In this document: one piece after another, positions 1 through 64,000 of the stretch
Numbering within the stretch: the first letter of the stretch is position 1
How the letters are laid out: every line of letters begins with the position of its first letter
Source of the DNA: Hymenobacter sp. HSC-4F20
GTDB taxonomy: Bacteria; Bacteroidota; Bacteroidia; Cytophagales; Hymenobacteraceae
Reading direction: 5' to 3'
Length of the DNA: 64,000 bases
NCBI RefSeq assembly: GCF_019599275.1
Contig: NZ_JAHZTD010000001.1
Coordinates: forward strand, 372,001 to 436,000
The notes under the pieces: generated by a model
What the model was told of the DNA's origin: nothing
Seen by the model: the letters and a program-made list of their open reading frames with translations, nothing else
The model's database searches: none
Translations under genes and position numbers: made by a program

Positions 1-1596
1 CAGGTAGAGCAGACGCTGCGCGAAAGCCGGGCCAGGGAGCAGGCCGCCCGCGCCCAAGCCGAGCTGGAGCGTGCCCGGTTGGAGCGGTTGTTTATGCACG
101 CTCCGGCCGCCATCTGTATTCTCAGCGGCCCCGAGCTGGTGTACGAGCTGGTAAACCCTATTTATCAACAGTTCTTCCCCGAGCGCCAGCTGGTGGGCAA
201 ACCCCTGCGGGAGGCCCTGCCGGAGCTAGCCGACCACGCCGCCTACTACACCATGCGGGAGGTGTTCGATACGGGCGTAACCAAATGGCAGCAGGCCCTG
301 CACGTGCCCCTGGCCCGCACCGACAATGGGGGGCTGGAGGACCGCTACTTCAACTACGTGCAGCAGGCGCGCTACGATGAGCAGGGCCGCATTGATGGGG
401 TATTGGTATTTGGCTTTGAAGTGACGGAGCAAGTGCGGGCCCGCCAGAGCGTGGAGGCCAGTGCCCAGCAACTCCGCCTGCTCACCGATACCCTGCCCGT
501 GCTTATTGGCTACCTCGACCGGGAGCGGCGCTACCAGTTCACGAACGAAGCTTACCGGGCCTGGTTTAACCAAGATCCGGCGGCGCTGCTGGGCCGGCCG
601 GTGCGTGAGGTGGTAGGCGAAAAAGCCTATGCCGCCACCAGTGGGTACATGGACCGGGCGCTGGCTGGCGAGCGGCTGGATTTTGAGGCCCAGATGCCCG
701 ACCGGGAAGGCTTCACGAAGTACATCCGCACCAGCTACGTGCCTGACGTGCGCGATGGAGAAGTGGTTGGCTTCTATACGTTGGTTAATGACATTACGGA
801 GCAGGTAGAAGCCCGCCAGCAAGTACAACTTCTCAACGAGGAGCTGGCCGGTATCAACGCGGAGCTGGTAGCTGCCAACGCCGAGCTCCACAACATGAAT
901 ACCCAGCTCACGCGCACCAACGTCGATCTGGATACGTTCGTGTACACGGCCTCGCACGACCTGAAAGCGCCCATTATCAACATCGAAGGTATTCTGCAAG
1001 CCTTGCAGGAGCATCTTCCGCCCGAGGTACAGCAGGATGAGTTGGTAGGCCAGCTGCTGGGGTTGCTCCACGACACCGTGGCGCGCTTCCAGGTCACCAT
1101 CTCCCATCTGACCGACCTTTCCAAGCTGCAACTGGCCCACGCGGCGCCCGCCGAGCCGGTGCTGCTGGCGCTGGTAATAGAAGATGTGCGCCTGGATCTG
1201 GCCTCCGACCTCCACGCCGCTGCTGCCCAGCTTATCGTGGAGGTAGCCCCCGATTTACAGGTTTCCTTTGCTCCCCAAAACCTGCGCAGCATTGTGTACA
1301 ACCTGCTCAGTAATGCCGTGAAGTACCGCAGCCCCGACCGCGCTTCCGTGGTGCAGGTATCGGCGGAGCAGACTCTGCAAGGCGTTGTGCTTACTGTGCA
1401 AGACAATGGCTTGGGCTTGAGTGAGATGCACCAACGCCAGATATTCGGCTTATTTCAGCGCCTGCACACCCACGTGGAAGGAACCGGGGTGGGCCTCTAC
1501 CTAGTAAAGCGCCTGGTGGAAAACGCGGGCGGCACTATCTCGGTGCATAGCGAGGTAGGCGTGGGCTCCGCCTTCCGGGTTTCTTTTCCGGCGTAA
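1..1596 (+). CDS. PAS domain sensor histidine kinase (5' end outside window)
   Basis: Cytoplasmic two-component sensor kinase whose reading frame is open from base 1, so the gene starts upstream. The visible 531 residues begin with a charged coiled stretch, then two PAS domains (roughly residues 30-145 and 150-280), a coiled linker, a HisKA dimerisation domain with the phospho-acceptor motif SHDLKAP (His at about residue 319) and a HATPase domain with N box (NLLSNAVKY) and G boxes (DNGLGL, GTGVGLYLV). No transmembrane segment or receiver domain is visible in this part. No cognate regulator lies downstream: the next gene is convergent. The signal is unknown. The family call is secure; the true N-terminus cannot be seen. 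Confidence 0.93.
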   Translation, partial: QVEQTLRESRAREQAARAQAELERARLERLFMHAPAAICILSGPELVYELVNPIYQQFFPERQLVGKPLREALPELADHAAYYTMREVFDTGVTKWQQALHVPLARTDNGGLEDRYFNYVQQARYDEQGRIDGVLVFGFEVTEQVRARQSVEASAQQLRLLTDTLPVLIGYLDRERRYQFTNEAYRAWFNQDPAALLGRPVREVVGEKAYAATSGYMDRALAGERLDFEAQMPDREGFTKYIRTSYVPDVRDGEVVGFYTLVNDITEQVEARQQVQLLNEELAGINAELVAANAELHNMNTQLTRTNVDLDTFVYTASHDLKAPIINIEGILQALQEHLPPEVQQDELVGQLLGLLHDTVARFQVTISHLTDLSKLQLAHAAPAEPVLLALVIEDVRLDLASDLHAAAAQLIVEVAPDLQVSFAPQNLRSIVYNLLSNAVKYRSPDRASVVQVSAEQTLQGVVLTVQDNGLGLSEMHQRQIFGLFQRLHTHVEGTGVGLYLVKRLVENAGGTISVHSEVGVGSAFRVSFPA

Positions 1597-1670
1597 TCCA
1601 GGTCGTGTCCCTGCCTTGTTTTGAGAGGCAGTTCTACCTCATTCCAGCGTACAGATGGCCTTACTACAGG

Positions 1671-2573
1671 CTAGCCGAACACTTCATACGCCACCCGAAA
1701 CGTGTTGCAGTGGGCATCTACAATGTCGCGGAGCTGCTCGGAGTAGCCGCCGCCCATGCTCACGGCCACGGGCACTTGGTGTTGCTGGCAGAGGCGCAAA
1801 ACGTACTCGTCGCGGCGGCGGCAACCGGCCTGGGTGAGGGCCAGCTTGCCCAGCTTGTCGGTGGCCAATACATCAACGCCGGCCTGAAAGAAGATGAAGT
1901 CGGGCCGGACTTGGGTTAGCAGACGGGGTAGGGTTTCCCGTAGAATCCGGAGGTAGGTAGCATCGTCGGTGCCCAGGTCCAGGGCCACGTCCAGGTCCGA
2001 TTGCTCTTTGCGCAGGGGGTAGTTGGCGCCGGCGTGCATGCTGAAGGTGAACACGCGCGGCTCGTGCTGGAAAATGCTGGCCGTGCCGTCGCCCTGGTGC
2101 ACATCCAGGTCTACTACCAGCACCTGCCGCGCCAACTGGTGGTGCAGCAGATGGGCGGCGGCAATGGCAATGTCGTTGAGCACGCAGAAGCCTTCGCCCC
2201 GGTCGCGGAACGCGTGGTGGGTGCCCCCGGCCAGGCTCATCCCAATGCCGTGCTCCAGCGCCTTGCGCGCCGACTGCACCGTGCCGGCCGAGCTGCTCAG
2301 GGAGCGGCGCACCAGCTCCGGGCTCTGGGGCAGCCCCAGCCGCCGCACTTCGGCGGGCGTCAGCTGCAGGTCCCGGACGCGGCGCCAGTAATCTTCGGAA
2401 TGCACTCGTAAAATGTCCTCTTCGGCGCACAATCCGGGGTCGTAAAAATCCTCGGGCGGCGCAATGCCCTGCCACAGCAGCTGCTCCCGGATCAGGGCGT
2501 ATTTGGCAATGGGAAAGCGGTGGCCGGCAGGAAGTTGGATGCTATAACGGTCGGAGGTGGCGAGGCAGGGCAT
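1671..2573 (-). CDS. Histone deacetylase family protein (AcuC/HDAC-like amidohydrolase)
   Basis: Zinc-dependent deacetylase of the arginase/HDAC superfamily, 300 residues. The twin histidines of GGTHHAF (His119-His120) and the zinc-binding DLDVHQGDG motif (Asp157, His159) are present, as is the later substrate-channel region with FFQAGVDVLATDKLGKL and a GGGYS loop. Bacterial members deacetylate acetylated proteins or small molecules such as acetylpolyamines; the substrate here is unknown. The ATG at 2573 is chosen because it starts MPCLATSDRY just before the conserved N-terminus; the frame stays open further upstream but that part is low-complexity and unlike the family. It converges on the histidine kinase gene. 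Confidence 0.9.
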   Translation of the reverse strand: MPCLATSDRYSIQLPAGHRFPIAKYALIREQLLWQGIAPPEDFYDPGLCAEEDILRVHSEDYWRRVRDLQLTPAEVRRLGLPQSPELVRRSLSSSAGTVQSARKALEHGIGMSLAGGTHHAFRDRGEGFCVLNDIAIAAAHLLHHQLARQVLVVDLDVHQGDGTASIFQHEPRVFTFSMHAGANYPLRKEQSDLDVALDLGTDDATYLRILRETLPRLLTQVRPDFIFFQAGVDVLATDKLGKLALTQAGCRRRDEYVLRLCQQHQVPVAVSMGGGYSEQLRDIVDAHCNTFRVAYEVFG

Positions 2574-2754
2574 GCTGAAATGGAGGTGGCAACGTGCCTT
2601 TCTGTACGGCTGGGGGGGAGAAAAGCTGTGCCGGGCGTAACGGCCGCCACCAGCACGGCAGTAGCGCCGCCACCCGGAGCGCCGCCGGCCTTCGGTTCGC
2701 GTCTCAGCCTTGGCAGAACTATTCCGGCTTTTCCCCACGGTAAGCAGCTGCCGG

Positions 2755-2828
2755 TCATTCCGAGCGGCGCGAGGAATCTGGGTTGGCCCCTTACAGGTAA
2801 TCCAGATTTCTCGTGCCGCTCGGAATGA
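2755..2828. repeat. REP-like inverted repeat
   Basis: Two 27-nt arms (2755-2781 and 2802-2828) match as reverse complements with two mismatches; each outer end reads TCATTCCGAGCGGC. The spacer is 20 nt. The element lies in the 573-base gap between the divergent HDAC and Kelch genes (2574-3146); nothing else recognisable is present in that gap. It resembles intergenic palindromic (REP/REPIN) elements of Bacteroidota, an inference from structure. Confidence 0.75.
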
Positions 2829-3146
2829 CAAAAGAAATAGCTTCAGCAACAACCAAGACCTTAACAAAAGGTCGATGGCGCCACGTGTCGCCTCCTTACA
2901 GTCGTCGTTCATGGCCAGCACAAACGCGAAGTTTTTCAACTTTTTTCGGCCTTGAATTAACTTTTTTCAATGGGTAAACTGCCGATGAATTGGGGCAGAC
3001 TGTCGGGGTTATCGGCGGGTTGGTAGAGGCTCGGGTGGGGTAGGCGCGGGTGTGAAATAGGTTTGCAGGGCCAACAGGGCCGTTTTCGGTTGCAACCTGT
3101 GGGCAAGCGGCGGGGCTCTTCCCCGCAAACCTCAACCAACTTTCCT

Positions 3147-4145
3147 ATGAAATCTTCCCGCGTGCTGCTGTGGCTGCTGCTACTGCTAACCTGGAACCTG
3201 ACCTCCTGCTCCGACGACGACTCGGATCCCGAAACTGAAGTGCTCGGCACCTGGACCAGCCGCTCCCAGTTCGAAGGGCTGGCCCGCAACGCGGCCGTGA
3301 GCTTCACCATCAACGGCAAAGCCTACGTGGGCCTGGGCACCGATGGCATCGATAAGTTTCAGGACTTCTGGGAGTACACGCCCGCTACCAACACCTGGCG
3401 CCAGATTGCCGACTTCCCGGGGGTAGGGCGCTACCAGGCCGTGGCCTTCGCGGCCGGCGGCAAGGGCTACGTCGGGACGGGCTACGACGGCACCAACCGG
3501 CTCAAGGACTTTTGGGAATACGACCCCGGCACCAATCAGTGGACCCAAAAAGCCGACTTCGGGGGCTCGGCCCGCTACGGGGCCGTGGCCCTGAGCCTGC
3601 TGGATAAAGGCTACGTGGGCACGGGCTACGACGGCAACTTCAAAAAGGATTTCTGGCAGTACGACCCTGCTACCGACCAGTGGACCCAGAAGCCCAGCTT
3701 CGGCGGCAACAAGCGGGTAGGCGCCGTGGCCTTTGCCCTGCACGAAACCGGCTACATCCTCACCGGCTCCGACAACGACCTGACCCTGACCGATATGTGG
3801 GCCTACAACCCCGCTACCGAGCAGTGGACCGCCAAGCGTGCCCTCATCAATGACACCGACGCGGACTACGACTACAGCAGCCTGCCCCGCGTGAGCGGCG
3901 TGAGCTTCGTGGTGAACAACCTGGCCTACGTGGCCCTGGGTACCAACGCGGGCTACCGCACCGACTGCTGGGAGTACGACCCCGACGGCGACACCTGGAC
4001 GGTGAAGACGGCCTTCAGCGGCTCCGCCCGCATTCAGGCCGTGGGCTTTGGCCTCGGCGACAAAGCCTACATCGGGCTGGGCACTACCGGCACCACCCGC
4101 CTCGACGATTTCTGGGAGCTTGACCCCACGGCCAGCAATGAGTAG
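3147..4145 (+). CDS. Kelch-repeat lipoprotein
   Basis: Predicted surface or periplasmic lipoprotein of 332 residues. A signal peptide with leucine-rich core ends in the lipobox LTSC, followed by an acidic run (SDDDSD). The rest is about six Kelch-type repeats of roughly 48 residues, each with a GY/AYVGxG strand and a DFWEYDP..xW segment, predicting a beta-propeller. Such domains mediate protein or carbohydrate binding. ATG 3147 is chosen over the upstream in-frame start because it begins the signal peptide. Its stop overlaps the start of the DUF4270 gene by 8 bases (ATGAGTAG), so the pair is almost certainly translationally coupled. Confidence 0.9.
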   Translation: MKSSRVLLWLLLLLTWNLTSCSDDDSDPETEVLGTWTSRSQFEGLARNAAVSFTINGKAYVGLGTDGIDKFQDFWEYTPATNTWRQIADFPGVGRYQAVAFAAGGKGYVGTGYDGTNRLKDFWEYDPGTNQWTQKADFGGSARYGAVALSLLDKGYVGTGYDGNFKKDFWQYDPATDQWTQKPSFGGNKRVGAVAFALHETGYILTGSDNDLTLTDMWAYNPATEQWTAKRALINDTDADYDYSSLPRVSGVSFVVNNLAYVALGTNAGYRTDCWEYDPDGDTWTVKTAFSGSARIQAVGFGLGDKAYIGLGTTGTTRLDDFWELDPTASNE

Positions 4146-5469
4146 TGCCCGCATGGTGCGGCAGTGGCTCGGGCAAGCCGGGCTGCTGCTGGGCATGCTG
4201 CTCGGGGTAGGAAGCCTGAGCAGCTGCGAACTGGCCGAGGATACTGTAGGCACCGATTTGCCGGTACTAACCAGCTCCGGCACGATTTACGTGGACACCC
4301 TCACCGTGCGTACCTCCACCGTTCTGGTCGATTCGGTGCCGACTTCCACCAGCAGCTACCTCATGGTGGGGCAGTACACCGATGCGCGCCTGGGCACCAT
4401 CACGGCCCGCAGCTACCTGCGCCTGGGCCTGAGTGGGGCCTTCACGCCCGAAGCCAACGCCCAGTTCGATTCCCTGACCCTGGTGCTGCCCACCGATACC
4501 TACCGCTACGGCGATACTACCCAGGTGCAGCACCTGCAGGTGCACCGCCTGCGGGAGGCGCTGCGGCCTGCCACCACGTACTACGCCTTCAGCTCCCGTG
4601 CTTACGATGCCGCCCCGCTGGGTAGCCGCGCGTTCCGGGCCCGGGCCAAAACGTCGTCGCTCTCTATCCGGCTCGATGATGCCCTGGGCCGGGAACTGCT
4701 GCAGGCCGCCGCCCACCGCCAGCTTTCTACCGACGATGAGCTGGATGCCCGCCTGCCTGGGCTGGCCCTGGTGCCAGGAGCCCCCGACGATGCCGCCCTG
4801 TTGCGCCTGCTCGCTACGTCCAGCGGTATGGTGGCCCAGCTCTACTACCACTACCCCAGCACCTCCGACGAAGGCCAGCGGTATGACTTCACGGCTACGG
4901 CCGGCAACCGGCACTTCTACCAAGTGCAGGCCGACCGCCGCAGCTCCCTGCTCAGTTCTCTTACCGCTACTCGCCAGGCCGTGCCCAGCGCCCGCACGGC
5001 CGCCGAAGCCTACGTGGAAGGAGCCCTGGGTTTGCAAACGAAGGTGGAAGTTCCCTACCTGCTTAACCTCAACGAGCTTGGCGGCGTCTGGGTGGTGAAT
5101 TCGGCCACTTTGACGCTGGAAACGGTTACGGGCACTGAAAACCGCTACTTGCCCCCGCCCGCGGTTCTCACTGCCCAGCTCACCAACCGCGGCAACCAGT
5201 CGGGCGCCTTCCTGACCACGGCTGATGCTACGGCTGCCCTAACCGCCAGCTACACCCGTACCATCTCGTCGCGCACTAACCTGGAACAGGGCAGCTACAC
5301 CTTCGCCCTACAGCCTTATTATGAGGCTGTGCTCAAACGCCAAACCCCGAACGATGGCCTGCTGCTGGCCCCCACCTCCCTCGACACCCCCGAGCGGGTA
5401 GTGCTGGGCGGCCAGGGCCACGCCACCAACCCGCTAAAGCTCGGCATCTACCTGACCAAAATGCAGTAG
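4138..5469 (+). CDS. DUF4270 family lipoprotein
   Basis: 443-residue exported lipoprotein. The signal peptide ends in LSSC and is followed by ELAEDTVGTDL, the typical beginning of DUF4270 proteins of Bacteroidota. The body is beta-rich with a YVDTLTV strand, a yRyGDTTQ motif and a C-terminal GGQGHATNPLKLGIYLTKMQ-like ending. The function of the family is unknown; members are often found beside Kelch or galactose-oxidase-like genes, as here. The start at 4138 overlaps the Kelch stop codon; an internal ATG at 4153 is an alternative. The call rests on motif recognition. Confidence 0.85.
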   Translation: MSSARMVRQWLGQAGLLLGMLLGVGSLSSCELAEDTVGTDLPVLTSSGTIYVDTLTVRTSTVLVDSVPTSTSSYLMVGQYTDARLGTITARSYLRLGLSGAFTPEANAQFDSLTLVLPTDTYRYGDTTQVQHLQVHRLREALRPATTYYAFSSRAYDAAPLGSRAFRARAKTSSLSIRLDDALGRELLQAAAHRQLSTDDELDARLPGLALVPGAPDDAALLRLLATSSGMVAQLYYHYPSTSDEGQRYDFTATAGNRHFYQVQADRRSSLLSSLTATRQAVPSARTAAEAYVEGALGLQTKVEVPYLLNLNELGGVWVVNSATLTLETVTGTENRYLPPPAVLTAQLTNRGNQSGAFLTTADATAALTASYTRTISSRTNLEQGSYTFALQPYYEAVLKRQTPNDGLLLAPTSLDTPERVVLGGQGHATNPLKLGIYLTKMQ

Positions 5470-5524
5470 CCCCGGCTAGGGGAGTTCCTGGCGCCAGCCA
5501 CCGCCCGATAAGGAGGGTAGTGTT

Positions 5525-5653
5525 GCTTCGGCCTAACGTCGCAGGCGTCCGACCGGTCACTGCCCGCGCCACTAGAACGATATCTGCGTGGACCCTACGT
5601 AGCAACATCAGCACGTGGCAACCCGTCGGACGCCTGCGGCGTTGGGCCGAAGC
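5525..5653. repeat. Inverted repeat element 1 (29-bp arms)
   Basis: Arms 5525-5553 and 5625-5653 are reverse complements with two mismatches out of 29; the outer ends read GCTTCGG and CCGAAGC. The 71-nt spacer has no coding potential I can support. It sits directly beside a second element (5659-5771), and together they fill the gap between the DUF4270 and DUF434 genes. Confidence 0.8.
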
Positions 5654-5658
5654 GCTAA

Positions 5659-5771
5659 AAAGCCCGTCATCCGGCGCTTGCCAAAGACCAGTTCACGCTA
5701 TACTAAACCGTTGTTACGACGGGCGTTCAAACGTGAGAAGGTCCCTTGGCAAGCGCCGGATGACGGGCTTT
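5659..5771. repeat. Inverted repeat element 2 (perfect 26-bp arms)
   Basis: Arms 5659-5684 and 5746-5771 are perfect reverse complements (AAAGCCCGTCATCC outermost). The internal segment 5709-5747 resembles the segment at 8631-8670 next to the LytS gene (about 29 of 36 positions), including the shared core GTGAGAAGGTCC, which marks a dispersed repeat family. It could also terminate the convergent genes on either side. Confidence 0.8.
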
Positions 5772-5817
5772 ATTGGGTTAAAAGTCGAATAAATAAGCTA
5801 CTCCTGCCCAGGCCTTG

Positions 5818-6561
5818 CTACCTAGCTTCTGCTTCTCTACGGCCCCCGTCTAAATCAAGCAGCCAGTGCGGCGGCTCAGCCTTCAGTGCCAAGGCAGCCA
5901 GGTTAAGCCAGCTCCCGGCGCGGTCGAGCACGGCCGAGTCGGAGGTCACGACAATGTCCGTGGTTTCAGCCAGCACGCGGTCGGGGTTCAATACCACCTC
6001 CGCGGTCCAGGGTAGGCCGAGCGCGGGCCCTAGCTCGCGCAGGCGCGCCGCGAGTCGGCCGCTGTTGGAAACGGGCTGGTCGAGCAGCCACCGCACGGGG
6101 CCGGGCGTGAGCGGGAGTAGCGCGGCGGCAGCCAACTGGATGGCCCGGTCGGTTTCCTGCACCGCCCGGTAGGTGCCATGAACGCTCGACAAGTCGCGCA
6201 GGGCCCCGTCGCGGCCCCGCAGCACTACGCCTCCGCTCAGGGCAGTTTCAAGCGTAATGAGCAGGTTAAAACCGTCGATGGACACGGGCCTGCCGCCGAG
6301 GTTGGCGGCCGGGAGCTGGGTAGCCCGGCGCCATTGATACTGCTCGTCGGTGCAGGCGGCCCGGCCCACGGCCCAGCGCTGGCGCTCGGTCAGGGCGTAC
6401 CGGTCGCCCACTAGCTTGAGGGTAGCGCCCGGCGGGTACCCGCGCGTCAGAAGCCAGGACAGCTCCCCGACGGCCTTACTCAGCACCGGAATCCACTCAG
6501 GGGCAAATAGTCGGGTATCAGCGGGGTGAGGGCCCCGGTGGCGCGTGTCGGCAGGTCGCAT
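5818..6561 (-). CDS. DUF434 domain-containing protein
   Basis: 247-residue soluble protein without signal peptide or membrane segment. It shows the DUF434 pattern: an N-terminal DTRLFAPEW...AVGELSWLLTRGY region, a KLVGDRYALTERQR motif, the IDGFNLLITLE strand, LRGRDGALRDLSSVHG, and the C-terminal LLDQPVSNSGRLAARLRE and VLNPDRVLAETTDIVVTSDSAVLDR blocks. The Asp-rich loops hint at a metal-dependent nuclease-like (PIN/NYN-like) fold, which is my inference; no function is established. ATG 6561 (MRPADTRHRG) is preferred to upstream non-ATG starts. Confidence 0.8.
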   Translation of the reverse strand: MRPADTRHRGPHPADTRLFAPEWIPVLSKAVGELSWLLTRGYPPGATLKLVGDRYALTERQRWAVGRAACTDEQYQWRRATQLPAANLGGRPVSIDGFNLLITLETALSGGVVLRGRDGALRDLSSVHGTYRAVQETDRAIQLAAAALLPLTPGPVRWLLDQPVSNSGRLAARLRELGPALGLPWTAEVVLNPDRVLAETTDIVVTSDSAVLDRAGSWLNLAALALKAEPPHWLLDLDGGRREAEAR

Positions 6562-6592
6562 AGGTGGCTTGGTGGAGAATGGACAGCAAAGA

Positions 6593-6629
6593 AAGAACGT
6601 CATGTCGACCAACTCGACATGACGTTCTT
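6593..6629. repeat. Perfect 16-bp inverted repeat
   Basis: AAGAACGTCATGTCGA (6593-6608) and its exact reverse complement (6614-6629) are separated by CCAAC. It lies just upstream of the minus-strand DUF434 gene and downstream of the LytT gene, so it may be the LytT terminator or a REP-like palindrome. Confidence 0.7.
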
Positions 6630-6759
6630 ATTCTATTGGTCAGGTAATGCTACCCATCTACATAGTTTGATAAAAACGGAGGGGTAGCAGAGACAAGACG
6701 CACAGTAAAGCATCCGACTTTCCGAGCAACTACTGCCCCTCAAACTTACCGATTCACTG

Positions 6760-7503
6760 TTAGTGCATGTTGCGCTCCTCAATCAGCTTGAAGAAGGCTT
6801 CCGCGTACGACTCGCCGATGGGGATGATGGCCTCGCCCATGTAAATGCGGTTTTTGCGGATGGAGTCGATGTGGGCCACGGCCACGATGTAGGAGCGGTG
6901 CACGCGCACAAAATCCTGGGGTGGCAGCCGGTCCTCGAAGGCTTTCAGGGAGTTAAGGGTGAGAATGGGCTTGGCCCCGGCGTAAATCTTGATGTAGTCC
7001 TTCAGGCCCTCCAGGTAGCGGATGTCGCGCAGGTTCAGGCGCTGGGTGTGGTAATCGGCCTTCACGAAGATGTAGTCGTCGTGCGGAGCGGGGTTGGGCG
7101 CGGCCGGAGGGGTAGGGGCCGGAGCAGCAGCCGGCTCCGGGTGATGCGGGGCAAGGCGGTCCTGGGCTTTCTGGGCCGCTTTCACGAACCGCTCGAAGGC
7201 AATGGGCTTCACCAAATAGTCTACGGCATTCAGGTTAAAGCCTTCCAGGGCGAAGCCTTCGTAGGCCGTGGTGAAAATCACGAGGGCCTGGGGCTGCATG
7301 CTGCGCACAAACTCGATGCCCGTGAGGTCGGGCATCTGAATATCCAGAAACAGCACATCCACGGGCTGCTGCTGGAGCACGGCCATGGCTTCGAGGGCGC
7401 TGCGACAGGTGCCCACCAGCTCCAGAAACGGCACGCGCTCTACGTAGCTGGTCAGCAGGCGCAGGGCCAGGGGTTCATCATCAACGAGCAGGCACCGGAG
7501 CAT
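6760..7503 (-). CDS. LytTR family response regulator
   Basis: 247-residue DNA-binding response regulator. The N-terminal receiver domain has the acidic pair VDDEP, the phospho-acceptor in FLDIQMP, the Thr of IFTTAYE and the Lys of YLVKPI. A proline/alanine-rich linker (about residues 125-145) leads to a C-terminal LytTR DNA-binding domain (DYIFVKADYHTQRL, LEGLKDYIKIY, FVRVHRSYIVA). ATG 7503 is used; the in-frame TTG two codons earlier is less likely. The start overlaps the end of the LytS-like kinase gene by 23 bases, making a coupled operon that is a clear cognate pair. Confidence 0.94.
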   Translation of the reverse strand: MLRCLLVDDEPLALRLLTSYVERVPFLELVGTCRSALEAMAVLQQQPVDVLFLDIQMPDLTGIEFVRSMQPQALVIFTTAYEGFALEGFNLNAVDYLVKPIAFERFVKAAQKAQDRLAPHHPEPAAAPAPTPPAAPNPAPHDDYIFVKADYHTQRLNLRDIRYLEGLKDYIKIYAGAKPILTLNSLKAFEDRLPPQDFVRVHRSYIVAVAHIDSIRKNRIYMGEAIIPIGESYAEAFFKLIEERNMH

Positions 7504-8536
7504 AGGCAAGAGTAAGGGTTAGTTCTACCAGAAATTCGTCGTCGGTTTCCTCTACGTGCAGCTGGTGGCGGCCGTCGGGGTAGAGCAGGTTCAGGCGCTG
7601 GCGCACGTTGGGCAGCCCGATGCCCGAGTTGGGGTCGTGGGCGCCGGTGCGGGGGAAGCGTGAGTTCTGCACCGTAAACAGCAGCTGGTTGTTGCGCACA
7701 ATCACGTCTACGGCAATGCGGGAGAAATTCCGTGCGCTGATGCCGTGCTTGAAGGCGTTTTCCACGAACGGAATCAGCAGCATGGGTTCAATCAGGTGTC
7801 CATCCAGCGGGCCGTCCACCGTAAACCGGATGTCTACTTCCTCGGGGTCGAGGCGCAGGCGCTGCAAGTCGATGTAAGTGCGCAGGTACTCCGTTTCGCG
7901 GGCCAGCGGCACCCGCGCCGCCGCCGACTCATACAGCATGTAGCGCATCAGCTGGGAAAGCTGCATGATGGCCTCCGGCGTGTCATCGGACTTGAGCTGG
8001 GCCAGGGAGTAAATGTTGTTGAGCGTGTTGAAGAGAAAGTGCGGGCTTACCTGCGACTTCAGAAAGGCCAGCTCCGCCGTGAGCTGCTTGTTTTCCAGGT
8101 CGCGGCGGGCGCTGTCGGCATCAAACCACTCACTGGTAATGCGCAGTCCGCTACTGATAATCCAGACCAGAATGCCCATAACCCACAGGCCCTGGGGCGG
8201 CCGCGAGTAGTGCATGGCGCCGGGCGGCCGGTGGTGCATAGGCTGGATAACGCCCGCCATCCGCAGCAGCATGGGCATGTACATCAGCCCCAGCAACCCC
8301 AGGGCTACCAGGAAATAGAGGGCAAACTTCTTCCGGGCAAAAAGGCGCGGAATCAGCACGTAGTAGTTCAGGTAGAAGAAACCAGCCAGCTGCAGCGGCA
8401 GCGTGAGGTGCCTCATCTGAAACGGCGGCGGGTTATCCGACAGCAGGCGCGGAATAAAGGCTACCCCCACCCAGGCGGCTACGTGCACAATCACGCGCAA
8501 CACCCGCTGGCGGGTAGTTTTGTTCTTGCTTAACAT
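7481..8536 (-). CDS. LytS-type membrane sensor histidine kinase
   Basis: 351-residue sensor kinase. The N-terminal half carries about four hydrophobic membrane segments (residues ~12-35, 45-62, 72-98, 115-135), followed by a short coiled coil and the His_kinase domain (PF06580 type) with the phospho-acceptor motif QVSPHFLFNTLNN. The ATPase part has PFVENAFKHG and GIGLPNVRQRL. It partners the LytTR regulator encoded immediately downstream with overlapping ends. Pairs of this kind often control cell-envelope or polysaccharide genes; the target here is unknown. ATG 8536 (MLSKNKTTRQ) is preferred to the longer frame. Confidence 0.93.
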   Translation of the reverse strand: MLSKNKTTRQRVLRVIVHVAAWVGVAFIPRLLSDNPPPFQMRHLTLPLQLAGFFYLNYYVLIPRLFARKKFALYFLVALGLLGLMYMPMLLRMAGVIQPMHHRPPGAMHYSRPPQGLWVMGILVWIISSGLRITSEWFDADSARRDLENKQLTAELAFLKSQVSPHFLFNTLNNIYSLAQLKSDDTPEAIMQLSQLMRYMLYESAAARVPLARETEYLRTYIDLQRLRLDPEEVDIRFTVDGPLDGHLIEPMLLIPFVENAFKHGISARNFSRIAVDVIVRNNQLLFTVQNSRFPRTGAHDPNSGIGLPNVRQRLNLLYPDGRHQLHVEETDDEFLVELTLTLAYAPVPAR

Positions 8537-8594
8537 CAAATGGGTGGGCTTAAAGTCGGTAAGAATACGAACCTCCGGGTAAACAAGGGATTCT

Positions 8595-8671
8595 GAATAA
8601 CACGGAAGGACCCTCTCACAGCGGTCCGGGTCGTGGGTACGACGCTCGTGCACAGGTGAGAAGGTCCTTCG
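8595..8671. repeat. Dispersed inverted repeat, second copy of the GTGAGAAGGTCC family
   Basis: GAAGGACCCTCTCAC near 8604-8618 pairs with GTGAGAAGGTCCTTC at 8656-8670 (one mismatch in 15). The right half resembles 5709-5747. It lies in the 171-base gap between the LTXXQ gene and the LytS gene. Confidence 0.7.
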
Positions 8672-8707
8672 TAGGCTCAGGAGGCCAAACGGCGTTTTGC
8701 CGCGGGC

Positions 8708-9184
8708 TTAGCGGGTTCCGCCGGCCGGAGGGCCGGGGCGGCGCATCCGCTCCTGTTTTTTGGCCTGGTATTTCTGGAACTGCTCGGGCGTGAGCACGCC
8801 TTGCAACTTGGTATCGGTGCTTTCCTCCAGGCTGCGCATTTGCTGCATGCGGGCTTCGCGGTCGGTGGTTTCGCCGCTGGCGCGCAGGGTTTGCATCTGC
8901 TGCATTTGCTCCTGCTGAATGGCAGCTACTTTGGTTTGCTGATCGGCAGTGAGGTTCAGCTCCTTGGTCATTTCGGCCAGCATGTTGCCGCGGCCACCCC
9001 GGCCGCCGCCCGGACCGCCACGCCCTTCGGCGGGAGTCGCCGCCTCGGCCGTGCCTTTGGCTTTCACCTTCTCTTTTTTGGCTTTGACTTTGGTTTTGGC
9101 GGGTGTGGTCTGGGCCAGAGCGGCGGGAGCAGTAGCGCCGGCCAGCAGGCCAAGCAGGAGGGAGGCTGCCAGAAACTTTTTCAT
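8708..9184 (-). CDS. LTXXQ (Spy/CpxP-like) exported protein
   Basis: 158-residue exported protein. The signal peptide MKKFLAASLLLGLLAG...ALAQ is followed by a lysine-rich low-complexity segment (KTKVKAKKEKVKAKG), a glycine/arginine-rich patch (residues ~53-67) and a helical segment with LTADQQTK and LTPEQFQKY, the LTXXQ motif repeated as in Spy/CpxP periplasmic proteins, which bind unfolded proteins or metal. It is a single gene without close partners. The Lys- and Gly-rich inserts are unusual for Spy itself, so the exact role is open. Confidence 0.8.
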   Translation of the reverse strand: MKKFLAASLLLGLLAGATAPAALAQTTPAKTKVKAKKEKVKAKGTAEAATPAEGRGGPGGGRGGRGNMLAEMTKELNLTADQQTKVAAIQQEQMQQMQTLRASGETTDREARMQQMRSLEESTDTKLQGVLTPEQFQKYQAKKQERMRRPGPPAGGTR

Positions 9185-9426
9185 GGGGGTAGTAACAGGG
9201 AGAAAGAAGAAACTAAATGCTGACCTGGTCTGGTAGATCAGTGCACAAACCTACTCCGGGGGCTATCCGAAGCACGAATAACATCTACCAACTCCGCCGT
9301 TTCCTCGACGCTACCCCTCGTTAGCCACCCAGAGGGTAGCAGTGCCTTACCTCTGTGCACCACACTGAACAATCCACTAAACCGGGTTCGTCAGGCAGTT
9401 GTAGCAGATTCGTGAACGGGGAGGAA

Positions 9427-9490
9427 GCGCATACTTGCGTCTCCGCGCCGTTCGGGTGTTGCCGCCCGACGAGGAGACGCAAGTATGCGC
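9427..9490. repeat. Perfect 18-bp inverted repeat
   Basis: GCGCATACTTGCGTCTCC (9427-9444) and its exact reverse complement (9473-9490) flank a 28-nt GC-rich spacer. It lies in the 1148-base gap 9185-10332, of which 9500-9720 is strikingly AT-rich. It is REP-like; no gene is attached. Confidence 0.7.
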
Positions 9491-9699
9491 CTCTGCCCCG
9501 GACTATACTATTTGTGAATACGCAATAAAGGTATTACGTACCTGTGCTACTAGTTTAGAAATGAGTTATAGGGGATAATATTTTGCGTGGTATCTGAATT
9601 TAATGTATTCTAAATAGCTATGAAAAATGGGGAATATGTTGTTTAAAATAGGTTTTCGAATTATGATAAAAAATATTTTTCACTTTTTTTGAACTTGTA

Positions 9700-9731
9700 T
9701 TGTATAGTTGAAAATAACTTTTCTACCTTTG
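9700..9731 (+). promoter_or_regulatory. Bacteroidota-type promoter
   Basis: TACCTTTG (9724-9731) matches the -7 consensus TAnnTTTG exactly. TTG at 9700-9702, 21 nt upstream, fits the -33 element. The flanks are very AT-rich. Transcription would begin near 9738 and run into the small ORF and terminator at 9898-9935. Confidence 0.65.
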
Positions 9732-9778
9732 TCACGTTCAACAGCCCAAACGCTAACGACTTTACGCCTTCCTCTGTC

Positions 9779-9868
9779 ATGCGCCGCCACTTTAACCAAT
9801 ATATGCCATCACTCAGCAAGCTGGATCGGGAGATTCAGCCGGGGTTCGGCGCGCCAGCAGACAGGTAA
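9779..9868 (+). CDS. Candidate 29-residue small protein or structured small RNA
   Basis: An ATG at 9779 opens a 29-codon frame ending with TAA at 9866. The peptide starts MRRHFNQYMPSLSKL and is basic and hydrophilic; I do not recognise it. It is framed by a consensus promoter (9700-9731) and a strong terminator (9898-9935), so the transcript of about 195 nt is probably real. Whether the product is the peptide or the RNA is undecided: the RNA contains hairpins such as GCCGGGGTTCGGC. It lies 465 bases upstream of the TROVE gene on the same strand. Confidence 0.45.
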   Translation: MRRHFNQYMPSLSKLDREIQPGFGAPADR

Positions 9869-9897
9869 GGTTTCTATCCTAGAACCATCCTCCGCAA

Positions 9898-9935
9898 AAC
9901 GCCCGAATCCCACCAGATTCGGGCGTTTTTGTTTT
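9898..9935 (+). terminator. Intrinsic terminator of the small transcription unit
   Basis: Perfect 12-bp stem AACGCCCGAATC / GATTCGGGCGTT with loop CCACCA, followed by TTTTTGTTTT. It ends the 9738-9935 transcript; the following 400 bases to the TROVE start are AT-rich. Confidence 0.85.
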
Positions 9936-10212
9936 CTTCTCTACTCTATCCTACTTCCTGCCGTGTTATTCTTCCTACCCTCGCACTCCATCTGTACTAC
10001 CTCTAATTACCAGCCAATGTCATTTGCAGCGCATTGGCAAAACGGCAGTAAACGGAAGTAGCAGCAGCGGCTAACACCTAACACTTCTGCGTAATCAAAC
10101 GCGGTACAAACTAGGTCTAGTCAAATTAATTTTCCTGGCTTTTAAAATATAAGCATCCCTATTCCGGGGTGTAAAGGAAAAATATTGCCTTTAGGTTTAG
10201 GATATTTAATTA

Positions 10213-10232
10213 ATAATTCACGTGTGAATTAT
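10213..10232. promoter_or_regulatory. Candidate operator upstream of the TROVE gene
   Basis: Perfect dyad ATAATTCAC-GT-GTGAATTAT in AT-rich DNA 100 bases upstream of the TROVE start. This size and symmetry are typical of a dimeric transcription-factor site. No regulator gene of the proteobacterial RtcR type is seen next to the island, so the factor is unknown. It could also simply be a small hairpin. Confidence 0.45.
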
Positions 10233-10332
10233 GACGGGAAAATTATGTGCTTTCCTGAGTAAAAATTACGAGCTATTTATTCTGATTACACACTTCTGCC
10301 TACTAGTATTCACTACCTGATTTTTCTATCCG

Positions 10333-11904
10333 ATGCGTTTCAACTTTCCCTTCCGCCAGCCTTCTCCGGCTCCGGTGCTCAACCACGAGGGCGCACCGGC
10401 TCAAGTTCTTACTCCCGCGCTGGAGCTGTACGCCGCTGTGGCTACTGCTGCCCTCAGCGACCAGTTCTACGAAACTGCCGACACCCGTTTGGTGCGTCTG
10501 CGCGAGCTGGTAGCCCGCACCGATGCGGAGTTTGTGGCCCGCTTGGCCGTGTATGCCCGCGAAAAGCTGTATTTGCGGTCTGTGCCGCTGGTATTGGCCG
10601 TAGAGCTGGCCCGCCTGCACCACGGCACTAACCTGGTCAGCCGCCTGGTGGCCCGCGTAGTGCAGCGCCCCGATGAAATTACGGAGCTGCTGGCCTATTA
10701 CGCCCAGGCCAACGGTCGTAGCGGCCTCAAAACCCTCAACCGCCTCTCCAAGCAGGTGCAGAAAGGGCTGGCTCAGGCCTTCAACCGCTTCGATGGCTAC
10801 CAGCTGGCAAAATACGACCGGGCCGGTGCCGTGCGCCTCCGCGACGCCCTGTTTCTGGTGCACCCGCGCCCCGCCGATGAGGCCCGGCAAGCCCTGTTTA
10901 ATCAGTTGGTAGCCGGTACCTTGCCCACGCCCTACACCTGGGAAACCGAGTTGTCGGCCCTGGGGCAGGTAGACGTTGCTTCCGACGAAGAACGGGCGGC
11001 CGCTTTCCGCCAGAAATGGACGGAGCTGATTGGCAGCGGCAAGCTGGGCTACATGGCGTTGCTCCGAAACCTGCGCAACATCCTGCAGGCGGGCGTCCCG
11101 GCCGAGGCAATAGCGCAAGTATGTGCTACCCTCGCCGATGCGCGGGCCGTAGCCCGCAGCAAGCAGCTGCCCTTCCGCTTCCTGGCCGCGTACCGCGAGG
11201 TAAAGGCTCTGGAAGAAGGCACGCTGAAGTCGGTACTGACGGCGGTGGGGTTGCGTCAGAGTCCGGTGCCGCAGGTGCTCGAAGCGCTGGAAGCGGCCAT
11301 CAGCCACAGCGCCGCCAACCTGCGCGGCTTTGGCTCGGAAACGCGGGTAGTAGTGGCCTGCGACGTGTCGGGCTCCATGCAGCAGCCTATTTCCCAGCGC
11401 AGCAAAGTGCTGTACTACGATGTGGGCCTGGTGCTGGGCATGCTCTTGCAGAGCCGCTGCCAGAACGTGGTAACCGGCATGTTTGGCAACACCTGGAAGC
11501 GGCTGGCCCTGTCCCGCGGCCCGGTGCTCGGCAACGTGCAGGAGTTCTACAAGCGCGAAGGCGAAGTAGGCTACAGCACCAATGGCTACCTCGTTATCGA
11601 GGACTTGCGCCGCCGCCGAGAGGTAGTAGATAAGGTGATGCTCTTCACCGACTGCCAGCTCTGGGACTCGCACTTCAACGGCACCAACGTGGCCAAAGAA
11701 TGGGTCGAGTACCGGCGCACCGTCGCCCCGCAGGCCCAGCTCTACCTCTTCGACCTGGCCGGCCACGGCACCACACCCCTGCAGGTACACCCCGAACAAG
11801 GCGCGGCGCTGATTGCCGGGTGGTCGGATAAGATTTTCGACGTGCTGGCGGCCCTCGACAACGGCGGCTCCGCCCTCACCGAAATAGAACAGATTGAGTT
11901 GTAG
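10333..11904 (+). CDS. rsr: TROVE domain protein (Ro60/Rsr orthologue)
   Basis: 523-residue cytoplasmic RNA-binding ring protein of the Ro60 family. Residues ~25-330 form the helical TROVE (HEAT-like) domain, with YAREKLYLRSVPLVLAVELA, KLGYMALLRNLRNIL and LPFRFLAAYREV. Residues ~335-520 form a von Willebrand A domain with the MIDAS motif DVSGSM (Asp344). Ro proteins bind Y RNAs on the outer surface and misfolded RNA ends in the ring; in Deinococcus and Salmonella they work with Y RNAs, PNPase and RNA repair enzymes. Downstream on the same strand come a TIGR02452 gene, the Y-RNA-like array and rtcB, which supports an RNA surveillance or repair role. Confidence 0.95.
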   Translation: MRFNFPFRQPSPAPVLNHEGAPAQVLTPALELYAAVATAALSDQFYETADTRLVRLRELVARTDAEFVARLAVYAREKLYLRSVPLVLAVELARLHHGTNLVSRLVARVVQRPDEITELLAYYAQANGRSGLKTLNRLSKQVQKGLAQAFNRFDGYQLAKYDRAGAVRLRDALFLVHPRPADEARQALFNQLVAGTLPTPYTWETELSALGQVDVASDEERAAAFRQKWTELIGSGKLGYMALLRNLRNILQAGVPAEAIAQVCATLADARAVARSKQLPFRFLAAYREVKALEEGTLKSVLTAVGLRQSPVPQVLEALEAAISHSAANLRGFGSETRVVVACDVSGSMQQPISQRSKVLYYDVGLVLGMLLQSRCQNVVTGMFGNTWKRLALSRGPVLGNVQEFYKREGEVGYSTNGYLVIEDLRRRREVVDKVMLFTDCQLWDSHFNGTNVAKEWVEYRRTVAPQAQLYLFDLAGHGTTPLQVHPEQGAALIAGWSDKIFDVLAALDNGGSALTEIEQIEL

Positions 11905-11997
11905 TAAGCTATCAGGCTCACTTTACCTATATCATCCTTTTCGCTGCATCATTAGCTGGTACATTACTACCCTCTATACCTACTCAAACCATGCGGC

Positions 11998-12043
11998 CCC
12001 GGGAGTGGCTTGCGGCAACCGGACAAGCGGTGCCACTCCCGGG
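11998..12043 (+). other. 12-bp hairpin between the TROVE and TIGR02452 genes
   Basis: CCCGGGAGTGGC (11998-12009) pairs perfectly with GCCACTCCCGGG (12032-12043), leaving a 22-nt loop. No T-run follows, so it is not a standard terminator. It lies 26 bases before the TIGR02452 ATG, and the segment is open in the frame of that gene from an ATG at 11991, so it could hinder or tune translation or protect a processed mRNA end. Confidence 0.6.
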
Positions 12044-12068
12044 TTACGGCCCGACAACCTGTACTTTC

Positions 12069-12923
12069 ATGAACCGAGAAATACGACAACGAATAGCCCA
12101 CAGCACCCTGGAAGCCCTGCAACGAGGTAGCTACGAAAACCCGGCGGGCCAGCCGGTAGCGCTACAAGAATGCCAGCAGGCTGCCAAAGCCGGCAGCCAC
12201 CTCTACCGGCCCGAAGATGGCGCTGACTTACTGCGGGAATTTGAAAAGCCCGCGGGTGAGTTGGCCGAGGTGCGGGTGTATCAGGCTACTACCCTCGAAG
12301 CAGCCGCCGACCTAACACGCCAGTTTAAGCGGGTGGGCTGCCTGAACTTTGCCTCGGCGCGCAACCCGGGCGGCGGCTTTCTGGGTGGCAGTCAGGCCCA
12401 GGAAGAAAGCCTGGCGCGCTCCTCGGGCTTGTATCCGTGCCTGACGCAGTTTGAGGAAATGTACCGCTACAACAGTCTCCCCGGCAGCACGGGCCTCTAC
12501 AGCGACTACCTCGTGTACTCGCCCCAAGTGCCGGTGTTCCGCGGCGAAGCGGGGGAGTGGCTACCCCAACCTTTCCGGCTGGATGTGCTGACGGCCCCGG
12601 CCGTAAATGCCGGGGCCCTCCGGCGCAACTCGCCTGGGTTGCTACCCCAGCTGGAGCCCGTGATGCGCCACCGGCTGCGACTGGTGCTGGCGGCGGCCGC
12701 CCGCCACGGCATAGAAGCTTTGGTACTCGGGGCCTGGGGCTGCGGAGTGTTCGGCAACGACCCGGCCCAGGTGGCCCAACTCTTCGCCGAAGCCCTGGCC
12801 GAGCCGGCCATCCGGGGCCGCTTCCGCCGCCTCGACTTCGCCATCTTCGACCCCAAACCACCCCAGGCGGTTCTGGCCGCTTTCCAGCAGGCCTTAGCTG
12901 GTTTGACCGTTGAAAACTGGTAG
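12069..12923 (+). CDS. TIGR02452 family protein (PARG-like, macrodomain-related)
   Basis: 284-residue protein of the TIGR02452 (microbial poly(ADP-ribose) glycohydrolase-like) family. The signature LNFASARNPGGGFLGGSQAQEESLARSS (Gly-rich loop and catalytic-type Glu pair) is present, followed by Y.SDYLVYSP and the C-terminal GAWGCGVFGNDP motif. Such proteins hydrolyse ADP-ribose linkages or bind ADP-ribose. The ATG at 12069 is chosen because the family starts with a short helix (NREIRQRIAHSTL). Location between TROVE and the Y-RNA array suggests a role in reversing ADP-ribosylation or processing nucleic-acid end modifications during RNA repair; that link is inference. Confidence 0.9.
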   Translation: MNREIRQRIAHSTLEALQRGSYENPAGQPVALQECQQAAKAGSHLYRPEDGADLLREFEKPAGELAEVRVYQATTLEAAADLTRQFKRVGCLNFASARNPGGGFLGGSQAQEESLARSSGLYPCLTQFEEMYRYNSLPGSTGLYSDYLVYSPQVPVFRGEAGEWLPQPFRLDVLTAPAVNAGALRRNSPGLLPQLEPVMRHRLRLVLAAAARHGIEALVLGAWGCGVFGNDPAQVAQLFAEALAEPAIRGRFRRLDFAIFDPKPPQAVLAAFQQALAGLTVENW

Positions 12924-13202
12924 AAATACAACCAGAACAGTGCCTCGCTATCGGCGCGGTACTACCCCCTAAAACGGCTTACATCTAGCTGAAGCGTAGT
13001 TTTTTTATGCTTTTTATTACACCATAATCACCCGTTGTAACGTTGATAGTCATGAAGTTCTCCTAGCACACGGGTTATAGTAAAATAAGTACACACAGAA
13101 GCAGTGCTTCTACTACTTGGGAAGACGGCTGACCACTTCTTGGCTGCCGTCGGCCGGAGCGGCGTGCCGCCGGGGTGAAGGCCTCGGCGTCCCGCTCCAA
13201 AC
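12924..13202 (+). other. Gene-free leader of the Y-RNA array with a GC-rich structured segment
   Basis: No ORF is supportable. 12960-13120 is AT-rich and is the likely promoter zone, although no clear TAnnTTTG element is seen. 13090-13200 turns GC-rich and holds small stems: GAAGCA/TGCTTC near 13098, GACGGC/GCCGTC around 13124-13151, and GGAGCGG/CCGCTCC around 13155-13198. The last encloses TGCCGCCG, weakly like the TGCCGTAG motif of the array, so it could be a decayed unit or a leader RNA. Confidence 0.4.
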
Positions 13203-13359
13203 CGGCTGACTTCTGCATGTTTGGGTGCCGTAGGTGGGCGTTACTTCGTCATGGTTGAATACATAGGGTATCCCTATGTAGGGTTCGATTCCCGTCCTGC
13301 GGCTATAGTCGCAGGAAACTCGCCGGCCGCTAGTTGCCCCAAACCCAGAAGTTCAGCCG
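13203..13359 (+). ncRNA. Y-RNA-like unit 1 (T-arm/acceptor minihelix version)
   Basis: A long outer stem is formed by 13203-13225 and 13337-13359 (about 20 pairs with small bulges). Then come the 5' loop motif TGCCGTAG (13226-13233) opposite GTTGCCCC (13333-13340), and an inner stem 13233-13240 with 13321-13328 (7 of 8 pairs). Inside are TTACTTCG, a hairpin 13261-13279 like a long variable arm, a T-arm with loop TTCGATT, and a capped 7-bp acceptor-like hairpin (13295-13301 with 13310-13316). No D-arm is visible. The conserved outer architecture equals units 2-5, so I call it a Y RNA with a reduced tRNA mimic. Confidence 0.8.
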
Positions 13360-13369
13360 AAAAATCACC

Positions 13370-13519
13370 CTGCCGGGTGTCGTAGGGTAGCGTTACTTCG
13401 GGTCGCCCGTTCGAATCGGGCCAGTCCAGCTGGGTTTCCGGCTCCGGACTGTAGCTCAGTTGGTAGAGCAGAACGGCCTTCGGGCTGGTCATTTCGCTAC
13501 CCGTTAGTTGCCCCGGCAG
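13370..13519 (+). ncRNA. Y-RNA-like unit 2 with permuted tRNA-like domain
   Basis: Outer stem CTGCCGGG (13370-13377) with 13512-13519. Loop motifs TGTCGTAG (13378-13385) and GTTGCCCC (13507-13514). Inner stem GGGTAGCG (13385-13392) with CGCTACCC (13495-13502), 8 perfect pairs. The enclosed module reads TTACTTCG, variable loop GGGTC, T-arm 13405-13421 (loop TTCGAAT), 3' acceptor strand CAGTCC, an extra hairpin capped by GTTT, 5' acceptor strand GGACTG (13446-13451), then a canonical D-arm TAGCTCAGTTGGTAGAGCA (13452-13470) and a TTCG-capped hairpin. The order is that of a circularly permuted tRNA with the Y stem in place of the anticodon arm. Confidence 0.88.
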
Positions 13520-13528
13520 TTTCATATT

Positions 13529-13690
13529 CTTTTCCGCAGAAGTGGGTGCCGTAGCCGGGCCATACTTCGCACTTTTAACGCCCAGGTCGCAGGTTCGAAT
13601 CCTGCCCAGTGCAGCCATGGGCAGCACTGGTAGCTCAGACTGGTAGAGCAGGACAAAGGCCCGGTGCTTGTTGCCCCACGCGCGGAAAAG
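13529..13690 (+). ncRNA. Y-RNA-like unit 3 with permuted tRNA-like domain
   Basis: Basal stem CTTTTCCGC (13529-13537) with GCGGAAAAG (13682-13690) continues as GTGGG/CCCAC. Loop motifs TGCCGTAG (13547-13554) and GTTGCCCC (13670-13677). Inner stem CCGGGCC (13555-13561) with GGCCCGG (13658-13664). The tRNA-like part has ATACTTCG, a stretch CTTTTAA resembling a lysine anticodon loop, variable loop AGGTC, T-arm 13589-13605, a 7-bp acceptor stem CCAGTGC/GCACTGG capped by 11 nt (13613-13623), and D-arm 13631-13650. This is the cleanest example of the permuted layout. Confidence 0.9.
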
Positions 13691-13840
13691 TGGAGTGAGT
13701 GTCGTAGAAAAGCGATACTTCGTCGGTTGGCCTGCTGTGGCCCGCGGGTTCGAATCCCGCCTTGCCCGCTGGTGGGTAAGTGGCTGAGTGGTCGAAAGCG
13801 CCCAGCTTATAGAACGCTTTTCGCCTGTTGCCTCGCTCCA
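13691..13840 (+). ncRNA. Y-RNA-like unit 4 with class II-like permuted tRNA domain
   Basis: Outer stem TGGAGTGAG (13691-13699) with CTCGCTCCA (13832-13840), nine pairs including one G-T. Loop motifs TGTCGTAG (13700-13707) and GTTGCCTC (13827-13834). Inner stem GAAAAGCG (13707-13714) with CGCTTTTC (13815-13822). The module has ATACTTCG, a long GC-rich variable segment, T-arm 13744-13760, acceptor CTTGCCC/GGGTAAG with a 6-nt cap (13768-13773), and a D-arm TGGCTGAGTGGTCGAAAG of the serine/leucine type. It begins where unit 3 ends, with no spacer, which implies processing from a common precursor. Confidence 0.87.
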
Positions 13841-13846
13841 ATTTTT

Positions 13847-14003
13847 ACATCTGTTCGGGTGCCGTAGGGCGGCCATACTTCGCATTTGGGTTGCCCGGGT
13901 CGTGGGTTCGAGTCCCACCAGCTGCTACCCTTGGGTAGGGGCTGTAGCTCAGCTAGGTAGAGCAGGATATAGGGGCCGCCCGCCCGTTGCCCCGAACAGA
14001 TGT
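13847..14003 (+). ncRNA. Y-RNA-like unit 5 with permuted tRNA-like domain
   Basis: A perfect 13-bp outer stem ACATCTGTTCGGG (13847-13859) with 13991-14003. Loop motifs TGCCGTAG (13860-13867) and GTTGCCCC (13986-13993). A perfect 8-bp inner stem GGGCGGCC with GGCCGCCC (13974-13981). The module has ATACTTCG, TTTGGG resembling a proline anticodon loop, variable loop GGGTC, T-arm 13902-13918 (loop TTCGAGT), an acceptor-like stem of about 12 bp closed by only TT (13919-13944, one mismatch), then D-arm 13945-13964. Confidence 0.9.
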
Positions 14004-14017
14004 TATGGATTACTCCT

Positions 14018-14102
14018 GAGCGCCCGGCAGGTGTCGTAGGGCAGGCATACTTCGTCTGAAAAACCTAAGGGCCTGTCCGCCTTTTTACCCTGCCGGTTGC
14101 TC
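14018..14102 (+). ncRNA. Short Y-RNA-like unit 6 without tRNA module
   Basis: It keeps TGTCGTAG (14032-14039), ATACTTCG and GTTGCTC (14096-14102) but lacks T-arm, acceptor and D-arm. Two folds compete: CCGGCAGG (14024-14031) with CCTGCCGG (14089-14096), giving an 8-bp outer stem; or GGCAGG (14040-14045) with CCTGCC (14089-14094), which restores the loop arrangement of the other units. GGGCAGGC with GCCTGTCC adds an inner stem to the first fold. It is either a minimal Y RNA or a decayed copy. Confidence 0.65.
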
Positions 14103-14107
14103 TATTA

Positions 14108-14210
14108 TTCCGCTTTCGGATGCCGTGGGGCCGCGGTCCTTCGGTCTGACTGCGGGTGCACCCCCACCCCTCAGGATACGCTGCCCGTCTGTTGCTCCAT
14201 CGCGCCGGAA
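14108..14210 (+). ncRNA. Divergent short Y-RNA-like unit 7 / rtcB leader
   Basis: TGCCGTG (14121-14127), CTTCGG (14139-14144) and GTTGCTCC (14191-14198) keep the order and spacing of the array motifs. A basal stem TTCCG (14108-14112) with CGGAA (14206-14210), a GGA/TCC closing and an inner stem GGGCCGC with GCTGCCC (one mismatch) can form. Inside, GGGTGCACCC is a palindromic hairpin; no T- or D-arm is present. The unit ends 28 bases before the rtcB start, so it may act as the 5' leader of rtcB rather than a separate RNA. Confidence 0.5.
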
Positions 14211-14238
14211 ACTCTCTTTCAAATACATTCATACTCGT

Positions 14239-15642
14239 ATGGCCTCACAATTACGCGGCAACGACCTTCGGCAGCTTGGCTTTCCGGAAGGTCGGGCCAT
14301 TGGACTCGCGCTGGCTCAACTGCAGCGCAAGCATCTCAAAAAACTCTCCCAAACCGACCAGCTCACGCTTCTGAAAAGCCTGCTGGCCGACCCCACTACC
14401 TACCTCACCCACCTCGACTGGAGCCATACAGCGGCCGCCTTGCTACCCCCGCCCAGCCGGCACATTGCCCTCACCGAGCGCAAAGAGTACACTGTGTTCG
14501 GGGCTGAGTACATTGAGCAGGGCGCCATTCATCAGATGGAAACGGCCATGAAGCTGCCCGTAACCGTCGCTGGGGCCCTCATGCCCGACGCCCACTACGG
14601 TTATGGCCTGCCCATTGGCGGCGTGCTGGCCACCGACAACGCCGTAATTCCTTACGCCGTGGGCGTAGACATTGGCTGCCGCATGGCCCTGTCGGTGTTT
14701 GCGCTGCCGCCTAAGTTTATGGAGCAGCGGGTGCAAGAGTTGCGCAAGCTCCTGCTCGACAACACCAAATTCGGCAACCGCGACGTATTCCGCCAAGGCC
14801 AGAAGCTGGGCCACGCCGTCCTCGACCGCCCGGAGTTCCAGGAAATTCCCTTCCTGCGCAACAAGCTGGATGCGGCCGCCGCGCAAATCGGCTCGTCCGG
14901 GGGTGGTAACCACTTCGTGGAGTGGGGCGTGGTCGACATCACCGACCCCAGCAATGAATTGGGGGTGCCCGTGGGCCAGTATCTGGGGCTATTGTCGCAC
15001 TCCGGGTCCCGCGGGCTGGGTGCCAGTATCGCCAGCCACTACACCAAGCTGGCCCAGGATACCTGTCAGCTGCCCGCCGAAGCCCGCCACCTCGCCTGGC
15101 TCGGCCTCGACACGGAAGCTGGGCAGGAGTATTGGGCGGCTATGAGCCTGGCCGGCGACTACGCCTCCGCCTGCCACCACCAGATTCACCAGCGCCTGGC
15201 CAAAGCCCTTGGCGAGCGGCCCCTGGCCAAAGTGGAAAACCACCACAACTTTGCCTGGAAAGAGCACCTCATCGACGGCCAGGAAGTAGTCGTCCACCGG
15301 AAAGGAGCTACGCCGGCCGGCAAAGGCGTGCTCGGCATCATTCCCGGCTCCATGACAGCCCCCGGCTTTATTGTGCGGGGTAGGGCCGAGGCAGCTTCCC
15401 TGTCGTCGGCATCTCACGGCGCAGGCCGGCAGATGTCGCGCACCCGGGCCAAGCAGGAGCTGGGCGAAGCCGACGTACGCCGCTACCTGCAGCAGCACGG
15501 CGTAGAGCTGCTGGGCGGAGGCGTGGACGAAGCGCCTCAAGCCTACAAAGACATCCACCAGGTAATGCAAAGCCAGACCCAGCTGGTGGATGTGCTCGGC
15601 TCCTTCACCCCGCGTATCGTGCGCATGGAGGGCGGCGTGTAG
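14239..15642 (+). CDS. rtcB: RNA-splicing ligase RtcB
   Basis: 467-residue GTP- and Mn-dependent RNA ligase that joins 2',3'-cyclic phosphate (or 3'-phosphate) ends to 5'-OH ends. Metal-binding DIGCRM (Cys147), GSSGGGNHFVEWG, HSGSRGLG and the guanylylated-histidine motif SHGAGRQMSR are all present, and length fits the family. ATG 14239 (MASQLRGNDL) is chosen over an upstream in-frame start that would run through the Y-RNA-like unit 7. It follows the TROVE, TIGR02452 and Y-RNA array on the same strand; in Salmonella rsr, yrlA and rtcBA likewise form one locus. No RtcA cyclase is seen here. Its TAG stop lies inside a 71-nt palindrome. Confidence 0.97.
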   Translation: MASQLRGNDLRQLGFPEGRAIGLALAQLQRKHLKKLSQTDQLTLLKSLLADPTTYLTHLDWSHTAAALLPPPSRHIALTERKEYTVFGAEYIEQGAIHQMETAMKLPVTVAGALMPDAHYGYGLPIGGVLATDNAVIPYAVGVDIGCRMALSVFALPPKFMEQRVQELRKLLLDNTKFGNRDVFRQGQKLGHAVLDRPEFQEIPFLRNKLDAAAAQIGSSGGGNHFVEWGVVDITDPSNELGVPVGQYLGLLSHSGSRGLGASIASHYTKLAQDTCQLPAEARHLAWLGLDTEAGQEYWAAMSLAGDYASACHHQIHQRLAKALGERPLAKVENHHNFAWKEHLIDGQEVVVHRKGATPAGKGVLGIIPGSMTAPGFIVRGRAEAASLSSASHGAGRQMSRTRAKQELGEADVRRYLQQHGVELLGGGVDEAPQAYKDIHQVMQSQTQLVDVLGSFTPRIVRMEGGV

Positions 15643-15709
15643 CTACTTCGTATAAATAAAAAGGCCCCGATACTGTATCGGGGCCTTTTTATTTATACGA
15701 AGTAGCTAC
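15639..15709. terminator. 71-nt perfect palindrome, bidirectional terminator after rtcB
   Basis: Two 35-nt arms are exact reverse complements around a single T at 15674. The core is a GC-rich stem (GGCCCCGATAC) with A- and T-runs on both sides, so it terminates in both directions. The symmetry extends another 15 bp past the A/T runs on each side and takes in the rtcB stop codon (15640-15642). Confidence 0.9.
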
Positions 15710-15873
15710 GGACGGTGGCGCCGATGGCGATACACCGCTGTAACCTGATAGGTAGGATTGGAAAATATGCCCGGCCCATGTGAGCGAGCCGGGAGAGCGG
15801 GCAGTAAATCAGCCAGCAATAACAGCGCTACTGCAGTAGCCGCCAAATTGGGAGTGGAGGCACACGTATTCAT
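15706..15873 (-). CDS. Possible 55-residue small hydrophobic protein
   Basis: A 55-codon frame from ATG 15873 with a hydrophobic stretch (LAATAVALLLLADLL, residues ~9-23) and a basic tail. It could be a secreted or membrane peptide. Its stop lies in the palindrome that also ends rtcB, where TAG is mirrored by symmetry. No homologue is recognised and chance is a serious alternative. Confidence 0.3.
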   Translation of the reverse strand: MNTCASTPNLAATAVALLLLADLLPALPARSHGPGIFSNPTYQVTAVYRHRRHRP

Positions 15874-16414
15874 ATAAGGTGAAGTAAGACATACACAACA
15901 CTGGTTGTGGCCTGCCGCCGGTGTGGAGACGCTAGGCACCTTAGAGTAGAGCATGATAGCTGACAGTACCTGGTTGCAGAGCCTTGGAAATGTCGAGCCC
16001 CTGCATATACGTAACCAAAAATAGAACTGGATGCTAAATATAGTAAAAAGTTAAGGCTAACTACTGGTTGTGCTCGACAAACCGGGCTTTATAGCCTATA
16101 AACGAAAAGTAAGATGTTGACCGGGGGCGAATGGCTGAGAGGAAAAAATACTATTTTAGCTGGGTGTATAGAAAGTGCTGAAGTGGGCTCCGCCGTCTGC
16201 CTCTCTGACAGAAGAATCTGCCTTCTACAGCGGTGTTTAGAGCATTACGCTCGAAGGCTGGAAGGTTAGGAAAGCACCTAGCCAAGCTAGCAGAACACCT
16301 AAGGCAGAGCAGTCCAGTAGGGTACCACGCAGAGTACAGGGAGGGCGGTGCTGAAGAAGAGAGAGAAGGTCGCGGCAGGTTTTCAGTGCCAGGTGGAGCA
16401 TAAGTAGCGTGGCG
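15874..16414. other. 541-base gap without supportable gene
   Basis: Mixed-composition DNA, partly AT-rich (16020-16170), with only short frames broken by stops. I see no RNA gene, strong hairpin or promoter match in it. Confidence 0.5.
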
Positions 16415-17017
16415 CTACGTCCCTAGTGGCGTGTTACTGCCCGGTGCTTCCTTGGTGCGCGTACCTTTGGCGGTAGCTTTACCCGATTCCGGTGCGGCGG
16501 TCTGCGCGAGTAGTAGCTGCTCTAGCACGGCGGCTTCGGCTGCCAGAGCAGCTTGTCGTGCCTGGAGCAGGGCCTGGGCCGTACTGCCGCTGCGCTCCAA
16601 CTCCGCCCGTGCCTCCGCTTCGAAGGAGCTCAGCCAGGCTGGGGGTGTGGCCCCAGCCGGCGCCAGCACCGCCGTAAGAGTAGCCAGCGCGGCCAGCCGT
16701 CGGCGGGCCCAAGTAGCGCGTTCGGGCATGCGGCTTAGCTCAACGGCTAGTTGCTCGGCACGGCGCTGGCAGGTATGCTGCTGTTCACGAAGAGTGGCTG
16801 CGTTGGGCAGTTCCGGCGCTGGAGCGGCCGGGGTAGCTTGCTGGGCCAGAGTAAGAGCTGCCTGGGGCAGAGAAGCAGCCAGGGGTAGCCCCCGTACACC
16901 ACGCTCGACCTGGGAAACCATTGCCTTGCTTAACCCCAGGCAGCGCCCCAGTCCTGCCTGGCTTAACCCAAACCACGCGCGCAACCGCGGTAACATGCTG
17001 ATTGACTCGTTTACCAT
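16415..17017 (-). CDS. XRE-type HTH protein with coiled-coil C-terminus
   Basis: 200-residue putative DNA-binding protein. Residues ~8-45 form a helix-turn-helix (LRAWFGLSQAGLGRCLGLSKAMVSQVERG), typical of the XRE/Cro family. The remaining 150 residues are Ala/Leu/Glu/Arg-rich helices (coiled coil), with a Lys/Thr-rich tail. The start ATG 17017 lies next to AT-rich DNA with palindromes (17064-17096, 17121-17132), so autoregulation is plausible. The targets are unknown. Confidence 0.8.
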   Translation of the reverse strand: MVNESISMLPRLRAWFGLSQAGLGRCLGLSKAMVSQVERGVRGLPLAASLPQAALTLAQQATPAAPAPELPNAATLREQQHTCQRRAEQLAVELSRMPERATWARRRLAALATLTAVLAPAGATPPAWLSSFEAEARAELERSGSTAQALLQARQAALAAEAAVLEQLLLAQTAAPESGKATAKGTRTKEAPGSNTPLGT

Positions 17018-17063
17018 ATAACTAGAAAAAGAGTTGCTCTATAGTATAAGTAAACGGTAAAAT

Positions 17064-17132
17064 AGTAAAGCAGTTGTTTACTAAACTTGCTTTACTTATT
17101 AAAATAAATATAATACCGTGAAGCAATTGCTT
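17064..17132. promoter_or_regulatory. Palindromic AT-rich region upstream of the XRE gene
   Basis: AGTAAAGCA (17064-17072) and TGCTTTACT (17088-17096) form a 9-bp dyad. AAGCAATTGCTT (17121-17132) is a perfect 12-bp palindrome with a related half-site (AAGCA). TTTACT/AGTAAA half-sites recur between them. The clustering beside an HTH gene suggests operators. Confidence 0.5.
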
Positions 17133-17769
17133 TGCCTCCTTGTTAGTGGCGGGTAAGAAGATAGCTGCATCGGATACTCATCATTTTTAGGAAATACTTT
17201 TAATTCGGGGCAAGCAGTTGGTAATCTACTAGATGATATGATATCCGATTCGTCAGCTCCGGCAGCCGTTTGCTTTTTCCATAAAGGATGCACACGCGGG
17301 AACAGCTACCGCTGGCTGATTGGCGGCGGCCTAGGTAGCAGCCGGGCGGGCACTACTCCCACCTCTTTTCAGTCTGGCTCCAGCTTTTACTGCACTCCCC
17401 ACCTGCCTGCTGTTGCTAGTAACTATACCGCTCCGGACTGCTGGCTGGCAGAGCCGGGGTGCCGATGGCGCCGGCCTTCCTTAGCACCGATAGCACCCTT
17501 CAACCTGCACACAGCCGGCTTGCGCCGCCCAGTACCCCACTGCGCGTTGCCAGGTAGAGGTGCAGGCTGGTTGCATTCGTGAGTCGAACCTGACCGTGAC
17601 GGCCGCGGTGTCGGGGCTTAGCCGGAACGCTTCCCGGAGCTGGTGACCGACGCACAGCAGAACTGCCCGGTAGCAAAAGTGGTGCAGGTGGAGAGTAGCT
17701 GCGAGGCTCCACTGCAGTAGCCAGGGCTGCTGCACGCTCTTCCTGCGTTGTGTAGGCGGTGGCCGGTAC
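17133..17769. other. Gene-poor stretch, possible decayed sequence
   Basis: About 640 bases between the XRE regulator region and the MOSC gene. Short frames exist on both strands (for example plus 17238-17582 and minus 17481-17735), but they have unusual composition, overlap one another and resemble no family I know. I annotate no gene. Confidence 0.4.
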
Positions 17770-18297
17770 CTAGTCCGTGGGAAGGTCGGCCACCCGTACG
17801 GCGTCGCCTACCCGCATAATGCCACCCTGTATGATACGGGCGGTAAGCCCCCCGTGCCCGCGCATGGCGTTGTAGCCCCCAGGACCCAACTCTTCTTCCA
17901 TCCGAGAACAAGGGTGGCACTCCCCGGTAATTTCCAGGATTACTTCGTCGCCGATGTGTACGCGGCGGTTTTTCAGTGCCAATAGGTTTAACCCGCTCAC
18001 GGCCAGATTACGCCGCAAGCGTCCCGGATCGATGGGGGCGGGCAAGCGCAGAAAGCCTGCTACTGCCGCCAGATGCTCGTGCTGAATCAGGGTAACCTGC
18101 CGCTTGCCCCCTGGCCGGGGGCGGGCGTGGTCACCGTGTAAGTGGCGGTCGGTTTCGGCTGTTGCTTCCGCTACAGCCAGCACACCTGCTCGCCGCACCG
18201 GGCGCAGGCCAATCCATTCCAGGCGGCCAATTTGGGGGAGCGTATTCAACATCTGCGCAATGGTGGACTTGGAGTCGCCGAGAAATGGGAAAGGCAT
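17770..18297 (-). CDS. MOSC domain protein
   Basis: 175-residue MOSC-domain protein (the C-terminal domain of molybdenum cofactor sulfurases and YiiM/YuaD-like proteins). The conserved block includes LRRNLAVSGLNLLAL, IGDEVILEITGECHPCSRME with the conserved Cys, GGLTARIIQGG and the final VGDAVRV. The family binds Mo-cofactor or handles N-hydroxylated substrates; the stand-alone form here has unknown substrate. ATG 18297 is used; a Met at residue 16 is an alternative. It is divergent from dps across a 207-base gap. Confidence 0.9.
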   Translation of the reverse strand: MPFPFLGDSKSTIAQMLNTLPQIGRLEWIGLRPVRRAGVLAVAEATAETDRHLHGDHARPRPGGKRQVTLIQHEHLAAVAGFLRLPAPIDPGRLRRNLAVSGLNLLALKNRRVHIGDEVILEITGECHPCSRMEEELGPGGYNAMRGHGGLTARIIQGGIMRVGDAVRVADLPTD

Positions 18298-18504
18298 GGT
18301 AGTAAAGTAATACGTGAGATAGGGCAGGAGGGAATCTTTCCGGAAGATGAAGGTAATCAGCCTGACGGCGGGCCTGAATTTTACGGAGCAAAAGGTGTAA
18401 AAATAGGCTTGTCACTAACCTGCGGCCGGCTTATGCGTATGGGAACACGGCGGTAAGCTCCCAGCTAGCCGCCCTTCTACCTACATCATCTTCCTGCAAC
18501 TATC

Positions 18505-19191
18505 ATGGCCAAAACCACCGCCAAAAGCGCCCCGGCTGCTCCGAAAGCCCCGGCTGCTAAGAAAACTGCTCCTGCGTCCGATACCGTAGCTGATAATGGC
18601 TCAGCCAATGGCCGCTCTGGCCCCAGCGTGCAACCCATCCTGAATCAGCAATTCAATGCGCCGGCACCCCTGCAGAAGTATGGTACCGTGTCGCAGCGCC
18701 TGCCCATTGGGTTGGACGCTAACACTCGCCAGGAAAGCGTGGAGATGCTCAACCAGATGCTGGCTGACACCTGCACCATCCGCGACATGTACAAGAAGCA
18801 CCACTGGCAGGTAGTAGGTCCGACCTTCTACCAACTGCACTTGCTCTACGACAAGCACTATGAGGAGCAGGATGCACTGATTGACATGATTGCTGAGCGC
18901 ATTCAGATTCTGGGCGGGGTAGCCGTAGCCATGGCCGCCGATATTGCCGAAGTTACCAGCATCCCGCGCCCCCCGCGCGACCGGGAAGAAGCCCCCGTGC
19001 AGGTGTCGCGCCTGCTGGAGGCCCACCAGATTATCCTTAAAAACTGTCATGATTTCGCTAAGCGCGCCGACGACTCCGGCGACGATGGCACCAATGACCT
19101 GATTGTAAGCAACGTGATGCGCACCAACGAAATGCAAGTATGGTTCGTGTCGGAGCACGTAGTAGATACGCCTTTGGCCCGCGCTGAATAA
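18505..19191 (+). CDS. dps: Dps-family ferritin-like DNA protection protein
   Basis: 228-residue Dps. The N-terminal ~45 residues are Lys/Ala/Pro-rich (MAKTTAKSAPAAPKAP...), a flexible tail suited to DNA binding. The ferritin-like helices carry the ferroxidase-site residues (KKHHWQVVGP with its His, DKHYEEQDALIDMIAERI with Asp and Glu). Dps dodecamers store iron, consume peroxide and compact DNA. The gene is monocistronic: a terminator follows at 19215-19246. Confidence 0.95.
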   Translation: MAKTTAKSAPAAPKAPAAKKTAPASDTVADNGSANGRSGPSVQPILNQQFNAPAPLQKYGTVSQRLPIGLDANTRQESVEMLNQMLADTCTIRDMYKKHHWQVVGPTFYQLHLLYDKHYEEQDALIDMIAERIQILGGVAVAMAADIAEVTSIPRPPRDREEAPVQVSRLLEAHQIILKNCHDFAKRADDSGDDGTNDLIVSNVMRTNEMQVWFVSEHVVDTPLARAE

Positions 19192-19214
19192 GCTCTGCTA
19201 CCGTTTGAAGTATC

Positions 19215-19246
19215 AAAAAAAGGCTCCCGACTGGGAGCCTTTTTTA
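19215..19246 (+). terminator. Terminator of dps
   Basis: GGCTCCC/GGGAGCC stem (19222-19228, 19233-19239) with loop GACT, preceded by seven A and followed by seven T. Confidence 0.85.
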
Positions 19247-19529
19247 TTGGGCTGCATAGTCTGCCAGCGGTTTTCTACTGGCTTTGCCTGCCTACCGTTG
19301 ATAGCGTGTTGAGCGTTTCACTCTGTACAAAGCAAGTGAAGAAGGTAGAGGAGGAAGTGGCTGTGCTACCGGACGGGATATAGTAGCCAAGGGAGAATAG
19401 TGAAACCCTGCCCCGAATAAGTGGAGTAAGCACTGGTAGCGCTGATGATTTTTTTAGGCTGATGCTGAGGAAGAAAGGTTGCCATGCACGGGAAAACCGG
19501 CTGCCCCAGCGAAAAAATAGCTTGTTGGA

Positions 19530-19561
19530 TTTGGTCCCTTCCGCCTGACCCTCTACTTTTG
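19530..19561 (+). promoter_or_regulatory. Promoter of tRNA-Leu
   Basis: TTTG (19530-19533) and TACTTTTG (19554-19561) with a 20-nt spacer match the Bacteroidota -33/-7 consensus exactly. The predicted start near 19568 would give a 66-nt leader before the tRNA. The rest of the 387-base gap after the dps terminator shows nothing else. Confidence 0.75.
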
Positions 19562-19633
19562 TCCTCGATTCGCCGCCTCAGTGAATCCAAAAGCCCCGGC
19601 TTTTGCCCAAGAAAAGAGTGCTTGCCATTATCT

Positions 19634-19715
19634 GCGCACGTGGTGAAACTGGTAGACACGCCATCTTGAGGGGGTGGTGCCTTCGGGTGTGGGAGTTCGA
19701 ATCTCCCCGCGCGCA
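19634..19715 (+). tRNA. tRNA-Leu (GAG)
   Basis: 82-nt tRNA with acceptor GCGCACG/CGCGCGC (one A-C mismatch), leucine-type D-arm (GTGAAACTGGTAGACAC), anticodon stem CCATC/GGTGG with loop TTGAGGG (anticodon GAG), a long class II variable arm, T-arm GGGAG-TTCGAAT-CTCCC and discriminator A. CCA is not encoded. Confidence 0.95.
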
Positions 19716-19720
19716 CTCTT

Positions 19721-19756
19721 AAAAGCCCCGCTTCAGAATACTGAAGCGGGGCTTTT
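19721..19756 (+). terminator. Terminator after tRNA-Leu
   Basis: Perfect 16-bp stem AAAAGCCCCGCTTCAG with its complement, loop AATA, T-rich on exit. It starts five bases after the tRNA 3' end and can also end the convergent rqcH-like gene region. Confidence 0.9.
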
Positions 19757-19828
19757 CTTTTAGAGCTACAGGAAAGTAAGCCCGCAACTCCGTCGGCAGT
19801 GGGGTGACGCGTTCCTGTTAAGGGCTAC

Positions 19829-21409
19829 CTACTCGCCGCGCTCAAAAGGATTGGCCGGCACTACCAACAATACGTTTTCGCGCTCCACTACTACCTGGCC
19901 AGCTATGGCGCCTTTGGGCTTGCGCACAAACTTCTTGGGCGTGTAAGTGACGGGGCAGAGCGAGTCGTTTTTGCGGCGCGAATACCAGGCGGCCAGCTGG
20001 GCGGCACGTTCCAGCACGGGTGCCGGCACCGGGTGCCCCGGCCGCTGCCGGATAACTACGTGGGAGCCTGTTACGTCCTTGGCGTGCAGCCACAAGTCAT
20101 CTTTATGGGCGTAGCGCTGGGTCAGGAGGTCGTTGTTTTGAGCATTGCGACCCACCAGAATAGTGAAGCCGCCGTCTTCAAAAACTTTGAAGGGTAGTTC
20201 CTGAGCGGCTTTCCCAGCCGTGGCCGGGTCGAGGCCGTGCTGCTTGCGCCACTGCCGCAGGCTTCGGAGGTCGCCGGGGGGTAGGGCAGCCAGTTCCTCT
20301 AGGCGTTCCAGGCACCACATAGCTTCGGTTTCGCGGCGCTCGGCGCGGGCACTTAACTCCCGGGTTTCCAGCTGCTGATTCTTGGCTTTGCGGTACAGGT
20401 TTTGGGCCGTGCGCTGGGGCGTTTCGGTAGGCTTCAGCTTAATGATGCGCGGCTGATTGTCCTGGTAGAAGTCCACGACTTCCACCTGCTTGGCGCCGCT
20501 CGGAATCTGGCTGAGGTGGGCCATAATCAGGTCGGCGGTTTGGCGGTAACCCACGGTATTTTCCAGGGCATGCAGGCGCCGTTGGGCGTGCTGGGCACTG
20601 GTGGCAGCCTCGTCGGCGCGCTTTTCCAGCTGCTGACGCACCTGGCGCAACTCGGCCTCGTAGGCGCGGCGGTTAAGCAGCAGCGGCACGAAGCGCCGCA
20701 AAGCCCCAATAGGGTCCGCGGCCGGTAGCGTGTGCTCGACCTCACCCACAGGCAGCAAGCTCAGGCGCGTACGCCCATCCAAACGAACGATGTAGAAAGC
20801 AGCCGGATGTTCTAGTACCTGCACGGCTTCCCGCACCAGCTGCCACTTGGTTTCCAGCGGAGCAGGGTCGTAGCCACGGGTGCGCAGGTACGCCACAGCT
20901 GCATCGTTGAGGCTGGGGTAGGCTTTCAGCGGATTGGCTGGCAGGTTGGTGGATTCGGAAGGGGTAGGGGTAGCGGGGGGCGGGGGCTGCAGCTCGGCAT
21001 CGGCGGTGTAGCGCTGGTGAAACAGTTCGGCGGGTGCCGCGGGGGTAGGCCGGAAGATGGCATTGGGACGCGTGCTGTAGAGCTTCAGCAGCAGAGTAGC
21101 GCCCCCCTGAAAGCTAAACTGCAGCACCCGGTCGTTGGGCCACGCGGATACCTCCCTTACCTGCTGGCCCAGCAAATGCGGTAGCAAATCCACGGAGTTT
21201 TGCCGCGCCCGATGAAACGACTCGGGCAAGGAAAGCATGGGGCCGGCCGCGGCCAGGTGAGCCTTCAGCCAGAACTCCTGCGTGCCGTTAGTCAGCCCAA
21301 TCACCAACTCATCCTTCTCCTGCGAAAAGCACGTTGCCACCGTGTAGTCTTGCAGCTGCTGGGTAAGAGCTGGCGCAAGCTGGCGCAGGAAGTAATAGTT
21401 GGTGTGCAT
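19829..21409 (-). CDS. rqcH: NFACT protein, RqcH/Rqc2-like ribosome quality control factor
   Basis: 526-residue protein with the NFACT layout: N-terminal NFACT-N domain (residues 1-~210), a helical middle with coiled coils (~240-390), and a C-terminal NFACT-R domain (~405-520) with VGRNAQNNDLLTQRYAHKDDLWLHAKDVTGSHVVIR. NFACT-N carries an Asp-Arg pair in WPNDRVLQF, as in the RqcH DR motif required for tRNA-directed alanine tailing. RqcH binds obstructed 50S subunits and adds C-terminal alanine tails. Old names include fibronectin-binding protein A. ATG 21409 begins the conserved sequence. Confidence 0.88.
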   Translation of the reverse strand: MHTNYYFLRQLAPALTQQLQDYTVATCFSQEKDELVIGLTNGTQEFWLKAHLAAAGPMLSLPESFHRARQNSVDLLPHLLGQQVREVSAWPNDRVLQFSFQGGATLLLKLYSTRPNAIFRPTPAAPAELFHQRYTADAELQPPPPATPTPSESTNLPANPLKAYPSLNDAAVAYLRTRGYDPAPLETKWQLVREAVQVLEHPAAFYIVRLDGRTRLSLLPVGEVEHTLPAADPIGALRRFVPLLLNRRAYEAELRQVRQQLEKRADEAATSAQHAQRRLHALENTVGYRQTADLIMAHLSQIPSGAKQVEVVDFYQDNQPRIIKLKPTETPQRTAQNLYRKAKNQQLETRELSARAERRETEAMWCLERLEELAALPPGDLRSLRQWRKQHGLDPATAGKAAQELPFKVFEDGGFTILVGRNAQNNDLLTQRYAHKDDLWLHAKDVTGSHVVIRQRPGHPVPAPVLERAAQLAAWYSRRKNDSLCPVTYTPKKFVRKPKGAIAGQVVVERENVLLVVPANPFERGE

Positions 21410-21580
21410 GAGGGAAAGACACTGAGTATGCTTACAAAGGGCGCAAGATGGCAGAAAATAGGCAGGTAGAGGGCAGAGCTAGTTCAGCAGTACGTGCAAC
21501 GTTTGCCGTCCGCTCCGGCTCTGAGAAAATAAGTAAGCAAAGGTGCTCCGCTACTCCCTGTCACTCCCTTCTTGCCACTT

Positions 21581-22042
21581 ATGAAAAAGTATTCTCTACC
21601 CCTCGTTTTATCTTTAACTCTGGCCGCATGCCAGAACCGGGACGCAACCGATGCCCAGCCGGCGGCCGTTGCCGCAGGGTTTAACCAAGAATTTTCTTTG
21701 CAGTATCGCCAGCAGGCTGCGCTGCCAGCAACCGACCAAGTCGAACTCTTCGTTACAGTTGCCGACTTAGACTACAGCTTCTGCCCTCCAAATGCTCGCT
21801 GCTTTATAGCCGACTTTGTGGCCCTTACCTTAAGCGTGAGAGACAAGCAGGGGCAAACGCAACAAGTAGCAATGCCTCTACATACAACCGGTGCTCGAAA
21901 CCCTGCCTGGATAGATACTACCAGCGTGCGGGCCAACGGCCAGCGCTATGTCATCTACTACCACCGCTGGAGTGTGGTAGAAAATGTACCCCACCCTCAG
22001 AAGAAAGATATTACCGTAGTGCTGCGCATTACGAAACCGTAA
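21581..22042 (+). CDS. Small lipoprotein
   Basis: 153-residue exported lipoprotein of unknown function. The signal peptide MKKYSLPLVLSLTLAAC has the lipobox LAAC. The mature part is beta-rich with two Cys in SFCPPNARCF that could form a disulfide. The ATG at 21581 begins a standard signal peptide; an upstream TTG is unlikely. Its last 14 bases overlap the 3' end of the convergent metallo-hydrolase gene. Confidence 0.8.
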   Translation: MKKYSLPLVLSLTLAACQNRDATDAQPAAVAAGFNQEFSLQYRQQAALPATDQVELFVTVADLDYSFCPPNARCFIADFVALTLSVRDKQGQTQQVAMPLHTTGARNPAWIDTTSVRANGQRYVIYYHRWSVVENVPHPQKKDITVVLRITKP

Positions 22043-22799
22043 CGCGCAACCCATCATAGGCCAGCTTGATGAAGCTGGGCAGCTCGGCCTCAATCTCGCG
22101 GTGGCGGCCCAGCTGGTGGCTGATGTGGGTGAGGTAGGCGCGGGTTGGGGCCAGGTCTTCCAGAATGTCGACGGCCTCCTGCAGGGTAAAATGCGAAATG
22201 TGCTGCTCGTGGCGCAAGGCATTCAGCACAATCACTTCAGAGCCGCGCATGCGCTCCAGGGCCTCGGGGCTGAGGTAGTTGGCATCCGTCACGTAGGTGA
22301 AGTTCTCCACCCGGAAGCCCAGCACCGGCAACTTGTAGTGCAGGGCCCGGATGGGCTGGAACTCCACGCCTTCCACCCAGAAGCTGTCGGTGTCGCTCAG
22401 GATGGGGTGCACCTGCACCTGCGGGATGCCGGGATATTTGTGCTCGGCGAAGATGTAGGCGTACTCGCGCCGGAGTTGGTCGAGCACGCGGGGTTCGGCG
22501 TGCACGGGCATATCCTGCTGCTGGCGGAAGTTGTAGGCCCGGATGTCGTCGAGGCCGCCGGTGTGGTCCTTGTGCTCGTGAGTGAACACCAGGGCATCCA
22601 GGTGGTCGATATGCTCGCGCAGGGCCTGCTGCCGGAAATCAGGACCCGAGTCGATGATGATGCTTTTGCCCTGCACCTGCAGGTGCACCGACACGCGCAG
22701 CCGCTTGTCGCGGTAGTCGACGGAGCGGCACACGGCACAAGAGCAACCAATAACGGGTACGCCTTGCGACGTACCCGTACCAAGGAAGGTAATTTCCAT
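22029..22799 (-). CDS. PhnP-like metallo-beta-lactamase fold hydrolase
   Basis: 256-residue MBL-fold enzyme. It has the N-terminal LGTGTSQGVPVIGCSCAVC region with Cys ligands as in PhnP, the metal-binding FTHEHKDHTGGLDDIR motif (HxHxDH type), DANYLSP and the C-terminal THISHQLG. PhnP hydrolyses cyclic ribosyl phosphates in phosphonate breakdown; no phn genes are nearby, so the substrate here (probably a cyclic phosphodiester) is open. ATG 22799 (MEITFLG) is chosen over an upstream TTG. Confidence 0.88.
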   Translation of the reverse strand: MEITFLGTGTSQGVPVIGCSCAVCRSVDYRDKRLRVSVHLQVQGKSIIIDSGPDFRQQALREHIDHLDALVFTHEHKDHTGGLDDIRAYNFRQQQDMPVHAEPRVLDQLRREYAYIFAEHKYPGIPQVQVHPILSDTDSFWVEGVEFQPIRALHYKLPVLGFRVENFTYVTDANYLSPEALERMRGSEVIVLNALRHEQHISHFTLQEAVDILEDLAPTRAYLTHISHQLGRHREIEAELPSFIKLAYDGLRVTVS

Positions 22800-22803
22800 A
22801 TTC

Positions 22804-22885
22804 AATGAGTAATGAAGAATGAGGAATAAAGAATGGATAGGCCAGCAAGGGGCAATTCTTCATTCCTCATTCTTCACTCCTCATT
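22804..22885. repeat. AT-rich inverted repeat
   Basis: 31-nt arms (22804-22834 and 22855-22885) are reverse complements with three mismatches and consist of iterated AATGA/GAAGAAT units. It lies between the MBL gene and the response regulator gene, both on the minus strand, and may terminate the latter. Confidence 0.7.
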
Positions 22886-22889
22886 AAAA

Positions 22890-23267
22890 CTAACCAATGT
22901 ACTGCTTCACCACGCGTACCAGGGCGTCGAAGTCCAGCGGTTTGGGCAGGTAGTCGGTCACGCCGGCCTCGCGGAACTGCTCCATGGAGTAGTTGTTGGC
23001 GTTGCCGGTAATGGCGATGACCGGAATTTTGGCGATGCGCGGGTCACTGTGCCGACGGATTTCACGGGTGCACTCCATGCCATCCTTTACGGGAATGTTA
23101 ATGTCCATCAGGACGCAGTCAATAGGCTGGCTCTCTACCTGCTTAATAACCTCGCCACCGTTTTTGGCCGAGACAATACGATACTTCTGGAGTTCCAGAA
23201 TTTTCTTCGTCAGGTTTAGGATAACAGAGCTGTCCTCGGCAATCAGGATCGTTTTAGAGTCGGCCAT
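22890..23267 (-). CDS. Single-domain response regulator (CheY-like)
   Basis: 125-residue receiver domain alone: acidic pair AEDSS, phospho-acceptor in VLMDINIPVKDG, switch residue in AITGNA and conserved Lys in YLPKPLDF. With no output domain it likely relays phosphate to another protein. It lies 81 bases downstream of the giant hybrid kinase on the same strand, so the two may form a phosphorelay. ATG 23267 (MADSKTILIA) is preferred to a longer frame. Confidence 0.92.
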   Translation of the reverse strand: MADSKTILIAEDSSVILNLTKKILELQKYRIVSAKNGGEVIKQVESQPIDCVLMDINIPVKDGMECTREIRRHSDPRIAKIPVIAITGNANNYSMEQFREAGVTDYLPKPLDFDALVRVVKQYIG

Positions 23268-23348
23268 GAGGGAAAGATTGGATAGTGCGGTGAGAGGTTG
23301 TAAGTTCGTTTTCAAGAGCTTAGCGCGGAATGCCGAATGGCCGGCCAG

Positions 23349-26300
23349 CTAGAGCGCCTGGGTCAGGGCCGGGTAAGCGGCCTTGAATTGTGCAAAGTAA
23401 TCAAGCAGACGTTGAAATTCCGCCGGTGTGTTCTCCGTACGGCCGTTTTTCAACTCATGTTCTAAGGCTTTGGTACATTCTGCCATTTCCTGAATCCCCA
23501 GCGTAAAGCCCGTGCCTTTGAGCTGGTGCAAATGTGGCAAAATCTGCTCGTATTGCCCGGCGGCCACCAGCTCGCCGGCTTCCTGCAGTACTTGCTCGGC
23601 TTCCTGCTCGAAATCCTGGTAGAGCTGGGCGGCAAACTCGCCCCCGCCCAGCTGGCGTAGCTGTTCCACAATCTCCAGGTCAATGGGCGGGGTAGTGGCG
23701 GCGGCCGCGGCGGTTTCCGGGGCCGCTACGGGACCAGCGGCCGTGGCCCGGCCGCTGGTCCAGCGGCGGAGCACGGCGTACAGGTCCTGGCTTTTTACAG
23801 GCTTCGACACGTAGTCGTCCATGCCCTGCTGCACAAACCGCTCGGCGTCCTCTTTCATGGAGTAAGCCGTCATGGCCACGATGGGCGGGCACTCGGCGCC
23901 CAGGCGCTGCCGGATTTCTTGCATGGCCGTTACGCCGTCCATTTCCGGCATCTGAATGTCCATGAAAATCAGGTCGTACTTGGCCTTGGGTGCCGTGGCC
24001 TGGCTGATGGCTTCAAACCCGTCGGAGGCCACTACAATGTCGCAGCCCAGCTTGTCGAGCAGGCGGGTTGCCACTTTCTGGTTGATGGGGTTGTCATCGA
24101 CGAGCAGCACCTGCGGGGCCGACTCAAAGCGGACTACCTCCTGGGGCCGTTCCCGGGCCGTGAGGCGCTCCTGCACAATTTCCTCCTCGTTGCGGGCTAC
24201 CTGGCAGCGGATGGTAAACCAGAACGTGGAGCCGTCGCCGACGTTGGAATACACCCCAATTTCGCCCCCCAATAGCTCGGCCAGCTGCTTGCTGATGGCC
24301 AGGCCCAGGCCCGTGCCCCCAAAGGCTTTCGTGGGGGTTGTATCGAGCTGGGTGAAATTGGTGAACAGCAGCTTCTCGTTTTCTTCCGAAATACCAATGC
24401 CCGAGTCTTGCACGGCAAACCGCAGGGTGTGCTCATCGCCGTCGGTGACGGTAGAGGACACGATGATGCTTACCGTACCCGCCGCCGTGAACTTGATGGC
24501 ATTGGAGGTAAGGTTGCTCAGGATTTGCAGCAAGCGGGTTTCATCGGTAATGATGAAGCGCGGCGTGTGCGGGGTAATATGGTAGGTGAAGGTGAGGTGC
24601 TTCTGGTTGGCCCGGTTGGCAAACAGGGAGTGTATTTTATCCAGGGTGTAGTGCAAGTCAATGCCTGATTCGCTGAGCTGGAGCTTGCCGGCCTGGATTT
24701 TGGACAAGTCCAGAATATCGTTGAGGATGGCCAGCAGCGCGTCGGAAGACTTGCGCAGCGTATCCACGTATTCTTCCTGCTCCTCGGAGGCTACCGTCTG
24801 GTGGAGTAGGTCAATCATGCCAATGATGCCGTTCATGGGCGTACGCAGTTCGTGGCTCATATTAGCCAGGAACAGGGTTTTGGCTTCCAGGGCCTGCTCG
24901 GCGGCTTCCTTGGCCCGGCGCAAATCATCCTGCATCTGCTTTAGCTCCGTGATGTCGCGGGCAATGCCCTCGGTGCCGCCGGCCGCGGCGTCGGCTACCT
25001 GCCGGGCATTTACCAGCACACTCACGGCGCGGCCATCCTTGTGGCGCATGGCTATTTCGAAGTTGCGCGCCTCGCCGTTCTGGCGCACGCTCTCCAGCAG
25101 GGAGGAGCGCTGCTCCGGGTTGATGTAGAACTCGCCGATGTAGTGGCCCAGCGCTTCTTCAGGCGTATAGCCCAGCATATCCAGCACGGACGGGCTCAGC
25201 AGCGTGAGCTTGCCATCGTCGTCGGTGCGGTAGTACACATCCTGGAACGACTCGAAGATGGCCCGGAACTTCTCTTCCTGGGCCGCCAGCTCCAACTGGG
25301 AGCGTTTCTTGTCGGTGATGTCGTGGGCAATGCCGGAAATTTCCTCGAAGGAGCCGTCGTCGAGGTAAATCGGGTTGAGGTAGATTTCGCGCCAGGTGTC
25401 GTGGCCCCGGGCGTCGCGCAGGCGCACCTCGAAGCGCTGCGGGTGGCCCTGGAAGGCTTTGCGGTAGTTCTCAATAAAGGCGTGGCGGGCTTCCTCCTCC
25501 ATCAGGGCCACATCGGCCTGGAACAGGTTCACGTTCAGGGCCGGGTACACGCCGTTGCGGCGCAGGAAGTAGGCCGCGTAGTTGCGGTTAAAGGACGAGA
25601 GACGGGAGTGCGTGTCCACGGACCACATCAGGTGGGAGCCGCTCTCGAAGATGGCGTTCAGACGAGCGTTCTGCTTCTGAATCTGGACCTCGTTGCGCTT
25701 GCGCTCAATGGCCAGGGCCACCTGGTTGGAAATAAAATGCAGAATTTCAATATCGGCGGCGGCGTAGGCGTCGGCCTTCTGGTAATCCTGCACGGCAATC
25801 ACCCCAATAATCCGCTCGCCAATGCTGAGCGGGGAGCAGAGCATGACTTCCGGCATCAGCCCGTAGGCCGTAATCGTGCCGTTCTGGATAAGCTCCTGCA
25901 AATCCTGGCGCAGCAGGTACTGGGGCCGCCCCGTGCGAATAATGTACTCCGATACGCCCGAGGAGAACGGGCGGGCCATCATGCTCTGGTCGCCCTGGGC
26001 GTTCTGGTCCACGAAGTAGGCAAACTGCAGCTGGGTGCGGGCCTCGTCGCAGAGGGCAATATAGAAGTTGTTGGTTTCGATGATCTTGCTCAGCTCCCGG
26101 TGAATGGCTCCGTAGAGGGAGTGCAAATCCTTGGAGCTGATGGCCAGGTTGGCAATGCTGTAGTAGACCTTTTGCAGGCGCTCGGCCTTGATGCGGTCGG
26201 TGATGTCGTGCAGGATGGCGCGGGTGCTCACCGGCTCGTTGTCCTGCCAGGAGCAGGAAATGGAGCCAATCAGGTGCACCGGCTTGCCCGACTTGGTCAG

Positions 26301-27413
26301 GAACACGGTTTCCAGCTTGTTCACCTTCTCGCCCTTATACAGGTTGCGCAGCTGGTAGAGCAGCTTGGCCTTGTAGTAGGGGTGCACCACGTCGGAGAGG
26401 GTCAGGTGGGGTAGGTCCTCATCCTCGTAGCCCAGCTTTTCCTTCCAGGCCTTGTTCACGAACAGAAACCGGTTGTCGATGCTCAGGTTCTGAATCAGGT
26501 CGTGGGCGTTGTCGAGGAAATCCTGGAGGCGGTTGCGGTTGTCGGTGAGGGCGCGCACGGCCACCTGCTTGTCGGTGATGTCGCGGCCCACGAACAGGAT
26601 GCCCGTGATGGTGCCGTGGGCATCCCGCTCGAACTCGGAGTGCCAGAAAAAGGTGCGTCCCTGCCCGGAAATAGTGAGCAGAGAGCGTTCAAAGAAATCC
26701 TGGAGCTGCTCTTCCTCAATGGCCCGGTGGAAGGCATAGCGCCGCGGGGCCTGCTCGGCGGGCGGGGCAAATAAAGCAAAGTAGTCTTTGCCGTAGAGGG
26801 TAGGGGCAGGGCGGCCGGTTAGCTCGCAGAAGTACTCATTCACGTCCTGAATACGGGCTTCCCGGTCGAGGAGCAGGTAGCACATACCGGCCCGGCTGAG
26901 CACGTCGCGGAATTGCCCGCGCGAGAAGTCGGCCAGCTGAGACACGGCCGTTTCTTTCAGGCCGCCGGGTAGGGCAGCAGTGTCAACATACGCGGCAATG
27001 TCGCGCAGGGTCAGCAGCACCATGGGCACGGTGCCGGTGCCCAGGCGGCTGAGGGTAGCCCAGGCCTCTAGGCGCTGCCCGTCGGGTCGGTGCCCGCTCC
27101 AGCGCATGGAAACCTTCTGGCCCGTTTGGATGCACACCAGCACCTGTTCGTGCAGCTGCTGCTCGGAGGTCAGCTGGTTGGCCGGGGCCGACTCGGCGGC
27201 CAGGGAAAAGGCCATGGGGCCGGCGCCCAGCAGCATGGGCCGGGTGGTGCCCAGGTAGTGCACCGCGCGCTGGTTGCAGTCGAGCAGGGCACCCGTGGAA
27301 TCATACAGCAGGAGGCTGTCGTAGGACTCTTCAAACAAGGCCCGATACACGTCGGCCGACAAGCCGGAGCCCTGGGGGTAGGCGGCCGCCGAAGTACTCT
27401 GGAGTGTGTTCAT
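23349..27413 (-). CDS. Multi-PAS/GAF hybrid sensor histidine kinase with REC and Hpt
   Basis: 1354-residue soluble hybrid kinase. Order: about three PAS domains (residues ~20-400), a GAF domain (~410-560, ending in FISNQVALAIERKRN), two more PAS domains (~570-815), HisKA with SHELRTP (His854), HATPase with FGGTGLGLAISKQLAELLGG, a receiver domain with FMDIQMPEMDG (Asp1152) and a C-terminal Hpt domain (LHQLKGTGF, His1296). All steps of a His-Asp-His relay thus sit in one chain, with the stand-alone receiver encoded next door as likely final acceptor. There is no membrane segment, so the cue is cytoplasmic. Confidence 0.95.
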   Translation of the reverse strand: MNTLQSTSAAAYPQGSGLSADVYRALFEESYDSLLLYDSTGALLDCNQRAVHYLGTTRPMLLGAGPMAFSLAAESAPANQLTSEQQLHEQVLVCIQTGQKVSMRWSGHRPDGQRLEAWATLSRLGTGTVPMVLLTLRDIAAYVDTAALPGGLKETAVSQLADFSRGQFRDVLSRAGMCYLLLDREARIQDVNEYFCELTGRPAPTLYGKDYFALFAPPAEQAPRRYAFHRAIEEEQLQDFFERSLLTISGQGRTFFWHSEFERDAHGTITGILFVGRDITDKQVAVRALTDNRNRLQDFLDNAHDLIQNLSIDNRFLFVNKAWKEKLGYEDEDLPHLTLSDVVHPYYKAKLLYQLRNLYKGEKVNKLETVFLTKSGKPVHLIGSISCSWQDNEPVSTRAILHDITDRIKAERLQKVYYSIANLAISSKDLHSLYGAIHRELSKIIETNNFYIALCDEARTQLQFAYFVDQNAQGDQSMMARPFSSGVSEYIIRTGRPQYLLRQDLQELIQNGTITAYGLMPEVMLCSPLSIGERIIGVIAVQDYQKADAYAAADIEILHFISNQVALAIERKRNEVQIQKQNARLNAIFESGSHLMWSVDTHSRLSSFNRNYAAYFLRRNGVYPALNVNLFQADVALMEEEARHAFIENYRKAFQGHPQRFEVRLRDARGHDTWREIYLNPIYLDDGSFEEISGIAHDITDKKRSQLELAAQEEKFRAIFESFQDVYYRTDDDGKLTLLSPSVLDMLGYTPEEALGHYIGEFYINPEQRSSLLESVRQNGEARNFEIAMRHKDGRAVSVLVNARQVADAAAGGTEGIARDITELKQMQDDLRRAKEAAEQALEAKTLFLANMSHELRTPMNGIIGMIDLLHQTVASEEQEEYVDTLRKSSDALLAILNDILDLSKIQAGKLQLSESGIDLHYTLDKIHSLFANRANQKHLTFTYHITPHTPRFIITDETRLLQILSNLTSNAIKFTAAGTVSIIVSSTVTDGDEHTLRFAVQDSGIGISEENEKLLFTNFTQLDTTPTKAFGGTGLGLAISKQLAELLGGEIGVYSNVGDGSTFWFTIRCQVARNEEEIVQERLTARERPQEVVRFESAPQVLLVDDNPINQKVATRLLDKLGCDIVVASDGFEAISQATAPKAKYDLIFMDIQMPEMDGVTAMQEIRQRLGAECPPIVAMTAYSMKEDAERFVQQGMDDYVSKPVKSQDLYAVLRRWTSGRATAAGPVAAPETAAAAATTPPIDLEIVEQLRQLGGGEFAAQLYQDFEQEAEQVLQEAGELVAAGQYEQILPHLHQLKGTGFTLGIQEMAECTKALEHELKNGRTENTPAEFQRLLDYFAQFKAAYPALTQAL

Positions 27414-27473
27414 GAGGAGGAAAGGATGCGCGGGGGCGAGACGGACGCACTGACGGGCGCCGGATGAAGTTCT

Positions 27474-27481
27474 TAAATTTG
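27474..27481 (+). promoter_or_regulatory. Candidate -7 element for the glycosyltransferase gene
   Basis: TAAATTTG matches TAnnTTTG, 41 bases before the GTG start. No good TTTG is seen 20 nt upstream. Confidence 0.4.
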
Positions 27482-27521
27482 CGACAATTCCTGAAACTAC
27501 CGCCCAGGCCCGGGCGGTAAT

Positions 27522-28670
27522 GTGCCCTTATTCGTGCCGCCTCGCCTGATTTTTACCGTTACGACGGATCTGAACTACGACCAACGGATGCAGCGCATCT
27601 GTGGTTCCCTGGCCAGTGCCGGCTACCGGGTGCTGCTAGTGGGCCGCACCTGGCCGGCCTCGCTGCCGCTTACCGCGCAACCCTACCAGCAGCACCGGCT
27701 GCGCTGCCGTTTCGGGCACGGGAAGCTGTTCTACCTGGAATACACGGTGCGGCTGCTGCTGTATCTGCTGAGGCAGCGGGCGGCCATCTGGTGCGCCATC
27801 GACCTGGATACGGCTTTGCCCGTGTGGCTGCGGGCCCGGCTAAGCGGCCAGCCCTTCGTTTACGATGCCCACGAACTATTTACGGAAGTGCCCGAGGTAG
27901 TGGCCCGGCCCGCCGTACAGCGCCTGTGGCGGGCCGTGGAGCGCTTTATCGTGCCCCGTGCTACCCGGGCCTATACTGTGGGGCCAGCCCTGGCCCACCT
28001 GCTGGAGCAACGCTACGGCCGACCCTTCGACGTGATTCGCAACATCAGCCGCCTAACCGCTGCCCCACTACCGCCGCTACCCCCTTCGGCCCCCGAAACT
28101 GGCTTTATTCTCTACCAGGGTGCGCTGAATGTGGGCCGGGGCCTGGAGCAACTGCTGGAAGCTATGCCACAGGTGCGCGGCCGGCTGGTGGTGTGCGGCG
28201 AAGGCGACCTGTCGGCCGGGTTGCGGCGGCGCGCGCAGGAGCTGGAACTGCTGCAAACCGGCAAAGTAGAATTCCGTGGCTATGTGCTGCCCTCTGATTT
28301 GCAGTTGCTGACGCAGCAGGCCACGGTGGGCGTAATGCTACTCGAAAACCAGGGCCTGAGCTACTACTATTCGCTGGCCAACAAGTTCTTTGACTACCTC
28401 CACGCCGGAGTACCGCAGGTAGCCATTGATTTTCCGGAGTACCGCGCCCTGAATGAGCACTATGAGGTAGCCGACTTAGTGCCCGACCTGCACCCCGCTA
28501 CCCTCACCGCCGCCCTGAACCGCCTGCTGCCCGGCGGCGACGACGCGCACTACCAGCGTCTGGCCGCCAATTGTCGGCGCGCCCGCCTGGAGCTAAGCTG
28601 GCAGCACGAGGAGGCCAAGCTGCTGGCCTTGTATAAAGAGGTGACGCAACAAGCAGAAACCAGGAAATGA
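27522..28670 (+). CDS. Group 1/family 4 glycosyltransferase
   Basis: 382-residue GT-B glycosyltransferase. The N-terminal half has FTVTTDLNYDQRMQRICGSL and the acceptor-side motif YDAHELFTEVPEV. The C-terminal half has GFILYQGALNVGRGLEQLLEA, the sugar-nucleotide region with VVCGEGDLSAGL and the Glu of YYYSLANKFFDYLHAGVPQVA. It probably transfers a sugar to a lipid-linked or polysaccharide acceptor; no polysaccharide cluster surrounds it. The start is GTG 27522: there is no in-frame ATG nearby and the homologous region begins at once. Confidence 0.88.
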   Translation: MPLFVPPRLIFTVTTDLNYDQRMQRICGSLASAGYRVLLVGRTWPASLPLTAQPYQQHRLRCRFGHGKLFYLEYTVRLLLYLLRQRAAIWCAIDLDTALPVWLRARLSGQPFVYDAHELFTEVPEVVARPAVQRLWRAVERFIVPRATRAYTVGPALAHLLEQRYGRPFDVIRNISRLTAAPLPPLPPSAPETGFILYQGALNVGRGLEQLLEAMPQVRGRLVVCGEGDLSAGLRRRAQELELLQTGKVEFRGYVLPSDLQLLTQQATVGVMLLENQGLSYYYSLANKFFDYLHAGVPQVAIDFPEYRALNEHYEVADLVPDLHPATLTAALNRLLPGGDDAHYQRLAANCRRARLELSWQHEEAKLLALYKEVTQQAETRK

Positions 28671-28701
28671 GGTGAATCCGGTGTGTGGCGAAGGATGAAC
28701 G

Positions 28702-28709
28702 TATCTTTG
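28702..28709 (+). promoter_or_regulatory. Candidate -7 element for miaA
   Basis: TATCTTTG matches the TAnnTTTG consensus 33 bases before the miaA ATG; the -33 element is not obvious. Confidence 0.45.
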
Positions 28710-28742
28710 TAGTCCCTCACCTCATGCTTTTTACCCGCCAAC

Positions 28743-29639
28743 ATGCTCACTGAACTTGCCGCCGCTACCGAACCTACTTTGCTGGTTGTAACCGGACCAA
28801 CGGCCGTGGGCAAAACGGATTTGTGTGTGCACCTGGCCCAGCAGCTCGGCACCGAAATAGTATCGGCCGATTCGCGGCAGTTTTTTCGGGAGCTGAACAT
28901 CGGTACGGCTAAGCCTACCCCCGCGGAAATGCAGGGTGTGCCGCACCATTTCATCAATTCGCACAGCATTACCGAAGAGTACAACGCGGGCCGCTTCGAG
29001 CAGGATGCGCTGGCCTTATTAGCGGAGTTGTTTCAGCGCCACCGGGTAGTCGTCCTGACCGGAGGCTCGGGCCTCTACCTGCAAGCCGTTACGGAAGGCC
29101 TCGACGACCTGCCCGCCGCGCCGCCAGAAGTGCGCCAGCAGCTGCGCACGGAGCTGCAAGCGCATGGCCTAGCGCCCTTGGTAGCCGAACTGGCCCGCCT
29201 CGACCCCATAAGCTACGAGCGGATTGACCGCCAGAATCCGCAGCGGGTGCTACGGGCTCTGGAAATCAGCCGGGCTACCGGGCAGCCGTTCAGCTCGTTC
29301 CACGGTGGCAAAGCAGCCGCACGCCCTTTCAACGTGGTGAAAATAGCCCTGACCCGTGAGCGGGAAGAACTCTACCAGCGCATCGACCAGCGCATGGACC
29401 ACATGCTGGCTGCCGGCCTGGAAGAAGAAGCCCGCAGCCTGTTGCCACACCGCCACCACAATGCCCTCCAGACGGTAGGCTACCAGGAGCTATTCGACTA
29501 CTTCGACGGCCTCTACGACTACCCCGAAGCTGTGCGCCTACTCAAGCGCAACTCCCGCCGCTACGCCAAACGCCAACTTACCTGGCTCCGCCGCGACCCG
29601 CAGTACCACTGGTTTCACCCCGCCGAGGTGATGAAGTAA
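28743..29639 (+). CDS. miaA: tRNA dimethylallyltransferase MiaA
   Basis: 298-residue enzyme that adds a dimethylallyl group to A37 of tRNAs reading UNN codons. The P-loop GPTAVGKTDL, SADSRQFFRELNIGTAKP, the PHHFIN motif, GGSGLYLQAV and the C-terminal NALQTVGYQELFDYFDG are present. Length is normal. It stands alone between a glycosyltransferase gene and the convergent pfkA. Confidence 0.97.
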   Translation: MLTELAAATEPTLLVVTGPTAVGKTDLCVHLAQQLGTEIVSADSRQFFRELNIGTAKPTPAEMQGVPHHFINSHSITEEYNAGRFEQDALALLAELFQRHRVVVLTGGSGLYLQAVTEGLDDLPAAPPEVRQQLRTELQAHGLAPLVAELARLDPISYERIDRQNPQRVLRALEISRATGQPFSSFHGGKAAARPFNVVKIALTREREELYQRIDQRMDHMLAAGLEEEARSLLPHRHHNALQTVGYQELFDYFDGLYDYPEAVRLLKRNSRRYAKRQLTWLRRDPQYHWFHPAEVMK

Positions 29640-29699
29640 CATGTGACACGTACGTTATGAGGCGAATGGCAGGTAGCCCCACGGCGCTCTACACGCAAA

Positions 29700-29772
29700 G
29701 GCCCTTCTTGCGGCCGAACGAGGGAAGTGAACGAAAGTGTTCAGCATCCCGCGTGCTACCATAAGAAGGGCC
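29700..29772. terminator. Inverted repeat between convergent miaA and pfkA
   Basis: GGCCCTTCTT (29700-29709) pairs with AAGAAGGGCC (29763-29772) across a 53-nt spacer. Its location between two gene ends suggests termination, although the wide spacer also fits a REP-like element. Confidence 0.5.
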
Positions 29773-29810
29773 CTCAACCTGTGGGTAACCTACCTGCTAT
29801 CTGTCACGGC

Positions 29811-30782
29811 TTACACACTGAGAATTTCTACCATGCGCATAAAGCTCTGGTTGATCATCTTCTTTTTGTGGATAGTATCTACGAAGGGCGTGTACACCAG
29901 CTTGCGGTCCACGATGCCGGCCATCACGTTGCGCATACCGTTCATGAGGCCTTCTACCGCCGCAATACCAATCTGGGAGGCCAGCATACGGTCCGACGCG
30001 GAAGGGGAGCCCCCACGCTGAATGTGACCGATGATAGTTACCCGCGTGTCTAGCTCCGGAATGGCGGCTTTCACCTGCTGGGCCACGGCGTGCACGTTGC
30101 CTTCTTCTTCGCCCTCGGCCACAACCACCAGGAACGAGGTTTTGGAGCGCTGCCAGCTGGTTTTAAGATTGTCAATGACGGCTTCCGTCGACATCTGGGT
30201 TTCGGGCACCATCACAATTTCGGCCCCGCCGCCAATGGCGCACGGAATGGCAATGTAGCCCGAGTCGCGGCCCATTACCTCCACGAAGAAGCACCGGTCG
30301 TGCGAGTCTGCCGTGTCGCGAATTTTGTCGATGGCTTCCAGGGCGGTGTTCACGGCCGTGTCGTAGCCGATGGTATAGTCGGTGCCGTAGAGGTCGTTGT
30401 CAATGGTGCCGGGGGCGCCCACCGTCGGAATACCAAACTCCTGCTCGAAGATCATGGCGCCGGTAAAGGTGCCATTGCCCCCGATGGCTACCAGACCATC
30501 GATGCCGTGGTTTACGAGCTGGTCGAAGGCCTGCTGCCGCCCTTCTTTCGTCAGGAACTTCTGGCTGCGGGCCGATTTGAGAATGGTGCCGCCCTTCTGA
30601 ATGGTGTTGGCGACGGAAGCCGAATCCAGCTTCACGAACTCGCCTTTAATCATGCCGCTGTAGCCGCGCATGATGCCATATACTTCAATACCGTGGTACA
30701 CGGCCGTGCGCACTACGGCCCGAATGCAGGCATTCATACCGGGCGCGTCGCCCCCACTGGTGAAAACTGCAATGCGTTTCAT
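29811..30782 (-). CDS. pfkA: 6-phosphofructokinase
   Basis: 323-residue ATP-dependent phosphofructokinase catalysing the committed step of glycolysis. Ligand motifs are intact: TSGGDAPGMN (ATP), GGNGTFTGA, PGTIDNDLYGTDYTIG (catalytic Asp), MGRDSGYIA, and GHIQRGGSPSASDR (fructose-6-phosphate). The Gly in GGNGT at the ATP site fits ATP-linked enzymes. The start at 30782 (MKRIAVFTSGG) is preferred; another ATG directly precedes it. Confidence 0.97.
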   Translation of the reverse strand: MKRIAVFTSGGDAPGMNACIRAVVRTAVYHGIEVYGIMRGYSGMIKGEFVKLDSASVANTIQKGGTILKSARSQKFLTKEGRQQAFDQLVNHGIDGLVAIGGNGTFTGAMIFEQEFGIPTVGAPGTIDNDLYGTDYTIGYDTAVNTALEAIDKIRDTADSHDRCFFVEVMGRDSGYIAIPCAIGGGAEIVMVPETQMSTEAVIDNLKTSWQRSKTSFLVVVAEGEEEGNVHAVAQQVKAAIPELDTRVTIIGHIQRGGSPSASDRMLASQIGIAAVEGLMNGMRNVMAGIVDRKLVYTPFVDTIHKKKMINQSFMRMVEILSV

Positions 30783-31030
30783 CATATGCTCTCTTCCGTA
30801 CTCAAACAAAAGCCCGACGGGGTCGGGCCGGGCAAAGGTGGTAAATCCCGCGGGAAACTACAGCCTCTGCTTCTGTAAAAGATAAAATACCCTTGGCCGA
30901 CAGCTGTTTTTTCACCGCCATCGTATCGGGGTATTGCGTGTTGTGCTGCGGCTGGCTAACTTCCTGAAGTTGCTGGTGCTGCCAGCCGCCGCTCTCTCTG
31001 CTGTCCTACCCTACCTAATGCCCGCCCCGT

Positions 31031-31459
31031 ATGTTTGGTTTTTTTGAAAACGAGCAGACCAAAAAAGTCAAGAGCCACATCATGAACTTGGTTGCGCTGG
31101 CTAAGGCCGATGGGCACATCGACGAGCGGGAAATGAGTTTTATCGTGGCCGTAGGACGCAAAAATGGGATGCGCCCCGATGAGGTCCGCTCCATTGTAGG
31201 CAACTCCAGCAACGTCCGCCTCATCATTCCCGACAACGACTCCGAACGGTTCGACCAGATTTTCGACCTCGTGGACATGATGCTGGCCGACGGGGTAGTG
31301 GACGACACGGAAATGGACTTCTGCGTAGATATGGCCGAGAAGCTGGGCTTCCGCAAAGACGTAGTGGCCGTGCTGGTGCGCCGAATTTCGCAGGGTGTGA
31401 AGGACGGTTTCCCCCGCGAGCAAATCAAAGAAGATACCCAGACGTTTCTGGGAAATTAA
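31031..31459 (+). CDS. TerB-like protein
   Basis: 142-residue helical protein of the TerB (tellurite-resistance B) superfamily. It has the two acidic repeats ALAKADGHIDEREMSFI and MMLADGVVDDTEMDFC, which in TerB form a metal-binding helical bundle. No other ter genes are nearby, so involvement in tellurite resistance itself is doubtful. A strong terminator follows at 31475-31525. Confidence 0.82.
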   Translation: MFGFFENEQTKKVKSHIMNLVALAKADGHIDEREMSFIVAVGRKNGMRPDEVRSIVGNSSNVRLIIPDNDSERFDQIFDLVDMMLADGVVDDTEMDFCVDMAEKLGFRKDVVAVLVRRISQGVKDGFPREQIKEDTQTFLGN

Positions 31460-31474
31460 TAACGAATACATACT

Positions 31475-31525
31475 GCGGAGCCGTTCTGGTCCCCTTCAGG
31501 GGTTCGGGAACGGCTCCGCTTTTTT
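31475..31525. terminator. Terminator between TerB-like and aminotransferase genes
   Basis: 12-bp stem GCGGAGCCGTTC (31475-31486) with GAACGGCTCCGC (31508-31519), followed by TTTTTT. The 21-nt loop contains a secondary CCCCTTCAGGGG hairpin. Confidence 0.85.
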
Positions 31526-31527
31526 GC

Positions 31528-32721
31528 TTATTGACTAACGGCGTCGATGGCCCGCAGGAGGGCGGCGCAGGCGTCGTCAATCTGGGCGTCGGTGATGGTG
31601 AGGGGCGGGGCAATGCGCAAGGAATTGTCGCAGAACAGAAACCAGTCGGTGAGGATGCGCTCCTGCCAGAGGGCGTGGTCGATGATGGGCTTGAGCACCT
31701 CGAAGGAATCAAACTCCACGGCCAGCAAAAGCCCCCAGCCCCGCACTTCCCGAATGGCCGGGTGCACCAGCTGCCGACGAAAACGAGCAGCCTTTTCGGC
31801 TACCCCAGCCAGCAGATTTTCCTCCTGAATCACGCGCAGCGTAGCCAGGGAAGCCGCGCACGACACCGGATGCCCCCCAAACGTGGTGCAGTGCCCCAGG
31901 ATGGGGTTGGTTTTGAAGCCCGACATAATTTCCTGGGACGAAATAAAGGCCCCAATGGGCATACCGCCCCCCATGCCCTTGGCCGTGAGCAGAATATCGG
32001 GCTCGATGCCGAACTGCTCGAAGGCCCAGAACGTGCCGGTACGCCCAAAGCCGCACTGAATTTCATCGAGGATGAGCAGGGCGCCCACCTCGGTGCAGCG
32101 CCGACGCAGAGCGGGCAGGTAGCCCGGGGCGGGCACCCGCACGCCGGCCTCCCCCTGCACCGTTTCAATGACCACGGCGGCCGTGTGCTCGTCAATCAGC
32201 TGCAGGTCCTCGAAGTTGTTGTGGCGGAAGTGGCGCACGTCGGGCAGCAAGGGCCGGAACGAGTTCTTAAAGCCTTCGGAACCCGTGATGCTAAGGGCCC
32301 CGTGGGTGGAGCCGTGGTAGGCGTTGTAGCTGGAAAGCAGGCCCGTGCGGCCGGTGTGGCGCTTGGCCAGCTTCAGGGCGCCCTCCACGGCCTCGGTGCC
32401 GGAATTGGTGAAGTACACATTGTCGAGGTGGGCGGGTAGGGTCTGGTGCAGGGCCTCCGCGAGCTGGGCCGGTGGGGCCTGCACCAGCTCGCCGTACACC
32501 ATGAGGTGCAGGTATTTATCGAGTTGATCCTGGATGGCCTGCAGTACCCGTGGGTGGCGGTGACCAACGTTGCTGACGCCAATACCGGAAATCAAATCGA
32601 GGTAGGGCTGACCCTGGGTATCGTACATGTACACGCCCTTGGCGCGCTCAATTTCCAGGAGCAGCGGAAAGTCGGAGGTTTGGGCCTGGTGGCGCAGGAA
32701 AAGCTGGCGGGGAGTAAGCAT
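31528..32721 (-). CDS. Class III PLP-dependent aminotransferase
   Basis: 397-residue fold-type I aminotransferase of the acetylornithine/4-aminobutyrate group. It has GIGVSNVGHRHP, the PLP-phosphate loop NSGTEAVEGALKLAKRHTG, YNAYHGST, the cofactor Asp in LILDEIQCGFGRTG and the Schiff-base Lys in LLTAKGMGGGMPIG. Substrate specificity cannot be told: no arginine or lysine pathway genes lie nearby. ATG 32721 (MLTPRQLF) is chosen; the -7 element TACCTTTG lies 25 bases upstream (32746-32753). Confidence 0.92.
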   Translation of the reverse strand: MLTPRQLFLRHQAQTSDFPLLLEIERAKGVYMYDTQGQPYLDLISGIGVSNVGHRHPRVLQAIQDQLDKYLHLMVYGELVQAPPAQLAEALHQTLPAHLDNVYFTNSGTEAVEGALKLAKRHTGRTGLLSSYNAYHGSTHGALSITGSEGFKNSFRPLLPDVRHFRHNNFEDLQLIDEHTAAVVIETVQGEAGVRVPAPGYLPALRRRCTEVGALLILDEIQCGFGRTGTFWAFEQFGIEPDILLTAKGMGGGMPIGAFISSQEIMSGFKTNPILGHCTTFGGHPVSCAASLATLRVIQEENLLAGVAEKAARFRRQLVHPAIREVRGWGLLLAVEFDSFEVLKPIIDHALWQERILTDWFLFCDNSLRIAPPLTITDAQIDDACAALLRAIDAVSQ

Positions 32722-32745
32722 ATGCGGTATAACAACTTCAGCCCG

Positions 32746-32753
32746 CAAAGGTA
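32746..32753 (-). promoter_or_regulatory. Candidate -7 element for the aminotransferase gene
   Basis: On the minus strand this reads TACCTTTG, a perfect TAnnTTTG match, 25 bases before the start codon. Confidence 0.5.
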
Positions 32754-32857
32754 GGGCGGAAACAGAGGTTTGCGGGGCCAGCAGGGGTAGGGAAGACCTG
32801 TCCCAGGCTTGGCCCTTATTCCTGGTCGGAAGCGTTGAGCCAGAGAGCGGGCAGCCA

Positions 32858-32895
32858 TAAAAAAAAAGAAAGCGGCTGCCAGAGCAGCCGCTTTT
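32858..32895 (-). terminator. Terminator of the sigma/anti-sigma operon
   Basis: 11-bp stem AAAGCGGCTGC/GCAGCCGCTTT with loop CAGA. On the minus strand it exits into a long T-run (A-run 32858-32868), 29 bases after the LTXXQ-like gene. Confidence 0.85.
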
Positions 32896-32923
32896 CGCGC
32901 GAAGGCAAAGCAAGAGCCGAAGC

Positions 32924-33403
32924 TTAGTTGTCGTGGCCAGCAGTGGGGTTGCCGCGCCGGCCGCCCGGCCGGTCGGCAACGCGCTTGATAACCTCCCGCG
33001 TAAATTCGCGCTCCGCGGCGTAGAGCTTGCCTACCTGCCGGATGCTCAGCACCTTCTGGAACTTATCGAGGTAGTCTTTTTCCAGCTTTACTTCCTGCTG
33101 GCGCAAGTCCATGGCTTGGGTTAGGTTTTCGCGAATCTGTTGGTCGGTGAGAGCATCGGGGTTGGTTATGCGCAGCTGGCGCATGCGGCGATTTAATTCC
33201 CGGCGCTTATTCGTGAAGTCGTTGTACACGGGCCAGAACTTCTGGGCCTGATCCTGGGTCAGCGAAATCTTATCGGTGAGGTAGGCAATTTTGGCGTTTT
33301 CCAGCTGACTGAGCCGTTCGGCCCGCCCGGTCTGGGCAAAGGAAAAAACCGGCGCTACCGCCAGCAGCATCAGCACCAGAAAGCTACGAAGCAAGTATTT
33401 CAT
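32924..33403 (-). CDS. Spy/LTXXQ-like periplasmic protein of the ECF operon
   Basis: 159-residue exported helical protein. The signal peptide MKYLLRSFLVLMLLAVAPVFSFAQ is followed by long helices with LTQDQAQKFWPVYNDFTNKRRELNR, similar to the LTXXQ/CpxP fold seen in periplasmic sensors. Third gene of a three-gene operon (ECF sigma, anti-sigma-like, this), 34 bases after the second. By analogy with CpxP/CnrX it may sense envelope stress or metal; this is inference. ATG 33403 starts a clean signal peptide. Confidence 0.8.
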   Translation of the reverse strand: MKYLLRSFLVLMLLAVAPVFSFAQTGRAERLSQLENAKIAYLTDKISLTQDQAQKFWPVYNDFTNKRRELNRRMRQLRITNPDALTDQQIRENLTQAMDLRQQEVKLEKDYLDKFQKVLSIRQVGKLYAAEREFTREVIKRVADRPGGRRGNPTAGHDN

Positions 33404-33437
33404 GAGAGCAAAACGAGGGATAGGCAAAAGTTAGGAG

Positions 33438-33893
33438 TTAGAGGTAGGTTTCCTCGCTGGGCTGGGCGTCGAGGAGGTCCTGCACTTCCTGGTCGGAGGC
33501 GTGCAGGTAGCCTTCGGTGGATAGGTTCTGGGTAGCGGCGGGCAGCTCGGCCAGGTCCGAAAGCGTGAGGCGCTGGTCACTGGCCAGCAAGTACTGCACC
33601 ATCTCCTCGCGCGGCACCTGGGCCAAGGTTGCGTAAGCCGAGGCTACGGGGGCAGGCGCTGAACTCAGTAGAAACGAGGCCACGAAACCACCCAGCACTG
33701 CCACCGAAGCCAGGGTCGTGCGTACGGGCGCCGAAAGGCCAGCCAGCCAGCTCCAGGCCGTTTCGCGCGGAGCCTCGGCCTGTACGCGCTGCATCATGCG
33801 CAGAGGTAGTTGCTCGAAGTAGCGGTCCGGGGGCGGGGCCAGGGGTGGGTGCACCCGGCGCGGACGTTCAGCCAGACGAAAAGGAGTATTCAT
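33438..33893 (-). CDS. Putative anti-sigma factor with one membrane segment
   Basis: 151-residue protein. The N-terminal ~55 residues are cytoplasmic-like (basic, Pro-rich), followed by one hydrophobic helix (TTLASVAVLGGFVASFLLS, ~58-78) and an acidic, Leu-rich C-terminal part (EEMVQYLLASDQRLTLSDLAEL). No zinc anti-sigma motif is visible. Placement directly downstream of the ECF sigma gene (81-base gap) is the main reason for the call. Confidence 0.65.
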   Translation of the reverse strand: MNTPFRLAERPRRVHPPLAPPPDRYFEQLPLRMMQRVQAEAPRETAWSWLAGLSAPVRTTLASVAVLGGFVASFLLSSAPAPVASAYATLAQVPREEMVQYLLASDQRLTLSDLAELPAATQNLSTEGYLHASDQEVQDLLDAQPSEETYL

Positions 33894-33974
33894 ATCAGTT
33901 AGAGGCGGTTAGGCCAGCAAGGTTTAATGGAGTGCTGGGTTTGCACAGCGTTTTTTACGTGGCCCGCTACCGGG

Positions 33975-34517
33975 CTAGGTTTGCTCATTTACGTACTGCT
34001 CAATCTTCTTGACGGCGTGGTGGTAGGAAGCTTTCAGGGCACCCACGGAGGTGCCCGTTACCTCGGCCATCTGCTCGTAGGGCATCTCATCGTAGTAGCG
34101 CAAATTGAACACGAGGCGCTGCTTATCGGGAAGGCGCAGGATGGCTTTCTGCAATTTCAGCTCCACCTCGTCGCCGGCCAGGCTGTCATCGGCCTCCAGC
34201 TTGGCCGACAGCTCAGCTCCCACATCATGGAGGGGTAGGAAAAACCTGCGGCGCTTGCTTTGCAGCAAACTCAGGCACTCGTTGGTAGCAATGCGGTAAA
34301 TCCAGGTGTAGAGGGAGGCATCCTGGCGGAAATTTTCCAGGTGGTTCCACACCTTCACGAATACATCCTGGGTCAGGTCGTCGGCGTCATCGTGGTCCAC
34401 CACCATCTTGCGCACGTGCCAGTACACCTTCTGCTGATACTTGCGCACCAGCTGATTAAAGGCCACGTTGCGGGTGGCGGGGTCACGAAACTTGACGAGT
34501 ATCTCCTGGTCTTCCAA
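33975..34517 (-). CDS. ECF RNA polymerase sigma factor
   Basis: 180-residue group IV sigma factor. Region 2 (residues ~20-90) has VRKMVVDHDDADDLTQDVFVKVW; region 4 (~125-175) has LPDKQRLVFNLRYYDEMPYEQMAEVTGTSVGALKASYHHAVKKI, a helix-turn-helix. It directs polymerase to the promoters of a small regulon, often including its own operon. The start appears to be TTG 34517 (MEDQEILVKF): no in-frame ATG lies upstream before a stop, and the next internal Met would remove part of region 2. Confidence 0.93.
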   Translation of the reverse strand: MEDQEILVKFRDPATRNVAFNQLVRKYQQKVYWHVRKMVVDHDDADDLTQDVFVKVWNHLENFRQDASLYTWIYRIATNECLSLLQSKRRRFFLPLHDVGAELSAKLEADDSLAGDEVELKLQKAILRLPDKQRLVFNLRYYDEMPYEQMAEVTGTSVGALKASYHHAVKKIEQYVNEQT

Positions 34518-34624
34518 GGGGCGCAGGCAGGGCGGGTTAGGGCGAGTTTAGGAGCTTAGAGGAGGTAGGGGTCGAAAGGTTTAACGGAGCCAGCGGAAAC
34601 CAATACGCGGCCGCGCCGCCCGCG

Positions 34625-35350
34625 CTACTTCGTGCTGTAAGTGATGCCCACCGTCACGTTGGTATTGTCGGTGGGTTTGCCTTCCAGGATGCGGTTTTCG
34701 AAGGTGTAGGTGTAGGTGCTGGTAATGGCAAAGCGCGGGGTGAAGCGAAATGCCAGGCTCGACTGCTGCGTGACGCGGTAATCGGCGAAGTTCTGCAGGT
34801 TGGGCTGGTAGAAGGTAATGGAGTTCAGGCTGAAGACCCGGTAGGAATACGCAATTTTCAGGCGGGTAGAGTTACGGACCACGGTGCGGCTGGAGCCATC
34901 CTGAAAGTACGTGGCCTCCCGAATAAGCAGGTTGCTCACGGCTACCTCGCGGTTCAGCGAATCAGTATAAATAGCCCAGCCGGGGCCGGCGCCCACCTGG
35001 TAGCGGTTATCAATGCCGCGCAGGTTGCTCCGCTCGTAGCCCCCAATGCCGTAGAAGCGGAACCGGCCTTTCCAGTAGTAGGGGGTAGTATTGAGCAGAA
35101 ATTCACGTTCCTTGAGCAGACCTTCCTGCTTGCCAAATGTGAAGCTACCCGTAACCGGGGCCCCAAAGTGTAGCCCGCGCAGCAGGGTAACGGAGTGGGA
35201 GGTAGCAAACAGCGTGCGGTTGACGCCGCCCGAGGTATACTGCCCCGTTAGCTGGCCGGTGTAGCGGATAATGGTGGTATCGGCCCGCTGGGCGCGGGCG
35301 GGGCGGACCAGCAGGAGCAGAAGGGGAAGCAGAAAATACAGGAAGCGCAT
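34625..35350 (-). CDS. DUF481-like outer membrane beta-barrel protein
   Basis: 241-residue exported protein: signal peptide MRFLYFLLPLLLLLVRPARAQ, then alternating hydrophobic/polar strands (for example YYWKGRFRFYGIGGYERS, RLKIAYSYRVFSLNSITFYQP, LAFRFTPRFAITSTYTYTFENR) and a terminal VTVGITYSTK strand, as in DUF481-type barrels. The function is unknown. ATG 35350 starts the signal peptide; the longer frame upstream is not convincing. Confidence 0.78.
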   Translation of the reverse strand: MRFLYFLLPLLLLLVRPARAQRADTTIIRYTGQLTGQYTSGGVNRTLFATSHSVTLLRGLHFGAPVTGSFTFGKQEGLLKEREFLLNTTPYYWKGRFRFYGIGGYERSNLRGIDNRYQVGAGPGWAIYTDSLNREVAVSNLLIREATYFQDGSSRTVVRNSTRLKIAYSYRVFSLNSITFYQPNLQNFADYRVTQQSSLAFRFTPRFAITSTYTYTFENRILEGKPTDNTNVTVGITYSTK

Positions 35351-35479
35351 GCCGACGGCGGAGAGGAAACTCCAAAGTGTCTGCAAGTATAAGCCCGGAA
35401 GCGGAGGTAGGGGAAAGGAAAAGCTACGAATGGAATATATAGAAATGCTACTTTTAGCCCTCCACTCGTCCTTTCCGCC

Positions 35480-36133
35480 ATGAGCAGCATGATTCAGTTC
35501 GTCGCCAACCACGACGATTTATCCACCGACAAAGGCTTTCAGTTCAAGTTCTACTGCGACAAATGCCGCAATGGGCACATGTCGCGCTTCCACCCCAACG
35601 CCATTGGCATTGCCGGCGAGCTGATGCGGGCGGCTGGTAGCCTGTTTGGGGGCAGCTTCTCCAGCGCCGGCAGCGCCGCCTACCACGTGCAGCGCGCCAT
35701 TGGCGGCAAGGCCCACGATGCCGCTCTGGAAAAAGCCGTGCAGGAGGGCAAAACCTACTTCAAGCAGTGCACCCGCTGCGGCCACTGGGTATGCCCCGAC
35801 GTGTGCTGGAACCACCAGGCCAGCCTCTGCGAAAGCTGCGCCCCCGACGAGCACGAAGAACTGGCCGCCCAGCAGCGCCAGGCCGCCAGTGAGCAAATCC
35901 GCACCAAAACCCGGGAGCAGGACTACACCAAAGGTCTGGATTTCCTGAACACCAGCGGCCTGGTGCAGTGCCAGAGCTGCCAGACCAAGCTGGCCCCCGG
36001 CCAGAAATTCTGTCCCACCTGCGGCACGCCCAACGTAGCGGCCCAAGCTAAAGACAAATTCTGCGGCGACTGTGGCGCCACCGTGAAGCCCGAGCAGCGG
36101 TTCTGCGCCGAGTGCGGCAGCAAGCAGGGGTAG
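35480..36133 (+). CDS. Zinc-ribbon protein with several Cys-pair modules
   Basis: 217-residue soluble protein with many CxxC pairs: FYCDKCRNGH near residue 25, CTRCGHWVCPDVCW and CESCAP around 97-120, CQSCQTKLAPGQKFCPTCG around 163-182, and KFCGDCGATVKPEQRFCAECG at the C-terminus. These predict at least three or four zinc ribbons of the double-zinc-ribbon type. The middle contains a Gly/Ser/Ala-rich segment. Likely a protein- or nucleic-acid-binding scaffold; the partner is unknown. Confidence 0.85.
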   Translation: MSSMIQFVANHDDLSTDKGFQFKFYCDKCRNGHMSRFHPNAIGIAGELMRAAGSLFGGSFSSAGSAAYHVQRAIGGKAHDAALEKAVQEGKTYFKQCTRCGHWVCPDVCWNHQASLCESCAPDEHEELAAQQRQAASEQIRTKTREQDYTKGLDFLNTSGLVQCQSCQTKLAPGQKFCPTCGTPNVAAQAKDKFCGDCGATVKPEQRFCAECGSKQG

Positions 36134-36259
36134 GGCCCCAGGTTTCCTACCCCCGAACAAGAGCCGAAACCCAATTGCCGAAAAAACCAGGTGCTGGCTT
36201 ACCGGCGGCCCGCGCGGCCGTATGCAAAAGAGCTGCCCGCATACGGCAGCCCAACGCCT

Positions 36260-36799
36260 ATGGACCTGGAAGCGGAATTCAGCGGCTTGCCCTTAAGCGA
36301 AGTGGCGTACTACCTCCGGTTGGGCCTGCAACTGGAGGTAGTAACGCTGGCGGATGTAAGCGAGTGGGTGGATGCGGTATTGCTCCGCGAAGAAGCGCCC
36401 AACGGCTTTTTCGTGGAGCTGTATCGGTTGCTGCGCCTGCGCCAGCCAGATGTTTCGGCCTACCTGGCCGCGGCCTTCCCACCGGCCCGCTTCTCCGCGC
36501 GGCCTGCCCTGGCGTGGCTGCAGCAGCGCCTGGCGGGCGGCAACTGGCCGCTGGGCCGCATCAGCCGGGCTCTGTACCGCCTCCGGACGCTGGTAGAATC
36601 AGAGGTAGAAGTCGGTTGGATTTACGGCCTGGCCGCCGACTATGAGCGCGCCGCCTCTGGCCCCGCCGAGGCCCTGCAGGAAGTGTACCGCGAAACCGAA
36701 GCCTTCCTGGCCTGCTACCACGACTACACCTTAGCTAACCGCGCCGAGTGGCTATACCTGGATGCCGTGCTACCCCAGCGGTGGGCCGGTTTGCGGTAG
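36260..36799 (+). CDS. Hypothetical helical protein
   Basis: 179-residue protein of unknown function, Leu/Ala-rich and mostly helical (LPLSEVAYYLRLGLQLEVV, VELYRLLRLRQPDVSAYLAAAF, RISRALYRLRTLVESEVEV). No signal peptide or known motif. ATG 36260 (MDLEAEFSG) is chosen since the upstream extension is basic and unlike the rest. A terminator follows at 36848-36885. Confidence 0.7.
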   Translation: MDLEAEFSGLPLSEVAYYLRLGLQLEVVTLADVSEWVDAVLLREEAPNGFFVELYRLLRLRQPDVSAYLAAAFPPARFSARPALAWLQQRLAGGNWPLGRISRALYRLRTLVESEVEVGWIYGLAADYERAASGPAEALQEVYRETEAFLACYHDYTLANRAEWLYLDAVLPQRWAGLR

Positions 36800-36847
36800 C
36801 AGTCAGGCTACGAGAGCAGCACCTGAACACCACGTGTTTTTAAGCTG

Positions 36848-36885
36848 AAAAGCCCCTGCTGCACGTTGGCAACAGGGGCTTTTTG
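36848..36885. terminator. Bidirectional terminator
   Basis: AAAAGCCCCTG (36848-36858) with CAGGGGCTTTT (36873-36883) and a T-run, between the hypothetical gene and the convergent transketolase C-terminal gene. Confidence 0.85.
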
Positions 36886-36907
36886 TATCATGAACCGTCA
36901 GCCGGAA

Positions 36908-37864
36908 TTACTTGCGGCGGGCCATTACTTTCTCCACGGCGGCGACAATGGCTTGCTCGTTGAGGCCGTACTTCTCCATCAGCTGGTCGGGCGTGCCCGA
37001 TTCGCCGAAGGAATCGTTTACGGCTACCATTTCCAGGGGTAGGGGCTCCTCGCGGATGAGCAGCTGGGCGATGGAATCGCCGAGGCCGCCGTTCATCTGG
37101 TGCTCCTCGGCCGTTACTACGCAGCGCGTCTTGCGGGCCGATTCCAGAATCAGCTGGGCATCCAGGGGCTTGATGGTGTGGATGTTGATGATTTCGGCGT
37201 TGATGCCTTTCTCGGCCAGCAGCTTGCCCGCCAGGATGGCCTTCCATACCAGGTGGCCCGTAGCGAAGATGCTCACATCAGTACCCTCGTTCAACACGAT
37301 GCCTTTGCCTACCTCAAACTTCTGGTCGGCGGGGGTGAAGTTGGGCACTACCGGGCGGCCGAAGCGCAGGTACACCGGGCCTTCATAGTCGGCAATTGCG
37401 ATGGTAGCGGCCTTGGTTTGGTTGTAGTCGCAGGGGTTGATGACCGTCATGTGGGGTAGCATCTTCATCATCCCGATGTCCTCCAGAATCTGGTGGGTAG
37501 CACCGTCTTCGCCCAACGTCAGGCCCGCGTGCGAAGCGCAGATCTTCACGTTCTTGCCCGAGTAGGCAATGCTCTGCCGGATCTGGTCGTACACGCGGCC
37601 CGTGCTGAAGTTAGCGAAGGTACCGGTGAAGGGAATCTTGCCCCCAATGGTAAGGCCGGCGGCCAGACCCATCATGTTGGCTTCGGCAATGCCTACCTGG
37701 AAGAAACGCTCAGGATTGTCCTTGATAAAGGCATCCATCTTGAGCGAGCCAATGAGGTCGGCGCAAAGGGCTACCACGTTGGGGTTGGTTTTGCCCAGCT
37801 CTTGCAAGCCCGCGCCAAAGCCGCTGCGGGTATCCTTCGATTCGGTGTAGGGAAAGTCTTTCAT
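36908..37864 (-). CDS. Transketolase, C-terminal subunit
   Basis: 318-residue Pyr/C-terminal half of a split transketolase. It has SKDTRSGFGAGLQELG, the catalytic-Glu region FFQVGIAEANMMGLAAGL, FSTGRVYDQIRQSIAYSG, the THQILEDIGMMKMLPHM segment and the C-terminal domain GTDVSIFATGHLV. With the N-terminal TPP-binding subunit (39994-40896) it forms the pentose-phosphate enzyme that moves two-carbon units. The halves are on the same strand but separated by two other genes, an unusual arrangement. Confidence 0.95.
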   Translation of the reverse strand: MKDFPYTESKDTRSGFGAGLQELGKTNPNVVALCADLIGSLKMDAFIKDNPERFFQVGIAEANMMGLAAGLTIGGKIPFTGTFANFSTGRVYDQIRQSIAYSGKNVKICASHAGLTLGEDGATHQILEDIGMMKMLPHMTVINPCDYNQTKAATIAIADYEGPVYLRFGRPVVPNFTPADQKFEVGKGIVLNEGTDVSIFATGHLVWKAILAGKLLAEKGINAEIINIHTIKPLDAQLILESARKTRCVVTAEEHQMNGGLGDSIAQLLIREEPLPLEMVAVNDSFGESGTPDQLMEKYGLNEQAIVAAVEKVMARRK

Positions 37865-37963
37865 ATGTGGAGTTGTAGGGTTCTTGTTTTTAGCTGTTTA
37901 GAGACCTGTCATGCTTAACTAGCAGAAGCATCTTTACTGTTTTATCAGACAAGTGACAGTGCG

Positions 37964-38326
37964 CTATTGGGTGAATGTAGTGTCGCTCTGATAAATTTTC
38001 CATACCCCGGATACCTGCTTCACTGCACGCGCATTGATGGTTGCAGTGGCCTTCTCACCTTCCAGCTTTATGTCAAGTTCGAGCGAGTCCTGCTTGGAGT
38101 CAGGTGTATTCATCTTGTATTCTTCTGAAAATATCTTTCCTGTACGGGTGAGTATTTTCGGAAAATTTTTGGCACCATCCCTAGCAGCAAGAATAACTTC
38201 GGGGTGTTCTCCTAGCATCTGCTTATCCAGTAAACTACCTAGCGGATCAAAAGAGAAGTAAAAGATTGTACCTCCTGCTATTAACAGGAACAGTCGCTTC
38301 TTCAAAGAACTGGCTTTCGGTTGCAT
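37964..38326 (-). CDS. Small membrane-anchored protein, Coa1-like
   Basis: 120-residue protein with an N-terminal membrane helix (KKRLFLLIAGGTIFYFSF, residues ~9-26) and a soluble part ending in LEGEKATATINARAVKQVSGVWKIYQS, which resembles small Coa1/DUF1523-type domains that carry a membrane anchor. Function unknown. Lower GC than its neighbours, which could mean recent acquisition. It lies between the two transketolase halves. Confidence 0.65.
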   Translation of the reverse strand: MQPKASSLKKRLFLLIAGGTIFYFSFDPLGSLLDKQMLGEHPEVILAARDGAKNFPKILTRTGKIFSEEYKMNTPDSKQDSLELDIKLEGEKATATINARAVKQVSGVWKIYQSDTTFTQ

Positions 38327-38426
38327 GAGGGAAACATAAATACTATAAGTGCGGCTTGCTCAACTCGTTAACGAAGCAGAACACGCATTTCAATCTCAAC
38401 TTCGGTTGCATTACTATTTTGCCAAT

Positions 38427-39824
38427 TCATCGTCCGAAAATGCTGACTGAGGTGGTTTGGCCGGGCCGGATGGTGAAATTGCGGACATCGGTGAACTTGC
38501 TGCCGGTGGCGGTTTTGGTCCGGAACACCAGGCGGTAGGCCCCCGGCTGCATCGGTAGGTTGATTTTGCTGCTACCCCCGTCGGGCAGGTTGTACACCCA
38601 CGTCTGCGACTCGTCGTTGTTGAGCCGGTAGATGCTGCCGTAGCCCTTCAGATCCGACACGATGTTCAGGATGCCGGGCGCTTCGTAGGTCACGGCGGTT
38701 TCCTGACCCTGCTTCACCGAGATGCGCCGGATCTGGCGGGGTAGGGTCAACAGCTCTACCTCGTAATTGCCGGCCAGCAGCTTTTGCCGGCTCCCGAAGG
38801 GTAGGGCCACCACCGTGGCCGGGTTGCCCTGGGCCCGTACCACCGCCTGCACCGTACCGTAGGGGTTGGGTGAGAGGCCGGGGCTCTGCAGCCAGAGTGT
38901 GCCCTGGGGCGTTTTGTAGGTGAGTACATTGGCCTTGCCGGGCCGAATGGGCAGGTTCTGCTGGCGCACCGGCGGCACCGTGTTAATGACCAAATCGTAG
39001 CTCTGCAGGGCATCGATGTCGAGCACGTCGGGTTTGCCCTGGGCGTCGCGGTAGTGCACGTAGTTGTACTCCGGCTGCTCCGTGACGTTGTTGAGAAAGG
39101 TCATGTTCACGTTCGACTCCACCGGCCGGCCCGCCTCGTCGGTCAGGTTTACGGCCACCGTGGTTTTGGCCAGGGTCTGGGCTACTACATCGTTGAGGAT
39201 GGTCCGAAAGGTCTTCACATCGGCCGCGTTGTAATATTGCCCCAGGCATTCCAGCTGCTTGCCAAATTCTCGCTCGGCCCCAATGCCAATTACGAACGGC
39301 TTCAGGAACACATGCTTGCGCTGCAACGCTACGGCCGTAGCGCACGGGTCGCCCTTGCAGGATTCCAGCCCGTCGGTAATCAGAATGAGCACGTTGCGGG
39401 CTGTGCGGTCCGCCGGAAAGTCCTGGGCCGACTGCAGCAGCGAGTAGGTGATGGGCGTGTTGCCTTTCGGGTCGATGGTTTTCAGCCGCGCCTTGATGGC
39501 CCCCGCGTTTTTGGGCGCGAAGGCCACTTCCAGCTTCGAGTCCTCGCAGTTATTTTCCTTGTTCTCGTGCTGGTGCCCGTAGGCGCGCAATGCCAGCTCC
39601 AGGTTGGGGTAGGCATTGAGCGAGTCCACCATCTTCGAGAGCAGGTTTTTGGCTACGTCCCAGCGCTGCTGCCCTTCCCAGGGCGCCCGCATCGAGCCCG
39701 ACGCATCGAGCACGAACAGGATGCGGGTAGTCCGGGGCTTCTCGGGGGCTACGTTTTGGGCACGGCTCCGCCAGGGAGCCAGCAGGCTCAGCAGCAAGCA
39801 CGTAACCAAAGCCAAGTAGCGCAT
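38427..39824 (-). CDS. Exported von Willebrand factor A domain protein
   Basis: 465-residue exported protein. The signal peptide MRYLALVTCLLLSLLAPWRSRAQ is followed by a vWA domain (~30-215) with an intact MIDAS site (FVLDASGSM, PITYSLLQ, LITDGLESC), several Cys in pairs (NNCED, SCKGDPC) and Ig-like beta repeats in the C-terminal half. It binds a ligand through a divalent metal; the partner is unknown. It sits between the transketolase halves and has no obvious metabolic link to them. Confidence 0.88.
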   Translation of the reverse strand: MRYLALVTCLLLSLLAPWRSRAQNVAPEKPRTTRILFVLDASGSMRAPWEGQQRWDVAKNLLSKMVDSLNAYPNLELALRAYGHQHENKENNCEDSKLEVAFAPKNAGAIKARLKTIDPKGNTPITYSLLQSAQDFPADRTARNVLILITDGLESCKGDPCATAVALQRKHVFLKPFVIGIGAEREFGKQLECLGQYYNAADVKTFRTILNDVVAQTLAKTTVAVNLTDEAGRPVESNVNMTFLNNVTEQPEYNYVHYRDAQGKPDVLDIDALQSYDLVINTVPPVRQQNLPIRPGKANVLTYKTPQGTLWLQSPGLSPNPYGTVQAVVRAQGNPATVVALPFGSRQKLLAGNYEVELLTLPRQIRRISVKQGQETAVTYEAPGILNIVSDLKGYGSIYRLNNDESQTWVYNLPDGGSSKINLPMQPGAYRLVFRTKTATGSKFTDVRNFTIRPGQTTSVSIFGR

Positions 39825-39847
39825 TACAAAAGACAGAGAAAAGACCG

Positions 39848-39955
39848 TGTCATGCCTGATTTGGCGTCCGCGGAGCCGAAGCATCTCTACTGCTTCGTTA
39901 GAGGCTTCATTGATTAGCCAGAGGTAGAGATGCTTCGGCTCCGCTCAGCATGACA
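39848..39955. repeat. REP-like palindromic element
   Basis: Inner 19-bp arms GGAGCCGAAGCATCTCTAC (39872-39890) and 39924-39942 are perfect; outer 8-bp ends TGTCATGC (39848-39855) and GCATGACA (39948-39955) also pair. Fragments of the same sequence occur at about 37908-37935 (TCATGCTTAAC, AAGCATCTTTA) and 43990-44003 (TTCAGCATGACAG), so it belongs to a dispersed family. Confidence 0.75.
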
Positions 39956-39993
39956 GACGCATGGTTGTGAACTGTTGCCAGGAGGGCAGGGTG

Positions 39994-40896
39994 CTAGTAG
40001 TCGCCGGCTTTTTCTACGCTCAGCTGCTGCAGGGCTTTTTCCAGTTGCTCGTCGTTCGGGGCCACCCCGTGCCACTTGTGCGAGCCCATCATGAAGTCAA
40101 CGCCGTAGCCCATCTGGGTATCCATCAACACCATAATCGGCTGGCCCTGGCCGCTGAGCTGCACGGCTTCTTCGATGGTGGGGAGCAGCTTTTCGAGGTC
40201 GTTGCCGTCGGTTTCGAGTACGCGCCAGTTGAAGGCTTCGAACTTGGCGCGCAGGTCGCCGAGGCCACCGATTTTTTCGGTGGGTCCGTCAATCTGCTGG
40301 CCGTTGCGGTCCACGAAGGCAATCAGGTTATCTACTTTGTGGTGGGGGGCATACATAGCGGCCTCCCAAATCTGGCCTTCTTCCAGCTCCCCGTCACCCA
40401 TCAGCACGAACACCTTCCGGTCGTCGTTGTTGAGCTTTTTGGCCTGGGCAGCCCCGATGGCTACGCTCAAGCCCTGGCCCAAAGAACCCGAAGCTACCCG
40501 TACGCCGGGCAAGTGCTCGTGGGTAGCGGGGTGGCCCTGCAAACGCGAGTTCAGCTTGCGGAAGGTCGCCAGCTCACCCACGGGGAAATAGCCCGAGCGG
40601 GCCAGCACTGAGTAAAATACCGGCGAAATGTGGCCGTTGGAAAGGAAAAACAGGTCTTGCCCGATGCCGTTCATGTCGAAGGGCTCGGGGGTGTGCTTCA
40701 TTACCTTGAAGTACAGTGCCACCAGCAGATCCGTGCAGCCGAGCGAACCGCCGGGGTGACCCGAGTTAACGGCGTGTACCATGCGCACGATGTCGCGGCG
40801 AACCTGGGCAGCAATCTGCTTCAAATCATCCACCGAGCGGGTGGGGGTAGGCGTGTGCGTTTCGGAGGAAGCGGCAAATGAGGAATCCTGAGCCAT
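39994..40896 (-). CDS. Transketolase, N-terminal (TPP-binding) subunit
   Basis: 300-residue PP-domain half of the split transketolase. It has the substrate/TPP motif GHPGGSLGCTDLLVALYF, the His of PGVRVASGSLGQGLSVAIG, the TPP-Mg motif GDGELEEGQIWEAAMYA with the following N and the PTEKIGGLGDLRAKFEAFNW region. N-terminal ~22 residues are Ser/Thr-rich and outside the domain. A -7 element (TACCTTTG, minus strand at 40923-40930) lies 27 bases upstream. It pairs with the 36908-37864 gene product. Confidence 0.95.
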   Translation of the reverse strand: MAQDSSFAASSETHTPTPTRSVDDLKQIAAQVRRDIVRMVHAVNSGHPGGSLGCTDLLVALYFKVMKHTPEPFDMNGIGQDLFFLSNGHISPVFYSVLARSGYFPVGELATFRKLNSRLQGHPATHEHLPGVRVASGSLGQGLSVAIGAAQAKKLNNDDRKVFVLMGDGELEEGQIWEAAMYAPHHKVDNLIAFVDRNGQQIDGPTEKIGGLGDLRAKFEAFNWRVLETDGNDLEKLLPTIEEAVQLSGQGQPIMVLMDTQMGYGVDFMMGSHKWHGVAPNDEQLEKALQQLSVEKAGDY

Positions 40897-40922
40897 GTGC
40901 TGAGTTAGGGTTTGATGGGAAA

Positions 40923-40930
40923 CAAAGGTA
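40923..40930 (-). promoter_or_regulatory. Candidate -7 element for the transketolase N-subunit gene
   Basis: Reads TACCTTTG on the minus strand, a perfect TAnnTTTG match; no clear TTTG is found 20 nt upstream. Confidence 0.5.
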
Positions 40931-41077
40931 GAAAGTTGGGCGGGAGGTGAAGGGAGTGAAGGGGGATAAGTGCTAGGTAAAGCATGAGCGGACTAGCCGC
41001 AGATGTAGGCGGTAAAGTCGCCGCGTCTGCTACTGCCCTGTCACGTGTCACCACTTACCTCCTCACCTCAACCTCAC

Positions 41078-41107
41078 AAAAAAGCCCCGCCGAAACAGGC
41101 GAGGCTT
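41078..41107 (-). terminator. Terminator of bcp
   Basis: AAGCCCCGCC (41082-41091) pairs with GGCGAGGCTT (41098-41107), one mismatch, and on the minus strand exits into a T-run. Confidence 0.75.
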
Positions 41108-41115
41108 CCGGTACT

Positions 41116-41565
41116 TTACAGCAGCTGAGCCGCGTGGTTCTTGGTATCGACTTTGGTAATGACCTTCTCAACGCGGCCCTGCTCGTCAATCAGGAAGGTG
41201 TAACGCATGGTGCCCATGTACTTGCGGCCGTACATCGATTTTTCCTGCCACACGCCGTAGGCCTCCACTATCTTCTTGTCCTCGTCCACCAGCAGGGGGA
41301 AGGGCAGTTCGTACTTAGTAGCGAACTTCTGGTGCGACTTCTCCGAGTCGATGCTCACGCCCAGCACCTGAATGCCGGCCCCGAGCAGGCTCTGGTAGTT
41401 GTCGCGGAGGTTGCAGGCCTGGGCGGTGCAGCCCGAGGTGTCGTCTTTGGGGTAGAAGTAGAGGGCCACTTTGCGGCCCGCATAGTCCTGGAGGCGGTGG
41501 AGGGTGCCGGTTTGGTCCTGGGCTTCAAAGGCCGGAGCCTGTTCGCCCACTTGAGGTAGTGCCAT
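41116..41565 (-). CDS. bcp: Thioredoxin-dependent peroxiredoxin (Bcp/PrxQ)
   Basis: 149-residue peroxiredoxin that reduces hydroperoxides. The active-site segment YFYPKDDTSGCTAQACNLRD holds the peroxidatic Cys and, five residues later, the resolving Cys of the PrxQ type. KKIVEAYGVW and YMGTMRYTFLIDEQG complete the fold. ATG 41565 starts MALPQVGEQAPAFEA; the upstream open frame runs into an inverted repeat and is not coding. A terminator follows. Confidence 0.95.
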   Translation of the reverse strand: MALPQVGEQAPAFEAQDQTGTLHRLQDYAGRKVALYFYPKDDTSGCTAQACNLRDNYQSLLGAGIQVLGVSIDSEKSHQKFATKYELPFPLLVDEDKKIVEAYGVWQEKSMYGRKYMGTMRYTFLIDEQGRVEKVITKVDTKNHAAQLL

Positions 41566-41586
41566 GGCACGAAGATAAGAGTGAAT

Positions 41587-41822
41587 GAGTAAGGGAGTGA
41601 ATGAGTGAGTCGGTCTTTCGGCTGTCATGGCGAGGAGGCACGACGAAGCCATCCTTCCTGACCAACGTCCTACCTCCTGAAATGTGACAAACCCTTGGCG
41701 TATGGTAGCGCCAAGGGTTTGTCTATTTACTAGGCTTATTACAATTAAGCGGACGGATGGCTTCGTCCGGCTGCCTCGCCATGACAGCCGAAAGACCGAC
41801 TCACTCATTCACTCCCTTACTC
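41587..41822. repeat. Long composite inverted repeat with central terminator
   Basis: 49-nt arms 41587-41635 and 41774-41822 are perfect reverse complements, and similarity continues inward with a few mismatches (GACGAAGCCATCC). In the centre a perfect 13-bp stem CAAACCCTTGGCG/CGCCAAGGGTTTG (41688-41721) forms a separate terminator-like hairpin. The right arm overlaps the last codons of the lipocalin gene. Confidence 0.85.
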
Positions 41823-42389
41823 ACTTACCGGCTGGGGCGTGAACTGGAGGTTCTCGACGGGGAAGCCCAGCCCGCGGGCGTACGCCACCAGTTGGTCGCG
41901 GAGGTTGCGCTCCAGGTGCGGGGTGCGGCTCAGAATCCAGAGGTTCTTACGGGTTGGCTCGCCTACCAGGGCGTAGCGGTAGTCGGAAAGGTCGAGGTCC
42001 AGAATCCAGTAGTCGCCCTCGAAAGGCCAGAAAAACTGCACCTTTAGCTTGCTGTTCGTGCTGTCGACTGCCCGGGCCGTAGCGGTGGCCTTTTCCACGG
42101 GGCCGTTGATGCCTTCTTTGTGGCAGGTGTTCACTACCCGCACCTTACCATCCGGCAGCAGCTTGTACTCGGCCGTTACGTGCTGGCACCCCTTCTCGAA
42201 ACGGGTAGGAAGGCGAGCCACCTCGTACCACAGACCCATGTACTTGTGCAGATTTACGTGGTCCACGGTGGCTAGGGGCGGATACAGCTTCCGACGCGCG
42301 TAGGCATACGCCGCCACACCGGTGGCCACTGTGGCGCCAAGCACGGTAAACAAGACGGGGCGGCGACGTTTGAGCAGGTTGTTGGGCAT
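41817..42389 (-). CDS. Lipocalin family protein (Blc-like)
   Basis: 190-residue bacterial lipocalin. An N-terminal basic/hydrophobic anchor (LLKRRRPVLFTVLGATVATGVAAYAY) precedes the barrel. The lipocalin motifs are the first G-x-W (KYMGLWYEVARLP), the CQHVTAEYKL strand and the third motif DYRYALVGEPTRKNLWILSRTP. Members bind fatty acids or lysophospholipids at the envelope. No lipobox is visible, so anchoring is probably by the uncleaved helix. Its stop codon region lies in the arm of a large inverted repeat. Confidence 0.92.
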   Translation of the reverse strand: MPNNLLKRRRPVLFTVLGATVATGVAAYAYARRKLYPPLATVDHVNLHKYMGLWYEVARLPTRFEKGCQHVTAEYKLLPDGKVRVVNTCHKEGINGPVEKATATARAVDSTNSKLKVQFFWPFEGDYWILDLDLSDYRYALVGEPTRKNLWILSRTPHLERNLRDQLVAYARGLGFPVENLQFTPQPVSE

Positions 42390-42609
42390 AGAAGCAAGGT
42401 AGGAAAAGCCTTTGTACGCACCAGCTGGCCGGCCGGACGTATTACCCGGGAAGGAGCACGCCGAAGAACCGAAGCCGGAGTAGTTGTTAGGTGCCGACTG
42501 GCGGCCTGCTGCCCGCTGCTTCCTACGCCCAACTAAGCCCCGAGGTCAACCGTAACAGCCGCTTTACACAGGTAGCCGTATAGCTTCAGGTTACCCTTTC
42601 CTTCCGATT

Positions 42610-43950
42610 ATGTTGCATCTGGAACAACTCTCGCTCAATATCCCGGAAACCACGAAGCCGCGCGTTGTGATTATCGGGGGCGGCTTTGGGGCCGTGAACC
42701 TGACCAAATACCTGCCCGACGACCAGTTTCAGGTGGTTATGCTCAGCAAACAGCACTACTACGGCTTCTGGCCGCTGCTCTACCAGGTGGCTACCGCCGG
42801 CCTGGAGCCCGAGTCTATTGCCGAGCCCATCCGCAAGCTGTTCGACGACCGAAATGATTTCCACTTTCGCTTCGTGCGGGTTACCAGCATCAACCCGGCC
42901 ACCAAAACGGTTACGACCCTTATCGGCGACGTTAGCTACGACTACCTCGTCATTGCTACCGGCACCAAGTCGAACTACTTCGGCAACGAGCAAATCAAGC
43001 ACAACTCCTTCGGCCTGAAAAACCTCACGGATGCCGTGAACCTGCGCAGCCAACTGCTGCAGAGCTTCGAGCAGGCCAACATTTCCAAGGACCCCGAGCT
43101 GCGCCAAAGCCTGCTTAACATTGTAATTGCCGGCGCGGGCCCCACGGGCGTGGAACTGGCCGGCTCCCTGGCCGAAATGCGCCAGCACGTGCTGCCCCGC
43201 GACTACCCCGGCCTCGACTTCCGCCTGATGAACATCTACCTCGTTGATGGCCTGGATAGGGTGCTGCCGCCGATGTCGCCGGAGTCAAGTAAAAACACGC
43301 ACCAGTACCTGGAAAAGCTCGGCGTCAACATCAAGCTCAACAAGCTGGTGTCGTCGTATGATGGCGAAACGGTGACCTTCAAGGATGGGGAGCAAATCAA
43401 AACCCAGACCCTGGTGTGGGCCGCCGGGGTAGCCGGGGCCACGGTGGAGGGCCTGCCCGCCGAAACCATTGAGCGGGGCCGCTACCTCGTTAACCAGTTC
43501 AACCAAGTGCTGGGCTTCGAGGACATCTTCGCCATCGGCGACATTGCCCTGATGAAAAACGAGAAGTGGCCGAAAGGACACCCACAGGTAGCTCAGCCCG
43601 CATTGCAGCAAGGGCGCCTGCTAGGCAAAAACCTGGTGCGCCGGATGCGCGGGCAAACCTGGGAACCGTTCGACTACTTCGACAAAGGCTCCCTGGCCAT
43701 TGTGGGCCGCGCCCGCGCCGTCGCCGATTTGCCCGGCAACAAGAGCCTGAAAGGCTTTATTGCCTGGATAGCGTGGCTGTTTGTGCACATCTACTACCTC
43801 ATTGGCTTCCGCAGCAAGCTGATTGTGATGACCAACTGGCTCTACCGCCTCTTTACCTACCAGCGCGGTACCCGCATCATCATTCAGCCCTACGTGCAGC
43901 CCGGCGACAAAGTGGGCGAAGAATTCGCCAGGCAGCAGACGGTGGATTAA
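42610..43950 (+). CDS. ndh: Type II NADH dehydrogenase (NDH-2)
   Basis: 446-residue flavoprotein that passes electrons from NADH to quinone without pumping protons. The FAD Rossmann motif IIGGGFGAVNL is at residue ~21, the NAD motif IAGAGPTGVELAGSL at ~170, and the second FAD segment DIFAIGDIALM at ~300. The C-terminal helices (FIAWIAWLFVHIYYLIGF) provide membrane attachment. A terminator (44019-44051) separates it from the convergent M23 gene. Confidence 0.93.
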   Translation: MLHLEQLSLNIPETTKPRVVIIGGGFGAVNLTKYLPDDQFQVVMLSKQHYYGFWPLLYQVATAGLEPESIAEPIRKLFDDRNDFHFRFVRVTSINPATKTVTTLIGDVSYDYLVIATGTKSNYFGNEQIKHNSFGLKNLTDAVNLRSQLLQSFEQANISKDPELRQSLLNIVIAGAGPTGVELAGSLAEMRQHVLPRDYPGLDFRLMNIYLVDGLDRVLPPMSPESSKNTHQYLEKLGVNIKLNKLVSSYDGETVTFKDGEQIKTQTLVWAAGVAGATVEGLPAETIERGRYLVNQFNQVLGFEDIFAIGDIALMKNEKWPKGHPQVAQPALQQGRLLGKNLVRRMRGQTWEPFDYFDKGSLAIVGRARAVADLPGNKSLKGFIAWIAWLFVHIYYLIGFRSKLIVMTNWLYRLFTYQRGTRIIIQPYVQPGDKVGEEFARQQTVD

Positions 43951-44018
43951 GTATCGTGCTGAACGCAAAGAAGAGGCTGGGCTCCCTGCGCCATTCAGCA
44001 TGACAGGCAAAAGTAAAG

Positions 44019-44051
44019 GCGGCTTTCCTACTGAGGAAAGCCGCTTTTTTT
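44019..44051. terminator. Bidirectional terminator between ndh and M23 peptidase genes
   Basis: Perfect 10-bp stem GCGGCTTTCC with GGAAAGCCGC, loop TACTGA, followed by seven T. Confidence 0.85.
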
Positions 44052-44069
44052 GTCTCCTGAAGAATCAGC

Positions 44070-46085
44070 TTACAGTGTCAGATGAATCACCTTCTCATTG
44101 CCGGCCTGGTCGGTGAGGCGCAGGGTAGCGGGGCCACGCAGGGGCGGGCCCAGCTTGTCGTCGCGTTCGGAGAAGAGGGTAGCGTTTTTGTGCTCGAAGC
44201 GCAACAGGTGGAACTGGCCGTTCACCTCTAACTGGTAGCTGGCAATGCCCGAGAGGTCGTCACCAATTTTGAATACTACCCCGCCCGGGCCGCGGCTAAT
44301 CAGGCGGGCCGAGGGCGGAATCGTGTCCGTCAGAATGCGAAATTGCCCGAAGGTTTTGATGGGCGCCGTAATGCTGTTGCCTTGCCACTTGCCGCCCACG
44401 TAGGCGCGCCCGCCCTTGGGCGTAACGCTGTAAATGGCCGAGCGGCGCTGGTCGAGCACAGGCGTTTCGGGTTTTAGGGTCAGGGCCAGCGTGCTATAGA
44501 GCGGCGTGCGCAACTGCTGCACCGTCCAGAGGCCCTGCTTGTAGCTGGTTTGCACGAAGAGCGTGTCAAACAACGTGCGGGCACCAAAGCCTAGGTTCAG
44601 ATTGGCCGTCGAAAAACCAAACTCCTGACCCGCCGGAATCAGGGCCTGCCGGTCGAAGCGCTTCGTGACGCGCCCAAACTGCAGCGAATCGGGCCGGCCG
44701 GCGCGCAGGTCGTAGAGGTACACGTTCTGGCTTTGCTCGGTGTAGCTGGGCCTGAGCGTGAGGCGGCGGTTGCCTTTGAACAGCGTGAGGTTGCCGCCCA
44801 CCGAAGCCGTATCGGGGTCGGCGGCTACGGCCACCAGCAGGTTGCGGCTGATGTCGTAGCGCAGGGCCTGCGTTTTTACGGCTGCCGAGCGGGTTTTGCG
44901 GTAGGCGGGTTCGGTGCCGCGCAACACGAACCGTAGCGGCGTCATGTTGCCGTAGGAGTCGCTCATCCGGACTTCCACGCTGTATACCTGGCCGGGCACT
45001 ACGCGCAGCTTTCCTTTCTCGGGGCCGGTTTTGTAGATGCTCAGCTCGTTGCCATCGTCCACAAACAGTTTTTCCAGCTGCCGGCCCTGGGTAGCGCGCC
45101 ATTCGTAGTCCATGTGCTGATTCACCTGGCGGGAGCCCTCCGGAAACGGAATATCGTCGATGACGTGGGCGTAGTGCGGCTGGCCGTTCACCAGCACCTC
45201 CACCTTCTGAAAGCCGTTCTTATTCCAGGCCTGGTCGAACCTATCGAAGCCCTGCACCAGCAGCCCTACCGTGCCGTTGGCCGCAATGGTATCGGCCCAT
45301 ACGTAGCCGCCGCCGTCGGGCAGGGGCGGCGCTTTGGGCACGAATACCGACTTGCCGAAACGGCCCTGCACGCGGGCATCAATGCTGAGGGGCTCCACTG
45401 CAAAGGCTTGCAAAGAGGGGGCTACGTGGTCCTGAATTTCCTGGAAGCCGCCCCACTGCAGGGGGTTGAGCTGACCGCCTTCGGCCGTGCGCACCTCCCA
45501 GTGCAGGTGCGGCCCCGCTGACCCGCCCGTATTCCCCGAGAGGGCCACCACCTCCCCGCGCTTCACCGGAAACTGGTCGGGCTTGAAGAACAGCTCCAGC
45601 TCGTAGGTTTTCTTTTCGTACTGCTGGCGGCGCATTTCTTCCGCCACCGGCCCCCGGAAGTGGTTGAGGTGGCCGTACACCGTCGTCAGGCCGTTGGGGT
45701 GGGTGATATACAGCACGTTGCCGTAGCCGAAGCTGCTCTGCTTCATGCGCGAGATGTAGCCGTCGGCGGCGGCATACACCGGCAAATCCACCCGGCCATC
45801 GGTCTTGATGTCGAGGCCGCCGTGAAAGTGGTTGGGGCGCAGCTCGCCCATGCTGGCCGCCAGAAAGTTCTGCTGGCCGGGCTTAATAGGAAACAGAAAA
45901 TAGCCTTGCGGCACTTCGGGGCGCTTACCAGGGGGAGTAGCTGTTGCAGTAGGGGCCGCTTTCGGCTCGGTGGTCGAGTCGGGTTCCTGACCGCCGCACG
46001 AAGCAGGCTGCAGCCCCAGCAACAGTAAAAACGGCATGGCTACGCTACACAAGCGCCGCGGCCGGGTAGTCAACAAATCAGGCAT
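44070..46085 (-). CDS. M23 family metallopeptidase (LytM domain), exported
   Basis: 671-residue envelope endopeptidase-like protein. A signal sequence with Arg-rich start and hydrophobic core ends in QPASCGG, a plausible lipobox. The LytM domain (~60-190) has the zinc ligands HFHGGLDIKTDG (HxxxD) and GPHLHWEV (HxH). The long C-terminal part is a series of beta domains (~200-670), including GGVVFKIGDDLSGIASYQLEVNG. It may cut peptidoglycan cross-links or act as a scaffold. ATG 46085 gives a standard signal peptide; Met17 is the alternative. Confidence 0.9.
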   Translation of the reverse strand: MPDLLTTRPRRLCSVAMPFLLLLGLQPASCGGQEPDSTTEPKAAPTATATPPGKRPEVPQGYFLFPIKPGQQNFLAASMGELRPNHFHGGLDIKTDGRVDLPVYAAADGYISRMKQSSFGYGNVLYITHPNGLTTVYGHLNHFRGPVAEEMRRQQYEKKTYELELFFKPDQFPVKRGEVVALSGNTGGSAGPHLHWEVRTAEGGQLNPLQWGGFQEIQDHVAPSLQAFAVEPLSIDARVQGRFGKSVFVPKAPPLPDGGGYVWADTIAANGTVGLLVQGFDRFDQAWNKNGFQKVEVLVNGQPHYAHVIDDIPFPEGSRQVNQHMDYEWRATQGRQLEKLFVDDGNELSIYKTGPEKGKLRVVPGQVYSVEVRMSDSYGNMTPLRFVLRGTEPAYRKTRSAAVKTQALRYDISRNLLVAVAADPDTASVGGNLTLFKGNRRLTLRPSYTEQSQNVYLYDLRAGRPDSLQFGRVTKRFDRQALIPAGQEFGFSTANLNLGFGARTLFDTLFVQTSYKQGLWTVQQLRTPLYSTLALTLKPETPVLDQRRSAIYSVTPKGGRAYVGGKWQGNSITAPIKTFGQFRILTDTIPPSARLISRGPGGVVFKIGDDLSGIASYQLEVNGQFHLLRFEHKNATLFSERDDKLGPPLRGPATLRLTDQAGNEKVIHLTL

Positions 46086-46365
46086 TCAGGAAAGGAAATC
46101 AGCAGCGGAAAAAGGTGGCGCCGGCGCCAACAGGCCTGGGCAAGCCATTATCGTGCCTTCCCGGACGGGCAGCCGCCGGGCAGGGTTACATGGTAGAAAG
46201 AAAGTACAAGGCCGAAGGGCTGCGCTGAAGCCGCACGAAAAGCCAACGTGTTCCACGCGAGCTTCATGAAGCTTTCCTACCCCCGGCTGGCTTCCAAGCG
46301 TGTGCAACAAAGCAGCTGAGCAATTTCAACCGCCCGTAGCAACGCATAAGCGGGCCGAACGCGGC

Positions 46366-46980
46366 TTATTTCACGGCCAAGTCCAGCAGCTTTTCGCCGG
46401 CCAGGTAGCCGGTCAGCTGGTCCCCGATTTTCACCGGACCTACGCCGCTGGGAGTACCCGTGAAAATCAGGTCGCCCATTTTCAGGGTGATGAACTGGGA
46501 GATGTAGCTGATGATTTTATTGAAGTCGTGGAGCATGAGGCTGGAGTTGCCCTGCTGGCGCACCTCGCCGTTTACTTCCAGGCGGAAATCGATGTTTTTG
46601 AGGTCGGGGAAATCCGCAACGGGCTTGAACTCCTGCGAAATCGGGGCCGAGCCGTCGAAGCCTTTGGCCAGCTCCCAGGGTAGGCCTTTGCCCTTGAGTT
46701 TGCTCTGCAGGTCGCGGGCCGTAAAGTCGATGCCCAGGCCGATGGCGTCGAAATAGGTAGGGGCAAACTTCTCGTCGATGTTCTTGCCGTTTTTGCAGAT
46801 GCGCAGCACCAGCTCAATTTCGTGGTGAATATCCTGGGAGAAATCGGGCATGAAAAACGGCTGGTTGCGCTGGAGCAGGGCCGTGTCGGGCTTGGCGAAG
46901 ATGACGGGCGCGTCGGGCGTTTCGTTCTGAAGTTCAGCAATATGTTCAGCGTAGTTGCGGCCGATGCAGAGGATTTTCAT
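46366..46980 (-). CDS. Fumarylacetoacetate hydrolase family protein
   Basis: 204-residue enzyme of the FAH fold (acylpyruvase/isomerase type). It has CIGRNYAEHI, the metal-binding Glu pair in DIHHEIELVLRI, the later acidic ligand in GLGIDFTARDLQ, KGFDGSAP and the C-terminal GDLIFTGTPSGVGPVKIGD. It probably cleaves or decarboxylates acylpyruvates such as oxaloacetate; the substrate is unknown. It stands alone between long gaps (46086-46365 and 46981-47276) in which I see no further features. Confidence 0.92.
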   Translation of the reverse strand: MKILCIGRNYAEHIAELQNETPDAPVIFAKPDTALLQRNQPFFMPDFSQDIHHEIELVLRICKNGKNIDEKFAPTYFDAIGLGIDFTARDLQSKLKGKGLPWELAKGFDGSAPISQEFKPVADFPDLKNIDFRLEVNGEVRQQGNSSLMLHDFNKIISYISQFITLKMGDLIFTGTPSGVGPVKIGDQLTGYLAGEKLLDLAVK

Positions 46981-47276
46981 AAGGCAGAAGGGTAGAAGGC
47001 AACAGAAAGGTAGGAGCTTGAGCGTGGCGACGTTAACCGGCAGCTGGCTTTTTAATAAGTGAAAAATAGCTGCCTTGCTTCGTGGGCACCACCGAAGTCC
47101 CCAAAAGTAGCCTTAATTCGCGGCGCCAAAAAGGTAAAATTCTTGCCAGCAAGGCAACGGGCAGCCCCCTGCCAAACATTTTGCCCGGCGCTTCACGTAT
47201 AGCCTTTCACTACTGCTGGGCGCTAGTTGCCCGGCCGTCAGTTCGACCTACCTACTCCCTTCTCTTTCCCTCGTCT

Positions 47277-48074
47277 ATGAAACTCCACCGATTTGCCCTG
47301 GCCGGGTGCCTGTTTTTCGCAGCGGCCTGCTCCACTGTTCCCATCACCGGACGCCGGCAGCTGAGCCTGGTTTCGGATACCGAAATGAATACCATGTCGG
47401 CCCAGGAATACCAGAAAGTGCTGGCCTCCAGCCAGGTTATCACTAGCGGGGCGCAGGCTGAAATGGTAAAACGGGTAGGGCAGCGTATTCAGCAGGCGGT
47501 AGAGCAGTACTTCCGTCAGCAAAATGCCCAAGCCCAGCTGGAAGGCTACGCTTGGGAGTTTAACCTTCTGAACGACAAGCAGGAAAATGCCTGGTGCATG
47601 CCGGGCGGTAAAGTAGCCGTGTACAGCGGCATTCTTCCTATTACCCAGGATGAAAACGGCCTGGCCGTGGTAATGGGCCACGAAATTGCCCACGCCGTAG
47701 CCCGCCACAGCTCGGAGCGCATGAGCCAGCAGATGGCCGCTCAGGGCCTGGGCAGTGTGCTTTCCGCGTCGGCAGGGCAGAACCCTACGGCCACCCAAAA
47801 CGTGTTCCTGCAGGCGGTAGGGGTAGGCTCCCAGCTGGGGCTGCTGAAGTACGGCCGCAGCCAGGAATCGGAAGCTGACCACCTGGGGCTTATCTTTATG
47901 GCTATGGCTGGCTACAATCCGGACGGAGCCGTAGCGTTCTGGCAACGCATGGATGCCCGCGAAAATGCTGCCTCACCGCCCGAGTTCCTGTCTACTCACC
48001 CCTCCAATGGTACGCGCATAGCGGCCATTCAGAAAGAGCTGCCCGAGGCTCGTACCTATTATAAAGGCCGCTAA
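47277..48074 (+). CDS. M48 family metalloprotease lipoprotein
   Basis: 265-residue periplasmic zinc protease (BepA/LoiP group). Signal peptide MKLHRFALAGCLFFAAAC ends in the lipobox AAAC. VVMGHEIAHAVARHS has the HEXXH motif; the third ligand Glu is in QESEADHLGLIFM. Such proteases handle outer-membrane protein quality. ATG 47277 begins the signal peptide. A second lipoprotein gene follows 24 bases later, suggesting an operon. Confidence 0.93.
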   Translation: MKLHRFALAGCLFFAAACSTVPITGRRQLSLVSDTEMNTMSAQEYQKVLASSQVITSGAQAEMVKRVGQRIQQAVEQYFRQQNAQAQLEGYAWEFNLLNDKQENAWCMPGGKVAVYSGILPITQDENGLAVVMGHEIAHAVARHSSERMSQQMAAQGLGSVLSASAGQNPTATQNVFLQAVGVGSQLGLLKYGRSQESEADHLGLIFMAMAGYNPDGAVAFWQRMDARENAASPPEFLSTHPSNGTRIAAIQKELPEARTYYKGR

Positions 48075-48098
48075 CAGCGGCTGGCTTGCTGTACTCGA

Positions 48099-48668
48099 AT
48101 GAATTCTTTCCTGCGTTATCTATTTTCTCCGCTGGCAGGTGCCGCATTGCTGGTAGGTGGGCTGAGTGCCTGCGAAACCACCAAGCGCGGCTTTCCCGAG
48201 GTCAGCTCGCCCACTACCGACCAGGATGTGCTTAACCGGCGCAAAATGGAGGCTACCAGCAAGCAGGTGGCCGAAGTGGCGGAAGGTAAAATCCGCTATA
48301 TCGTGCCGCGGGAACAGCTGTCGGGGGCCTTTACCCGGGAGTTCAACGATGGTACGGCCATCGATAAAACGGTAATCCGGAAGGTGCAGGAGACCTCCAA
48401 GGACAAAGCCGTGTACTACCTGGTGGGCATGGGCCTGCGCAACGGCATGTTCCGGGCCATGGCTCTGCCCTTGCAAACTTCATCGGATAACAGCCTGTAC
48501 CTTAGCTCCAACGCGGCCCGGTACATCATTACGGGAGTAGGCTGCACGTTCTGCTTTTTCAACTTCGAGAAAAACGAAATTGTGGGCACTACCTGCGAGG
48601 AAAACACCGGCGGCAGCCGTTGCGACCTGCGCGTGGAGGAGCAAAACGGATTCTTTCAGCGCCGGTAA
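48099..48668 (+). CDS. Lipoprotein of unknown function
   Basis: 189-residue exported protein: signal peptide with ALLVGGLSAC lipobox, a charged helical part (TSKQVAEVAEGKIRYIVPREQL) and a C-terminal half containing GCTFCFF and two further Cys (TTCEENTGGSRCDL). No family recognised. Downstream of and co-directional with the M48 protease gene. Confidence 0.78.
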   Translation: MNSFLRYLFSPLAGAALLVGGLSACETTKRGFPEVSSPTTDQDVLNRRKMEATSKQVAEVAEGKIRYIVPREQLSGAFTREFNDGTAIDKTVIRKVQETSKDKAVYYLVGMGLRNGMFRAMALPLQTSSDNSLYLSSNAARYIITGVGCTFCFFNFEKNEIVGTTCEENTGGSRCDLRVEEQNGFFQRR

Positions 48669-48670
48669 GT

Positions 48671-48814
48671 ATGCTTAGCCGCAAATGGATTCTGCGCCTC
48701 TCGCTCACGGCTTTGGCCTTGCTGGTTACCACAGACCGGCGGCGGCCCACGCCGCCTACCCCGCCCCCGCCCAAAAAGCCGGATGATGGGCCAGAGGAGC
48801 CCCGCCACTCATAA
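48671..48814 (+). CDS. Possible 47-residue proline-rich peptide
   Basis: ATG 48671, two bases after the previous stop, opens 47 codons with a hydrophobic start (MLSRKWILRLSLTALALLV) and a proline-rich tail (TPPTPPPPKKPDDG). The tight spacing supports a third operon gene, perhaps a small membrane peptide. The stop is inside the palindromic terminator. No homologue recognised. Confidence 0.5.
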   Translation: MLSRKWILRLSLTALALLVTTDRRRPTPPTPPPPKKPDDGPEEPRHS

Positions 48815-48858
48815 AAAAGGCCCGCCAATTGGCGGGCCTTTTTTATGAGTGGCGGGGC
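48799..48858. terminator. 60-nt perfect palindrome, bidirectional terminator
   Basis: An uninterrupted self-complementary sequence centred between 48828 and 48829 (core CCAATTGG) with A- and T-runs inside each arm and GC-rich outer ends (GCCCCGCCACTCAT). It terminates the lipoprotein operon and, in the other direction, the hydrolase gene ending at 48861. The same architecture is found after rtcB. Confidence 0.9.
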
Positions 48859-48860
48859 GC

Positions 48861-49571
48861 CTATATCAGCCCTTCCTGCACAGTCTCGACGAAGCGGGCA
48901 ATGCGGTTCACCAGCAGATCGGGGTTTACTTTTTCCAGCGCGTGCGGAGTGTTCATGATGATTTCGAAGGTAGCGCGGGGCATGTGGTCGGCGAAGTAGC
49001 GGGAGGCATCCACGCCGGCGGTTTTGTCCAGCTCACCTACCAGCACCTGTACGGGTACTTCCAGCTCGGCTAGCTTGGCGGGAGTAAGCAAAGGGGCTTC
49101 CCCCAGGCTACGCATCATGGCACTGGTAGCCGCCAGTAGCTCCGGCAGGGGGGTAGGGGCGTGCGCCTGAGTAAGCTGCGCCACGAAGTGCGGCACCTTC
49201 TCTTGCATCTTCGCCAAATCTAGCTGCCGGATTTCCAGCATGGCCGTAGCCGGCGACCAGTCGAGCTTAGTGCCCAGGGTAGTAATACTGCAAAACAGCT
49301 CCGGGGCCGCCACCGCTGCCGCCAGAGCTGCGTAGCCGCCCATGCTATAGCCAACTACGTGCACCGGTGGCAGGCCGCGCTCCTGAATGAAGTGCTGTAC
49401 CTCGCGGGCAAAACTTTTCATGGAAAACTCGGTGCTCACCAGCGGCCGGCCCCCGTGTCCGCTAAACGAAAACGAGTGTACCTGATAAAAAGGCGGCAGC
49501 TCGCGCACCAGAAACTTCAGCTGAGCCTCCGATGCCAGAGCCCCGTGCAGAAGTAGGAGGGTATGTTGCAT
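48861..49571 (-). CDS. Alpha/beta hydrolase
   Basis: 236-residue alpha/beta-hydrolase. Oxyanion-hole segment LLLHGALASE, nucleophile elbow VGYSMGGYAAL (Ser ~ residue 95), acid in VGELDKTAG and His in NTPHALEKV complete the catalytic triad. No signal peptide. Substrate unknown. It ends three bases from the 60-nt palindrome. Confidence 0.92.
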   Translation of the reverse strand: MQHTLLLLHGALASEAQLKFLVRELPPFYQVHSFSFSGHGGRPLVSTEFSMKSFAREVQHFIQERGLPPVHVVGYSMGGYAALAAAVAAPELFCSITTLGTKLDWSPATAMLEIRQLDLAKMQEKVPHFVAQLTQAHAPTPLPELLAATSAMMRSLGEAPLLTPAKLAELEVPVQVLVGELDKTAGVDASRYFADHMPRATFEIIMNTPHALEKVNPDLLVNRIARFVETVQEGLI

Positions 49572-49636
49572 GTCTTATTCTGGCAGAAGCAGCCGGGGCA
49601 GCCAAGGATATTCAGCCAAGCCCCCTTCGCTCCAGA

Positions 49637-51022
49637 TTACTTGGTCACCTCGGTTGCTAGCTGGGCCAAATCCAGCCCGTCAAATGTTCCCGACGACATC
49701 ATCAGCAGGTTGGCGTTTTGCCAGTTTTGGGCATGCAGAAAGGCCGCTAGTTCCTTGCTGTTGGTAAACACCTGCAAATCGGAGCGCTGGAAGGCCTGCT
49801 GTACGGCTTCAGCGGGCAGCGGGGGTAGGCGCTTGTGCTCCAGCACATGCGGATTGAAGTACACCACGGCCACGTCCGGCGTGTCGAAGGTGTGGGCGTA
49901 CTGGGGCAGAAAGGCCGGGTTCAGGGAGCTGAAGGTGTGCAGCTCCAGGCAGGCTACGAGCTTGCGCTGCGGGTACTGTTTTTTGAAGGCCGTAGCGGTG
50001 GCTTTCAGCTTGCTGGGAGCGTGGGCGAAATCCTTGTACACCACCGAGTTCTGGCCCTCGCGCACGAGTTCCAGGCGGCGGGCGGCGCCTTTAAACGAGC
50101 CCAGGGCCTCATAGAAATCCTTGCCCTTGATGCCCAGCTGCTTGCACACTTCCTTGGCCGCCGAAATATTGCGCAGGTTGTGTTCGCCAAACACTTTCAC
50201 CGGCACTTCATCATCTTTCTTGGTGATAAGAAAGGTTTTACCATCCCGGATAACATGCTCGTGCGGACGGTAGCCGATGTAGGTAACATCGGGGTTGCTG
50301 GGCACGGTTACCAGCTGCACCTGCTCGTCGTCCTGGTCGTAGATAAGCACCCCGGCTTTGGGCGTCATTTCCGCGAAAACCTTGAACTGCTCGCGGTAGA
50401 TTTCTTCGGTAGGAAACACATTGATGTGGTCCCAGCTGATGCCGGAAATAACCCCAATGTGGTGCTGGTAGAGGTGAAACTTGGGCCGCCGGTCGATGGG
50501 GGAGGACAGGTACTCGTCGCCCTCAATGATAATGATGGGGGCATCCTCCGTCAGCTGCACCATCAAATCAAAGCCTTCCAGCTGAGCGCCCACGGCGTAG
50601 TCGAACTGGCGGCCGTGGTAGCGTAGTACGTGCAGAATAAGGGAGGTAATGCTGGTTTTGCCGTGCGAGCCGCCAATGACTACCCGTTGCTTATTCTTTG
50701 AAGCCTCGTAGATAAACTCAGGAAACGAGTACACCCGCAGGCCCAACTCCTGTGCCCTGAGCAGCTCAGGATTATCGGGGCGGGCGTGCATGCCCACAAT
50801 CACGGCGTCCAGCGCCGGGGTAATCTTTTCCGGAAACCACCCTTCCTCGGCCGGAAGAAGCCCGGCGGCCGCCAGCCGGCTTTTAGCTGGTTCAAAAATC
50901 TCGTCGTCGGAGCCGGTAACCTGGGCGCCACGGCGGTGCAGGGCCAGGGCCAGGTTATGCATGATACTGCCCCCGGTAGCAATCAGGTGCAGGCGTTGAA
51001 GCGAAGAAGGGGTAGCGGCCAT
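49637..51022 (-). CDS. mpl: UDP-N-acetylmuramate:tripeptide ligase Mpl
   Basis: 461-residue Mur-ligase that attaches recycled L-Ala-gamma-D-Glu-meso-DAP tripeptide to UDP-MurNAc. It has the N-terminal Rossmann start LIATGGSIMHNLALALHRRGAQVTGSD, the ATP-binding GGSHGKTSITSLIL, the IIEGDEYLSSPID segment specific to Mpl/MurC and the C-terminal DFAHAPSKLKATATAF motif. ATG 51022 (MAATPSSLQRLH) is chosen; a minus-strand -7 element TACCTTTG lies at 51047-51054. Confidence 0.94.
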   Translation of the reverse strand: MAATPSSLQRLHLIATGGSIMHNLALALHRRGAQVTGSDDEIFEPAKSRLAAAGLLPAEEGWFPEKITPALDAVIVGMHARPDNPELLRAQELGLRVYSFPEFIYEASKNKQRVVIGGSHGKTSITSLILHVLRYHGRQFDYAVGAQLEGFDLMVQLTEDAPIIIIEGDEYLSSPIDRRPKFHLYQHHIGVISGISWDHINVFPTEEIYREQFKVFAEMTPKAGVLIYDQDDEQVQLVTVPSNPDVTYIGYRPHEHVIRDGKTFLITKKDDEVPVKVFGEHNLRNISAAKEVCKQLGIKGKDFYEALGSFKGAARRLELVREGQNSVVYKDFAHAPSKLKATATAFKKQYPQRKLVACLELHTFSSLNPAFLPQYAHTFDTPDVAVVYFNPHVLEHKRLPPLPAEAVQQAFQRSDLQVFTNSKELAAFLHAQNWQNANLLMMSSGTFDGLDLAQLATEVTK

Positions 51023-51046
51023 GTAAGATGTGAGGTAAGCAGGCGG

Positions 51047-51054
51047 CAAAGGTA
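51047..51054 (-). promoter_or_regulatory. Candidate -7 element for mpl
   Basis: Reads TACCTTTG on the minus strand, 25 bases before the mpl start. The 343-base gap 51023-51365 also carries TAGCTTTG on the plus strand (51260-51267) as a candidate for dnaB. Confidence 0.5.
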
Positions 51055-51259
51055 AGGTTTCGGGTGAAGAGGTGAAGGGTGAGACGCCGATGAAGTGACC
51101 AGCAAGAGGCGGTAAGATGGACATTGGGCGCAGGGGCAGCGCCCGCAGAATGGTCTTTCGCTTCTTTCGGCGCGCACCTCTTCCCGTTCACCTGGCACTT
51201 GCTACCTTCCGTTAAAAAGAAACCTTTCCTGCCACTTCCAGATTGTAACACTCAGCCAT

Positions 51260-51267
51260 TAGCTTTG
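51260..51267 (+). promoter_or_regulatory. Candidate -7 element for dnaB
   Basis: TAGCTTTG matches TAnnTTTG, about 100 bases before the dnaB start. A matching TTTG at -33 is not evident. Confidence 0.4.
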
Positions 51268-51365
51268 TACCCCTTTGCAAAAAACGGGGCGGAAAGGGCC
51301 AGGAAATTTCGCTGGTCTCAACCACAAACCGCCCAACCTGCTTACCTTGTAGTGCTTACCTAGTG

Positions 51366-54008
51366 ATGAACGACCGGATGGATGACCGCCTGAAACTATC
51401 GGCCTCGCGCGCCAAAGCTGCCTGGAACAGCCGCCCTGCGGTAGTTCCTGTGGGTGGCCCAGCGGGCAAGCTGCCCCCCCAGGCTCTGGAGCTGGAGGCT
51501 GCCGTACTAGGCGCGCTCATGCTGGAGAAGGACGCCCTTACCACCGTAATTGATATTTTGAAGCCGCAGAGCTTCTATAAAGATGGCCACCAGCGCATTT
51601 TCAAGGCTATCCTGAATCTGTTCGATAAATCGGAGCCCATTGATATTCTGACGGTTACGCACGAGTTGCGCGAAATGGGCGAGCTGGAAGCAGCCGGCGG
51701 CGCGCACTACGTAGCCAACCTGACCTTCAAGGTGAACTCGGCGGCCAACATCGAGTACCACGCCCGTATTATCACCGAAAACGCCATCAAGCGGGAGCTG
51801 ATCAACATTGCCAGCAACATTCAACGCGACGCCTTCGAGGACACTACCGACGTGTTTAACCTGCTGGACAGCACGGAGCAGTCCTTGTTTGAAGTGTCGG
51901 AGTCGAACATTCGCAAGAACTTCGACGACATGCGGAGCCTAATGGGCAAGGCCATCAAGGAACTGGAAGAAAAGAAAGACCAGAAAGACGGACTGACCGG
52001 CGTGCCCAGCGGCTTCTCGGCCCTCGACCGTGTAACTTCAGGCTGGCAACCATCTGACTTGGTGATTATTGCCGCCCGCCCCGGCATGGGTAAGTGTCTT
52101 GGAAAAGGAACCAAGGTGCTGATGTATGACGGCACGCTGCGTAATGTAGAGGACGTACAGGCCGGGGAGCTGCTGATGGGCGACGACTCGACCCCGCGCC
52201 GGGTGTTGAGCATTGCCCGCGGCCGGGAGCAGATGTACTGGGTGCGTCAGAACAAGGCGGAAGATTACCGCGTCAACGAAAGCCACATCCTGTCCCTGAA
52301 GCGCAGCCGCACCGAGGGCAAGCACCGCCACGGCGACGTGCTCAACATCACGGTAAAAGACTGGCTCAGCAAGTCGGCCAAGTTCCGCTCCAACTACAAG
52401 GGCTACAAAGTGCCTGTGGAGTTTGCTGCGCAACCAGTGCAGGTTGATCCGTACTTCCTTGGGGTGTGGCTCGGCGACGGCTCATCGGACAACTGCCGAA
52501 TTACGGGACAAGACCCGGAAGTTATTGATTACCTGTACGAATACGCCGCTGAGCTGGACATGCAGGTGACGGTGGGGGTAGTAGAAAACCGCTGCAACAG
52601 CTACGGCATCACCCGTGGTCGGCAGGGGGGTAGCCTCACGCAGTATTCTCTGCAAGATGAACTGCGGCAGCTAGGCGTGCTTGGTGACAAACACATTCCA
52701 CAGGCCTACCTCATCAATAGCACCGAAAGCCGCCTGCGCCTGCTGGCCGGCCTGATTGACGCCGACGGCCATCTGGACCCGGCGTCCAATGGCTACGAAA
52801 TCACGCAGAAAAACCACCGCCTGGCCCGGCAGATCAAGTTCCTGGCCGACTCACTGGGCTTCCGCACGTCTTTGAAAAAGAAGCGGGCCGCCATCAGCGC
52901 CATTGGGTACGAGAGCGAAGTGTACCGGGTGCGGATTTACGGCGACATAAACCGGGTGCCGGTGCGGGTGGCGCGCAAGCAGGCCCAGCCCTGGGCTAGC
53001 ACCGTGGACTGGCGCATGACCGGTATTTCGGTGGAAGCCGATGGCGAAGATGACTACTACGGCTTCGAAATTGACGGCAACCGCCTGTTCCTGCTTCAGG
53101 ACATGACTGTGACGCACAATACAGCCTTCGTAGTATCGGCGATGCGCAATGCGGCGGTGGAGTTCAAGAAGCCGGTGGCTATTTTCTCGCTGGAAATGTC
53201 GTCGCTGCAGCTTGTGAATCGTCTGATTTCGGCGGAGGCGGAGCTGGATTCGGAGAAAATCAAAAAGGGCAACCTGGCCGACTATGAGTGGGCCCAGCTG
53301 AACCATAAGATTTCGGCCCTGTCGTCGGCCCCGATTTACATCGACGATACGCCGGGTCTCAGCATCCGGGAGCTGCGTACCAAGTGCCGCCGCCTCAAGG
53401 CCCACCACGACATCCAGATGATTATCATCGACTACCTGCAGCTGATGACAGGGAACACCGATGGTAAGGGCGGGGGCAACCGCGAACAGGAAATTGCCTC
53501 AATTTCGCGGGCCCTGAAAGGTATTGCCAAGGAACTGAACGTGCCGGTGCTGGCTTTGTCGCAGCTTTCCCGTTCGGTGGAAACCCGCGGCGGCGACAAG
53601 AAGCCCCAGCTCAGTGACCTTCGTGAATCGGGCTCTATCGAGCAGGACGCCGACATGGTAATCTTCCTGTATCGCCCAGAGTACTATAAGATTACCGAAG
53701 ATGAAATGGGCAACCCCACCCAGGGAACCGGCGAAGTAATTATTGCCAAGCACCGAAACGGCTCCCTGGAAACCGTGCAGCTTAAGTTCATCGGCCGCTT
53801 TACCAAGTTTGCCGACTTGGATGGTGCTGGTGGCTTCAGCGACGCGGGCTTCAACCCCGGCGCCTTCCCCACCAGCACCTTCGACGACGACCAGAGCGGG
53901 TTCGCCCCGAACACCATCCGCTTGGGCTCCCGCATCAACAACGACGGGCCGCCTCCCGCGCAGCCCTTCCCGCGCAGCACTTTTGATGATGGGCCCCCGC
54001 CGTTTTAA
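51366..54008 (+). CDS. dnaB: Replicative DNA helicase DnaB containing an intein
   Basis: 880-residue precursor. Exteins: N-terminal DnaB domain (~30-130, PPQALELEAAVLGALMLEKDAL), linker, and RecA-like helicase domain with the Walker A region ARPGMGK-TAFVVSAMRN, DDTPGLSIRELRTKCRR, Walker B MIIIDYLQLMTG and the terminal GGDKKPQLSDLRESGSIEQDADMV motif. The intein interrupts Walker A after GMGK, so the helicase is inactive until splicing. After removal the helicase is about 538 residues, with a Pro/Phe-rich C-terminal tail (PPPAQPFPRSTFDDGPPPF). ATG 51366 is used; a GTG precedes it directly. Confidence 0.96.
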   Translation: MNDRMDDRLKLSASRAKAAWNSRPAVVPVGGPAGKLPPQALELEAAVLGALMLEKDALTTVIDILKPQSFYKDGHQRIFKAILNLFDKSEPIDILTVTHELREMGELEAAGGAHYVANLTFKVNSAANIEYHARIITENAIKRELINIASNIQRDAFEDTTDVFNLLDSTEQSLFEVSESNIRKNFDDMRSLMGKAIKELEEKKDQKDGLTGVPSGFSALDRVTSGWQPSDLVIIAARPGMGKCLGKGTKVLMYDGTLRNVEDVQAGELLMGDDSTPRRVLSIARGREQMYWVRQNKAEDYRVNESHILSLKRSRTEGKHRHGDVLNITVKDWLSKSAKFRSNYKGYKVPVEFAAQPVQVDPYFLGVWLGDGSSDNCRITGQDPEVIDYLYEYAAELDMQVTVGVVENRCNSYGITRGRQGGSLTQYSLQDELRQLGVLGDKHIPQAYLINSTESRLRLLAGLIDADGHLDPASNGYEITQKNHRLARQIKFLADSLGFRTSLKKKRAAISAIGYESEVYRVRIYGDINRVPVRVARKQAQPWASTVDWRMTGISVEADGEDDYYGFEIDGNRLFLLQDMTVTHNTAFVVSAMRNAAVEFKKPVAIFSLEMSSLQLVNRLISAEAELDSEKIKKGNLADYEWAQLNHKISALSSAPIYIDDTPGLSIRELRTKCRRLKAHHDIQMIIIDYLQLMTGNTDGKGGGNREQEIASISRALKGIAKELNVPVLALSQLSRSVETRGGDKKPQLSDLRESGSIEQDADMVIFLYRPEYYKITEDEMGNPTQGTGEVIIAKHRNGSLETVQLKFIGRFTKFADLDGAGGFSDAGFNPGAFPTSTFDDDQSGFAPNTIRLGSRINNDGPPPAQPFPRSTFDDGPPPF
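52095..53120 (+). mobile_element. DnaB intein with LAGLIDADG homing endonuclease
   Basis: 342-residue in-frame intein (precursor residues 244-585). The N-terminal block is CLGKGTKVLMYDG with Cys1; block B-like VNESHILSL follows (~residue 60-70 of the intein). Endonuclease region: FLGVWLGDGSSDN and LLAGLIDADGHLD, two LAGLIDADG-type helices. The C-terminal blocks are YYGFEIDGNRLFLLQDMTVTHN with penultimate His and terminal Asn; the +1 extein residue is Thr. All splicing residues look intact. Insertion is between Lys and Thr of Walker A (GK-T), a site known for DnaB inteins such as those of mycobacteria. Confidence 0.96.
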
Positions 54009-54031
54009 TTTGCCAAGCAAGGCACGACGTA

Positions 54032-54067
54032 AAAAAGCCTCCTGTGCACATGCTCAGGAGGCTTTTT
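54032..54067. terminator. Bidirectional terminator after dnaB
   Basis: 13-bp stem AAAAAGCCTCCTG with CAGGAGGCTTTTT, loop of ten bases, between the convergent dnaB and low-complexity protein genes. Confidence 0.88.
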
Positions 54068-54109
54068 GCTTTGTAGCTAGGTAGTACGTAGCCCGAAGCT
54101 ATTTCTTTA

Positions 54110-54826
54110 TTACACGCCGCTGGCGAAATCTGTATCGTCGGAGCTACTAGAGGTGCCGCGGTAGCCTTGGCTGCGGCCTGCCTTTGACGACGAGCCGGCT
54201 GAGCTGTTGTCGGAATCATAGCCGGAGGAGAAGCCGGAAGAGTAATCAGAAGCCCCCGAGTTATAGCTGCCGACACGGTTCTCGTTCTGGCGGTCAAAGC
54301 CACCCACGCCATAAGCGCTGGAAGCGCCAGCATCGCGGTTAGGACCTTTGTCCATGCGGCGGCTCTCATCTACATGGGAGCTGGTCGAGTAGTTGGAAGG
54401 ATGTACCTGGCTACCGGAACGGTAGTTCTGGTTGGGCCGCTGCGACTCGGTGCTGTCGCTGTAGTAGTTGCCTTTTTTCTTTGACGACTTGCCGCCCGAT
54501 TTGCCCGAGCGAGTTGCCAAGTAGCCCAGGCCCGCCAGTGCCACGGCGCCGGCTACTTTCTGGGTAGTAGTGAGCTTGTTGATTTGCTCCCAGGAGTTGG
54601 GCAGGAACTGCCGAACACCTTGGGGAAGTTGATCTACAATTTTTTGAATGCCAGCCTGTTCCAACCAGTTTTTAACGCCAGAAGGTAGTTGGTTCAAAGG
54701 GTTGCTAGAAGAATCGGCACCGGACTTTTGCTGATCACCGGCGTTTTGTTGCGCATTCTGGGGCTGATCAGCTGCGGACGAGCCGGCCGCCTCATTAGTA
54801 GGAGTGGCAGATTGATTGGGTTCCAT
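54110..54826 (-). CDS. Low-complexity Ser/Gly/Gln-rich protein
   Basis: 238-residue protein of unknown function. N-terminal Gln/Asn/Ala-rich region (residues 1-45), a more ordered helical segment (~45-110, NQLPSGVKNWLEQAGIQKI, VAGAVALAGLGYLA) that could be a short membrane helix, a KKKGNYY basic patch, and a long Ser/Gly/Tyr/Asp-rich disordered tail. No signal peptide. ATG 54826 (MEPNQSATPT) is preferred to an upstream start. Confidence 0.7.
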   Translation of the reverse strand: MEPNQSATPTNEAAGSSAADQPQNAQQNAGDQQKSGADSSSNPLNQLPSGVKNWLEQAGIQKIVDQLPQGVRQFLPNSWEQINKLTTTQKVAGAVALAGLGYLATRSGKSGGKSSKKKGNYYSDSTESQRPNQNYRSGSQVHPSNYSTSSHVDESRRMDKGPNRDAGASSAYGVGGFDRQNENRVGSYNSGASDYSSGFSSGYDSDNSSAGSSSKAGRSQGYRGTSSSSDDTDFASGV

Positions 54827-55085
54827 GCAGTTGAGTTGCGTTAAGGGTATACAGATAAGCACAGCCTACGTGGCTGTTAGCTACCCTATGCGCAAAAACC
54901 AACCAATGGGTTGCGGATGAGGTAATGTTTTTTCTGGTTTATAGCCTATTTTTCTGGCTACCCCTTGAAGAAAAAACCAGGCAACGGAGGGAAATAGTAA
55001 ACTCCAGCCGCCCACACCCCAACCGCTTAGGCCAGTAAGGTGGAGTAGTGCTCGCGCTGGCCCGGTACTTTGGCCTAGCCACTGC

Positions 55086-56561
55086 CTACCCGAACATGCC
55101 CACGGCGTCTTTGCTGGGCAAGGCCGTTCTGCCTGTGAGGAACACGTCGACCTGACGGGCCGCCTCCCTACCCTCCGAAATGGCCCACACTACCAATGAC
55201 TGCCCTCGGCGCATATCACCGGCCACAAACACATTGGGCCGCGACGTAAGGTAGTTGGCCTCGCTGGTAGTGTGCACGTTGCCGCGTTCATCCAGGGCTA
55301 CCCCCAGTTGCTCCAGCAATCCTTCGTAGCGGGGCGAAGTGAAGCCCAAGGCCAGCAATGCCAGCTGGCAGGGAATCTCACGTTCTGAACCTTCGATTTC
55401 GGTGAAGCCCATGCGTCGGCCCAGCACATCGGTTTCCCAGGTTACATCCGTCACGAGCAGGGCGCGCAGGTGGTTGTGCTCATCGCCCAGAAAAGCTTTG
55501 GTGTTGATGCCCCAATAGCGGTGGCAGCCTTCTTCGTGAGAAGTACTGGTTCGGAAGAGGGTAGTAGGGTAGTGGGGCCAGGGTGTGTGCGCCGGCCGAT
55601 CCGGCGAGGGTTGTTGCATGAGGGCAAACTGCGCCACTGAACGGGCCTGCTGCCGGTTGGCCGTGCCTACGCAGTCGGAACCTGTGTCGCCGCTGCCAAT
55701 CACCACTACCTCCTTCCCGGTGGCCAACAGTTCCTGCGCCTCAATGGGCAGGCTGCTGACGCGCCGGTTGTGCTGGGTGAGGTAGTCCATGGCAAAGTGA
55801 ATGCCCGTCAGCTCTCGGCCCGGAATGGGCAGGTCGCGCGGGACGAGGGCGCCGCCGGCCAGCACCACGGCATCGAACTGGCTAGTCAGCTCCTGCGCCG
55901 AGACGTCCCGGCCTACCTCGGTGTTGCAGCGAAACACTACCCCATCTTCTTCCATGAGCCGCAGACGACGGTCAATTACCCATTTATCAAGTTTGAAATC
56001 GGGAATGCCGTAGCGGAGCAGACCGCCGGGCTGGTCGTCGCGCTCAAACACCGTCACGGCGTGGCCCGCCCGCACCAGTTGGGCTGCGGCAGCCAGTCCG
56101 GCCGGACCGGAGCCCACTACCGCCACCTTTTTGCCTGTTTTCAGCACTGGCGCTGTGGGCTGCACGTAGCCTTTGGCAAAGGCAATTTCGATGATGTGTT
56201 TCTCGATTTCCTCAATGGCCACTGGCGCGCTATGGATGCCCAGCACGCAGGCCGACTCACAGGGAGCCGGACAGATGCGGCCCGTAAACTCCGGGAAGTT
56301 GTTGGTGGAGCTCAGAATCTGGTAGGCCTGCGCCCAGTCCTCGCGGTACACAGCGTCATTGAACTCCGGAATGATGTTGCCCAGCGGACAGCCCGAGTGG
56401 CAGAACGGAATACCGCACTCCATACACCGCCCCGACTGCCGGTGCAGCTGCTCCTCGGAGTAGTTGCCCACAAACTCCTGGTTGTGCGTCACGCGCTCCT
56501 GTGGGTGCGCCTTGGGCGGCATTTCCCGCTGAAATTCCTTGAAACCTATTGCGTTACCCAT
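55086..56561 (-). CDS. gltD: Glutamate synthase small subunit
   Basis: 491-residue NADPH-oxidising beta subunit of glutamate synthase. The N-terminal Fe-S Cys cluster (CMECGIPFCHSGCPLGN) near residue 41, the FAD motif GSGPAGLAAAAQLVRAGH at ~150 and the NADPH motif VIGSGDTGSDCVGTANRQ at ~290 are intact. It supplies electrons to GltB for conversion of 2-oxoglutarate and glutamine to two glutamates. It follows gltB with a 39-base gap on the same strand. Confidence 0.97.
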   Translation of the reverse strand: MGNAIGFKEFQREMPPKAHPQERVTHNQEFVGNYSEEQLHRQSGRCMECGIPFCHSGCPLGNIIPEFNDAVYREDWAQAYQILSSTNNFPEFTGRICPAPCESACVLGIHSAPVAIEEIEKHIIEIAFAKGYVQPTAPVLKTGKKVAVVGSGPAGLAAAAQLVRAGHAVTVFERDDQPGGLLRYGIPDFKLDKWVIDRRLRLMEEDGVVFRCNTEVGRDVSAQELTSQFDAVVLAGGALVPRDLPIPGRELTGIHFAMDYLTQHNRRVSSLPIEAQELLATGKEVVVIGSGDTGSDCVGTANRQQARSVAQFALMQQPSPDRPAHTPWPHYPTTLFRTSTSHEEGCHRYWGINTKAFLGDEHNHLRALLVTDVTWETDVLGRRMGFTEIEGSEREIPCQLALLALGFTSPRYEGLLEQLGVALDERGNVHTTSEANYLTSRPNVFVAGDMRRGQSLVVWAISEGREAARQVDVFLTGRTALPSKDAVGMFG

Positions 56562-56600
56562 GAGGCGTTGCGAGTATGTATGTAGCTCTAGTGTTTCGGT

Positions 56601-61121
<4,521 letters not shown>

Positions 61122-61378
61122 CGGAGAAAGGTGTCGTGGTTCGAGCGTGGAAAGGTGACCCCCGGCAGCAGGTCCGAAATAGCAACCTATTCACTGCCAG
61201 CAAACCTCATGACCCGCCCGCGCCTCATTTTCCGGTTTCTAACTTCTGGCAGCCTACCCCCCGAAACCTCCTCAATCCCTCCAAATAGCCTGCTAGCCGG
61301 GCGCTGCCGCGCCGCGTCTGCCAGAAAGTTGCTACCCCTGCTACGATTTCAAACCTTCCGTAGCCCCATCTTTACAGC

Positions 61379-61735
61379 ATGAAAAACCTGCTCCGCCCCG
61401 ACCTGAACTTTCGCCTCAACGGCCGCCTCTGGGTAGAAACCCCCGACGACCGGTTTATGGGCATTGGGCGGCTGGAGCTGCTCACGCTCATTCAGGAACA
61501 CGGCTCCATCTCGAAGGCAGCGCAGGAAATGGGTATGTCGTACAAGCGGGCCTGGGACCTGGTTTCGTCCCTGAATGCCCAGAGTGCTACCCCCTTGGTG
61601 CAGACCCAAACCGGCGGCAAGCGCGGCGGTGGGGCCGAGGTAACCCCCGAAGGCCAGCAGCTAATTCAGGAGTTCCGGGCCCTGCAGGAGCGGTTTCAGG
61701 AGTTTTTAAGGGTAGAAGCGACGCGGTTGCTGTAA
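61379..61735 (+). CDS. ModE-like winged-helix protein
   Basis: 118-residue stand-alone N-terminal domain of the ModE/LysR-type winged helix: LELLTLIQEHGSISKAAQEMGMSYKRAWDLVSSLNAQ is the HTH, followed by VQTQTGGKRGGGAEVTPEGQQLI, the wing and dimer helix, as in ModE. No molybdate-binding (MOP) domain follows. Family members with this layout regulate molybdate or related transport; no such genes are adjacent, so targets are unknown. Confidence 0.88.
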   Translation: MKNLLRPDLNFRLNGRLWVETPDDRFMGIGRLELLTLIQEHGSISKAAQEMGMSYKRAWDLVSSLNAQSATPLVQTQTGGKRGGGAEVTPEGQQLIQEFRALQERFQEFLRVEATRLL

Positions 61736-61770
61736 CAGGCAGCAGGTGTCCACACCGGTTTCTACCCGTC

Positions 61771-63258
61771 TTATCGAATAAGAAATTGGTATAGCGCTTC
61801 GGATGGAGGGCCGCTTACCTCGAACACCGGCACGGAGTCCGTAGCAGCAGGCTGCACCCGAAGGCCCGGCGGTAGCGACAGAGTAACAAAGTCGATAAGC
61901 TGGCCTTGCTGAATGTAGCGGTGGTAGGCAGGGGTAGGGTCGAAACCGGTAGTTTCCCGAATGATGGCCAGCAGCTCGGCATCGGTGAAGCCTTCCCGGT
62001 TGGTGGTGTACGACCGGGCCAGAATGGCGCGCATGCAGTCTGCCAGGCTATGCGGCGTTGTGTTTTTTAATTGATTATCAAGGTAGAGCGCAAACAGGAA
62101 GCCACGCCGGTAGGGCAGCTTCTCGTAGTCGCGGCTGGTCCAGAAGCGCTGGTAGTTCAGGGAGTCGTTCGGGACGTTGCGCACCGGCGACAGGTAGAGG
62201 GGGCGCACCACTTCCGTATTGAGCTCGGCTACATACTGGGCGGGCGTCAGCAGGTGGGTGCGCAGGCGCAACTGCGTCTGGAAGTACTCGGTAAAGCCTT
62301 CGCTAAACCAGTACTGTCGCTCCTCCTTCCGGATCCGAATCTGGTGGCCAATCCAGGTGTGCATCAGTTCATGGAAAAGCAGGTAGTCAACGCGGCTCGC
62401 AATAGCTGGCCCTTTGTTATCGGTGGCAAAGGCAGAAAAAGAGTCAGCTAAGGCAGTGCCGGACACGCTCTGGCGGTGCTTACGCTCGGTCCAGGGGTCG
62501 TAAGTGGGTAGGAGAGAAACCAGAAACGAGGGCGGACCCGGATCCTGCCAGAAGGCGCGTTGTGCCTGCACCGCCAGCTGCAGGTGGCGAGCCGCACTAT
62601 CTACCTGAAAATGCCGAAAGGGGCGAGTAGCAAACCATACCTGCGTTTGGCCGACGGGCAAGGCCTGTAGCTGTAGCTTCCCGCCCAGAAACATGCTGCT
62701 TTCCAATAAACTGCGCCGCCCGGTTACCTGCACCCGTGAAGCCGTTTGGGGCTGCAGGCTGGAAAGGAAAGGCATGCTTTTGGGCAGCCGCCACTGCACC
62801 CGCACTTTCTGCTGGTCTTGCTCCGAGGCCCAATAACGGAGTGGCTTCATGAAGAGGGCAAAGCCATATACATGGAAGTACCCCTGTTCGATGATGGGGC
62901 GGAAAGTCCGCTCGTTGCGCAACGTATCGTGTTGGTCGGGCCGGATGGTGTAGCGCAGGCGCACCCGCTGCCCAGGGCGGTGCCGCACCGTGACTACTAC
63001 CCAGTCGCCCGTTGTTTCGCGCTGCAGGGGCATGTTGGCTTGCAACTCGGTGAGGCAGTTTTCTAAGTTCGTCTCACCCCAGAAGTTAGTCGGGTAGTGA
63101 AAGGTCGTCTGCGTGGTATCGGCTGTTTGGTAAGTTAGCGTCACCCGTAACTTATCGGTAGCCTGACCAGCGGGCTCAACTGTGTAGGCGAGTCGTTGCG
63201 ACCAGGCGGGGCCGGTAGTTGCTACACCTAAGCTAGCCAGTAAGAAGAGGTATTTCAT
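61771..63258 (-). CDS. M61/M1-like exported metallopeptidase
   Basis: 495-residue exported protein. Signal peptide MKYLFLLASLGVATTGPAWSQ; N-terminal beta domain (~25-220); catalytic domain with HELMHTWIGHQ (HEXXH) and the third ligand in YWFSEGFTEYFQTQL, the GluZincin arrangement of M61 glycyl aminopeptidases and M1 enzymes. C-terminal DPTPAYHRYIQQGQ is typical of M61-like proteins. ATG 63258 begins the signal peptide. Confidence 0.87.
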   Translation of the reverse strand: MKYLFLLASLGVATTGPAWSQRLAYTVEPAGQATDKLRVTLTYQTADTTQTTFHYPTNFWGETNLENCLTELQANMPLQRETTGDWVVVTVRHRPGQRVRLRYTIRPDQHDTLRNERTFRPIIEQGYFHVYGFALFMKPLRYWASEQDQQKVRVQWRLPKSMPFLSSLQPQTASRVQVTGRRSLLESSMFLGGKLQLQALPVGQTQVWFATRPFRHFQVDSAARHLQLAVQAQRAFWQDPGPPSFLVSLLPTYDPWTERKHRQSVSGTALADSFSAFATDNKGPAIASRVDYLLFHELMHTWIGHQIRIRKEERQYWFSEGFTEYFQTQLRLRTHLLTPAQYVAELNTEVVRPLYLSPVRNVPNDSLNYQRFWTSRDYEKLPYRRGFLFALYLDNQLKNTTPHSLADCMRAILARSYTTNREGFTDAELLAIIRETTGFDPTPAYHRYIQQGQLIDFVTLSLPPGLRVQPAATDSVPVFEVSGPPSEALYQFLIR

Positions 63259-63454
63259 GTAGCTATCAGCACAGGAGGGAACAAGGTGCCGGGGGAAGGC
63301 AAGCTGAAAAGGGAGAGGGCACCGGGAAAGCCCGAGTAGAGAAGGCTCTATTACTCTTAGGGACTTACAAATAAAGTAAGGGGTAGTAAAAAGCGCTGAG
63401 CTGGTAAGCACTACCACCTAAGCCTAGGAAAGTAAAAACCATTTCCCGAATCCA

Positions 63455-63480
63455 GCGTTATGTTTAGCAAAATATAACGC
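63455..63480 (+). promoter_or_regulatory. Palindrome abutting the TonB receptor start codon
   Basis: GCGTTATGTTT (63455-63465) pairs with AAATATAACGC (63470-63480), one G-T pair, loop AGCA; the ATG follows at once (63481). It could be an operator or an mRNA hairpin. TATGTTTA within it is close to the -7 consensus, in which case the mRNA would be nearly leaderless. Confidence 0.45.
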
Positions 63481-64000
63481 ATGCCCGACGCTACTCCCTA
63501 CCCTCGATTTCTGATCCAACTCCTAACGCTACTCTGCGCCACGCCCCTGACCAGTTTGGCCCAGAGCCAGCCAGCGCTAGCGGATACGACGCGGCTGGGG
63601 GAGGTAGTGGTAGCCGCTTCGAAGGTGGAGGAGAGCATCTTACAGTCGCCGGTGACGGTGGAGAAGCTGACGGCGAGGCAGTTGCGGCTCACGCCGGCCC
63701 CCTCGTTTTTCGATGCCATTGAGCACGTAAAGGGCGTGCAGGTGATTACGCCCAGCCTGGGATTCAAGGTGATAAACGCCCGGGGCTTCACCAATACCAC
63801 CAACGTGCGCTTCGTGCAGCTGGTAGATGGTATTGATAACCAAGCACCCCACATCGGCGGGCCCATCGGCAACGTGCTGGGCCCGAGCGACCTGGATATT
63901 CAGGCCGTGGAAATTGTGCCGGGCACCGCCGCCGCGCTGTATGGGCTGAACGCCATCAACGGGCTGGCCAACTTCAGTACCCGCAACCCATTCCGCAGCG
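63481..64000 (+). CDS. TonB-dependent receptor, N-terminal part (cut by window end)
   Basis: First 173 residues of an outer membrane transporter. Signal peptide MPDATPYPRFLIQLLTLLCATPLTSLAQ, then a TonB-box-like RLGEVVVAA and the plug domain with ITPSLGFKVINARGFTNTTNVRFVQLVDGID, IQAVEIVPGTAAALYGLNAINGLANFSTRNP. These are classic plug-domain motifs. The frame is open to the end of the window. Substrate (siderophore, vitamin or glycan) cannot be inferred. Confidence 0.9.
   Translation, partial: MPDATPYPRFLIQLLTLLCATPLTSLAQSQPALADTTRLGEVVVAASKVEESILQSPVTVEKLTARQLRLTPAPSFFDAIEHVKGVQVITPSLGFKVINARGFTNTTNVRFVQLVDGIDNQAPHIGGPIGNVLGPSDLDIQAVEIVPGTAAALYGLNAINGLANFSTRNPFRS

Follow-up and report, generated by a model that had tools for sequence, protein, structure and literature searches.

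We have analyzed a perfect 60-nt palindrome (positions 48799-48858) in a stretch of 64,000 nucleotides from Hymenobacter sp. HSC-4F20, referred to here as the window, and conclude that it is probably an ordinary bidirectional terminator that hairpin template switching has lengthened in the course of replication. This reading is drawn from comparisons of sequence. The palindrome had been pointed out in an original prediction made from the window, and an inverted-repeat scan of the 64 kb found it to be exact (arm 30, loop 0). The features needed below are these; G and L numbers in the text are our own handles for genomes and loci.

48099-48668, + strand: 189-aa ORF that precedes the small ORF; no Pfam match
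48671-48814, + strand: conserved small ORF of 47 aa; MLSRKWILRLSLTALALLVTTDRRR start, then a variable tail; no Pfam match
48799-48858: whole perfect palindrome, 60 nt
48799-48812: left mirrored extension, 14 nt; encodes the C-terminal residues of the small ORF and supplies the first base (T) of its stop codon
48813-48844: core shaped like a bidirectional intrinsic terminator (A6, GC stem, AATT, GC stem, T6)
48813-48818: A6
48819-48826: left GC stem, GGCCCGCC, followed by the centre AATT
48831-48838: right GC stem, GGCGGGCC
48839-48844: T6
48845-48858: right mirrored extension, 14 nt; within the hydrolase 3' untranslated region
48861-49571, - strand: alpha/beta-hydrolase gene, convergent (Abhydrolase_1, E 1.8e-16)
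15639-15709: rtcB palindrome, arm 35, loop 1; extends into the rtcB stop codon

The core at 48813-48844 is predicted, from its form and position, to be a bidirectional intrinsic terminator for two convergent genes. Its perfect GC stem with A6 and T6 provides a GC hairpin and a T run on both strands, and it lies between the small ORF on the + strand and the hydrolase gene on the - strand. The unusual part of the palindrome is the 14 mirrored bases beyond the A/T tracts, which cross the stop codon of the small ORF: the TAA at 48812-48814, the in-frame stop of the ORF at 48671-48814, is inside the palindrome, and the hydrolase stop TAG (48861-48863) is two bases from it. The predicted RNA fold of 48799-48858 reaches -72 kcal/mol, against a mean of -30.7 for shuffled sequences (z -12.1), and 0 of 200 shuffles folded as well. 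The window contains 12 inverted repeats with an arm of at least 11, among which perfect arms longer than 16 are found only in this palindrome and in the one at rtcB. The two were predicted to share an architecture. Both are real and both reach a stop codon, but the GC-rich end that was part of the proposed architecture fits 48799-48858, where G/C occupies 10 of the 14 outer arm positions, and not the rtcB palindrome, where it occupies only 7 of 19.

Terminators of the same form were sought throughout the HSC-4F20 genome with the pattern AAAAAGGC-N(6-30)-GCCTTTTT, which matched 40 sites; the reversed control matched 1. The number of perfect mirror bases past the A/T run was 0 at 20 sites, 1 at six, 2 at one, 4 at two, 5 at one and between 7 and 21 at the remaining ten. 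Ten of the 40 pattern terminators thus carry extensions of at least 7, or 8 of 38 once the two sites in the window are set aside, compared with 2 of 1560 cross-paired flanks, a control in which the left flank of one site was combined with the right flanks of the other sites. The perfect arms therefore exceed chance, as hairpin template switching predicts. Since extensions were first defined by perfect matching, they are biased toward perfection; a mismatch-tolerant recount, which answers this only partly, found 2 mismatches among 148 pairs in the extensions of at least 7. The same pattern, applied to one locus per genome in 30 genomes of Hymenobacter and other Hymenobacteraceae, gave extensions of 23, 12, 11, 8, 6, 4, 3, 1 and 1, with 21 zeros. 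Extensions reached at most 7 in 28 loci from Bacteroidota of other families, 22 of which had none.

A census independent of this pattern was taken of perfect inverted repeats with an arm of at least 20 and a loop of at most 20, in stretches at coordinates fixed beforehand. Eleven Hymenobacteraceae genomes yielded 50 such repeats in 1.52 Mb (11 in 400 kb of HSC-4F20, 15 in 400 kb of G111 and 24 in 720 kb of nine further genomes), or 25 to 50 per Mb in each. Escherichia coli K-12, the one comparator outside the Bacteroidota, had 0 inverted repeats with an arm of at least 20 in 400 kb; a published map describes the E. coli genome as poor in inverted repeats of at least 13 with short spacers (PMC6060812). 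Outside the Hymenobacteraceae, G203 had 8 in 120 kb and G306 had 1 in 80 kb, while no long arms were found in 180 kb of G219, 60 kb of G261 or 20 kb of G208. The process is not universal in Bacteroidota, given the maximum extension of 7 outside the family and the absence of long arms in the G219 sample. G203 (L276-L281) and G219 (L282-L290), which differ so clearly in their counts, belong to one family (code f4).

Some of the census repeats resemble repeat elements and not terminators, namely a 40-nt arm in HSC-4F20, a 41-nt arm and one 20-nt arm in G111, and two repeats in G122. The first of these, in the HSC-4F20 sample L255-L274, has TGTCATCCTGAGC ends; it and similar repeats in G111 have the look of dispersed elements. 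The same sample holds an arm-27 palindrome (GTATAGGATATTGGAGC...) at tandem genes, with a T run in its left arm, which does not have the form of a terminator. Loss of the hairpin nuclease SbcCD was considered as a cause of the long arms and rejected: SbcD scored above the cut-off in 16 of 19 genomes, HSC-4F20 included, and also in E. coli.

The position of the long palindromes relative to genes was examined in two genomes, HSC-4F20 (samples and window) and G111, with gene orientation taken from a codon-score script and not from annotation, and leaving out hairpins at sample edges and inside genes. Of the hairpins at convergent ends, 23 of 64 have an arm of at least 18, compared with 9 of 74 for those at tandem ends (Fisher p 0.0012); counted per gene pair, the figures are 23 of 111 convergent and 9 of 433 tandem pairs (p 1e-10). 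In HSC-4F20 alone the difference holds per gene pair (9/59 versus 6/250, p 0.0004) and is not significant per hairpin (9/34 versus 6/42, p 0.25). Two palindromes in one window had been taken to suggest a general process making symmetric bidirectional terminators, an idea that lack of enrichment elsewhere in the genome would have undone. It was not undone: there is an excess at pattern terminators and a concentration at convergent pairs, and the idea is partly supported. "Making bidirectional terminators" is too narrow a description of the process, because some long palindromes, though fewer, lie at tandem genes or lack an A/T tract; it is better described as a process that symmetrises existing hairpins, the products being kept mostly at convergent ends.

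The history of a single site can be followed downstream of the hydrolase gene, for which 63 orthologous loci, including HSC-4F20, were compared. The hairpin arm is at least 20 in 11 of these and 10 to 19 in 37, and 15 have no scorable hairpin near the stop. Long arms are thus present at 11 of the 48 scorable loci, and their sequences are mostly unrelated between species; the extension is dispensable, since the other 37 do without it. A related core is nevertheless recognisable at many of the orthologous sites despite the differing arms. The long and short states changed at least 9 times on the hydrolase tree, a quick tree in which 16 of 60 inner branches are open, and the nearest scored relatives (L004-L006) have arms of 11-13, compared with 30 in HSC-4F20. 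Long arms have accordingly a lineage-specific origin at a conserved hairpin, another expectation of template switching. L027, L073 and L097 form the only clade consisting of long arms; L097 differs from L027 by one indel and two substitutions, every one of which is mirrored in both arms. Arm co-evolution had been proposed as a check, and it holds, the arms differing between relatives yet remaining matched. L086, scored as long, may be a different element: its hairpin is displaced 64 nt downstream, has a 14-nt loop and is accompanied by a local repeat.

The small ORF was recognised by motif search in 29 of the 63 loci, HSC-4F20 included, and its stop lies wholly within the hairpin in 9 of these 29. 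The first half of the ORF at 48671-48814 is near-invariant, and its hypervariable tail is encoded by the terminator flank.

Other sites were followed in the same way. Five species were scored at the L036 locus. Four of them, HSC-4F20 included, have arms of 36, 31, 24 and 24 with differing sequences, and the fifth, L216, has an arm of 14; seven loci of twenty fetched were given here, one of them without an anchor and two one-sided. Arms at the L049 site are 11-20 in all seven relatives. For the L056 site, four loci out of eleven fetched were given; one was removed for odd anchors, another has no hairpin of arm 9, and in the remaining two the arms measure 16 and 15. Orthologous rtcB sites have an arm of more than 25 in 2 of 30 loci, HSC-4F20 included.

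If one arm was copied from the other, one flank should be ancestral and the other its reverse complement. Extensions were therefore aligned, anchored on the core, to the flanks of relatives and to 80 unrelated flanks. For L095 the score of the coding side with the flanks of L093, L090 and L102 was reached by 0 of 80 unrelated flanks, and by 29-80 of 80 on the other side; with the remaining relatives the coding-side counts were 1/80 (L098), 4/80 (L105) and 29/80 (L099). For L026, unrelated flanks reached the score in 0-3 of 80 cases on the coding side and in 35-61 of 80 on the other. These alignments clearly point, in L095 and L026, to the coding-side flank as the donor and to the hydrolase 3' untranslated side as its copy, one flank being ancestral and the other its reverse complement. 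L015 gave 0/80 versus 4/80 with one relative only, and the rtcB site showed weak polarity (4/80 on one side, 8/80 on the other). L011 gave a null result against its relatives and the 80 unrelated flanks, and at 48799-48858 neither flank aligns with those of relatives, so that no donor side was found at the window site.

The mechanism that we propose for these palindromes, and for the origin of 48799-48858, would operate as follows. During DNA replication the nascent strand would fold at the terminator hairpin; the folded strand would prime itself, copy the flank just synthesised and then rejoin the template. The reverse complement of one flank would in this way replace the opposite flank, so that long perfect arms form in a single step, and further events could re-match the arms repeatedly. 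The products would be kept mainly at convergent ends, where overwriting falls on untranslated sequence and the symmetric hairpin serves both transcripts. Hairpin-primed template switching would explain the perfect arms, their abrupt ends, their centring on a standing hairpin, the mirrored indel and the recurrence. In E. coli, template switching at quasipalindromes is described as increasing their perfection (PMC7202029).

The most serious alternative is selection alone: both transcripts need the hairpin, which would leave Watson-Crick pairs as the only ones retained on the two strands, and the stem would have grown by ordinary compensatory substitutions for stronger termination, for 3'-end protection or for RNase III cleavage of read-through RNA. 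The strong preference for convergent ends is what selection for pairing on two strands predicts, and the extensions, at 0.51 G+C, are slightly richer than the sequence beside unextended terminators (0.45), although they do not exceed the sequence just beyond them (0.575). Compensatory evolution is also documented in Bacillus cereus terminators, where bidirectional terminators form a separate class (Safina et al., PMC5381666). We nevertheless consider selection alone unlikely. The 37 scorable orthologous sites that lack an extension, the arms that are mostly unrelated between species and yet nearly free of mismatches, and the indel mirrored in both arms of L097 and L027 all speak against stepwise growth of the stem, as do the long palindromes that 9 of 74 hairpins at tandem ends form. 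A terminated transcript would not contain the outer 3' arm, which is situated past the U tract, and termination should thus be unable to select for it directly. Selection for pairing on both strands does probably decide where the products of template switching are kept.

Perfect arms should also arise in one step, and without hairpin template switching, if a flank were duplicated in inverted orientation through breakage and ligation or through recombination between the ends of genes. In the resolved cases, however, an existing terminator hairpin forms the centre of the mirror, which hairpin-primed copying predicts and random duplication does not, and we regard such an origin as improbable. Still less can be said for insertion of a palindromic repeat or mobile element (REP, MITE or the like) between the genes: some other long inverted repeats share a GTCATCCTGA-like end and resemble repeat elements, but 48799-48858 is found at one place in the genome and so is not a mobile repeat, the arms of the 10 extended sites share nothing, by eye, beyond the terminator core, and the orthologous site retains a related core with different arms. 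Chance or an assembly artefact merits hardly any weight, the control flanks reaching 7 so seldom and comparable long-palindrome rates being found in five single-contig genomes (G111, G077, G069, G048 and G015); the HSC-4F20 assembly is a draft of 44 contigs, and nothing was found in favour of either.

Bidirectional terminators and template switching at quasipalindromes are both already known. The bidirectional Rho-independent terminators described with TransTermHP (PMC1852404) likewise combine a GC hairpin between convergent genes with an A tract and a T tract, one on either side of it; here the perfect mirror extends 14 nt beyond each tract and crosses a stop codon, and the program, as described there, drops stems resembling tail-tail pairing. 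Quasipalindrome mutations (PMC7202029) are alike in that hairpin-primed copying perfects an imperfect inverted repeat. That account deals with reporters and hotspots, while here template switching is proposed as a recurrent, natural and family-wide lengthening of terminators. Template switching has also been proposed as both maker and maintainer of RNA hairpins (PMC8794818), on phylogenetic evidence of one-step perfect stems and coupled changes in the arms; that study differs in treating RNA genes such as rRNA, and the word "terminator" is absent from its main text. The stems of B. cereus terminators (PMC5381666) similarly remain paired as their sequence changes, but by two-step substitutions with intermediates, and "template" does not appear in the main text of that paper. 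Long perfect inverted repeats that run into coding sequence are reported from the mitochondria of Nematomorpha (PMC6649704); unlike those studied here, they reach 284 bp and lie within genes of animal mitochondria. Sequence-directed template switching has been offered, as recounted in PMC4060949, to account in part for the surplus of short inverted repeats that prokaryotes show. Among the titles and opening lines of abstracts of the open-licence papers searched, we found no report of template switching at bacterial terminators or in Hymenobacter.

It has long been asked how RNA stems can change in sequence and yet keep their perfect pairing. The terminators analyzed here constitute a dense natural record of this, in which one orthologous hairpin has independently made, species-specific perfect arms, and with this record block-wise template switching and stepwise compensation can be tested directly against each other in bacteria. 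The contrast between lineages that have long palindromes and lineages that lack them, in turn, offers a route to the controlling factors. It is possible, if rather doubtful, that in the Hymenobacteraceae, and patchily in other Bacteroidota (G203 but not G219, for example), an unusually active hairpin template switching continually rewrites the 3' ends of genes, turning terminators into long perfect palindromes, renewing their sequence and, by crossing stop codons, being able to alter C-terminal tails such as that of the 47-aa small ORF. Were this so, the presence or absence of long palindromes at the genome level would reflect differences in replication or in hairpin repair.

Two further features of the window may be mentioned. 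The hairpin at 6593-6629 (arm 16, AAGAACGTCATGTCGA...) has no GC stem and T run, and similar letters are found downstream of the hydrolase in L104. The ORF of 881 aa at 51363-54008 is one that we take, from its resemblance, to be like a replicative helicase, with an apparent intein after GMGK.
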